Source: Crocinitomicaceae bacterium (GTDB lineage: Bacteria; Bacteroidota; Bacteroidia; Flavobacteriales_D; Crocinitomicaceae). Taken from it: a stretch of 33,982 nt of DNA. Of the stretch, positions 1-33,982 are shown piece after piece. The stretch is taken from assembly GCA_021738405.1 (NCBI GenBank), contig JAIPCC010000018.1, positions 1 through 33,982 on the forward strand. Direction: 5' to 3'. The notes under the pieces were generated by a model, which had not been told where the DNA came from, made no database searches, and was given only the letters and a program-made list of their open reading frames with translations. The position numbers were made by a program, and so were the translations under genes. How positions within the stretch are numbered: the first letter of the stretch is position 1; every line of letters begins with the position of its first letter.

Positions 1-564
1 AAAGACCTCCCTCAGATTGCGCCAAACAACCGCGTGCTTGGTGTTATCAGGCCAAGCACTGAAGTGCTCGGAGAACGCACCAAAAGCGGCCACGTGGGCA
101 TTTTAGGAACCGTTGGCACCATCAGCTCGGGGTCTTACCCAATTGAGTTGGCCAAGTTTGCACCAGAAGTAGCCGTACATCAGCACGCTTGCCCAATGTG
201 GGTGCCGCTCATAGAAAACCAACAATACACTCATGAGGCCGGCCGTTTGTTTATTGCCGAAGACGTCCAGGCCATCATGAAACAGCACGAGGCGATAGAT
301 ACCGTTTTATTGGCGTGTACGCATTATCCGGTATTGAAGCAGCAGATTGAAGCACTCGTTGGCCCAGCCGTACAAGTTGTGGCGCAGGGCGCTATTGTTG
401 CACAAAAACTCAATGATTATTTAGTGGCGCATCCGGAAATCGAAACGCGGCTTACCAAAACAGCTACAACAAGGTTTTTTACCTCAGAAACACCGCGGGT
501 CTTTGATGAAAAAGCGAGTTATTTTTTGCAGCAAGAGGTGGCTTCTGAGCACCACAGTTTCTAA
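1..564 (+). CDS. murI: glutamate racemase, C-terminal part (5' end outside window)
   Basis: Interconverts L- and D-glutamate in the cytoplasm, supplying D-Glu for peptidoglycan. The reading frame is open from base 1 (K-D-L-P-Q-I-A-P-N-N-R), so the gene is cut by the window edge; the GTG at 34 is an internal valine codon and not a start. Family hallmarks are visible: G-V-I-R-P early on, an I-L-G-T-V-G-T-I-x-S-G-x-Y block, A-C-P-M-W-V-P-L-I-E, and L-L-A-C-T-H-Y-P-V-L, which carries the second catalytic cysteine and its partner histidine. The first catalytic cysteine and the N-terminal half lie upstream. The gene converges on the DUF4296 lipoprotein gene with only 4 bp between the stop codons and no hairpin between them. 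Confidence 0.93.
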   Translation, partial: KDLPQIAPNNRVLGVIRPSTEVLGERTKSGHVGILGTVGTISSGSYPIELAKFAPEVAVHQHACPMWVPLIENQQYTHEAGRLFIAEDVQAIMKQHEAIDTVLLACTHYPVLKQQIEALVGPAVQVVAQGAIVAQKLNDYLVAHPEIETRLTKTATTRFFTSETPRVFDEKASYFLQQEVASEHHSF

Positions 565-568
565 CTAC

Positions 569-892
569 TTAGCGAATCTTTCTGCTCAAAGCCGTCAGTA
601 GTTGCTCGTTGAGTTCTTTTTGTAGCGCCGGATGAGCTGCATAATATTTCAGACTCTTTTCGAAAGTGCGCTTGGTACAGCCAGCTTTTTTGAAAACGCG
701 TTGAACCGAAAGGTCTAGGGCTGCTTTGTATCGGCCGGGCACGCCGAACTTACTTTGGTAATGGGTTTCTAATAACGTAATTTCCTCAACTAATGGTGTC
801 ATTTGCGCGCGAGGAAGAATACCTTCTGGAACAGCATCTTGTTGGCAAGCGCTCAGTAATATCAAGCAGATCAAAAAGCGCAAGAATATCAT
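569..892 (-). CDS. DUF4296-type lipoprotein
   Basis: A 107-residue predicted lipoprotein. The N-terminus is a short hydrophobic signal ending in L-L-S-A-C (lipobox, Cys16). The mature part begins with P-E-G-I-L-P and continues with mostly helical, charged sequence, the pattern I associate with Bacteroidota DUF4296 proteins. Its start overlaps the pyrC stop as ATGA, so the two are translationally coupled. This kind of protein commonly sits next to dihydroorotase in Bacteroidota, but I know of no established function and see no catalytic motif. It is the last gene of the GT2-pyrC group. Confidence 0.8.
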   Translation of the reverse strand: MIFLRFLICLILLSACQQDAVPEGILPRAQMTPLVEEITLLETHYQSKFGVPGRYKAALDLSVQRVFKKAGCTKRTFEKSLKYYAAHPALQKELNEQLLTALSRKIR

Positions 893-2226
893 CTAGGGAT
901 AAATAAGAGGCGTTGGCCAGGTCCTTGCTCAATGATTTTGGTGTCGGCATATACACAGTTGCCATTGACGTATGTGCTGTGGATATGATTGGCGAACAGA
1001 TGTCCTTCAAACGGAGACCAACCACATTTGTATAATAAATCTGCTTTGCTGACCGGTTTGTTTGGCGTGGGCGCTACGAGTACTAAATCGGCAGCATAAC
1101 CTTCGCGGATATAACCTCTTTCTTTGATTCTAAATAGCGTTGCGGGTGCGTGCGCCATTTTTTCGACGACGCGCTCCAAAGTGATTTTACCCTCTTGTAC
1201 TTTGTCTAGCATGGCCAAAAGCGCGTGCTGAACAAGTGGCCCTCCTGAAGGTGCAGTAGCATATGGTTGTGCTTTTTCTTCAATGGTGTGAGGCGCGTGG
1301 TCGGTCGCCACGACGTCTATGCGGTCGTCTAAGAGCGCCTCCCAAATGCCTTCGCGGTCAAAAGCAGTTTTAACGGCGGGGTTCCATTTGATGAGGTTCC
1401 CTTTTGCGGCGTAGTCTGCATCGCTGAACCATAAATGATGTATACAAGCCTCAGCCGTAATTTTCTTTTGCTCAAGGGGCAGCGTGTTTTCAAATAGTGC
1501 TGTTTCTTTTGCCGTAGAGATATGCAGGATGTGCAGACGCGCATCGTGTTTTTTGGCGAGCGCAACGGCTTTAGAAGATGACAAATAACAGGCCTCTTCG
1601 TTCCTGATGAGTGGGTGTGCACTCACTGGAATTTGGTCGCCGTATTTTTCTTGAAATGCGGCTAAATTGGCTCTTACGGTTGTTTCGTCTTCGCAGTGCG
1701 TAGCAATGAGTGCTCCAACGCGGGAAAACAAGCCTTCTAAGACACTTTCTTTATCGACAAGCATATTGCCCGTAGAGGAACCCATGAAAACCTTGACGCC
1801 GCAAATTTTGGAGGTGTCGGTGCGGAGTACTTCTTCTAGGTTGTCATTGGAGGCGCCCATGAAAAACGAGTAGTTGGCCAGCGCGTTTTGGCCAGCTATT
1901 TGGTATTTGTCTTCGAGTAAGTCTTGGGTGAGTGCGTTTGGAACGGTATTGGGCATTTCCATGAAACTGGTGATGCCGCCGGCAACCGCTGCACGAGATT
2001 CTGTATAAATATTGCCTTTATGCGTCAGGCCAGGCTCGCGAAAGTGAACTTGGTCGTCTATGCAACCAGGTAAAACCAAAAGGCCACTGGCATCGACCTC
2101 TTGCACTTTTTCGGTGACGGAGATTTGTGGAGCAATTTTTTCGATTCTGCCATTAGAAATGAGGATGTCGGCCGTAAATCTTTTGCCTTCATTGACGATA
2201 GTTCCGTTCTTGATGATCGTTTTCAT
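889..2226 (-). CDS. pyrC: dihydroorotase (amidohydrolase family)
   Basis: Cyclises carbamoyl-aspartate to dihydroorotate in de novo pyrimidine synthesis; cytoplasmic metal-dependent amidohydrolase of 445 residues, a normal length. Visible family motifs are L-V-L-P-G-C-I-D-D-Q-V-H-F-R-E-P-G (48-66), G-V-K-V-F-M-G-S-S (possible carbamylated lysine), T-H-C-E-D-E, H-I-L-H-I-S-T and A-T-D-H-A-P-H (catalytic Asp). The usual metal-binding D-x-H-x-H reads D57-D-Q59-V-H61, so the first histidine is glutamine. I recall the same D-D-Q-V-H in other Bacteroidota dihydroorotases, so it is probably a lineage trait. Allantoinase or dihydropyrimidinase are the alternatives from the same superfamily. It starts 7 bp after the GT2 gene and overlaps the DUF4296 gene by 4 bp. 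Confidence 0.88.
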   Translation of the reverse strand: MKTIIKNGTIVNEGKRFTADILISNGRIEKIAPQISVTEKVQEVDASGLLVLPGCIDDQVHFREPGLTHKGNIYTESRAAVAGGITSFMEMPNTVPNALTQDLLEDKYQIAGQNALANYSFFMGASNDNLEEVLRTDTSKICGVKVFMGSSTGNMLVDKESVLEGLFSRVGALIATHCEDETTVRANLAAFQEKYGDQIPVSAHPLIRNEEACYLSSSKAVALAKKHDARLHILHISTAKETALFENTLPLEQKKITAEACIHHLWFSDADYAAKGNLIKWNPAVKTAFDREGIWEALLDDRIDVVATDHAPHTIEEKAQPYATAPSGGPLVQHALLAMLDKVQEGKITLERVVEKMAHAPATLFRIKERGYIREGYAADLVLVAPTPNKPVSKADLLYKCGWSPFEGHLFANHIHSTYVNGNCVYADTKIIEQGPGQRLLFIPR

Positions 2227-2233
2227 GTCTATT

Positions 2234-2950
2234 TTATTTCCATTTCATTTTGCGCATTTGCCAAACGCCAAAAAAAGCTTCTTTGAAAATGCCTTTGCTC
2301 ATTTTTGATTCGCCAACAACGCGATCTATAAATGTGATCGGGATTTCTTTGACTTTAAAACCAAGGCGGACCGCTGCATATTTCATGCAAATTTGAAAAG
2401 CATAACCTTTGAATGGAATGCGGTCGAGCGGAATTTGCTCGAGTACTTTGTGGTGGTAACATTTGAAGCCCGCGGTGGTGTCTTTGATGTTGATCAGGAG
2501 GATGAGTCGCACATAAACGCTGGCAAAATAGCTCATTAAGATGCGTTTGAGGGGCCAATTTCTGACTTTGCCTCCGCGCACATAACGAGAGCCAATGGCA
2601 CAATCGGCGCCGTCTTCGCAAGCCTTGACCAAACGGGGGAGGTCTTTAGGGTTGTGAGAGAAATCGCAGTCCATTTCGATGATGTAGGTGTAGTCGCGAT
2701 CTAGGGCCCACTTGAAACCATGAATGTAGGCCGTGCCGAGCCCCAATTTCCCGGGTCTTTTTTCGAGAAAAACTGCCGGAAATTTTTCCATAAGGGCTTC
2801 GATTTGCGCAGCCGTACCATCGGGGGAGTTGTCGTCGATAAAGAGGATATGGTAACCCTGTTGCAGATCCATAACGGCAGAAATCATTTTGGAAATGTTT
2901 TCAAGTTCGTTATAAGTGGGAATAATAATGAGGGTTCTTGGGCTGGCCAT
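2234..2950 (-). CDS. polyprenol-phosphate mannosyltransferase-like GT2 glycosyltransferase
   Basis: A 238-residue family 2 glycosyltransferase resembling dolichol/polyprenol monophosphate mannose synthase, which loads mannose from GDP-mannose onto a lipid carrier. Motifs are L-I-I-I-P-T-Y-N-E near the N-terminus, F-I-D-D-N-S-P-D-G-T (nucleotide binding), G-L-G-T-A-Y-x-x-G-F, M-D-C-D-F-S-H-N-P (metal-binding D-x-D-like) and G-S-R-Y-x-x-G-G. There is no long C-terminal membrane domain, so it is the short DPM1-type soluble or peripheral form. It leads the minus-strand group with pyrC (7 bp gap) and the DUF4296 gene. Substrate identity is inferred from family only. Confidence 0.85.
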   Translation of the reverse strand: MASPRTLIIIPTYNELENISKMISAVMDLQQGYHILFIDDNSPDGTAAQIEALMEKFPAVFLEKRPGKLGLGTAYIHGFKWALDRDYTYIIEMDCDFSHNPKDLPRLVKACEDGADCAIGSRYVRGGKVRNWPLKRILMSYFASVYVRLILLINIKDTTAGFKCYHHKVLEQIPLDRIPFKGYAFQICMKYAAVRLGFKVKEIPITFIDRVVGESKMSKGIFKEAFFGVWQMRKMKWK

Positions 2951-2962
2951 ATCTAATTTGAA

Positions 2963-2970
2963 CGAAATTA
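2963..2970 (-). promoter_or_regulatory. possible -7 box upstream of the GT2 gene
   Basis: On the minus strand TAATTTCG lies 12 bp before the GT2 start, one base from the Bacteroidota TAnnTTTG consensus. A TTTG lies 14 bp further upstream, closer than the usual spacing of about 19, so this is a weak call. It lies downstream of the rplY terminator, which supports an independent promoter here. Confidence 0.35.
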
Positions 2971-3023
2971 AAGAAGAAAAGTGACAAATGACTTGCTAGT
3001 TCATGAGTTTCTTTTTTGAAGGA

Positions 3024-3058
3024 CATAAAAAAACCGCCTTTTGGGCGGTTTCTTTTAT
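3024..3058 (-). terminator. Rho-independent terminator after rplY
   Basis: The arms AAACCGCC (3031-3038) and GGCGGTTT (3044-3051) form an 8-bp stem with a 5-base loop. On the minus strand the stem is followed by a run of seven T residues. It lies 15-20 bp past the rplY stop and ends the prs-rplY transcript. An A-rich flank on the other side could let it work in both directions, but no plus-strand gene ends here. Confidence 0.9.
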
Positions 3059-3072
3059 GGGTTTGAAACAGA

Positions 3073-3669
3073 TTATGCTTCTTCTTCTTCATCCTCGTCG
3101 TCTCCGGCGTCAGCACCTTTGACAGCGCCACGAGCCATTTTGACAGAAACAACCACTGCGTTTGCAGGGTCTAAGAATTGTACGCCAGGGATTTCGATGC
3201 TGCTCACGCGGATAGACTGACCAATACGAAGTTTGGTGATGTCTAAGGTGATGGCATCTGGCAATGCGCTTGGCAAGCCAATACACTGCAACTGACGGAA
3301 AACGGTCATGAGTTTACCTCCGGCCATTACACCACGAGAAGAACCTGTGATGCGAACTGGCAATTTGACACGTACTTCTTTGTTTTCGTCGAGTTCGTAG
3401 AAGTCAACGTGTTGGATGGTGTCTTTGGTTGGGTGTTGTTGCAACTCGCGAATGATACCAACTGCTTTTTTACCTTCGATGTCGAGGGCAACCTGAAATA
3501 CTTCAGGAGAAAAAACGATTTTGTCAATTGCTGTTCGCTTTACTGAGAAGTGAGTTTGCTCACCTTGACCGTAAAGCACACAAGGAACTAGGCCTGCGTT
3601 ACGCAAAGCCGCAGCATCCTTCTTCCCTACGTTCGCTCGGAGCGAACCGCTCAAATGTGCTGTTTTCAT
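3073..3669 (-). CDS. rplY: 50S ribosomal protein L25/general stress protein Ctc
   Basis: Binds 5S rRNA in the large ribosomal subunit. At 198 residues it is the long Ctc form: an N-terminal L25 beta-barrel (about 1-90, with L-R-N-A-G-L-V-P-C-V-L-Y-G and H-V-D-F-Y-E-L) and a C-terminal TL5-like domain (about 95-180, with V-R-V-K-L-P-V-R and D-I-T-K-L-R-I-G-Q-S-I). The tail is very acidic (D-E-D-E-E-E-E-A), as is usual for this family in Bacteroidota. It follows prs after 13 bp, so the pair is one transcript ending at the terminator near 3024-3058. The prs-rplY linkage is common in bacteria. Confidence 0.95.
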   Translation of the reverse strand: MKTAHLSGSLRANVGKKDAAALRNAGLVPCVLYGQGEQTHFSVKRTAIDKIVFSPEVFQVALDIEGKKAVGIIRELQQHPTKDTIQHVDFYELDENKEVRVKLPVRITGSSRGVMAGGKLMTVFRQLQCIGLPSALPDAITLDITKLRIGQSIRVSSIEIPGVQFLDPANAVVVSVKMARGAVKGADAGDDEDEEEEA

Positions 3670-3682
3670 GTTATATATTTAT

Positions 3683-4612
3683 TTAAGAGATTACAAAATG
3701 TGAACTGATCGATTCGTTGTTGACCAAACGCTTGATGACATCTGCAAAGAGGTCAGCAACACTCACAACGCGAATTTTGTCGCTGTGTTGTTGAAGCGGA
3801 ATGGTGTCGGTAACGATAAGTTCGGTGAGTTTAGAAGCGGCAATGCGTTCGAATGCAGGTCCGCTCAAGACGGCGTGTGTGGTGAATGCGCGCACGCTTT
3901 TCGCGCCTTTTTCAATGAGTAAGTCGGCTGCTGTGGTGAGCGTACCTGCGGTGTCGCACATGTCGTCGATGATCACGACGTCTTTGCCAGCGACATCGCC
4001 AATGACGGTCATTTCAGCAATTTCGTTTGCTTTCTTGCGGTTTTTGTGACAAAGCACTAAGCCACAGTTGAGTTTCTTGGCGTATGAGTTAGCGCGTTTA
4101 GCTCCACCGGCGTCAGGCGCTGCAACAACTAGGTTGTCGTGGTCTATTTGATCGAGTTCGCCGAAGAAAAGTGTAGAAGCAAAAAGGTGGTCTACAGGTA
4201 CTTCAAAAAAGCCTTGGATTTGATCTGCGTGGAGATCCATGGTCATGATGCGGTCTACGCCGGCAGCCATGAGCATGTTGGCGACTAATTTGGCACCAAT
4301 TGCTACCCTTGGTTTGTCTTTGCGGTCTTGACGAGCAAAGCCAAAGTAAGGAATAACGGCAATGATTTTGCGCGCAGAAGCACGACGAGCGGCATCTATG
4401 AGCAATAAGAGTTCGAATAAGTTTTCGGTAGGGGGCATGGTGGACTGCACAATGAACACATCTTGGCCTCTAACTGTTTCTTCGAAAGAGGGTTGGAATT
4501 CACCGTCAGAAAAAACACTTACCTTGACGTCGCCAAGAGCTGCACCAAATGATTTAGCGATGTTGGCTGCGAGTTGTTCGGAAGCCCTGCCTGCAAAGAT
4601 TTTTACGCCCAC
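3683..4612 (-). CDS. prs: ribose-phosphate pyrophosphokinase
   Basis: Makes PRPP from ribose-5-phosphate and ATP, feeding purine, pyrimidine, NAD, His and Trp synthesis. Motifs seen are F-S-D-G-E-F-Q-P-S-F-E-E, the R-Q-D-R-K ATP-site loop, D-L-H-A-D-Q-I-Q-G-F-F, A-A-P-D-A-G-G-A-K-R and the PRPP loop V-I-I-D-D-M-C-D-T-A-G-T. I chose the GTG at 4612, giving 309 residues and starting G-V-K-I-F-A-G. The longer frame from TTG at 4675 adds 21 residues that do not look like the family, overlaps the divergent ABC gene, and would begin upstream of the gene's own TACCTTTG promoter box (4631-4638). The predicted leader is only about 15 bases. Confidence 0.94.
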   Translation of the reverse strand: MGVKIFAGRASEQLAANIAKSFGAALGDVKVSVFSDGEFQPSFEETVRGQDVFIVQSTMPPTENLFELLLLIDAARRASARKIIAVIPYFGFARQDRKDKPRVAIGAKLVANMLMAAGVDRIMTMDLHADQIQGFFEVPVDHLFASTLFFGELDQIDHDNLVVAAPDAGGAKRANSYAKKLNCGLVLCHKNRKKANEIAEMTVIGDVAGKDVVIIDDMCDTAGTLTTAADLLIEKGAKSVRAFTTHAVLSGPAFERIAASKLTELIVTDTIPLQQHSDKIRVVSVADLFADVIKRLVNNESISSHFVIS

Positions 4613-4630
4613 GATACTTAAAATTGGATG

Positions 4631-4638
4631 CAAAGGTA
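4631..4638 (-). promoter_or_regulatory. -7 promoter box of prs (TACCTTTG)
   Basis: The minus strand carries TACCTTTG, an exact match to the Bacteroidota -7 consensus TAnnTTTG, 18 bp before the prs GTG. About 20 bp upstream is a poor -33 candidate (TTAC). It excludes the longer TTG start of prs. It is interleaved with the divergent promoter of the ABC transporter. Confidence 0.65.
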
Positions 4639-4651
4639 AGGAATTAAGAAC

Positions 4652-4659
4652 TAATTTTG
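4652..4659 (+). promoter_or_regulatory. -7 promoter box of the ABC exporter operon (TAATTTTG)
   Basis: TAATTTTG exactly matches TAnnTTTG on the plus strand and ends 7 bp before the ATG at 4667. A start of transcription just downstream would give a leader of only a few bases or none. No clear TTTG -33 element is visible at standard spacing. Confidence 0.55.
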
Positions 4660-4666
4660 TAACACA

Positions 4667-6430
4667 ATGAGTCAAAAGCTACAATATTCCTTGTTCAAAC
4701 GCCTTTTCAGCTTTGCCAAGCCTTACAAAAAATACCTAGTTGTAGCCGTCAGCGCCACGATTTTATTAGCCGCCCTTTCTCCTTCAAGGCCTTATGTCAT
4801 TGGTCAAATCATCGACCGTTACTTGCTCAAAGACAAAGACCCAAACATGTTGTTGTTGGGTTCTTTGCTTGTATTGATCATGCTTTTGTCAGAAGCTGTA
4901 TTGCAAGTTGTGGGCACCTATTTTTCCAATTTACTGGCTCAGTCTGTGATCCGAGATTTGCGTCAAAAAGTGATCCGCCACTTCATGAAGTTGCGCGTGG
5001 CTTATTTTGATAAGAATCCCGTGGGCGCCATGGTAACGAGAGTCGTTTCCGACATGGAAGCCATTACGGAGGTGTTTTCTTCGGGCATGATGGATATCGC
5101 CGCTGACTTATTGTCTTTGGTGCTTATCATCTTATTTATGTTTCTGACCGATTGGCAATTAGCCTTAATGACCCTCATTCCTGTTCCGATACTCATTTGG
5201 GCCACACGCATTTTTGCCCGCGCTATGAAATCTTCTTTTCAGCAAGAGCGGCAGGCGGTCACGAAGCTGAATACATTTGTTCAGGAACGCTTGACAGGCA
5301 TGAGTTTGGTACAACTTTTTAACCGTCAACAACAAGAGGCTCGCCATTTTGAGCACATCAATGCCGAGCACCGCGCGGCGCATATCAAAGCCGTTTGGGC
5401 CAACTCCATTTTCTTCCCGTTTGTCGAATTATTGAGTTCAGTATCAATTGCTTCTTTATTGGTTTGGGGAGCGCTTCAGGCTGCAGGTAAGTCTGAACAA
5501 GAGGTCAGCAATATGTTCGGCGAGTTGTTTGCCTTCGTTTTTTGGATCAGTCAGTTGTATCGCCCAATTCGGATGTTAGCTGATAAATTCAATATCTTGC
5601 AGCGCGGAACAGTAAGGGCGGAGCGTATTTTTGCTGTGCTCGACGAACAAACAGATGTCCAAGACAAAGGGCACTTAACGCAAGTAGATTTCAATCAAAA
5701 TTTACGTTTTCAGGATGTCAACTTCGCTTATGTGGAGGGTCAACCTGTAATTACCGACCTCAATTTAGAAATCACGTATGGTCAGACAGTCGCTATTGTA
5801 GGCGCTACTGGTTCTGGTAAAACAACATTAGTTAATCTGCTAGGTCGTTTTTACGAGCATCAATCTGGTCAAATTCTAATTGGGAATGTACCGATAGAAG
5901 AGATTGAGTTGCCTACTTTGCGCAAAAACATTGCAATTGTTCTGCAAGATGTCTTCTTGTTTTCAGATACCGTTTTCAACAACATTACCCTCGGAGACCC
6001 CTCGATTTCACTAGAGCAAGTCATCAATGCTGCCAAAGAAGTTGGTGCGCACGACTTCATCAGTGCTTTGCCCGATCAGTACGCCCACAAAATTGGCGAA
6101 AGAGGCGGCACGCTTTCCACGGGGCAAAGACAATTGTTGGCGTTTATCCGAGCATATGTGTACCAGCCTTCTTTACTGATTTTAGATGAGGCTACTTCAA
6201 GCGTAGACAGCGAGAGCGAATTCATGATCCAGCGCGCTACAGACAAATTAACTGCCGGCAGAACGTCCATAGTAATTGCCCACCGCTTATCGACTATCCG
6301 AAAAGCAGACCGCATTATTGTCATGGAAAAAGGCCGCATTATTGAGCAAGGTAAACACGAAGAACTCCTCGAACTTGGCGGCCATTATAAAAATTTGTCT
6401 GATAGACAGTATTTCAATCAAGAAGCATGA
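4667..6430 (+). CDS. ABC-type exporter, fused membrane and ATPase domains (MsbA/LmrA-like)
   Basis: A 587-residue half-transporter that would act as a dimer in the inner membrane. The N-terminal type 1 exporter domain (about 20-315) has six hydrophobic segments; the nucleotide-binding domain (about 345-580) has Walker A G-A-T-G-S-G-K-T at about 379, the Q-loop V-L-Q-D-V-F-L-F, signature L-S-T-G-Q at about 483, Walker B L-L-I-L-D-E-A-T and H-loop A-H-R-L-S-T. Lipid, peptide or drug export are all possible; the substrate cannot be read from the sequence. Its stop overlaps the next start as ATGA, tying it to a signal-less periplasmic-binding-fold protein, which is odd for an exporter. It is transcribed divergently from prs. 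Confidence 0.92.
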   Translation: MSQKLQYSLFKRLFSFAKPYKKYLVVAVSATILLAALSPSRPYVIGQIIDRYLLKDKDPNMLLLGSLLVLIMLLSEAVLQVVGTYFSNLLAQSVIRDLRQKVIRHFMKLRVAYFDKNPVGAMVTRVVSDMEAITEVFSSGMMDIAADLLSLVLIILFMFLTDWQLALMTLIPVPILIWATRIFARAMKSSFQQERQAVTKLNTFVQERLTGMSLVQLFNRQQQEARHFEHINAEHRAAHIKAVWANSIFFPFVELLSSVSIASLLVWGALQAAGKSEQEVSNMFGELFAFVFWISQLYRPIRMLADKFNILQRGTVRAERIFAVLDEQTDVQDKGHLTQVDFNQNLRFQDVNFAYVEGQPVITDLNLEITYGQTVAIVGATGSGKTTLVNLLGRFYEHQSGQILIGNVPIEEIELPTLRKNIAIVLQDVFLFSDTVFNNITLGDPSISLEQVINAAKEVGAHDFISALPDQYAHKIGERGGTLSTGQRQLLAFIRAYVYQPSLLILDEATSSVDSESEFMIQRATDKLTAGRTSIVIAHRLSTIRKADRIIVMEKGRIIEQGKHEELLELGGHYKNLSDRQYFNQEA

Positions 6431-7284
6431 AGCGTTTCAAAATAGGCGGTGTTCCTGAACACTTCAATTTACCATGGCGCCTGGCCATTGAAGAGGGAAA
6501 ATTCAAAGATGCAGGCGTAGAACTCCATTGGTCTGACATGACCGGTGGTACGGGCCAAATGATCAAAGGCTTGCAAGCGGGCACACTCGATATCGCTGTA
6601 TTGCTGACCGAAGGCATTACCCGCGCCATTTTAAAAGGACTCGATGCCAAAATTATTGCGATCTATGTGCAGAGCCCTTTGTGCTGGGGCATTCATGCGC
6701 CAACCAACCAATCTTTGCGTGGTTTAGCAGATTTAGATGGGGCCACTTTTGCTATTTCTCGAGAGGGCTCTGGTTCTCACTTGATGAGTTATGTTCTTGC
6801 GCAGCGCGAAGGATGGGATGCAGACGCCTTGTCTTTTGATGTTGTGGGCGATGTTTATGGAGGCCTTTGGGCCTTGAATCACGGTGAATCGCAGGGCTTT
6901 CTCTGGGAAAAATATACCACTCAGCCCTTTGTAGACCAAGGAAAATGCAAGCGAATAGGAGAGGTGTATACGCCGTGGCCATGTTTTGTCATCGCCGTTA
7001 GAAATGAGGTCTTGGCACAAGAAGAAGCGTTGTTGAATGCGGTCATTGGCATCATTCAAGAGCGAGCCGCCCAACTGAAAGCCGCGCCCGACACCCCAGA
7101 AGTACTCGCCTGGCGCTATGCCCTCAAACAAGGAGAAGTGAGCGAATGGTTAAGGCAAACAGAGTGGTCAAGCGCACCCATAATTGATCAGTCTGCGATC
7201 CAAACTACCGTTGAAACACTTCTTGATCTGGCTTTGCTCAGTGCGCAAGAAGCCGAAGACTGGCCTTCCAAGTTATTTAAATGA
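6427..7284 (+). CDS. cytosolic periplasmic-binding-fold (PBP2, NMT1/SsuA-like) protein
   Basis: A 285-residue protein of the type 2 periplasmic-binding fold, as in SsuA/ThiY/NMT1 relatives. It starts directly with the first strand of the fold (M-K-R-F-K-I-G-G-V-P-E-H-F) and has no signal peptide or lipobox, so it should be cytosolic. Fold features include G-G-T-G-Q-M-I-K-G-L-Q-A-G-T-L-D-I-A, the hinge A-I-S-R-E-G-S-G-S-H and a central F-L-W-E-K-Y. The V-P-E-H-F start recalls the Ca3427-like subgroup, which also lacks a secretion signal; I recall that comparison and could not test it. It is coupled by ATGA overlaps to both neighbours. It may sense or sequester a small ligand, but the ligand is unknown. 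Confidence 0.75.
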   Translation: MKRFKIGGVPEHFNLPWRLAIEEGKFKDAGVELHWSDMTGGTGQMIKGLQAGTLDIAVLLTEGITRAILKGLDAKIIAIYVQSPLCWGIHAPTNQSLRGLADLDGATFAISREGSGSHLMSYVLAQREGWDADALSFDVVGDVYGGLWALNHGESQGFLWEKYTTQPFVDQGKCKRIGEVYTPWPCFVIAVRNEVLAQEEALLNAVIGIIQERAAQLKAAPDTPEVLAWRYALKQGEVSEWLRQTEWSSAPIIDQSAIQTTVETLLDLALLSAQEAEDWPSKLFK

Positions 7285-8198
7285 AAAGTGCTTCTTTCCT
7301 TGTTTTCGTATGCCTATTAAGGTTTACACACGCTCAAGGACTGGATCTAGGCACTATTTCTCATGCGCCAAGTTTGGTTGCCAACCTGTGTCAGAATTAC
7401 AATGAAACATCTGGCTTGGCTTTCTACAAGGACACTATTTTATCCATCAACGACAGCGGTAATGAGCCAATTTTACATGCTCTGCGCAGTTCGGATGCCC
7501 AGCATTTACAAAGCTGGCCTATTGCCAATGCGCTCAATTTAGATTGGGAGGCCATCGCGCTCAGTGCAACAAACGTATTCATCGGTGACGTTGGCAATAA
7601 CATGGGCAAGCGTACTACCTTAGCTATCTACCGGCTAGACAGATCCTTGTTACTCCCCTCAACAACAGCCTTAACCGCACAAAAACTCAATTTTAAATTT
7701 GCAGACCAGCCCGCCGTTCCTTTGCCAGCAAATGCCCACAACTATGATTGTGAGGCCATGTTCTTTTGGCAAGACTCCCTGCATCTTTTATCGAAAAATT
7801 GGCAAAACCTCTGGACGCGCCATTATGTGTTGCCAACCAATTGGCAAGATACACTTGTGGTGAGCCCTCGCGATTCTTTTTATGTCAATGGCTTGGTAAC
7901 GGATGCTGCCATGGATGTACAGACCAATCAAATCTATTTCTTAGGCTACAAAAAGGAGCTGAGTGGGTTATACAGCGCGTTTATGTATAGGTTTTTAAAC
8001 AACAACGACCTTTTCTTAGGATCAGATTTCCAACGCATAGAACTGGGTTCGGCACTCAGCTTGGCGCAAACAGAGGGGCTGTGCATGAGCGGGGCCAACA
8101 AAGGATTCATCACTGGAGAACAAATTGTATCGGTAATCACCATTGCGCCAAAGCTACATTCTTTTGATTTCAAAAAAAGAAGTGAGGCATTTGAATAG
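7281..8198 (+). CDS. secreted beta-propeller-like protein of unknown function
   Basis: A 305-residue protein with a short signal peptide (about 1-18, ending near T-H-A-Q). The mature part has repeated short strands with D-x-G-N turns: E-T-S-G-L-A-F, I-N-D-S-G-N-E, D-W-E-A-I-A-L, I-G-D-V-G-N-N, Y-D-C-E-A-M-F-F, T-E-G-L-C-M. This layout resembles SdiA-regulated/phytase-like propeller proteins that Bacteroidota secrete. I see no T9SS tail and no catalytic triad, and I do not recognise the specific family. The ATGA overlap with the previous gene places it in the ABC exporter operon. Confidence 0.7.
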   Translation: MKSASFLVFVCLLRFTHAQGLDLGTISHAPSLVANLCQNYNETSGLAFYKDTILSINDSGNEPILHALRSSDAQHLQSWPIANALNLDWEAIALSATNVFIGDVGNNMGKRTTLAIYRLDRSLLLPSTTALTAQKLNFKFADQPAVPLPANAHNYDCEAMFFWQDSLHLLSKNWQNLWTRHYVLPTNWQDTLVVSPRDSFYVNGLVTDAAMDVQTNQIYFLGYKKELSGLYSAFMYRFLNNNDLFLGSDFQRIELGSALSLAQTEGLCMSGANKGFITGEQIVSVITIAPKLHSFDFKKRSEAFE

Positions 8199-8324
8199 CA
8201 AACGTTAAAAACCCGTAAACATATTCTTTCCAAGCACTTACATGCTCAGCCATCAAGGGTGTTTGTTCATTTGAGTAGAATTGGATGAACAATTCCATTA
8301 CATTCATGGAACAAAACTTGCAGT

Positions 8325-8435
8325 ATGATTCCACTTATACCCCAATTTGACAATAATTTTTGGTGGGCAGGAGCAGCAGTACTAGCCATTTTAAGCATCA
8401 TTTTTGCCGTCTTTTTGTCGGATCGCAAAAACTAG
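8325..8435 (+). CDS. possible 36-residue single-span membrane peptide
   Basis: An ATG-initiated frame encodes M-I-P-L-I-P-Q-F-D-N-N-F-W-W followed by one hydrophobic helix (about 15-31) and ends S-D-R-K-N, a plausible inner-membrane topology with a positive cytosolic tail. Its stop shares the bases CTAG with the stop of the convergent peptidase gene. A 6-bp inverted repeat, TTCCAT-N7-ATGGAA (8293-8311), lies 14 bp upstream. The size and shape recall small oxidase- or transporter-associated peptides, but I recognise no family. The rest of the 8199-8324 gap holds nothing I can name. Chance occurrence is possible. Confidence 0.35.
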   Translation: MIPLIPQFDNNFWWAGAAVLAILSIIFAVFLSDRKN

Positions 8436-10000
8436 AAGCTTTTTAGCGCTCGCTGAATGTCGGTATCGTGTGTATTCACGACCTGATAGTAGCCATTTTC
8501 CAAATATAAATGCCGGGCAATTTCTGCCTTGAGCAAACGCTTGATATTTTCTTTACTGTGCAAGTACTCGTTTTTTTGGAGTCGCACCTTAAATTCTGTA
8601 GCTGCAAACAAAGTGAATTTGTTAAGGAGTTGTTCATTTACCTCAAAGGTCTTTAAAAAGTCTTGCACTTTAAGGTCGATATTGTTTTGGTTGAGGTAGT
8701 CAAAAGCAAAGGCATTGAACACGCCGTTCCACTGTAATTCTGATAAGTAAAGTGAAGAGCCGCTGGTGTCTCCGGCAATAAAAACGTCTGGCATGATGCC
8801 GCCGCCGCCATAAACAGTGCGGCCATTTCTGGTTTTGTATTTGAGTGAATCAACAAAAATGCTGGAGTCTGGCTTGAAGTATTCATCGGTGAGCGCTTTT
8901 TGCTCGTCTTCTTTGTAGGCTTCATAACCCTTTTCATAAGGTCTTTGAATGGAGCGGCCAGAAGGCGTATAATAGCGTGCAATAGTAATGCGGATGTTGC
9001 TGCCGTCTTTTAAGCGTTTGTCTTGTTGAATGAGCCCTTTGCCGTAAGAGCGACGGCCAACAATCTTTGCTCTGTCGTTGTCTTGTAAGGCGCCAGCTAA
9101 GATTTCGCTGGCCGAAGCAGATTGTGCATCGATGAGCACGACGGTTTTGGTTTTTTCAAGGATGCCTGCGGAAGTGGCCCGGTACTTTTGTTCTTTGCTA
9201 TGAAAGCCTTTAGAGCTCAGGATGAGGTGACCGTTTGGTAAAAATTCATCGGCAATTTGAATCGCTGCGTCCATGGTGCCGCCGCCGTTTCCGCGCAAAT
9301 CTAAAAGTAGTTTTTTCATGCCTTTGTCTTGTAATTGCAGCGCTGCGGTATGGAATTCTTGTGCGGTTGGCAAAGAGAATTGGCTAATTTGTATGTAGCC
9401 CGTTTCTTTATTGATCATGTAATAGCTTGGAACGGTGGCAATAGGAATGGTATTGCGCACGAGTGTTTTTTGTAGTTTTTTCCCTTTTCGGAAAATGGTC
9501 ACTTTTACTTCGGTGTTTGGCGCGCCTTTTAACCTGGCCATTACCTTTTCATTTGAGATGGATTGACCTGTTGCGGCTTTTCCATCAATAGCAACGATGC
9601 GGTCGCCGCGTTTTAAGCCCCCTAAGAAGGCCGGAGAAAGCGCATTGACGTGTGTGACACAGATTGTGTCGCGGAAGAGCAAGAAGCGCACGCCAATACC
9701 CCCAAAAGCCGCATTGGTTTGTTCGTCGAGTAGCTTGAGGTTTTTGGCAGAAATGTAATTGCTGTGCGGATCTAGTTTGTGGAGCATCTCTGAAATGGTT
9801 TGCTCAAAGATCTCTTCTGTATTGATTTTATCTACGTATTGTTGGTCCAGTACCTGAAAAATTTGCTGGAGCTTTTGCAGTTCTTTGCTGTCGTTGTTGG
9901 GCGCACCAAAAAATGCGCTCCCTACCCAAATGCCAAGAGCGGCAATGGAGGTGAGTAAAATAGGCAACCAGTAAAGGGGTTTAGGACCTTCTTCAGACAT
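8432..10000 (-). CDS. S41-family C-terminal processing peptidase
   Basis: A membrane-anchored serine/lysine protease of 522 residues. It has an N-terminal anchor (about 8-30), a PDZ domain around 90-175 (G-I-G-V-R-F-L; S-P-A-F-L-G-G-L-K-R-G-D-R-I-V-A-I-D-G) and the S41 catalytic domain around 185-375. The nucleophile region is S-A-S-A-S-E-I-L-A-G-A-L and the lysine lies in R-R-S-Y-G-K-G-L-I-Q. I prefer the ATG at 10000, whose frame overlaps the dCMP deaminase stop as ATGTCTGA; an ATG at 10015 would add five residues. It is the last gene of the long oxidase run. Tsp/CtpA-type proteases trim C-termini of envelope proteins; the substrate here is unknown. Confidence 0.92.
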   Translation of the reverse strand: MSEEGPKPLYWLPILLTSIAALGIWVGSAFFGAPNNDSKELQKLQQIFQVLDQQYVDKINTEEIFEQTISEMLHKLDPHSNYISAKNLKLLDEQTNAAFGGIGVRFLLFRDTICVTHVNALSPAFLGGLKRGDRIVAIDGKAATGQSISNEKVMARLKGAPNTEVKVTIFRKGKKLQKTLVRNTIPIATVPSYYMINKETGYIQISQFSLPTAQEFHTAALQLQDKGMKKLLLDLRGNGGGTMDAAIQIADEFLPNGHLILSSKGFHSKEQKYRATSAGILEKTKTVVLIDAQSASASEILAGALQDNDRAKIVGRRSYGKGLIQQDKRLKDGSNIRITIARYYTPSGRSIQRPYEKGYEAYKEDEQKALTDEYFKPDSSIFVDSLKYKTRNGRTVYGGGGIMPDVFIAGDTSGSSLYLSELQWNGVFNAFAFDYLNQNNIDLKVQDFLKTFEVNEQLLNKFTLFAATEFKVRLQKNEYLHSKENIKRLLKAEIARHLYLENGYYQVVNTHDTDIQRALKSF

Positions 10001-10439
10001 CGTCGATATTTTCAATTTGTGTGACTTCTAAGCCTGCAGATTTGAGAAACTCAACGCCGGAGAGGTCTTTGTAGGCTTCTTGATAAACCAGGCGTTTGAT
10101 ACCAGATTGCAAGACCAATTTGCTGCAATCTTTACAAGGCGAGTGCGTGAGATAAAGCGTGGCATCTTTGCAATTGTTGGTCGAGCGCGCTACTTTGAGA
10201 ATGGCATTGGCTTCGGCATGCAGTACATACCAGTGTGTTTGGTTGTTGTCGTCTTCGCAGCAGTTGTCAAAGCCAGCGGGCGTGCCGTTGTATCCGTCTG
10301 AAATAATAATAGCATCCTTTACAATGATAGCTCCGACTTGCTTTCTTTGGCAATGGGAGAGCAGGGCCCAACTTGCAGCTAAACGCAAATAGGCTCTGTC
10401 ATAACGATTTTGTTTGGGATCTGTTTGCTTATGCGCCAT
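9993..10439 (-). CDS. deoxycytidylate (dCMP) deaminase
   Basis: A zinc-dependent cytidine/deoxycytidylate deaminase of 148 residues that makes dUMP from dCMP for thymidylate synthesis. It shows the zinc-site motifs H-A-E-A-N-A-I (His ligand and catalytic Glu) and P-C-K-D-C (two Cys ligands), plus S-D-G-Y-N-G-T-P-A-G-F-D-N-C, which is typical of dCMP deaminases of the ComEB type. It overlaps the upstream membrane-protein gene by 11 bp and the peptidase by 8 bp. Pairing with an S41 peptidase is common in Bacteroidota; no functional link to the oxidase genes is evident. Confidence 0.93.
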   Translation of the reverse strand: MAHKQTDPKQNRYDRAYLRLAASWALLSHCQRKQVGAIIVKDAIIISDGYNGTPAGFDNCCEDDNNQTHWYVLHAEANAILKVARSTNNCKDATLYLTHSPCKDCSKLVLQSGIKRLVYQEAYKDLSGVEFLKSAGLEVTQIENIDDV

Positions 10440-10854
10440 GTCTGATATGACCTCCTAAATAACCTGTAAAAGCAAATAAGATAAAGGCAATGATGCCTAC
10501 TACAAGCGTGAAGCGCTCGATTTTTTTAGCACTCTTCCATTGCGCGCGCTCAGCCCAAAGGCCAACGACAGCCGCTGCGGTCAAGAGAAACACAAAAATG
10601 AGGGCATTTTCTGCCATTTCTTCGTGTACGTGAATCAATTTGTGAGAAATACCAGCAACATGCTCTATGCTCTCTTCTGCAGGCTCTCCTGTAAAGTAGG
10701 CAACGATACCACCAATGCCACTAACCAAAAGGATGAGGTAGGCACTAAGTGTGGTGTGGAGGTTAGGTTTGACGAGCGCAACGACTAAAAGTAAGACGCC
10801 AAAAAGCGAGCCGAGTATGGGTACGTGGTTGCTGAGTAAGTGGAGATAGGCCAT
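10429..10854 (-). CDS. small four-helix membrane protein (DUF2231-like)
   Basis: A 141-residue integral membrane protein with four hydrophobic segments (about 8-28, 35-55, 83-103, 113-133). Histidines sit near helix ends: L-H-L-L-S-N-H-V-P-I-L-G at the start, a middle loop I-E-H-V-A-G-I-S-H-K-L-I-H-V-H-E-E, and G-Y-L-G-G-H-I-R-H-G-A at the end. This pattern resembles DUF2231-type proteins and could bind haem or metal, but that is inference. It lies 37 bp after the DUF420 gene and overlaps the dCMP deaminase gene, at the end of the oxidase maturation block. Confidence 0.7.
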   Translation of the reverse strand: MAYLHLLSNHVPILGSLFGVLLLVVALVKPNLHTTLSAYLILLVSGIGGIVAYFTGEPAEESIEHVAGISHKLIHVHEEMAENALIFVFLLTAAAVVGLWAERAQWKSAKKIERFTLVVGIIAFILFAFTGYLGGHIRHGA

Positions 10855-10891
10855 GATGTTTGAATTAGTTGAGATGAAAGTTACGTAAAAT

Positions 10892-11467
10892 TCAATGCGG
10901 ATAGTACGGAGAGATCATTAAATATACAACTACACCGGTCACGGCGACATACAGCCAAATGGGAAAAGCAAATTTGGCCCATTTCTTATGTTTTTGGTAG
11001 TTGCCTTCCCACGCATGTAAATAGGTAAACAAAACAACAGGAATAACCGCAACACTCAATGAAATGTGCGAAAGCAATAAAATAATATAAGCCAACCTAG
11101 ATGACTTCACGTAATTGAGTTCTATTTCATCAAGTTGGCCATTCGCGTCTAAATCACCGTAAAGCGTAGAATCGGAGGTCATGTGGTAAGCCACATAACA
11201 AAGCAAAAATAAAACACTTAAGCCGAGCGCAACTTGGATGGTTTTTTGGTGCTGTTGTACCTTGCCATTTTTGATGAAATATAGTGCTAAAAGCAATAAT
11301 ATGGCTGTAATACCATTGATGGAGGCATAAATTGGCGGTAAAAATGAAAAGTCAACACCTTCAATTTTGATGCCGAACAAGGCAGCTACAGCAATCGGAA
11401 TCACAATGGAAACAGCGATGATCCATTTGCGCAAGCCTGTTTTATTGGGGTTTGTAGTTGTATTCAT
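10892..11467 (-). CDS. DUF420 membrane protein with an EF-hand-like loop
   Basis: A 191-residue, five-helix membrane protein of the DUF420 (YozB-like) family, usually found beside SCO and haem-copper oxidase genes. The helix with L-L-L-S-H-I-S-L-S and the final G-V-V-V-Y-L-M-I-S-P-Y-Y fit the family. I chose the ATG at 11467 (M-N-T-T-T-N-P), since an ATG at 11488 overlaps the SCO gene by 21 further bases. Between helices 3 and 4 (11120-11155) is D-L-D-A-N-G-Q-L-D-E-I-E, which meets every canonical EF-hand position (D1, D3, N5, G6, D9, E12). That is not something I associate with the family. Confidence 0.85.
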   Translation of the reverse strand: MNTTTNPNKTGLRKWIIAVSIVIPIAVAALFGIKIEGVDFSFLPPIYASINGITAILLLLALYFIKNGKVQQHQKTIQVALGLSVLFLLCYVAYHMTSDSTLYGDLDANGQLDEIELNYVKSSRLAYIILLLSHISLSVAVIPVVLFTYLHAWEGNYQKHKKWAKFAFPIWLYVAVTGVVVYLMISPYYPH

Positions 11468-12122
11468 AAGTGAAAAGGGTTTTGGCATCTTTAATTAACC
11501 GTTCAAATTCTTTTTTGTTGACACTCAGATTTGGTTGCACCACTTCATAAACGCCGCGCACATATCCTTTTTTGTCGACGAGGGTAAAGGCACCAGAATG
11601 GGCATAACCACCCAGTGCTTCTTCTTCGCGTCCTGCAAAAATAAGAAAGTGTTCGATGCCAAGTTGGTGCGTGAAGGCTTCATTTCCGCTTAGAAAGCTC
11701 CAATTTGTGTTGCGGATGCCTAATTTGCGTTTGTGTTCCTTCAGAACGCTTGGTTTGTCGTTGGCGGGGTCAATCGTAAAGGAAAGGTATTGTAGGTCTT
11801 TCTGATACAGCTTCAGTGCTTTCTCCACATTTTTAAGCTGCGTATTCATGATCGGGCAGATACTCGGGCAGCTGGCAAAAAAGAACTCGCTGATCCAAAC
11901 TTTCCCTGCAAAGCTTTGCTTGGTGACCAATACAGAATCTTCGTTGAAAAACGAAAAGTCTGGAATGCGCTGGTAAATAGTATCGGTGATGGTTTTGCCG
12001 TTTTGCTGCCGATAAGAGACATCGTAATTACCTAAAAAGGGAAGGCGTTTAGGTGTTTGCTCCGTACAAGACAAAGCAAGTAAAAGGCTCAAGAGAATCC
12101 AGTTAGTCTTGTTTTTTAGCAC
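11442..12122 (-). CDS. SCO1/SenC-family copper chaperone lipoprotein
   Basis: A 226-residue thioredoxin-fold protein that delivers copper to the CuA site of cytochrome oxidase or reduces it. It has a lipobox (L-A-L-S-C19), the copper-binding C85-P-S-I-C89 in F-F-A-S-C-P-S-I-C-P, and the third ligand H175 in G-Y-A-H-S-G-A-F-T-L-V-D, so all SCO ligands are intact. Its start overlaps the second SCO-like gene by 20 bp and its end overlaps DUF420. It acts on the periplasmic side as a membrane-anchored protein. Confidence 0.92.
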   Translation of the reverse strand: MLKNKTNWILLSLLLALSCTEQTPKRLPFLGNYDVSYRQQNGKTITDTIYQRIPDFSFFNEDSVLVTKQSFAGKVWISEFFFASCPSICPIMNTQLKNVEKALKLYQKDLQYLSFTIDPANDKPSVLKEHKRKLGIRNTNWSFLSGNEAFTHQLGIEHFLIFAGREEEALGGYAHSGAFTLVDKKGYVRGVYEVVQPNLSVNKKEFERLIKDAKTLFTYEYNYKPQ

Positions 12123-12801
12123 GTTCCTTATCGTATTGTTTGATCAAAAGCGCAAGGTGTTCTTTCATTTTACGGATCATGCCTTCGGTGTGGCCATTGA
12201 GCACCATCCGCAGGTGGTTTCTTTTGTCGAGCAGCATGATCAACTCGTTGTAAGAAACACCACCAAAGTATTTAGGGTCTCTGTGTATTAATTTTTGACC
12301 GTTGTTGCGAAGGTTGTAAAAGATTTTTGGATCTGCACTCACCAACTGCCATAGCTCGGGGTCAAAGCCTTCTACACGGCTTTTGAGCATGTCTTGTATG
12401 TCTAGTAATTCGGATTCGGATACAGGATTGCCTAGAGAATCTACTACGATAGACAAAATGCGCACCTGCTTGAGCTTTTTGCGCTTGTTGGTGCGAAGGT
12501 CTTTGTAGAGGTTTTGGGTAAGCGGAAAGAAGGCTAAGCCACATTGGTGCGGACAGGTCGTTTGGAGGGTTGTTATCAGAACGATTTGGTCTTGGTAATC
12601 TTGAAGAGAAAGCTCTTGCTTGCCTTTGTGGTTGTAAACAGAAAAGGTTGGTGTGTTCACCAACCCGTAATCTGCTAATTTTTTAAAACGGTGGTCGCAA
12701 CCACGCGTTGCCATGAATATCAAGATGAGCGCTGGACCAAATACCAAAGAGAGTGCTAATATAGATCTCTTTTTACTTCGGGTGGCAGCTTGCTCTTCCA
12801 T
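12103..12801 (-). CDS. SCO-like thioredoxin-fold protein lacking the copper-ligand histidine
   Basis: A 232-residue protein with one N-terminal membrane anchor (about 13-32) and a periplasmic thioredoxin-like domain. It keeps the paired cysteines of SCO proteins (T-T-C83-P-H-Q-C87). At the place of the SCO histidine, counted back from the conserved L-L-D, the residue is Tyr184 (G-G-V-S-Y-N-E-L-I-M-L-L-D). Copper delivery is therefore doubtful, and a thiol-disulfide role is likelier. H173 nearby could substitute; a structure model would be needed to tell. It begins 3 bp after cox4 and overlaps the true SCO gene. Confidence 0.75.
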   Translation of the reverse strand: MEEQAATRSKKRSILALSLVFGPALILIFMATRGCDHRFKKLADYGLVNTPTFSVYNHKGKQELSLQDYQDQIVLITTLQTTCPHQCGLAFFPLTQNLYKDLRTNKRKKLKQVRILSIVVDSLGNPVSESELLDIQDMLKSRVEGFDPELWQLVSADPKIFYNLRNNGQKLIHRDPKYFGGVSYNELIMLLDKRNHLRMVLNGHTEGMIRKMKEHLALLIKQYDKERAKKQD

Positions 12802-12804
12802 GGG

Positions 12805-13173
12805 TTATTGCCACATAGTTTCCCAAACACTACCAACGGCAGTACCTTCTACAAGGGCGATGAAAATGAGGTAGGCAACAAATATGAAGTAGGGAATCAA
12901 GATGACGTTGCGCAAATAAGGGCGCTCGTCTCCGAGGTGCATAAATACCATGACGATATAACCAGCTTTCAATAGCGTAAGCAAGATAAAAGTGATTTTA
13001 ACGGCAGACCACCAATCTGAAGATTGCTTGATGCTTGCACCAATGAATACTTCGATAATGGTGACTAAAGTCAGTAAAATGGTGACTTTATAAATTTTTG
13101 AGCGAATTTCTTTTCCTTTAGCGTCGTCGTGATGCCCGTGAAGTGAATATTCTATGAGGTCGTCTCTTTCCAT
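12805..13173 (-). CDS. cytochrome c oxidase subunit IV (caa3/aa3 type)
   Basis: A 122-residue membrane protein with three hydrophobic helices (about 25-46, 53-78, 87-110). The middle helix has I-T-F-I-L-L-T-L-L-K-A-G-Y-I-V-M-V-F-M-H-L, the arrangement typical of bacterial oxidase subunit IV (the L-K-x-x-Y-x-x-x-x-F-M-H-L pattern). It is supernumerary to the catalytic core and helps assembly or stability. It sits between cox3 (21 bp) and the SCO-like gene (3 bp). Confidence 0.9.
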   Translation of the reverse strand: MERDDLIEYSLHGHHDDAKGKEIRSKIYKVTILLTLVTIIEVFIGASIKQSSDWWSAVKITFILLTLLKAGYIVMVFMHLGDERPYLRNVILIPYFIFVAYLIFIALVEGTAVGSVWETMWQ

Positions 13174-13194
13174 GTTGAGTGTCGTTTAAGAGAA

Positions 13195-14220
13195 TTACAA
13201 TAAATAAAAGAAAGTAAATACGAAGACCCAAACGAGGTCGACAAAGTGCCAGTAAAGACCGGTTTTTTCAACCATTTCGTAGTGGCCACGTTTGTGGTAG
13301 GTACCAGATAAGACACCGAGTAAGATGAGGATGTTGATGATAACACCAGAGAATACGTGGAAACCGTGGAAGCCAGTGATGAAGAAAAAGAATTGAGCGT
13401 ATTGTTGCGGCCCGTATTCGTTTTGTTTCATGTTGGCACCGTAAATGACGCGGTGTTTGTCACCAGAATAAAGTGCTTCGTAATAGAGTTTCTCAGCTTG
13501 TTTGCCTGTGATTTCTTTTCCGCCAACTTTATGAAGCTTACCGTCTTTTTTGATGATGAGTTTCATTTCGTGGTCAGCAGCTTTGTTGATTTTGGCAACA
13601 GAACCATCGGCTAAATGAATTTTACCGGCCTCTAAATGACCGAGCTCAGCTGCGTGCTGGAATTGGTGCATCAGGTCTTCTTTAATGACAGCACCTGTTT
13701 TGTGTTTCTTACCGGCTTCAATAACAGTGAAGCTATTGATTTCGCCAAAATGACCTTTGACAATAGCTACTGAACCATCGTTGAGCTCGATTTTACCGAA
13801 TTCAGAACCGTGGATAAAGTGAGACCACTCCCAGGCTTGTGAGCCTAAGAAGAAGAATCCGCCAATTACTGTAGCGATCATCCATTTGGTAACACCTTTG
13901 CGGTCCATGCGGTGCCCTGCTTCAACGGCAAGAACCATTGTTACAGAAGAAACGATGAGGATAAAGGTCATGAGTGCCACATAAAGTAGTGGGTAGCCGT
14001 GACCTAAGAAAGGCATTGAGTTAAAGGTTTCTTCACCAATTGGCCAAGCATCTTGGGAATCGTGGCGAGTAAAGCCATAGGCAATTAATAAACCACTGAA
14101 AGTGAGCGCATCCGAAACAAGGAAGAACCACATCATTAGTTTCCCATAACTTGTTTGGAAAGGGGATTCTTTACCACCCCATAGTGTCTTGGCGTCTAGT
14201 TGAGCAGAATGTCCGGCCAT
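13195..14220 (-). CDS. cytochrome c oxidase subunit III with a large extracytoplasmic insertion
   Basis: A haem-copper oxidase subunit III of the five-helix form, 341 residues and about 130 longer than expected. Helices lie at about 27-50, 76-100, 112-136, 273-306 and 320-341. Core motifs are L-V-S-D-A-L-T-F-S-G-L, Q-A-W-E-W-S-H-F-I, T-G-F-H-G-F-H-V-F-S-G and Y-W-H-F-V-D-L-V-W-V-F. The extra segment (about 138-268; 13417-13809) separates helices 3 and 4, predicted to face the periplasm, and holds two copies of G-K-I-x-L-x-D-G-S-V-A (142-152 and 199-209). It lies 24 bp after the first cox3 gene. Confidence 0.92.
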   Translation of the reverse strand: MAGHSAQLDAKTLWGGKESPFQTSYGKLMMWFFLVSDALTFSGLLIAYGFTRHDSQDAWPIGEETFNSMPFLGHGYPLLYVALMTFILIVSSVTMVLAVEAGHRMDRKGVTKWMIATVIGGFFFLGSQAWEWSHFIHGSEFGKIELNDGSVAIVKGHFGEINSFTVIEAGKKHKTGAVIKEDLMHQFQHAAELGHLEAGKIHLADGSVAKINKAADHEMKLIIKKDGKLHKVGGKEITGKQAEKLYYEALYSGDKHRVIYGANMKQNEYGPQQYAQFFFFITGFHGFHVFSGVIINILILLGVLSGTYHKRGHYEMVEKTGLYWHFVDLVWVFVFTFFYLL

Positions 14221-14244
14221 TTTAAGAGAAATTTTTGTGCAAGT

Positions 14245-15294
14245 TTAGTGAATAAAAATCAAAAAGACGAGTAAATACACCCATAAAAGCCCTAAAAAGT
14301 GCCAGAAGATGCTACTCAGCCTTAGTGATAAATGGTTTTGTGACGAGAACTTACCTGTAAATGAAGCAATTGCGACTTTTGTGAGGTAAAGCAGCGCAAT
14401 GAGCACGTGCAAGAGATGCACGAAGGTGATCAAAAAGAGGTAGGCCGATGCAGAATCTGAGGCTTGCATGGCGCTTAATTGTAAGTGTGGCTTCAGGACC
14501 GTGCCTTTGTATTTGAGTTGGCGGTCTTCGTATTCGAGCGCTTTGCCTGAATAATAGATGGTGAAGTCTTTGCCGTAGGTGCCATGTGCAAAGAAATCGC
14601 CGCGCTTGTCTCGAATGTTGAGCGAGAGTTCGCTGAGGCGTACTTCGTCGGAGTAGGTGAGTTGGGTGCTGTCGTTGGCAAATAGGCGTCCGTCTTTGAT
14701 CAGGACAGGACTTCCGCTGTAGTACAGTTCGATTTGTGCATTGGGTTTCTTAACCTTTAGCGCTTGGTTGTGCTTGATTTTTTCAAACTGCTTGAAGAAA
14801 GCTTGAATGGTTTTGAAGTCTTTGTCTGGGATGGGTTTACCGGCGATGAGGTATTTGTTGCCATCTACAGCGACTAAGTTGCCTTTGTATTTGAATTCGT
14901 AGTAGTCTCCGTAGCGTCCGTTGGTCACGAGCATGTCGTTGACGGGGTTAACGCCTTTTTCTACAAGCTGGCCATAACCTTGGAATTGGAAATACAAAAA
15001 GGCTGCCCCGAAAATAAGTGTTGCGGCCATAGCGCCTTTCAATTGGCCTTGTTTGTCTTTTTTAGCGCCTTGGATGGCCCACCAAAAGCTCAAAGAACTG
15101 AGCGCAATAAATAGGGTGCTGAGGTAAAACCCTGCTGGCATCGGGTATTTGAGCCAAAAAGACTTACCCATTGAGACATAATAGCCGGAGGTAAGACCTG
15201 CAAAGAGCATAACGATGCTGAAAATACCGACATAAACGAGGTTTTTCTTCATCTTTTCCCTGACTTCAGGGTTCATTTCATTTTCGTAATTCAT
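14245..15294 (-). CDS. second cytochrome c oxidase subunit III-like protein with a large insertion
   Basis: A 349-residue subunit III paralogue. Five helices lie at about 18-41, 54-77, 87-107, 283-310 and 323-348; the last two carry F-V-H-L-L-H-V-L and F-W-H-F-L-G-L-L-W-V-Y. A soluble segment of about 160 residues (117-278; 14461-14946) is inserted in the loop after helix 3, the same loop as in the neighbouring cox3, but the two inserts are not obviously alike. This insert is rich in short beta-like runs (L-V-A-V-D-G-N-K-Y-L-I; F-T-I-Y-Y-S-G-K). Two cox3 genes in tandem are usual for Bacteroidota; the inserts are the unusual part. It overlaps ctaB by 4 bp. Confidence 0.88.
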   Translation of the reverse strand: MNYENEMNPEVREKMKKNLVYVGIFSIVMLFAGLTSGYYVSMGKSFWLKYPMPAGFYLSTLFIALSSLSFWWAIQGAKKDKQGQLKGAMAATLIFGAAFLYFQFQGYGQLVEKGVNPVNDMLVTNGRYGDYYEFKYKGNLVAVDGNKYLIAGKPIPDKDFKTIQAFFKQFEKIKHNQALKVKKPNAQIELYYSGSPVLIKDGRLFANDSTQLTYSDEVRLSELSLNIRDKRGDFFAHGTYGKDFTIYYSGKALEYEDRQLKYKGTVLKPHLQLSAMQASDSASAYLFLITFVHLLHVLIALLYLTKVAIASFTGKFSSQNHLSLRLSSIFWHFLGLLWVYLLVFLIFIH

Positions 15295-16193
15295 GTCAAT
15301 GATTTTAATAATTCAATAAAACGATCTGAGCGATCAAATACATAAACGAATTGGATGATCGGTAAATAAACAAACGAAGCGAACATGAGTTTACGCGCAT
15401 CGGAAGTTTCGCAGCTATGGTACAGTTTATAAGACAAATAAAAGAACCAAATTCCCATGACGCTGGCAATAATGAGCGTTACATAGCTCGTCCAGCCGAG
15501 GATCCAAGGCATGAGGCTAAATGGAATGAGGGCCAACGAATAGGCCATGATTTGGAAAGCAGAAGCCTTGCCTTTGCCGTTTTTGGAAGGCAACAAAGAA
15601 AAACCCGCTTTTTTGTAGTCGTCGTAGAGTACCCAAGCAATGGCCCAGAAGTGTGGAAATTGCCAAGTGAACTGTACGAAGAATAAAATGCCAGGAATAA
15701 ATCCAAAAGAATTGGTGGCGGCAATTGCGCCTAAAAACGGCGGAATGGCACCGGGAAAAGCACCAACAAAAACGGCCCATGGCGTAATTTGCTTGAGTGG
15801 TGTGTAGATAAATACGTAACTGACAAATGCAAGGACACCTAGGAGTGCGCATTTCAGATTGATGAGATAAAGCAGGCAGCTACCGACCAAAAGAAATAAA
15901 ATGACGACTATATAAGCCTCTTTGAGCTGCATTTGACCGGTTGGCAGTGGCCTGCGGTTGGTGCGGTTCATGATTTGGTCGAGGTCGCGTTCCCAGATTT
16001 GATTGGCGCCGTTAGAAGCACCTGTAACGAGTGTGCCGCCGAGCAGGAGATAGGTGATTTCAAGCCAATCTTTCCCGCCGGCAAAAAGATAACCACTCAG
16101 CGCCGAAATAATGACTAAAAACGAAAGTCGGAACTTGGTAAAAACCAAGTAGGTTTTGAATTTTGTTGGCGGTTTGATAGCTGCGTCGGACAT
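15291..16193 (-). CDS. ctaB: protohaem IX farnesyltransferase (haem O synthase)
   Basis: A UbiA-superfamily prenyltransferase of 300 residues with about nine helices that farnesylates haem B to haem O for the oxidase. The first aspartate-rich motif is complete: N-Q-I-W-E-R-D-L-D-Q-I-M-N-R-T-N-R-R-P. The second appears as Y-D-D-Y-K-K-A-G-F-S-L-L-P. The start lies 2 bp after the preceding lipoprotein gene and the stop overlaps the cox3-like gene by 4 bp, so haem supply and subunit III synthesis are coupled. Confidence 0.95.
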   Translation of the reverse strand: MSDAAIKPPTKFKTYLVFTKFRLSFLVIISALSGYLFAGGKDWLEITYLLLGGTLVTGASNGANQIWERDLDQIMNRTNRRPLPTGQMQLKEAYIVVILFLLVGSCLLYLINLKCALLGVLAFVSYVFIYTPLKQITPWAVFVGAFPGAIPPFLGAIAATNSFGFIPGILFFVQFTWQFPHFWAIAWVLYDDYKKAGFSLLPSKNGKGKASAFQIMAYSLALIPFSLMPWILGWTSYVTLIIASVMGIWFFYLSYKLYHSCETSDARKLMFASFVYLPIIQFVYVFDRSDRFIELLKSLT

Positions 16194-16195
16194 TG

Positions 16196-16759
16196 CTACA
16201 AAATTACATCAAATAGTCCTTGTAGAATAGCCAAAACCAGCCAAATTAAGATAAAAACAAACCCGAATGCAATGGCGAGTGCCGCAAGGGTATCGATGAT
16301 GAGTCCGCCAATGAGTAACAAGACAATACCCACAATGATAAAAACGAGGCCTACAACGCCAAAAGAGTAACTGATCTGACCAACAATTCCTTTCTTTTCC
16401 AATTTTTGAATCTTGGAATTGGCGTTAAAAGCTGCTTTTTTAGGGGCTGCATTTTTGAGGTTGTCAGCCTTGTGTTTGCTGGCAATTGATGCAGCATGAT
16501 TTGGCAACAATTGCTTTGTGGATGGAGCAGATAATGTTTTAGGTGTTTCTGTGGCTTCAACATGCGTGGAGGCTTTTGCTACTGCTGTAATGCTTGCCGT
16601 GGGCTGGGCTTCAGTGATTTCGTTTTGTAACGCTTGGGTATGGAGCTCTTCAGAAATGCAGGTGCGGATCCGACTATGACGAAGCGCTACATCAGACGAA
16701 TGGCAAGACGCGAGCAGCATGAGTGCGACGGTAAAGCTAAACAGACTCAGGTATCTCAT
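16196..16759 (-). CDS. Ala/Lys-rich lipoprotein with C-terminal membrane helices
   Basis: A 187-residue protein of unknown function. I chose the ATG at 16759 because it begins M-R-Y-L-S-L-F-S-F and leads into a lipobox (L-M-L-L-A-S-C); the longer frame to 16888 adds 43 residues with no signal character. After the lipid-anchor Cys comes a low-complexity stretch rich in Ala, Thr and Lys, then two adjoining hydrophobic segments at the C-terminus (about 135-187, rich in Gly/Ile/Leu/Val). Many Bacteroidota genomes have small proteins of this build. It overlaps the preceding gene by 23 bp and is 2 bp before ctaB. Confidence 0.7.
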   Translation of the reverse strand: MRYLSLFSFTVALMLLASCHSSDVALRHSRIRTCISEELHTQALQNEITEAQPTASITAVAKASTHVEATETPKTLSAPSTKQLLPNHAASIASKHKADNLKNAAPKKAAFNANSKIQKLEKKGIVGQISYSFGVVGLVFIIVGIVLLLIGGLIIDTLAALAIAFGFVFILIWLVLAILQGLFDVIL

Positions 16760-17099
16760 GATAGTAATCGTTTTTGATGAAATAATCGAGGAGCCCTTCT
16801 TTGAGCAAGTGTTGTTGTTGCTGGTGGTTGAGAGCCGGCAGCTTTTGGTTGAGTGTGTAGTGTGGCCAAAGGTCTGCATCGCGGCCATCGAAGGTATAGT
16901 AGCCGTAGGGCTCTAGAAGCGTGCAGATAGCGATGTGCATGAGCTCCATTTTTTGTTGTTTGGAAAACGTTTGGTGCCCCATACCAAGTTCATTGACACC
17001 TACCAAAAAAAGAAAAGTAGACATGTCCATGCCTGGACCGAAGTCTTTTTCGAGGTGTTTTTGAAGTTTTTGAAAGCGGAGTTCGATGTCGTGATCCAT
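16737..17099 (-). CDS. conserved uncharacterised protein
   Basis: A 120-residue soluble protein. I chose the ATG at 17099 (M-D-H-D-I-E-L-R-F) because a TATTTTTG promoter box ends 4 bp before it, and the 26 extra residues of the longer frame fall over that box and the neighbouring terminator. It has F-L-F-L-V-G-V-N-E-L-G-M-G, then M-E-L-M-H-I-A-I-C-T-L-L-E-P-Y-G-Y-Y and W-P-H-Y. I recall similar proteins across Bacteroidota without a known function. It appears to be the first gene of the run through the oxidase genes to the peptidase at 8432. Confidence 0.75.
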   Translation of the reverse strand: MDHDIELRFQKLQKHLEKDFGPGMDMSTFLFLVGVNELGMGHQTFSKQQKMELMHIAICTLLEPYGYYTFDGRDADLWPHYTLNQKLPALNHQQQQHLLKEGLLDYFIKNDYYHEIPESV

Positions 17100-17103
17100 A
17101 TTG

Positions 17104-17111
17104 CAAAAATA
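17104..17111 (-). promoter_or_regulatory. -7 promoter box of the oxidase gene run (TATTTTTG)
   Basis: The minus strand has TATTTTTG, an exact TAnnTTTG match, ending 4 bp before the ATG at 17099. It starts just after the terminator of the gene at 17186-18643, as expected for a fresh transcription unit. The spacing implies a leaderless or nearly leaderless mRNA. No clear -33 element is seen. Confidence 0.5.
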
Positions 17112-17135
17112 CGCATAGAACGCCGATTGTAGGCA

Positions 17136-17170
17136 CAAAAAAAGGGGCCTCTTTCGAAAGCCCCTCCTTT
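17136..17170 (-). terminator. Rho-independent terminator after the T9SS protein gene
   Basis: Arms AGGGGC (17143-17148) and GCCCCT (17160-17165) form a stem, with an inner CTTTCGAAAG able to fold further. On the minus strand the stem is followed by seven T residues. It lies about 20 bp past the stop at 17186. Confidence 0.88.
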
Positions 17171-17185
17171 TCATCAATCAACTTC

Positions 17186-18643
17186 TTATTTTTTCACAAA
17201 TTGCTTGCTGCTGTTACCAGTAGCTGTTGCAACTTGGATAGTGTAGATACCTGCTTTGAGGTCTTCTACGCTGATTTCTTGAGTAAGACCGTTGCCAACA
17301 AATGCAGCAACTACTTTACCTGTAAGGTCAACGATACGGATTTGTTGCATCGCTTCAGTAGCTTGAACAGTCATGTTGCTGTTAACTGGGTTAGGGTAAA
17401 TAGATACAGAAGCAGTAGCTTCGTCGATACCACCTAAGCAGGCAGCACAACTTTGCCAGCATACCAAACCTACAGTAGCTGGAGCAGTTACAGTGTAAGA
17501 ACGGTTGGTGAAACCACCATTTGTTACAGTACAAGACTCACCACCTACAAATTGCTCAGATACATTCCATCCGTCTACAGTAAATTTGTATTCAATAGCA
17601 CCTAAACCAAGTGGAACTGTTACTTCCCAAACGTTGTCGCCGTTAGCGTCAGTCATTGGGGTACAAGTACCACACCAGCCATTGAAAGTACCGTTCAAGA
17701 ACACGCCAGCTGCAGTAGATCCACCACCTGTTACGTAATCATTCATGTCTACAGAGAAAGCAACATCGTTGGTACAAACGTTACAGCTTGCGAAACATAC
17801 GTTTGGCAAAGTAACGTCGCCAGCAACTACGTGGTAGCGGTTGTTGAAACCGTCATTGACTGGGTCAATACAAGTTTCAGTACCAGTGAATTCTTCTTGT
17901 GCGTTCCATCCGTCGATTGTGAATTTGTATTCAATAGCACCTGGAGCCAATGGAAGGGTGGTTTCCCACATTCCGTTGCCCATGTCTGTCATTGGGTTAC
18001 AAGTACCACACCAGCCGTTGAAAGTTCCGTTTACAAATACACCACCTGTTAAAAAACCTGTGTATTGTGACATGTCAACGCGGAATTTAACGTTGTAGTC
18101 TTGAACTGGAAGCGGAACAGTACGTTGGTAAACAAAACGCCACCATCCTGGACCGAAGTTGATATCTGCAGTCATGGTGTTACCACCGTTAGAGATAGCT
18201 ACGTTGTAAGTAATTGAACTTGCAGCGGCTCCTGGGTTAGCGATTTCAGCACCGTTGATCACTTTAGCCAAGCCAATGTGTGCACCTAAACCGTTTACGG
18301 TTAATGTACCAGCAGTAGCATCGTAAGCATAAGTTGCAGCTCCACCAACATGTGGAGCAATTGGCGCACCACAAGCATCTGGGCTGACACCTTGCCATCC
18401 TTCTAACCAAGTTGCACCATCCATGTAATGAGTCATGGTACCGTTGGCTTCAAATTTAATTGAATCGTCAAAAAGACAAGCGCGAGTGGTTAATTCACCA
18501 GCACCATTGGACCACCAGCTGATGTCCCCAAGATTGGGACCAACACCTAGAGCGCCAGCTTGTGGAGCCAGTTTCCAAGTACCCTCAACCTGAGCAGAAA
18601 GACTCAAGATTGGAGCAAAAAGTAAAAAGTACAGTTTTTTCAT
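17186..18643 (-). CDS. T9SS-exported protein with two tandem carbohydrate-binding-like repeats
   Basis: A 485-residue secreted, probably glycan-binding protein with no recognised catalytic site. Parts in order: signal peptide (1-18); a beta-rich domain (19-175) with G-V-G-P, W-W and a closing W-W-R-F-V-Y, resembling the C-terminal domain of the PKD lipoprotein at 22159-23010; repeat 1 (183-290) and repeat 2 (293-402), each with V-D-M, G-T-F-N-G-W-C-G-T-C, P-M-T-D, E-Y-K-F-T, D-G-W-N and a closing C-x-x-C; and a T9SS type A sorting domain (about 412-485, S-I-Y-P-N-P-V-N ... F-V-K-K). It lies downstream of the GH3 gene on the same strand, but has its own -7 box and a candidate operator of the Nudix-like regulator. 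It probably supports beta-glucan capture at the cell surface. Confidence 0.85.
   Translation of the reverse strand: MKKLYFLLFAPILSLSAQVEGTWKLAPQAGALGVGPNLGDISWWSNGAGELTTRACLFDDSIKFEANGTMTHYMDGATWLEGWQGVSPDACGAPIAPHVGGAATYAYDATAGTLTVNGLGAHIGLAKVINGAEIANPGAAASSITYNVAISNGGNTMTADINFGPGWWRFVYQRTVPLPVQDYNVKFRVDMSQYTGFLTGGVFVNGTFNGWCGTCNPMTDMGNGMWETTLPLAPGAIEYKFTIDGWNAQEEFTGTETCIDPVNDGFNNRYHVVAGDVTLPNVCFASCNVCTNDVAFSVDMNDYVTGGGSTAAGVFLNGTFNGWCGTCTPMTDANGDNVWEVTVPLGLGAIEYKFTVDGWNVSEQFVGGESCTVTNGGFTNRSYTVTAPATVGLVCWQSCAACLGGIDEATASVSIYPNPVNSNMTVQATEAMQQIRIVDLTGKVVAAFVGNGLTQEISVEDLKAGIYTIQVATATGNSSKQFVKK
17564..18031 (-). repeat. diverged direct repeat encoding the two binding modules
   Basis: Two units of about 130 bp, 17564-17695 and 17904-18031, are alike along their length, with exact runs near 17583 and 17925 and again over the G-W-C-G-T-C codons. 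They are the most conserved cores of the two protein repeats of about 105 residues, and indicate an in-gene duplication. Confidence 0.8.
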
Positions 18644-18671
18644 GTTGTTAATTTTTAGGGGTTTTAGAGTT

Positions 18672-18679
18672 CAAAATTA
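18672..18679 (-). promoter_or_regulatory. -7 promoter box of the T9SS protein gene (TAATTTTG)
   Basis: The minus strand has TAATTTTG, an exact TAnnTTTG match, 28 bp before the ATG at 18643. It implies transcription separate from the upstream GH3 gene. The candidate operator at 18694-18714 lies 14 bp upstream, over the expected -33 region. Confidence 0.55.
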
Positions 18680-18693
18680 AAAGAACGGGTTAA

Positions 18694-18714
18694 ATATAGT
18701 AAAAAATACAATAA
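18694..18714 (-). promoter_or_regulatory. candidate operator C, degenerate copy of the 21-bp inverted repeat
   Basis: On the plus strand: ATATAGT, 7 bases, ACAATAA, followed by G. The right arm matches sites A and B perfectly, the left arm at 5 of 7 positions, with the same 7-base spacer. It lies 50 bp before the T9SS protein gene. Binding by the Nudix-like regulator is inferred. Confidence 0.45.
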
Positions 18715-18749
18715 GCAAAAAATTCACCGCTTAAAGCACTAATTATCAG

Positions 18750-21050
18750 TTAAAACAATAAGTCGTCAAAAAGTTCAAAAGTGAGTTTATTTGGCCCACA
18801 TAAAATTTCAAATGTTCCTTTTTCGGCACGCCATTTACCATCGGCACTGACGCGTTTGAGAGTTGTTGCATCAAAACTGAATGTCATCGTTTTGTTTTCG
18901 CCGGGTAGGATGCTCACTTTTTGAAAGGCGATGAGGCGTTTATTTTCTGGAGTGGTGCTGGCATATAAATCGCTGATGTAAACAGGAACCACCATAATAA
19001 GTGGTTTTTGGCCCTCGTTGCCGACATTGACCTCAATTGAAAAGGTTCCTTTTTGCTCGTCTTTCTTGACAAAACGCATGCTGTTGACCTTACCCGTATT
19101 ATAGGAAAGACCAAATCCGAAATCCCATTGTGGGTTGTATGCTGAAAAATCGCCAGCTTTAGAGCGGTCTACGCTGCGCGGGTGGTCGTAGAATTCAATC
19201 ACGCCATCGTAACGCGGGTAGGTATAAGGCAGGCGGCCGGAGAAGTCGGCTTTTCCGGTGACGAGTTCAGCAAGTGCTGCCCCACCTTGATCGCCAGGTA
19301 AGTAGGCTTGGATAATGGCATCGCACAAAGGCTCGATATCGTTGATGATGCGCGGACGCGCTTCCAATAGTACCAAAACGACCTTTTTCTTGGCTGCTTT
19401 TGCCAAGCGCACCAACTCTTTTTGTTTGTCGTCGAGTTGTAAGCTACGGATATCGCCTGGTTTTTCGGTAGAAGGGAGCTCGCCTACACAGATAACAACA
19501 ACGTCATTTTTCTTGAGCGCTTTTTTGTAGCTATCGAGTTCGACAAATTTGGATGCTTCAAAATCCTTTTCTAAGTAAAGTTCAACGCCTTTTTGGTATG
19601 TAATACTTGCAGTGGGTAATTGGTGCTGCAGCGCTTGAAAGATATTCAAAACACCTGTTGTGTTGTAACTGGCGTCCATTCCCTGCCAGGTGTGTGTCCA
19701 TGCACCATTGAGCATATTGATGCTTGCTGCTCCCGGCCCAGCCACTAAAATACGCTGTGTGCTTTGGAGTGGTAAGGTTTGGCTTTCATTCTTCAATAAA
19801 GTGATGGACTCAAGAGCTGCTTGCTTGGCCATGTTTTTGAATTTGGCGCTGCCAAATAAGGGGTATTGATCAAATTGAGGCAATGGATTGGTAAACAAAC
19901 CGAGTTGGTTTTTCACATAAAGAATTCTTCTGACGGCATCGTTCAGTCTGTCCATCGAAATTTTACCTTCCTTCACTGCTTTGACCATATCTTGGCAATA
20001 AGATTTGTACTGCGGATTGGAAGGAACCATGCTCATGTCTACACCCGCATTAAATGCTTGGATAGCAGCCTCAGCCAAAGATGGCGCTGTGCGGTGCACG
20101 GTATGCAGCATGATGAAGTCTTCCCAGTCAGAAACTACAAAACCTTTGAAACCCCAATCTTTTTTTAGGGTTTGGGTGAGCAGTTGGTAATTGGCGTGTC
20201 CTGGAATGCCGTTCACGACTCCAGAATTGATCATGAGCGTGAGCGCACCCTTTTCTACTGCCGCTTTGAATGCTGGCAAATACAATTCTTGCATGTATTT
20301 CTCAGGAATAAACGCAGGCGTGCGGTCGCGACCTGAGAAGCTTGCGCTATAACCCACAAAATGCTTGAGGCAAGCGGCAGCATGAAACTGATCAACGCTT
20401 TCTCCTTTTCCTTGATAGCCTTCCACGAGGGCAACACCCATTTGCGTGCCCAAAACGGGATCTTCGCCGAGTGTTTCAAAATGACGCGACCAAAGCGGTT
20501 GGCGGCCTAAGTCAAGTACAGGTGAGAAGTTCCAAGGAACACCTGATGCGCGGCATTCGTAGGCTGTTACTTCTCCCATTTGACGCGCTAGTTCGGTATT
20601 CCAAGTGGCCGCTAAGCCAATTTCTTGAGGGAAAAGCGTGCCGCCAACGGTATAGTTCACACCGTGAATGGCATCAATGCCGTAGAGAATGGGAATGTTT
20701 TGTTCTTTTTTGAGGTAGGGCGCATGCACATCAGTCATGATAGACTTCCATTCATCAAGATTCAAAGTATGCCATCCTACATTCAGCACAGAACCTACAT
20801 GGTAAACTTCTAGTGCTTCTTTGAGTTTATTGGGGTCAATTTGAGCGGGCACAAGCGCTTGTCCTTTTTCATCGGTACGGTGAATGGCGTCTAGTGTAAT
20901 CTGACAAGTTTGCCCGACTTTTTCTTCGATGCTCATCTGTGCAATAAGCGTTTCGATATCAGCAGTACTTGGCGTGGTGAAGTAAGGCTTTTCGGATTGT
21001 TTAAAGCCTAAAAGCACAGCCAACATCAATAATGAAGACAATAATTTCAT
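18750..21050 (-). CDS. glycoside hydrolase family 3, beta-glucosidase-like
   Basis: A 766-residue exported enzyme, probably releasing glucose from beta-gluco-oligosaccharides. Signal-like N-terminus (1-20, no lipobox Cys). The GH3 N-domain (about 30-380) has P-I-L-Y-G-I-D-A-I-H-G, K-H-F-V-G-Y-S and the nucleophile Asp308 in G-F-V-V-S-D-W-E-D. The alpha/beta C-domain (about 410-620) starts after A-L-E-S-I-T-L-L-K-N-E and contains a G-E-x-P-S-T-E-K-P-G-D block; a fibronectin III-like domain ends the protein. The length and order match BglX-type enzymes. It is the last gene of the susC operon, 13 bp after GH16; no hairpin terminator is visible after it. Confidence 0.93.
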   Translation of the reverse strand: MKLLSSLLMLAVLLGFKQSEKPYFTTPSTADIETLIAQMSIEEKVGQTCQITLDAIHRTDEKGQALVPAQIDPNKLKEALEVYHVGSVLNVGWHTLNLDEWKSIMTDVHAPYLKKEQNIPILYGIDAIHGVNYTVGGTLFPQEIGLAATWNTELARQMGEVTAYECRASGVPWNFSPVLDLGRQPLWSRHFETLGEDPVLGTQMGVALVEGYQGKGESVDQFHAAACLKHFVGYSASFSGRDRTPAFIPEKYMQELYLPAFKAAVEKGALTLMINSGVVNGIPGHANYQLLTQTLKKDWGFKGFVVSDWEDFIMLHTVHRTAPSLAEAAIQAFNAGVDMSMVPSNPQYKSYCQDMVKAVKEGKISMDRLNDAVRRILYVKNQLGLFTNPLPQFDQYPLFGSAKFKNMAKQAALESITLLKNESQTLPLQSTQRILVAGPGAASINMLNGAWTHTWQGMDASYNTTGVLNIFQALQHQLPTASITYQKGVELYLEKDFEASKFVELDSYKKALKKNDVVVICVGELPSTEKPGDIRSLQLDDKQKELVRLAKAAKKKVVLVLLEARPRIINDIEPLCDAIIQAYLPGDQGGAALAELVTGKADFSGRLPYTYPRYDGVIEFYDHPRSVDRSKAGDFSAYNPQWDFGFGLSYNTGKVNSMRFVKKDEQKGTFSIEVNVGNEGQKPLIMVVPVYISDLYASTTPENKRLIAFQKVSILPGENKTMTFSFDATTLKRVSADGKWRAEKGTFEILCGPNKLTFELFDDLLF

Positions 21051-21063
21051 GAGGAATATGGTT

Positions 21064-22149
21064 TTATTGGAATACGCGAACGTAGTCTACGTACATTTTT
21101 TGAGGAAAGATTGTGCTGGCGTCAGGTGAGCCAGGCCAGTTTCCGCCGACTGCAAGGTTTAAAATGATAAAGAATTTAGCTCTGAATTCATCCATTTCAG
21201 CTGGGCTCGTATTGATGACGTGGTACTCGACGTTGTCTAGGAGCCAGTGAATAGAATTGGCATCCCAAGTGATAGAGAACACGTGGAATTCATCTGCAAA
21301 TTTACCCGAGGTAAGTGACTTGCTTCCGCCGTATTGTGCATGCGTTCCGTTGTCACTCCAGTGAACAGTTCCGTGTACCGTGCGGTCATTAGCTCCGGCA
21401 CCACCGATGAGCTCCATGATGTCGATTTCTCCACATGCTGGCCAACCAGCTGAAGTAATGTTGTCTCCGAGCATCCAAATTGCTGGCCAAATGCCTTGTC
21501 CATACGGGAGTGCTGCGCGCACATCTATGCGGCCAAATTTCCAAGATTTGATACCTTGTGTTTTGATCCTGCTAGACGTATAGTTCGACGTATTGAACGT
21601 TTCATTTTTGGCGGTAATGGTGAGGATGCCATCAGAAACAACTGCGTTTTGTTGCTTGTAGTATTGCAGCTCGTTGTTGCCCCAACCCCAGCTTCCTGTA
21701 CCGATGTCGTAGGCCCAGTCAGAAGACAAACTTGTTCCATCGAATTCATCATTCCAGACAAGTGAATAATTTGGGTAAGTAAGTGGGCTTAAATAACCTG
21801 AGGTAGGCGCGCCTGTGTTGCCAGTGCTGATGTCGATCACTACGTCTTCTGTTTTTTCAATAAAAGCAGTTTGAATGGAGTGCGCGCGTGTGCGAATTTT
21901 GTAGGTACCTGCAGTACTGAAAACGTGAGTAGCTTCGCCGTCTTGTGTTTCTACGGTAATGGTGTCATCGGTATCGTAGAATGTGACCGTATAAAAATTA
22001 GCGCTGTCGGCAGTGGCTACAACATGTACTTCACCGTTGGTGATGGTGAGTTGGGTGCTGAGGTTGCTAGGTAAACCAGGAGGCTTGGGCGCGTCTGGCT
22101 CACAAGCGAGAAGCGATAAACAGATGAGAAGAAATGACATGATTTTCAT
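21064..22149 (-). CDS. GH16 endo-beta-glucanase (laminarinase-like) lipoprotein
   Basis: A 361-residue surface or periplasmic lipoprotein (lipobox L-S-L-L-A-C16). An N-terminal PKD-like beta-sandwich (about 28-108, with H-V-F-S-T-A-G-T-Y-K-I) is followed by a Gly/Thr-rich linker and the GH16 domain (about 122-361). The catalytic motif is G-E241-I-D243-I-M-E246, the beta-bulge E-x-D-x-x-E form found in laminarinases; F-G-R-I-D-V-R-A and Q-G-I-W-P-A-I-W-M-L also fit. The domain ends V-D-Y-V-R-V-F. It would cut beta-1,3 or mixed-linkage glucan at the surface into oligosaccharides for SusCD uptake. It lies 9 bp after the PKD lipoprotein gene. Confidence 0.93.
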   Translation of the reverse strand: MKIMSFLLICLSLLACEPDAPKPPGLPSNLSTQLTITNGEVHVVATADSANFYTVTFYDTDDTITVETQDGEATHVFSTAGTYKIRTRAHSIQTAFIEKTEDVVIDISTGNTGAPTSGYLSPLTYPNYSLVWNDEFDGTSLSSDWAYDIGTGSWGWGNNELQYYKQQNAVVSDGILTITAKNETFNTSNYTSSRIKTQGIKSWKFGRIDVRAALPYGQGIWPAIWMLGDNITSAGWPACGEIDIMELIGGAGANDRTVHGTVHWSDNGTHAQYGGSKSLTSGKFADEFHVFSITWDANSIHWLLDNVEYHVINTSPAEMDEFRAKFFIILNLAVGGNWPGSPDASTIFPQKMYVDYVRVFQ

Positions 22150-22158
22150 ATGAAAAGT

Positions 22159-23010
22159 TTAAAGCGTCTTGAGTTTAAGATACCATTTCAAGCCGCCTGC
22201 ATGGTGGCCGTATTGCAAATGCAAAGTAGAGTCAGTTGCAGATAAAATGCGGTAAACGCGCGGCCCTGTATAAAAGCCCATAAAGGCATTCCCTGAAATA
22301 GTAATAGTTGTTTCTGTTCCTTCTGTTAGCAACCAACTCTCATTCATTTGGTTGTCGAATGGTGCAGTGTAATCAGCTAGGTTTTGGAAAGAACCAGGGA
22401 AAGAAGCTGCAAGCGAGTTATGAATGTACACATCTCCGTTGGTGATCATGTCAAACTTGAAGGCATTGAGGTGAAAAACGTATTGGTCATTGTACAAACC
22501 ACAACCTGGTTTTTCATTGGCGCCTGCAGCCCACCACTCAGGAGTAGCACCGAGTGCACTTTCTGGGTCAGGCCCAACGCCCATATGTCCAGATGCGGCA
22601 GAATCTACCACCCATACTTTATAACCCGGGCCGCTCACACCTCCAGTAAGCAATGTGTAGTAAGGATTGTTGAGCAAACCAAAGTCGTCATTGGCGATGG
22701 TCACTTGTTGGCTAGAGCTGCGGCTACCGCCTTTGGCAAATACGGTGAGCTTGATGGTATAGGTACCAGCATATGGATACGTCGCATTGACATTGGCTCC
22801 TTGTGCTTTGGTGCCGTTGCCGAAGTCCCAAACGCATTGAATGTCGGGGTTCGCGGCGCTGAGTTCAATGATGTTGGCATTGGCCGCTGAGGGCGCCATG
22901 GTAAATTGAGCATCGGCAGTAGAAGGCGCCGGCCCAAGTGTTGGTTCGTATTTTTGGCAAGCTACTAAAGCCAAGCCAATACTTAAGATACTGAGCAATA
23001 ATGTTTTCAT
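22159..23010 (-). CDS. PKD-domain lipoprotein, SusE-position glycan-binding protein
   Basis: A 283-residue lipoprotein (lipobox A-L-V-A-C18) in the position of a surface glycan-binding protein, directly after susD. A PKD domain (about 33-107) shows C-V-W-D-F-G-N-G-T and Y-A-G-T-Y-T-I-K-L-T-V. The C-terminal domain (about 117-283) has G-P-G-Y-K-V-W-V-V-D, G-V-G-P, E-W-W and a closing G-L-K-W-Y-L-K-L-K. That layout matches the N-terminal domain of the T9SS protein at 17186-18643 (G-V-G-P, then WW, C-L-[YF]-[ND]-D, a T-[IL]-T-[IV]-x-G strand and a closing aromatic strand). A direct binding role is inferred. Confidence 0.82.
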   Translation of the reverse strand: MKTLLLSILSIGLALVACQKYEPTLGPAPSTADAQFTMAPSAANANIIELSAANPDIQCVWDFGNGTKAQGANVNATYPYAGTYTIKLTVFAKGGSRSSSQQVTIANDDFGLLNNPYYTLLTGGVSGPGYKVWVVDSAASGHMGVGPDPESALGATPEWWAAGANEKPGCGLYNDQYVFHLNAFKFDMITNGDVYIHNSLAASFPGSFQNLADYTAPFDNQMNESWLLTEGTETTITISGNAFMGFYTGPRVYRILSATDSTLHLQYGHHAGGLKWYLKLKTL

Positions 23011-23030
23011 GGTTTTTAGATCTTCAAATA

Positions 23031-24491
23031 TTAATAACCAGGGTTTTGTGTCCAGTTGCCACCAGCGAGGTCAATCTCTACTTGCGGAATCGGGAACAAC
23101 TCGTGTTTACCTGTAACAAATCCAGGGATATATTGTGCGGCTTGGCCGGTACGAACGAGGTCAAAAAAGCGTAGACCTTCGCCCGAAAGCTCTAAACGGC
23201 GCTCTAGATATACCTTTTCAATGCTATTCACAGAGGCACCAGGGATACCTGCGCGTTGGCGAATTTGATTCACCAATTGCGTTGCACGAGAAGGATTGCC
23301 AATTTGATAATTGGCTTCTGCCGCCATTAAAAGCACATCGGCATAGCGAATCACGCGATAGTTAACTGGGCTCGTGAGGTCGTTGTCTGGCAAACCAATT
23401 TCGCCTAGGCGCTTGATGTATTTGTTGTTGTAGTAACCTGTGTGGCCACCGGCACCAATTGCATATGTAATAGAAGCAGGATTAGGCTGAGCAGCAATAA
23501 AAGCTTCAATGTCTAGAATAGTTGCCTGACGGCGCTGATCTATTGGTGAGAATGCAGCATATAGCTCGGTAGTTGGCAAATTATAAGAGTTGCCATCGCC
23601 ATAAATTGGGCCAGCGTATTGGCGAATGCCTTGGAAGCCAACTGCAGCGTTACCTTCCAAACAAATGAGACAACCGTAGCTACCACCTTCGAGGCCGGTG
23701 TATTCAATGTCAAAAACTGTTTCAGGATTCCCTTCAGCTGCAACGCTGAAAAGCGTGCTGTAGTCTTGGTAAAGGCTGTATTGCCCAGTGGCAATGACTT
23801 CTTCTAAAATAGCTGCAGCTTCTGTGAATTTATTTTGATAGAGATACACTTTGCCAAGTAGCGATTTGGCTGCGCCTTTGGTTGCACGGCCTTTTTGCGC
23901 TGCAACTGAGTTGAGCACCGCTGCCGCCGCAATTAAATCGGCTTCGATTTGTGCATAGACTTCGGCTTTTGGCGAACGTGCAATGGTGCGCGCTTCTTCA
24001 ATACCGATTCTTTTGTCGAGGATCAATGGCACATCGCCAAAGAATTTTACGAGCTCAAAGTAATAGTAGGCGCGCAAAAATTTAGCTTCTGCAATGATGT
24101 GCGCTTTGCCAGCAAAATCGATGTTGTTTTGGTGCTCAAGAATGTAGTTTGCACGTGTAATACCGGTGTAGTTCCAACGGAAAACACTGCGCAATTCTGC
24201 ATTGACCCCACCGTGTGTCATGTTGTCGATGTCGTGAAGACCCTTGCTGTCATTGACGCTTTCTCCGCCTGCAATGGCGTTGTCAGAAGCAATTTCGCCA
24301 ATCCAAAGCCCTACAAATGAACTCTGTAAAAGGTCATAGGCACCAGTAAGTGCGCGTTCGAAATCTTCAGGAGTTTGAAAGAAGTTCTCGGCATCTTGCG
24401 CATAAGGCGGATCGACAGACAAGAATTTTTCACAAGAAGGCAAAGTAACTATCGTTACGAAGGCCAAAAGTACGTAGATGAGTTTTTTCAT
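23031..24491 (-). CDS. SusD/RagB-family outer-membrane glycan-binding lipoprotein
   Basis: A 486-residue lid protein for the SusC transporter. The lipobox is T-L-P-S-C20, followed by E-K-F-L-S-V-D-P-P, a standard SusD start. TPR-like helices include A-E-A-K-F-L-R-A-Y-Y-Y-F-E-L-V-K-F-F-G-D and A-K-S-L-L-G-K-V-Y-L-Y; later V-N-Y-R-V-I-R-Y-A-D-V-L-L-M-A-A-E-A and R-L-E-L-S-G-E-G-L-R-F-F-D-L-V-R are strong family signatures. It ends near N-P-G-Y. It lies 10 bp after susC and 20 bp before the PKD lipoprotein gene. Confidence 0.96.
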   Translation of the reverse strand: MKKLIYVLLAFVTIVTLPSCEKFLSVDPPYAQDAENFFQTPEDFERALTGAYDLLQSSFVGLWIGEIASDNAIAGGESVNDSKGLHDIDNMTHGGVNAELRSVFRWNYTGITRANYILEHQNNIDFAGKAHIIAEAKFLRAYYYFELVKFFGDVPLILDKRIGIEEARTIARSPKAEVYAQIEADLIAAAAVLNSVAAQKGRATKGAAKSLLGKVYLYQNKFTEAAAILEEVIATGQYSLYQDYSTLFSVAAEGNPETVFDIEYTGLEGGSYGCLICLEGNAAVGFQGIRQYAGPIYGDGNSYNLPTTELYAAFSPIDQRRQATILDIEAFIAAQPNPASITYAIGAGGHTGYYNNKYIKRLGEIGLPDNDLTSPVNYRVIRYADVLLMAAEANYQIGNPSRATQLVNQIRQRAGIPGASVNSIEKVYLERRLELSGEGLRFFDLVRTGQAAQYIPGFVTGKHELFPIPQVEIDLAGGNWTQNPGY

Positions 24492-24501
24492 GACTTAATA
24501 C

Positions 24502-27500
24502 TTAAAATTTGATTTGAAGGCCGCTCATTAAAGAACGCGCTTGAGGATACATTCCGTAGTCAACACCTGCAGAAAGCACGCTAGACGAGCTTAAATCTGG
24601 GTCAAAGCCCATGTAGCGGGTGAGCGTGATGAGGTTATTGGCTGCTACATACACACGCAAAGACTCTACGTGAATTTTGCGCAATAAAGTGCTCGGTAGC
24701 GTATAACCGAATTGTAGGTTGCGCAGGCGAACAAAAGAACCGTCTTCTACAAAATAATCAGAGAACAAGTTGTTGTTGGTAGGGCCCGTTGTAAGGCGTG
24801 GATGCTCGTTGGTAGATCCTGGGCCAGTCCAGCGGTCAATGACGTAAGCCAATTGGTTGGCGTAGGGTTGTTGGCGCTCGTAGTTGCGGATGATTTCTTG
24901 GCCAAGCGCAGCGTAAACATTTCCAGATAAATCGAAGCCGTGTAGCTTGAAATTAAAGGCAAAGCCCATTGTGAAGTCTGGAATCGCTGAACCGAGATTG
25001 GTTTTGTCGGAGTCATCGGAGAAGTTGATTTTGCCGTCGCCGTTTTGGTCTACAAAAATGAGGTCGCCAGGTTGTGCGCCTTCTTGTACAACCGCTGCGT
25101 TGTCGATTTCTTCTTGCGTTTGGAATACACCAGCTGTTTGGTACCCAAAGAAGTACCCAATTTCGTAGCCTTCTTGGAAGCGCGTTGCGACGTCGCCACC
25201 CACACTGAAGCTTGCGCCAGGAATGTATTGTACGCCTGCTGGCACACTTACCACTTTGTTATTGATTGTTGTAAAGTTGAAGTTAAGGCCAGTTTGGAGC
25301 AAGTTTTTGCGGTCAGACTGATAAGCGACTTCAAATTCCCAACCTTTGTTAGAGACGTCTCCGGCGTTGATGATTGGCGGGTAGCCACCTGGGCCGTAAG
25401 AGCCTAAAAGGGCAGATACATCTGGCTGGAACAATAAATCATTGGTGTTTTTGATGAAGTAGTTGGTGGTGAAGTTGAGCACTTTTAACCAAGTGAGGTC
25501 GACTCCAACGTTGAACTGACGGGTGGTTTCCCACTTGAGGTCTGGGTTGGCTGGGCGGCCAATTGCTGCACCTTGCGTAATGAGGTCGTCAAAGACATAA
25601 ACACCTTCTCCGTTGAGTAGGGCACGGTAAGCAAAGTTGGGGATTTGGTCGTTGCCAGATACACCGTAGCTCATGCGCAATTTAAGATAATCAATGCTTT
25701 TGCTTTTGAAGAAGTCTTCTTCTGAGAGCAACCAACCACCAGAAATAGTCGGGAAAATACCCCAACGGCTGTTCGGGCCAAATTTGCTGGAGCCATCGCG
25801 GCGCAAGATACCAGATATAAGGTATTTTTCTTTGTATGCGTATTCGGCACGCATGAAAGCAGATAATAAACGCTCTTTGAACTCCCAAGAGTTGACGTTA
25901 TTCAAATAACCGCCTTGCGCTGTATTGGCAGAGATATCGGCGTAGTCTAGTGAATTGTTCGGAATACCAAAGGCAATTCCATTCAAAGATTGTCCTTTGC
26001 GCTCAAAAACAGATGCACCTAGTGTTCCTTTGACTTTGTGTGTCTCGTTCCAGGTTTTCTCGTAGTTCAAGAAGGACTCATAAGTGAGGTCGAGGAAAGT
26101 AGAACGCTCTTCGTAAACAGCTGCGCCTCTCGTAATGAAAATGCTGTCTGCAATTTCTACTTCGGGAGATTCTAAATCGGCATTGATGGCTGTATTGGCG
26201 TATTTGCCTTCTCCGTACCATACGAGTGGCGAGAATACTTTGCTGTCTACGTTGGCGTAGTTGTAATTGAAGCGGTTGGTGAAAGAGAGGTTTTCATTGA
26301 TTTCATAGATGAATTCTTCTTTACCGACGAATTTGTTGGCTGTGCTCCAGTTGTATTGATTCATCATTTGGGCAATCGGATTGATGATATCGCTCACTTC
26401 TTCCATGTAAGAGAAAGTGCCTGGGCTGCTGTAAACGGGGTCATTCGGGAAGGCGTTGATAGTGTTGTACAAGACCGAACCAATGCCGTTTTCAGGTAGT
26501 GTGCTGCGCATGTCTGAGGAGAACAAAAGCACAGAGTTGAGCTTGAGTTTTTCGGACATATCGGTACTGAAATTGAGGCGGGCGTTGTAACGACCAAAAT
26601 TTGCTTTGTCGGCACCTACAATTCCTTCTTGATTGAAATAGCCAAGGCCGATAGAGTAGCGCGTGTTGAGTGTACCACCACTAAGTGAGAGGTTGTGGCT
26701 TTGAACAGGTGCAGAACTAAATACGGAATCTTGCCAGTTTGTACCGGTACCTATATTCGTATTGGAAAACGGCATGGCTTGTCCGCCAAAGGCAAAAGCT
26801 TCGTTTTTGATGACCGCGTATTCTTCTGCGGTGAGCAAATCGAGCTTGCGCGCTGTTTGTTGGATGCCATAGTAACCGTTGTATTCCATGCTTGGCTTGC
26901 GGTTAATTGCACCGTTTTTGGTTTCTACAATGATGACACCATTGGCCGCACGCACACCATAAATACCAGCTGTGGCATCTTTGAGAACGTTGATCGATTT
27001 GATATCTGAGGGGTTGAGGGCATTCAGGCCTTCGGAATCGTAGACAACACCATCGACCAAAATGAGTGGGTCGTTGTCGCCGAATGTAGATAAACCGCGG
27101 ATGCGGATGTTAGAGGAGCCGCCTGGTGAGCCGGAATTGCTAGATACCGTGACGCCTGAAACCTGTCCCTGTAGGGCTTGGTCCATGCGGGTCATGTTCA
27201 TTTTTTCGATGTCTTCTCCCTTTACTTTTGAGGTAGCACCGGTGAGTTCTTTGGTTTTGGAAGTACCGTAACCGACCACCACAACATCTTTGGTGTCTTG
27301 GACGAGTTCTTTGAGCACTGCGGTTAGGTTGGTTTTTCCTTGAACCGGCAATTCGAGCTTCTGGTAACCCATGGCGCTGAAAACAAGTACTTCGCTGTCT
27401 AGATTAGCGACTTGAATTTGAAAAAAGCCTTTGCCATCACTTAAAAGAAGCTTGTTGTTGCTTTTCAATGTGATTTTCACGTATGGGATCCCTTCGGAGC

Positions 27501-27591
27501 GTTCGTTCAAAACGGTACCGCTGACGGACTGCCCATAGACTTGCGCGACACCTATGCTACATAGTAGTGCCATGACGAGTTTTCTGATCAT
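24502..27591 (-). CDS. SusC/RagA-family TonB-dependent outer-membrane transporter
   Basis: A 1029-residue outer-membrane importer for oligosaccharides. Signal peptide (1-20), a carboxypeptidase-regulatory-like domain (about 22-95, S-V-S-G-T-V-L-N-E-R), a TonB-box region near 100-108 (D-V-V-V-V-G-Y-G), plug (about 115-235; R-I-R-G-L-S-T-F-G-D-N-D-P-L-I-L-V-D-G, then L-K-D-A-T-A-G-I-Y-G-V-R-A-A-N-G-V-I) and a 22-strand barrel to the end (F-V-R-L-R-N-L-Q-F-G-Y; final K-F). There is no N-terminal sigma/anti-sigma signalling extension, so control is probably by the Nudix-like factor instead. It is the first gene of the five-gene operon. Confidence 0.97.
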   Translation of the reverse strand: MIRKLVMALLCSIGVAQVYGQSVSGTVLNERSEGIPYVKITLKSNNKLLLSDGKGFFQIQVANLDSEVLVFSAMGYQKLELPVQGKTNLTAVLKELVQDTKDVVVVGYGTSKTKELTGATSKVKGEDIEKMNMTRMDQALQGQVSGVTVSSNSGSPGGSSNIRIRGLSTFGDNDPLILVDGVVYDSEGLNALNPSDIKSINVLKDATAGIYGVRAANGVIIVETKNGAINRKPSMEYNGYYGIQQTARKLDLLTAEEYAVIKNEAFAFGGQAMPFSNTNIGTGTNWQDSVFSSAPVQSHNLSLSGGTLNTRYSIGLGYFNQEGIVGADKANFGRYNARLNFSTDMSEKLKLNSVLLFSSDMRSTLPENGIGSVLYNTINAFPNDPVYSSPGTFSYMEEVSDIINPIAQMMNQYNWSTANKFVGKEEFIYEINENLSFTNRFNYNYANVDSKVFSPLVWYGEGKYANTAINADLESPEVEIADSIFITRGAAVYEERSTFLDLTYESFLNYEKTWNETHKVKGTLGASVFERKGQSLNGIAFGIPNNSLDYADISANTAQGGYLNNVNSWEFKERLLSAFMRAEYAYKEKYLISGILRRDGSSKFGPNSRWGIFPTISGGWLLSEEDFFKSKSIDYLKLRMSYGVSGNDQIPNFAYRALLNGEGVYVFDDLITQGAAIGRPANPDLKWETTRQFNVGVDLTWLKVLNFTTNYFIKNTNDLLFQPDVSALLGSYGPGGYPPIINAGDVSNKGWEFEVAYQSDRKNLLQTGLNFNFTTINNKVVSVPAGVQYIPGASFSVGGDVATRFQEGYEIGYFFGYQTAGVFQTQEEIDNAAVVQEGAQPGDLIFVDQNGDGKINFSDDSDKTNLGSAIPDFTMGFAFNFKLHGFDLSGNVYAALGQEIIRNYERQQPYANQLAYVIDRWTGPGSTNEHPRLTTGPTNNNLFSDYFVEDGSFVRLRNLQFGYTLPSTLLRKIHVESLRVYVAANNLITLTRYMGFDPDLSSSSVLSAGVDYGMYPQARSLMSGLQIKF

Positions 27592-27625
27592 GTTGTATTT
27601 AGTTTTAGAGTGGGATAAATATAAG

Positions 27626-27634
27626 CAAAAATTA
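27626..27634 (-). promoter_or_regulatory. probable -7 promoter box of the susC operon
   Basis: The minus strand reads TAATTTTTG, the TAnnTTTG box with one extra T, 34 bp before the susC ATG. Operator site A begins 2 bp upstream of it, between the -7 and -33 positions, where a bound repressor would block polymerase. Confidence 0.45.
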
Positions 27635-27636
27635 AA

Positions 27637-27657
27637 TTATTGTACAATTAACAATAA
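27637..27657 (-). promoter_or_regulatory. candidate operator A, perfect 21-bp inverted repeat
   Basis: Arms TTATTGT (27637-27643) and ACAATAA (27651-27657) are perfect reverse complements separated by 7 bases, followed by G. It lies 45 bp before susC and abuts its -7 box. It has the same arms and spacer as site B. Confidence 0.7.
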
Positions 27658-27669
27658 GTTTTGTTAAGT

Positions 27670-27684
27670 CCCTGAAAAACAGGG
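27670..27684 (-). other. small hairpin upstream of the susC promoter
   Basis: CCCTG, a five-base A loop, then CAGGG: a 5-bp perfect hairpin. It lies between sites A and B. On the minus strand the loop is T-rich, but no T-run follows, so I do not call it a terminator. Confidence 0.4.
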
Positions 27685-27697
27685 CTATATAAAATAA

Positions 27698-27723
27698 GAA
27701 ACGGAGACACTCCTCTCCGTTTC
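27698..27723 (-). terminator. probable terminator between the regulator gene and susC
   Basis: A perfect 9-bp stem, GAAACGGAG (27698-27706) with CTCCGTTTC (27715-27723), and an 8-base loop. On the minus strand it is followed by CTTATTTTAT, a weak T-rich tail. It probably ends the permease-regulator transcript before the susC promoter. Confidence 0.6.
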
Positions 27724-27785
27724 CTTGATTATTAACCTGTTTAACGCCCTTCAATGAGTGAAAGCGATAACCGAAGATACAAACA

Positions 27786-27806
27786 TTATTGTAAAATATA
27801 CAATAA
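27786..27806 (-). promoter_or_regulatory. candidate operator B, perfect 21-bp inverted repeat
   Basis: Arms TTATTGT (27786-27792) and ACAATAA (27800-27806), perfect reverse complements, 7-base spacer, followed by G exactly as at site A. It lies 11 bp past the regulator stop and 149 bp from site A, close to 14 helical turns, so a looped complex with site A is conceivable. Confidence 0.65.
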
Positions 27807-27817
27807 GTGAAATAATT

Positions 27818-28519
27818 TTACATTTTGAAGCTATACTCGTTCGCTAGCAAACGTTGTTGGTAGGTGTCGCGGTCAAAAGTGAAGAGTTTGGCTGGTCGGT
27901 GTTTGACGTTTTTTTGTTTTTCGTTGAGCGCAATAAGAGGGATGTTCTTGATTTTTTTTCTGAAATTGGCTTTGTCCATTTCTTGCTCGAAAGCAAATTC
28001 ATAGAGCTGTTGAAACTCATTGAGCGTAAAGCGCTCTGGCAATAAATCAAAGCATACGGGCTCTGTTTGCAGTTTTTGCTTGAGCATTTCGTAGGTGCTT
28101 TCTAAGATGTGGTTGTGGTCAAAAGCTAAGGCCGGCACTTCATTGAGCGGTACCCAACTGATGTCATCGGCCCAAGAAGAAGCTTTCACCTGAAAATCTT
28201 CGATGCGCACAAGGGCAAAATGGGCAATGGTAATAACGCGTCCTTGCGGGTGTCTTTTGGGATGGCCAAAAGATTGCGATTGGTGCATTTGGATGTGATC
28301 GAGACCCGTGAGTTCTTTTAAAATGCGTTCTGCAGCAACTGGCAAATCTTCGTCGGGGTAGACTAAATCGCCGGGAATAGCCCAAAAGTTTTCGTAGGGC
28401 TCCATGGCACGCTTGATAAGTAGCGCCTTGATTTGCCCTGCTTCATAGCCAAAAATAATGCAGTCTACAGAAAAGGCTGCAGTAAAAAAGTCGTGAAATT
28501 CTATTTTGTACATTCCCAT
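27818..28519 (-). CDS. NrtR/AraR-like transcription factor with a degenerate Nudix domain
   Basis: A 233-residue protein with an N-terminal Nudix fold (about 10-145) and a C-terminal winged helix (about 155-225; E-R-F-T-L-N-E-F-Q-Q-L-Y-E-F and K-A-N-F-R-K-K-I), the architecture of NrtR-family regulators, some of which (AraR) sense sugars in Bacteroidota. The Nudix box G50-D-L-V-Y-P-D-E-D-L-P-V-A-A-E-R-I-L-K-E-L-T-G lacks the catalytic pairs: the canonical R-E reads R-I and E-E reads E-L. Hydrolysis is therefore unlikely and the domain probably binds an effector such as a sugar or sugar phosphate. Its start codon shares the A of the permease stop (TAATG). It most likely binds the 21-bp inverted repeats around the locus. 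Confidence 0.9.
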   Translation of the reverse strand: MGMYKIEFHDFFTAAFSVDCIIFGYEAGQIKALLIKRAMEPYENFWAIPGDLVYPDEDLPVAAERILKELTGLDHIQMHQSQSFGHPKRHPQGRVITIAHFALVRIEDFQVKASSWADDISWVPLNEVPALAFDHNHILESTYEMLKQKLQTEPVCFDLLPERFTLNEFQQLYEFAFEQEMDKANFRKKIKNIPLIALNEKQKNVKHRPAKLFTFDRDTYQQRLLANEYSFKM

Positions 28520-29943
28520 TAGTGTCCGCTTTTTGCGGTTTCAAAGGTATCAATTCCTTTGCTTTTGAGGATACTTGAGCTGCGAATTGCAAAATAAATG
28601 AGGTATGCAAAGCACACAACACCAACCCAATACGATTGTTGGATACCCAATAAGTTGTCGGCAGCTAAGGTTCCTTGGGCCAAAGTGATGAAGCCACCAC
28701 CCATGATCATCAAGATCAGTAAACTAGAGGCCGTGTTGGTGCGCTTGCCCATTCCTGCAATACCCAAGGTAAAGATACAAGGCCACAGCGTACTACAAAA
28801 TAAGCCCACAGAAATGAAGGCAAATACACTGACATACCCCGAACTGAAAATACCGATGATGAGGGCCAAAGAGCCAAGTGTAGAATAAAGGATGATTTGA
28901 CGCACAGGGTTACCGTTGGAAATGAAATCGGCTGCTATCAGCACAAAAACCAATCCAATGTAACGCCAGTAGGAGGAGACATCAGAACCGCCAATTGTGT
29001 TCGCTAGAGCAAATATGCCAAAGGCTACTACAGGTAAGAAAATACCCATCAAGCGATTGAATACTTTTGATTTTTCGAAAACACCTGCAGCTGAGGCCCA
29101 ACGGCCGATCATCATGCTGGCCCAGAACAAAGACACAAAAGGAGCGACTTCACTTTCTTTTTTACCGAGGTTTTGTTTCATGAATTCGGGCAAGTTACTT
29201 GCCGTAGCGACTTCAACACCGACATAAACAAATATGGCGATCATGGCCAAAAGTACTTGCGGTTCGCGCAACGTACTGAGTACTTGGCCCGGCTCATTTT
29301 GGTTGTCTTCGCCGATGTGATCAGGCAGGTTAGAAAACTTGAAAAATAGTGCCGCTAAGACAAACACAATGCCCAATACCAAATAAGGTGTTTGGACAGA
29401 AGCGAGGTCGAGGGTGGTTTCTCCGCTAGAAGCGTTTCCGAAAATGGCATAAGACACAATAACTGGCCCAATTGTGGTGCCGAGGTTATTGATGCCTCCG
29501 GCCATACTCAAGCGCACATTGCCTTTGGCGGGGTCGCCCATTTGTATCGCGAGTGGGTTAGCCGCCATTTGCTGAAACGAGAAACCTAAACCAACAATAA
29601 ATAAGCCGCCCAACAACATCGCAAATGACCCTCCATTTGTGGAGGCAGGGATAAACAATAAAGTTCCGAGCGCAGACACCAAAAGGCCCAAAGCCAAGCC
29701 ATTGCGGTATCCGATTTTATTGAATAAGTCTCTTTTGAGTAGAGACGAAGTGGCAAAGTAAATCAGTGAGCCCACTGTATAGGCTACATAAAAGGTATTT
29801 TGAATCCAGAGCACCTCGCTTTGTTTGAGGTCAAGTGCTTTTTTGAAAACAGGAATGAGGATGTCGTTACTTGCGGCTACAAAGCCCCAAAAGAAAAAGA
29901 TGACAATCAGCGTCCCGAAGGCGCTGTAGTTTGTTTTTTGCAT
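28519..29943 (-). CDS. FHS-type sugar:proton symporter (major facilitator superfamily)
   Basis: A 474-residue inner-membrane permease with 12 helices, related to the fucose/glucose-galactose (FucP/GluP/NagP) branch. Family features are I-F-F-F-W-G-F-V-A-A-S-N-D-I-L-I-P in helix 1, Y-R-N-G-L-A-L-G-L-L-V between helices, Q-Q-M-A-A-N-P-L-A and A-G-G-I-N-N-L-G-T-T-I-G-P in the middle, and L-F-C-S-T-L-W-P-C-I-F-T in the second half. In this locus glucose released by the GH3 enzyme is the likely substrate, which is inference. It is coupled to the regulator by TAATG, and a degenerate operator (site D) lies 14 bp before its start. Confidence 0.92.
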   Translation of the reverse strand: MQKTNYSAFGTLIVIFFFWGFVAASNDILIPVFKKALDLKQSEVLWIQNTFYVAYTVGSLIYFATSSLLKRDLFNKIGYRNGLALGLLVSALGTLLFIPASTNGGSFAMLLGGLFIVGLGFSFQQMAANPLAIQMGDPAKGNVRLSMAGGINNLGTTIGPVIVSYAIFGNASSGETTLDLASVQTPYLVLGIVFVLAALFFKFSNLPDHIGEDNQNEPGQVLSTLREPQVLLAMIAIFVYVGVEVATASNLPEFMKQNLGKKESEVAPFVSLFWASMMIGRWASAAGVFEKSKVFNRLMGIFLPVVAFGIFALANTIGGSDVSSYWRYIGLVFVLIAADFISNGNPVRQIILYSTLGSLALIIGIFSSGYVSVFAFISVGLFCSTLWPCIFTLGIAGMGKRTNTASSLLILMIMGGGFITLAQGTLAADNLLGIQQSYWVGVVCFAYLIYFAIRSSSILKSKGIDTFETAKSGH

Positions 29944-29957
29944 AGCAGTCGTTTAAG

Positions 29958-29978
29958 TTTTGGTCCAAATTACAATAA
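29958..29978 (-). promoter_or_regulatory. candidate operator D, degenerate copy of the 21-bp inverted repeat
   Basis: On the plus strand: TTTTGGT, 7 bases, ACAATAA. The right arm is perfect and the left arm matches 5 of 7. It overlaps a separate perfect inverted repeat, CCAAATTA-CAA-TAATTTGG (29965-29983), in the 42-bp gap between dxs and the permease gene. Which of the two is functional is unclear. Confidence 0.4.
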
Positions 29979-29985
29979 TTTGGTT

Positions 29986-31944
29986 TTAACCGACATGTTG
30001 CTGCGTAATTTTTTCTTGGTTGAGTTGAAAAATAGTGGAGATTGTCTGGACAATAGACTGAGTATCAAAGCCGCAGTCGGCCCAGAGTTCTTCTTGGGTG
30101 CCGTGGTGAATATATTCGTCTGGAATACCGAGGCGAACAACCTCTGCTTGGTATTTTTGATCGACCATAAATTCGAGTACTGCCGACCCAAAACCACCCA
30201 TGAGGCAGCCGTCTTCTACGGTAATCACTTTCTTGAACTTGCTGAATACTTCGTGTAAAAGGAGGGTGTCTAGCGGCTTGACAAAGCGCATGTCGTAGTG
30301 GGCAATCGATACACCAGCACCTTTGAGCGCTTCAATGGCCTTTTGTGCAAAATTACCCGGATGACCAATGGTCAGAATAGCGATGTCTTCGCCAGCAGTT
30401 ACTTTGCGGCCTTCGCCAATCTTGATTTCTTTAAATGGTGTTTTCCATTCGGTCATGACGCCGTTTCCGCGCGGGTAGCGAATAGAGAAGGGGCCTTGAT
30501 TGGGCAACTGTGCGGTGTACATGAGGTTGCGCAGTTCTTCTTCGTTCATAGGGGCCGCTACAACCATGTTTGGAATCATGCGCATGTAGGCGAGGTCATA
30601 AGCACCGTGGTGTGTTGCACCGTCGGCACCTACTAAACCACCGCGGTCTAGGCAGAAAACGACATTGAGGTTTTGGATCGCGACATCGTGCAAGACTTGG
30701 TCAAAAGCACGTTGCATGAAGGAAGAATAGATGTTGCAAAACGGTACCATACCTTGTGTGGCGAGGCCAGCACTGAAAGTAACGGCGTGTTGTTCGGCGA
30801 TGCCGACGTCGAAAGCGCGCTTGGGCATGGCTTGCATCATGATATTGAGCGAGCAGCCAGAAGGCATCGCGGGCGTTACACCCATGATTTTGTCGTTCTT
30901 TTCTGCGAGCTCTACAATGCTGTAGCCAAATACATCTTGGTATTTAGGCGGCTCTGGAGACTTAGGTACAATTTTGACAATTTCACCGGTTTCTTTGTTG
31001 AACACCCCTGGCGCATGCCATTTGGTAGGGTTGCCCTCTTCAGAGAATTTGTAGCCAGCGCCTTTACGCGTGACACAATGCAGGATTTTTGGACCCGGGA
31101 TGTCTTTGAGGTCGGCCATGACTTTGGCAAGACCAATGACGTCGTGACCGTCTACAGGGCCAAAATAGCGGAAGTTAAAGGCTTCAAATAGGTTGGATTG
31201 CTTCAAGAGCGTGCCTTTGAGGGCATGAGATACTTTAGAGGCAATGGTTTGGGCATCTGGGCCAAATTTGGAGACTTTTCCGAGTAGTTTCCAGACTTCG
31301 TCTTTGACTTTGTTGTAAGTATGCGAAGTGGTGATGTCGGTGAGGTATTCTTTGAGGGCGCCAACGTTGGGGTCAATAGACATGCAGTTGTCATTGAGGA
31401 TAACGAGGAGGTTGGCGTCTTTTTCAAAGCCAGCGTGGTTGAGCCCTTCAAAAGCCAAGCCTGCGGTCATGGCGCCATCGCCAATAACTGCGATGTGTTG
31501 ACGCTGGGTTTCGCCTTTGTAGTGGTTGGCTACAGCCATTCCTAGAGCGGCTGAAATAGAAGTGGAGGAGTGACCCACGCCAAAGGTGTCGTATTCGCTT
31601 TCTGAGCGCTTCGGAAAACCAGAAATACCACCTTTGAGGCGGTTGGTGTGGAATTTTTCTCTGCGGCCAGTTAATATTTTGTGTCCGTAGGCTTGGTGCC
31701 CGACGTCCCAGACGAGTTGGTCTTCTGGCGTATTAAAGGCGTAGTGTAAAGCAACTGTAAGTTCTACCACGCCTAAAGATGCACCAAAGTGAGAATTACC
31801 GATTTCTGAAATGACGTCGACGATGTATTGACGCAATTCTTGGGCAACTTGTGGGAGTTGTTCTTCTGTAAAATTCGCGCGTAGGTCGCTCGGAACAGTA
31901 ATTTGCGAAAGGAAAGGGCCGGGCTTGTACGGGTGATTTGACAT
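29986..31944 (-). CDS. dxs: 1-deoxy-D-xylulose-5-phosphate synthase
   Basis: A thiamine-diphosphate enzyme of 652 residues that condenses pyruvate and glyceraldehyde-3-phosphate, the first step of the MEP isoprenoid pathway. Features in order: F-G-A-S-L-G-V-V-E-L-T-V-A-L-H, D-V-G-H-Q-A-Y-G-H-K, the ThDP/Mg site G-D-G-A-M-T-A-G ... N-D-N-C-M-S-I, catalytic Glu in G-I-A-E-Q-H-A-V-T-F, and D-R-G-G-L-V-G-A-D-G-A-T-H-H-G. The C-terminal transketolase domain ends around 640. A TAACTTTG box ends 5 bp before the ATG, so the leader is very short. It is unrelated in function to the adjacent permease. Confidence 0.96.
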   Translation of the reverse strand: MSNHPYKPGPFLSQITVPSDLRANFTEEQLPQVAQELRQYIVDVISEIGNSHFGASLGVVELTVALHYAFNTPEDQLVWDVGHQAYGHKILTGRREKFHTNRLKGGISGFPKRSESEYDTFGVGHSSTSISAALGMAVANHYKGETQRQHIAVIGDGAMTAGLAFEGLNHAGFEKDANLLVILNDNCMSIDPNVGALKEYLTDITTSHTYNKVKDEVWKLLGKVSKFGPDAQTIASKVSHALKGTLLKQSNLFEAFNFRYFGPVDGHDVIGLAKVMADLKDIPGPKILHCVTRKGAGYKFSEEGNPTKWHAPGVFNKETGEIVKIVPKSPEPPKYQDVFGYSIVELAEKNDKIMGVTPAMPSGCSLNIMMQAMPKRAFDVGIAEQHAVTFSAGLATQGMVPFCNIYSSFMQRAFDQVLHDVAIQNLNVVFCLDRGGLVGADGATHHGAYDLAYMRMIPNMVVAAPMNEEELRNLMYTAQLPNQGPFSIRYPRGNGVMTEWKTPFKEIKIGEGRKVTAGEDIAILTIGHPGNFAQKAIEALKGAGVSIAHYDMRFVKPLDTLLLHEVFSKFKKVITVEDGCLMGGFGSAVLEFMVDQKYQAEVVRLGIPDEYIHHGTQEELWADCGFDTQSIVQTISTIFQLNQEKITQQHVG

Positions 31945-31949
31945 ATGAA

Positions 31950-31957
31950 CAAAGTTA
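31950..31957 (-). promoter_or_regulatory. -7 promoter box of dxs (TAACTTTG)
   Basis: The minus strand has TAACTTTG, an exact TAnnTTTG match, ending 5 bp before the dxs ATG at 31944. It lies within the 69-bp gap after the flippase gene. No clear -33 element is seen. Confidence 0.5.
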
Positions 31958-32013
31958 AGCGTTTCGGTAGCTAAATAAACACCCTAACGCAGAAAATGTT
32001 CAATTAGTATCGG

Positions 32014-33468
32014 CTACTGCCTTTTGAGGTTGGTTTTTTCTAAGACGAAAGCAAAGCCCACAAAAGAAAGCACCAAGAGGTTGTGCAAGAAATGGTTAAT
32101 GATGGCTTTGGAGAAATTGATTTGTTGCCCGATCCAAAATAAGACCAAACTCAGGCCTAAATAAAGCGCAAATTTTTTAATGTTATACGGAATCGGAAAG
32201 TGTCGCTGCCCAAGCCAATAAGAGAGGAGCATTTGGGTGGCATAGACAATGAGCGTAGCCCAGGCGCTGGCCATGTATTTGTATTGTGGAATGTAATAGA
32301 CGTTGATGGCAATGGTGAGCAGTGCGCCAACGATGGTAATGTATGCACCGTATTGTGTTTTACCGCTGAGCTTGTACCAAATACTTTGGTTGTAATAAAT
32401 GCCCAAAAACACATTGGCCATCAATAAAATCGGCACCACCTTCAAGCCTTCCCAGTAGGCTTCTTTTTGGATAAAATGCTTGAATATCTCCAAATTCAAG
32501 CTCACTAATAGGAATACTGCACAAACCATAGCCACAAAAACATTCATGATCCGCACATAAACGGTGTTGCGGTCTTGGTTTTGCATTTGCTTGAAAAAGA
32601 ACGGCTCTGCTGCGTAGCGATAGGCCTGTAAAATGATGGTCACGAGCATGGCTAGTTTGTAACAGGCGCTGTAAATCCCGACTTGTGATTCCGCATAACT
32701 CAGGGAGTCTGGAACTGTGGGGTCGTAGAGCAAATGCTTGAGTAAAATGCGGTCGAAGGTTTCGTTGATGATCCCTGCAAAACCTGCAATGACGAGCGGA
32801 ATCGCGTAGCGCCACATGCGCTTGTAGAGGCTCCAATCTCTGACAAAAAGCACTTTGAAAATGCTGTCGTAAAGCAAAAGTGGCTTGGCCAAAGAGGAAA
32901 TCAGGTTGGCCAACAGTATAAACAGCACGCCTTCTTCTGGGCGCTCGGCACTGAAAAAGAACACCATTGCGATGACGTTGAGCGCAATATTGATTCCGAT
33001 GCTCGTCATTTGAATAGCGGCAAAGCGCAGTGCTTTTTCTTCGACGCGCAAGCGTGCCAGCGGAAGGGCGGTGATGGCGTCAATCATGACGATCGTTCCC
33101 AACAAGACCACATATTCGTTGTGCCCTTCAAAAAGCAAGGCCGTTGCGATGTCGTTATTAAAGTACAGCAGCACCACATAAAAAAGTGCGTTCATGCCCA
33201 CTACCGACCAAAAAGCGGCGCTGTAAGCTTTGTCTTTATCGCCTTCATTTTGCAAGAAACGAAAGAAGGCGGTTTCCATCCCGAAGGTGAGCAGTACAAT
33301 TAGGAAAGCGACCCAAGCGTAGAGTTCGGAAATGACGCCGTAGTCGGAGGTTTGCGCAAAATAGTAGGTGTGGAGCGGGACCAGCAAATAGTTCAGCAAG
33401 CGCCCTAAAATAGAGGGCAAGCCGTAAATGGCTGTTTGGCCAACTAATTTGCGGATGGGGTTGCTCAT
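32014..33468 (-). CDS. Wzx-like polysaccharide flippase (MOP superfamily)
   Basis: A 484-residue inner-membrane protein with about 14 hydrophobic helices. The start, G-Q-T-A-I-Y-G-L-P-S-I-L-G-R-L-L-N-Y-L-L-V-P-L, is the typical first helix of oligosaccharide flippases (RfbX/Wzx), and M-E-T-A-F-F-R-F-L follows in helix 3. It would flip lipid-linked oligosaccharide across the inner membrane. No glycosyltransferases sit next to it in this window, so the polymer is unknown. It starts 3 bp after the enoyl-CoA hydratase gene, suggesting co-transcription. Confidence 0.9.
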   Translation of the reverse strand: MSNPIRKLVGQTAIYGLPSILGRLLNYLLVPLHTYYFAQTSDYGVISELYAWVAFLIVLLTFGMETAFFRFLQNEGDKDKAYSAAFWSVVGMNALFYVVLLYFNNDIATALLFEGHNEYVVLLGTIVMIDAITALPLARLRVEEKALRFAAIQMTSIGINIALNVIAMVFFFSAERPEEGVLFILLANLISSLAKPLLLYDSIFKVLFVRDWSLYKRMWRYAIPLVIAGFAGIINETFDRILLKHLLYDPTVPDSLSYAESQVGIYSACYKLAMLVTIILQAYRYAAEPFFFKQMQNQDRNTVYVRIMNVFVAMVCAVFLLVSLNLEIFKHFIQKEAYWEGLKVVPILLMANVFLGIYYNQSIWYKLSGKTQYGAYITIVGALLTIAINVYYIPQYKYMASAWATLIVYATQMLLSYWLGQRHFPIPYNIKKFALYLGLSLVLFWIGQQINFSKAIINHFLHNLLVLSFVGFAFVLEKTNLKRQ

Positions 33469-33471
33469 TAT

Positions 33472-33982
33472 TTAAGCTCTGAAGTTCGGCTTGCGTTTTT
33501 CTAAAAATGCAGTAGTGCCTTCTTTAAAGTCAGTAGTGCCAAAGCATTTGCCAAATTCTTCAATCTCGACTTCAAAACCATTCACACCTTCTGTAAAGCC
33601 TGCATTGACGCAACGAATAGCCGCGGCAATTGCCATTGGCGAGTTGGCCAGCATTTTTTGAGCCATGGTTTCACAAGTATCAAGTAAATCAGCTTGCTCT
33701 ACAACGGCATTGACCAAACCCCACTGGAGGGCTTCGTCGGCCTTGAGCATACCGGCAGTGAAGATGATTTCGTTGGCTTTGCCGCGCCCGATGAGTTGGG
33801 CCAAGCGCTGGGTGCCACCGTAACCAGGGATGACGCCAAGCGAGGTTTCTGGCAAGCCCATTCTGGCGTTGCTGCTCGCGATGCGGATATGTGCCGCCAT
33901 GGCGAGTTCTAAATCGCCGCCAAGGGCAAAACCGTTCACCGCCGCAATAACGGGCGTGCTGAGTTGTTCGATGAAATCAAAT
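33472..33982 (-). CDS. enoyl-CoA hydratase/isomerase, C-terminal part (5' end outside window)
   Basis: Crotonase-fold enzyme of fatty-acid beta-oxidation. The frame is open to the window edge and reads F-D-F-I-E-Q-L-S-T-P-V-I-A-A-V-N-G-F-A-L-G-G-D-L-E-L-A-M-A, so the GTG at 33939 is an internal valine codon. The two catalytic glutamates appear in place: one in G-G-D-L-E-L-A and one in G-L-P-E-T-S-L-G. A-L-Q-W-G-L-V-N-A-V-V and a final F-L-E-K-R-K-P-N-F complete the family pattern. About 169 residues are visible; the missing part is the N-terminal third, including the oxyanion-hole strand. Confidence 0.92.
   Translation of the reverse strand, partial: FDFIEQLSTPVIAAVNGFALGGDLELAMAAHIRIASSNARMGLPETSLGVIPGYGGTQRLAQLIGRGKANEIIFTAGMLKADEALQWGLVNAVVEQADLLDTCETMAQKMLANSPMAIAAAIRCVNAGFTEGVNGFEVEIEEFGKCFGTTDFKEGTTAFLEKRKPNFRA

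Follow-up and report, generated by a model that had tools for sequence, protein, structure and literature searches.

A β-glucan-type polysaccharide-use locus of a Crocinitomicaceae bacterium is very probably controlled by a sugar-released repressor: the palindromes TTATTGT-N7-ACAATAA within it are predicted to be operators of a Nudix/winged-helix regulator encoded at 27818-28519 (coordinates refer to the window, the whole 33,982-nucleotide stretch of DNA analyzed). The sites, their conservation, their co-occurrence with the regulator, the protein family, the predicted fold and the AraR-like sugar-contact residues behind this reading are all direct results of computation. Such a regulon would provide a concrete control circuit for β-glucan use, including an unlinked target, in Flavobacteriales that this analysis knows only as metagenome-assembled genomes. 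It would also enlarge the set of Nudix regulators linked to sugars, which in Bacteroides have been described for arabinose and xylose. In addition, the genome encodes two paralogues with consensus half-sites one base apart, a natural experiment on how operators are told apart.

All genes of the locus lie on the minus strand. An MFS sugar permease (28519-29943), whose best NCBIfam matches, GluP (glucose/galactose) and NagP, both score below cut-off, is paired with the 233-residue regulator, which was identified by domain and structure matches. Domain matches likewise identify a SusC-type TonB-dependent outer-membrane importer (24502-27591), a SusD-type lipoprotein (23031-24491) and a T9SS-secreted protein with CBM48-like domains (17186-18643). 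Between the last two are a PKD-domain protein, probably a surface glycan-binding lipoprotein (22159-23010), a GH16-family glycoside hydrolase that is a probable β-glucanase (21064-22149) and a β-glucosidase-like GH3-family glycoside hydrolase (18750-21050; NCBIfam equivalogs below cut-off). The GH16 and GH3 content suggests that the substrate is a β-glucan. A 230-residue ORF at 16196-16888, also on the minus strand, has no Pfam or NCBIfam match at default threshold, and a lax Pfam scan gave only sub-cut-off matches. Among the best 80 of 218 relatives, most are metagenome-assembled genomes labelled Crocinitomicaceae, Cryomorphaceae or Flavobacteriales, with some other taxa, and some come from ponds or lakes.

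A sequence-only reading of the window had placed two perfect palindromes at 27637-27657 (operator A) and 27786-27806 (operator B), and both are found there. No other perfect copy exists in the 2,163,115-base genome, where 0.018 would be expected from the base composition of the window, which puts the pair far beyond chance. Operator A, on the minus strand like the other three sites, lies 45 nt upstream of susC; reading along the susC strand, a conserved -7-like box, TATATTTA, comes next. Operator B lies 11 nt past the regulator stop codon, upstream of a terminator and 194 nt upstream of susC. The G reported to follow each copy is present at both perfect sites on the plus strand, but as a general rule it dissolves into a mild bias: on the gene strand, the corresponding base is C in 46%, A in 28% and G in 25% of 103 distinct related sites.

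Two degenerate copies, at 18694 and 29958, are also present as described, with two mismatches each. Operator C (18692-18714, the two-mismatch copy starting at 18694) reads TTATTGT-N7-ACTATATTT, its right half fused with a -7-like box, and is separated by 50 nt from the CBM48/T9SS gene downstream. Operator D (29958-29978), a half-degenerate palindrome that reads TTATTGTAATTTGGACCAAAA on the gene strand, precedes the permease-regulator pair by 14 nt. Within the window, seven matches at up to three mismatches were observed against 2.43 expected from shuffles, and at least seven occurred in 2 of 100 shuffles, which leaves the degenerate copies short of significance when taken by themselves; the three-mismatch copies at 11279, 28633 and 32122 are all inside genes. 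We accept operators C and D because they are conserved across related loci. The operator C form TTATTGT-N7-ACTATAT, whose right arm runs into a TATATT box, is kept in 14 of 15 same-genus loci, window included (the exception is L311). The longer pattern TTATTGT-N6-TACTATATTT occurs in 29 of 61 genus genomes, compared to 0 of 61 for the reversed pattern, and in other genera the interval between the CBM48 gene and the regulator holds perfect operators. Across 19 loci, operator D is perfect in seven, has one mismatch in three and has the window's two mismatches in five, which form the window's clade; it is missing at the permease in the other four (L064, L066, L068 and L074). A second exact copy of the fused operator C lies upstream of a 112-residue ORF on another contig (C11:21349-21371; L084), which we rejected as a regulon member since the other genus genomes that bear the pattern have one copy each.

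Conservation in orthologous loci had been proposed as a check, and the palindrome passes it strongly. An orthologue of the regulator (a match of at least 58% identity, plus one fragmentary gene in G076) is present in 76 of 200 family genomes, and we drew 46 orthologous loci from 46 of these. They contain 77 sites at up to one mismatch and none of the reversed pattern. Despite a coding fraction of 95% in these loci, 71 of the sites are intergenic and upstream of a gene, none lies between convergent genes, and only six fall in predicted ORFs, five of them within about 85 nt of the ORF start and one in a 73-codon ORF. At least one site is found in 40 of the 46 loci, leaving six without. Counting both genes where they diverge, those behind the sites encode SusC (23), GH3 (16), MFS (13), CBM48 (8), GH16 (1) and other proteins (30).

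The genome-wide scan, proposed alongside, gave a divided answer. Perfect sites are confined to the locus, but 23 of 35 hits outside the window at up to two mismatches lie inside predicted genes (longest-ORF calls, as in all scans), versus 13 of 15 for the reversed control; at one mismatch there are six outside hits, four of them inside predicted genes. Given this gene-internal background among loose matches, a simple matrix scan alone would not have yielded the regulon. The sister genomes G182 and G169 have third perfect sites; these are inside a predicted gene and resemble chance matches.

For one of the four gene-internal one-mismatch hits, the likely start codon and the conservation together show an operator placed upstream of its gene. 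It falls within a longest-ORF call on contig 50, about 41 nt upstream of a gene for a T9SS-secreted protein (G000:C50:122709-124034; L079, L347) when that gene is begun at its likely start codon. The gene was found in 23 of 41 genus genomes searched, and the operator precedes it in all 23 loci, at up to one mismatch in 15, two in five and three in three, each time with a TACWTTTA box inside the operator. Pfam recognizes only the sorting domain of the protein, and its structural model is of low confidence (pTM 0.44). The best PDB matches of the model include a surface glycan-binding protein and CBM folds; because their TM scores are low and they stand among unrelated β-rich proteins, we call the protein only possibly carbohydrate-binding.

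The distribution of the palindrome across genomes follows that of the regulator. Perfect sites occur in 56 of the 76 genomes with an orthologue and in 12 of the 124 without (Fisher 6e-21, shared ancestry ignored), and the reversed pattern shows the opposite trend (2/76 and 16/124). A perfect site is absent from 20 of the 76 regulator-bearing genomes. Six of the 12 genomes with a perfect site and no regulator are less than 90% complete, and in one genome, G184, the permease and a perfect site are kept and the regulator was not detected. The genome also encodes a paralogous Nudix regulator (L095; G000:C47:6308-7063) that is 45% identical, has the same domains and is neighbored by GH65, α-amylase, MFS-transporter and BadF-type ATPase-like genes. 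A different palindrome, TTAGTGT-N7-ACACTAA, is found in 25 of 70 genomes with this paralogue and one of 130 without it. Among genomes with only one of the two proteins, TTGT-type sites occur in 18 of 25 with the regulator and 4 of 19 with the paralogue, compared to 1 of 25 and 10 of 19 for GTGT-type sites; these counts, too, ignore shared ancestry. The motifs of the regulator and the paralogue are doubly dissociated. Co-occurrence with the regulator and not the paralogue supports the earlier prediction that the adjacent Nudix protein is the likely binder. The TTATTGT-N7-ACAATAA palindrome also adjoins three order-level homologues (L292, L293 and L294).

The predicted binder had been labelled Nudix-like. 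A Nudix domain is indeed present, but the label is too vague for a protein of the AraR/NrtR-type Nudix-winged-helix class. Pfam matches to NUDIX (45.6 bits), NrtR_WHD (69.7) and AraR_C (40.9) are all above cut-off, and the N-terminal Nudix domain and C-terminal NrtR winged helix give the domain layout of an NrtR-type regulator; the other mark of that class, a palindromic operator upstream of target operons, is likewise indicated here by sequence. The Nudix catalytic signature, compared by eye over residues 50-73 with a one-residue shift to the form quoted in PMC4666351, is impaired, with Ile66 and Leu70 in place of two REUXEE glutamates. Against NF050029, the NCBIfam equivalog model for ADP-ribose-responsive NtrR, the protein scores 144.9 bits, below the required 400. 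Its nearest solved structure is AraR of Bacteroides thetaiotaomicron (5bs6, E 2.7e-48, 38% identity), and its AlphaFold2 model (mean pLDDT 86) matches AraR with a TM score of 0.81.

AraR (BT0354), a member of the NrtR family, resembles the regulator in its Nudix-like domain and winged helix, in a 21-bp semipalindromic operator with TGT-N7-ACA core spacing, and in the control of glycan-use genes including SusC/D, as described in PMC4666351. According to the same text, the operator has GTGT half-sites, Lys179 contacts the first G and Arg180 intercalates, the DNA contacts Lys179, Arg180, Asn181, Lys184, Lys204 and Arg205 are absolutely conserved among the arabinose repressors of Bacteroides and Prevotella, and arabinose is a negative effector, the sugar-bound protein losing DNA binding. 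We mapped these residues assuming a three-residue offset between chain and paper numbering, which is consistent at His131 and Arg180. The AraR sugar contacts Arg34, Arg86 and His131 correspond to Arg37, Arg89 and His135 here and are invariant in 16 orthologues; in the alignment, Gly48 and Phe49 of the AraR pocket are replaced by Asp and Leu. Lys179, Asn181, Lys184 and Arg205 are kept in the orthologues, whereas the intercalating Arg180 has become Ala and Lys204 has become His in 16 of 16 aligned, and the half-site is TTGT rather than GTGT. The gene content differs as well: AraR controls arabinan genes (PMC4666351), whereas the locus here combines β-glucan-type SusC/D with PKD, GH16, GH3 and MFS genes, and no arabinose-use genes were found among its annotated genes.

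Two further relatives place the regulator within the family. XylR (BT0791) of Bacteroides shares the NrtR family and a general role in sugar use and is described as a predicted xylose regulator in PMC3878776 and PMC4666351. The NrtR of NAD metabolism in Shewanella (3gz5, 3gz6) has the same fold (TM 0.70-0.71; 28-30% identity), but it pairs an ADP-ribose effector with NAD genes, whereas the regulator pairs AraR-like sugar-pocket residues with a glycan locus. The conservation of these sugar contacts favors a sugar over ADP-ribose as the signal, and gene content points to glucose or a gluco-oligosaccharide. Our search of the open literature, as far as its text was accessible, turned up no description of β-glucan use being regulated by a Nudix-type protein.

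The position of the sites relative to promoters bears on what binding would do. The -7 consensus TAnnTTTG, reported from Bacteroides fragilis, has been confirmed for Flavobacterium johnsoniae (PMC7366714 and PMC2483708). Toward the gene, 39 of 114 distinct oriented sites have a TANNTTTR box 2-24 nt away, compared to a mean of 10.3 and a maximum of 21 in shuffles; on the other side the count is 8 of 83 (Fisher 4e-5). In operator C and the contig 50 operators, the box overlaps the operator itself. This overlap with core promoters, together with the behavior of AraR, suggests a sugar-released repressor; because the gene-side box is found at a minority of sites, we do not extend occlusion to every one. 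We infer physical binding, repression rather than activation, and a sugar signal in the following scheme. Each of the two TGT/ACA half-sites would receive one recognition helix of a regulator dimer, in the manner of AraR on GTGT-N7-ACAC, and the bound dimer would block transcription at sites overlapping core promoter elements. Repression would cover the operons of the SusC/D importer and of the permease-regulator pair, the gene for the CBM48/T9SS protein and, away from the locus, at least one gene for a secreted protein. A sugar from β-glucan breakdown, either glucose or a short β-gluco-oligosaccharide, would then occupy the Nudix pocket, release the protein from DNA and turn the β-glucan genes on.

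The same sites could instead serve the regulator as an activator or dual regulator, a reading we consider unlikely. Site B, 194 nt upstream of susC, and the -7-like box just downstream of site A would both fit an upstream activator, but elsewhere the box is inside the operator or fused with its right half, which favors occlusion, and AraR drops its DNA upon sugar binding (PMC4666351). It is distinctly unlikely that the palindromes are operators of another regulator, either the contig 47 paralogue or a global one, with the adjacent Nudix gene a bystander. The 12 genomes of 124 that have perfect sites and no regulator, and the operators that precede genes distant from it, would fit that reading; however, the paralogue tracks TTAGTGT-N7-ACACTAA in a double dissociation, the half-site spacing and TGT/ACA core equal those of the AraR operator as given in PMC4666351, and order-level homologues stand beside the same palindrome.

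Promoter or terminator elements, or AT-rich palindromes arisen by chance, could account for the repeats with no protein partner at all. The intergenic DNA is AT-rich, and the degenerate copies, judged within the window only, are close to what chance gives. Against this are the 77 sites compared to none of the reversed pattern, arms that are conserved beside variable surrounding sequence, conservation at an unlinked gene, and the absence of the palindromes from the terminator scan output, all of which make such an origin extremely improbable. An Rfam search of the window found no family at the gathering threshold.

All four sites had been described as lying just upstream of locus genes, but site B probably does not serve susC directly. 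On the gene strand, the regulator stop codon is followed by site B, a -7-like box, a stretch of conserved blocks, an intrinsic terminator, site A, its -7-like box and susC. The conserved blocks after operator B (27690-27785, minus strand) end in an intrinsic-terminator-like hairpin with a 12-pair stem (27696-27725, minus strand) before operator A is reached. This whole order, from the regulator stop codon to susC, is found in 14 of 22 regulator-susC intergenic regions compared, representing two subclades of the genus; the other eight have one site. Because it is upstream of the terminator, site B probably controls a separate transcript that is short and terminated and may be a small RNA or an attenuated leader.

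The two paralogues differ in the recognition helix, which reads (D/N)KANFRKK in 47 regulator orthologues, DKRNFRKR in AraR and DKRNFRRK in 32 paralogues. The contig 47 paralogue thus keeps the Arg180 equivalent and tracks TTAGTGT-N7-ACACTAA, whereas the regulator has Ala and TTATTGT-N7-ACAATAA. We surveyed 141 protein entries, some genes appearing twice and proteins with a helix off the search pattern being skipped, and classed them by their residues at positions 179 and 180. Sites were found near 42 of 53 Lys-Ala, 4 of 11 Lys-Gly, 3 of 3 Thr-Arg and 9 of 53 Lys-Arg proteins, many Lys-Arg loci having only 1.5-kb flanks. Counted over distinct sites, T occupies position 4 of the half-site in 115 of 116 cases for Lys-Ala, in all 12 for Lys-Gly and in 7 of 8 for Thr-Arg proteins, and the 26 half-sites of Lys-Arg proteins have G (17), T (6) or A (3) there (pooled Fisher for position 4 versus helix type, 3e-18). 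On the tree, Lys-Ala and Lys-Gly proteins group together and Thr-Arg proteins lie elsewhere, so few independent changes underlie the code. The neighborhood survey gave one weak shared site for homologues that have Ser or Pro at 180 and none where residue 179 is Arg or Ile.

One recognition-helix residue is the leading candidate for the cause of the half-site difference. The rule that Arg180 to Ala alone converts GTGT to TTGT is too narrow: TTGT palindromes also occur beside homologues that keep Arg180 but have Thr in place of Lys179. As a tentative proposal that we lean slightly against, a minimal code may separate the paralogues' regulons in one cell, with GTGT half-sites going with proteins that keep both Lys179 and Arg180 and TTGT with those that have lost either (Arg180 to Ala or Gly, or Lys179 to Thr). 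In addition, a short RNA that ends at the terminator may be driven from operator B, in the interval before susC.

The only perfect TTAGTGT-N7-ACACTAA of the genome (G000:C31:5939-5959; L092) is between the divergent starts of genes for an SprB-repeat protein and a glutamate dehydrogenase, a position hinting at a link between the paralogue and nitrogen metabolism. In another locus (L134:3082-3141), a GTGT-type and a TTGT-type palindrome are adjacent, after a T9SS gene with an α-amylase domain and upstream of the next gene (333 aa), which is a possible joint target of both paralogues.
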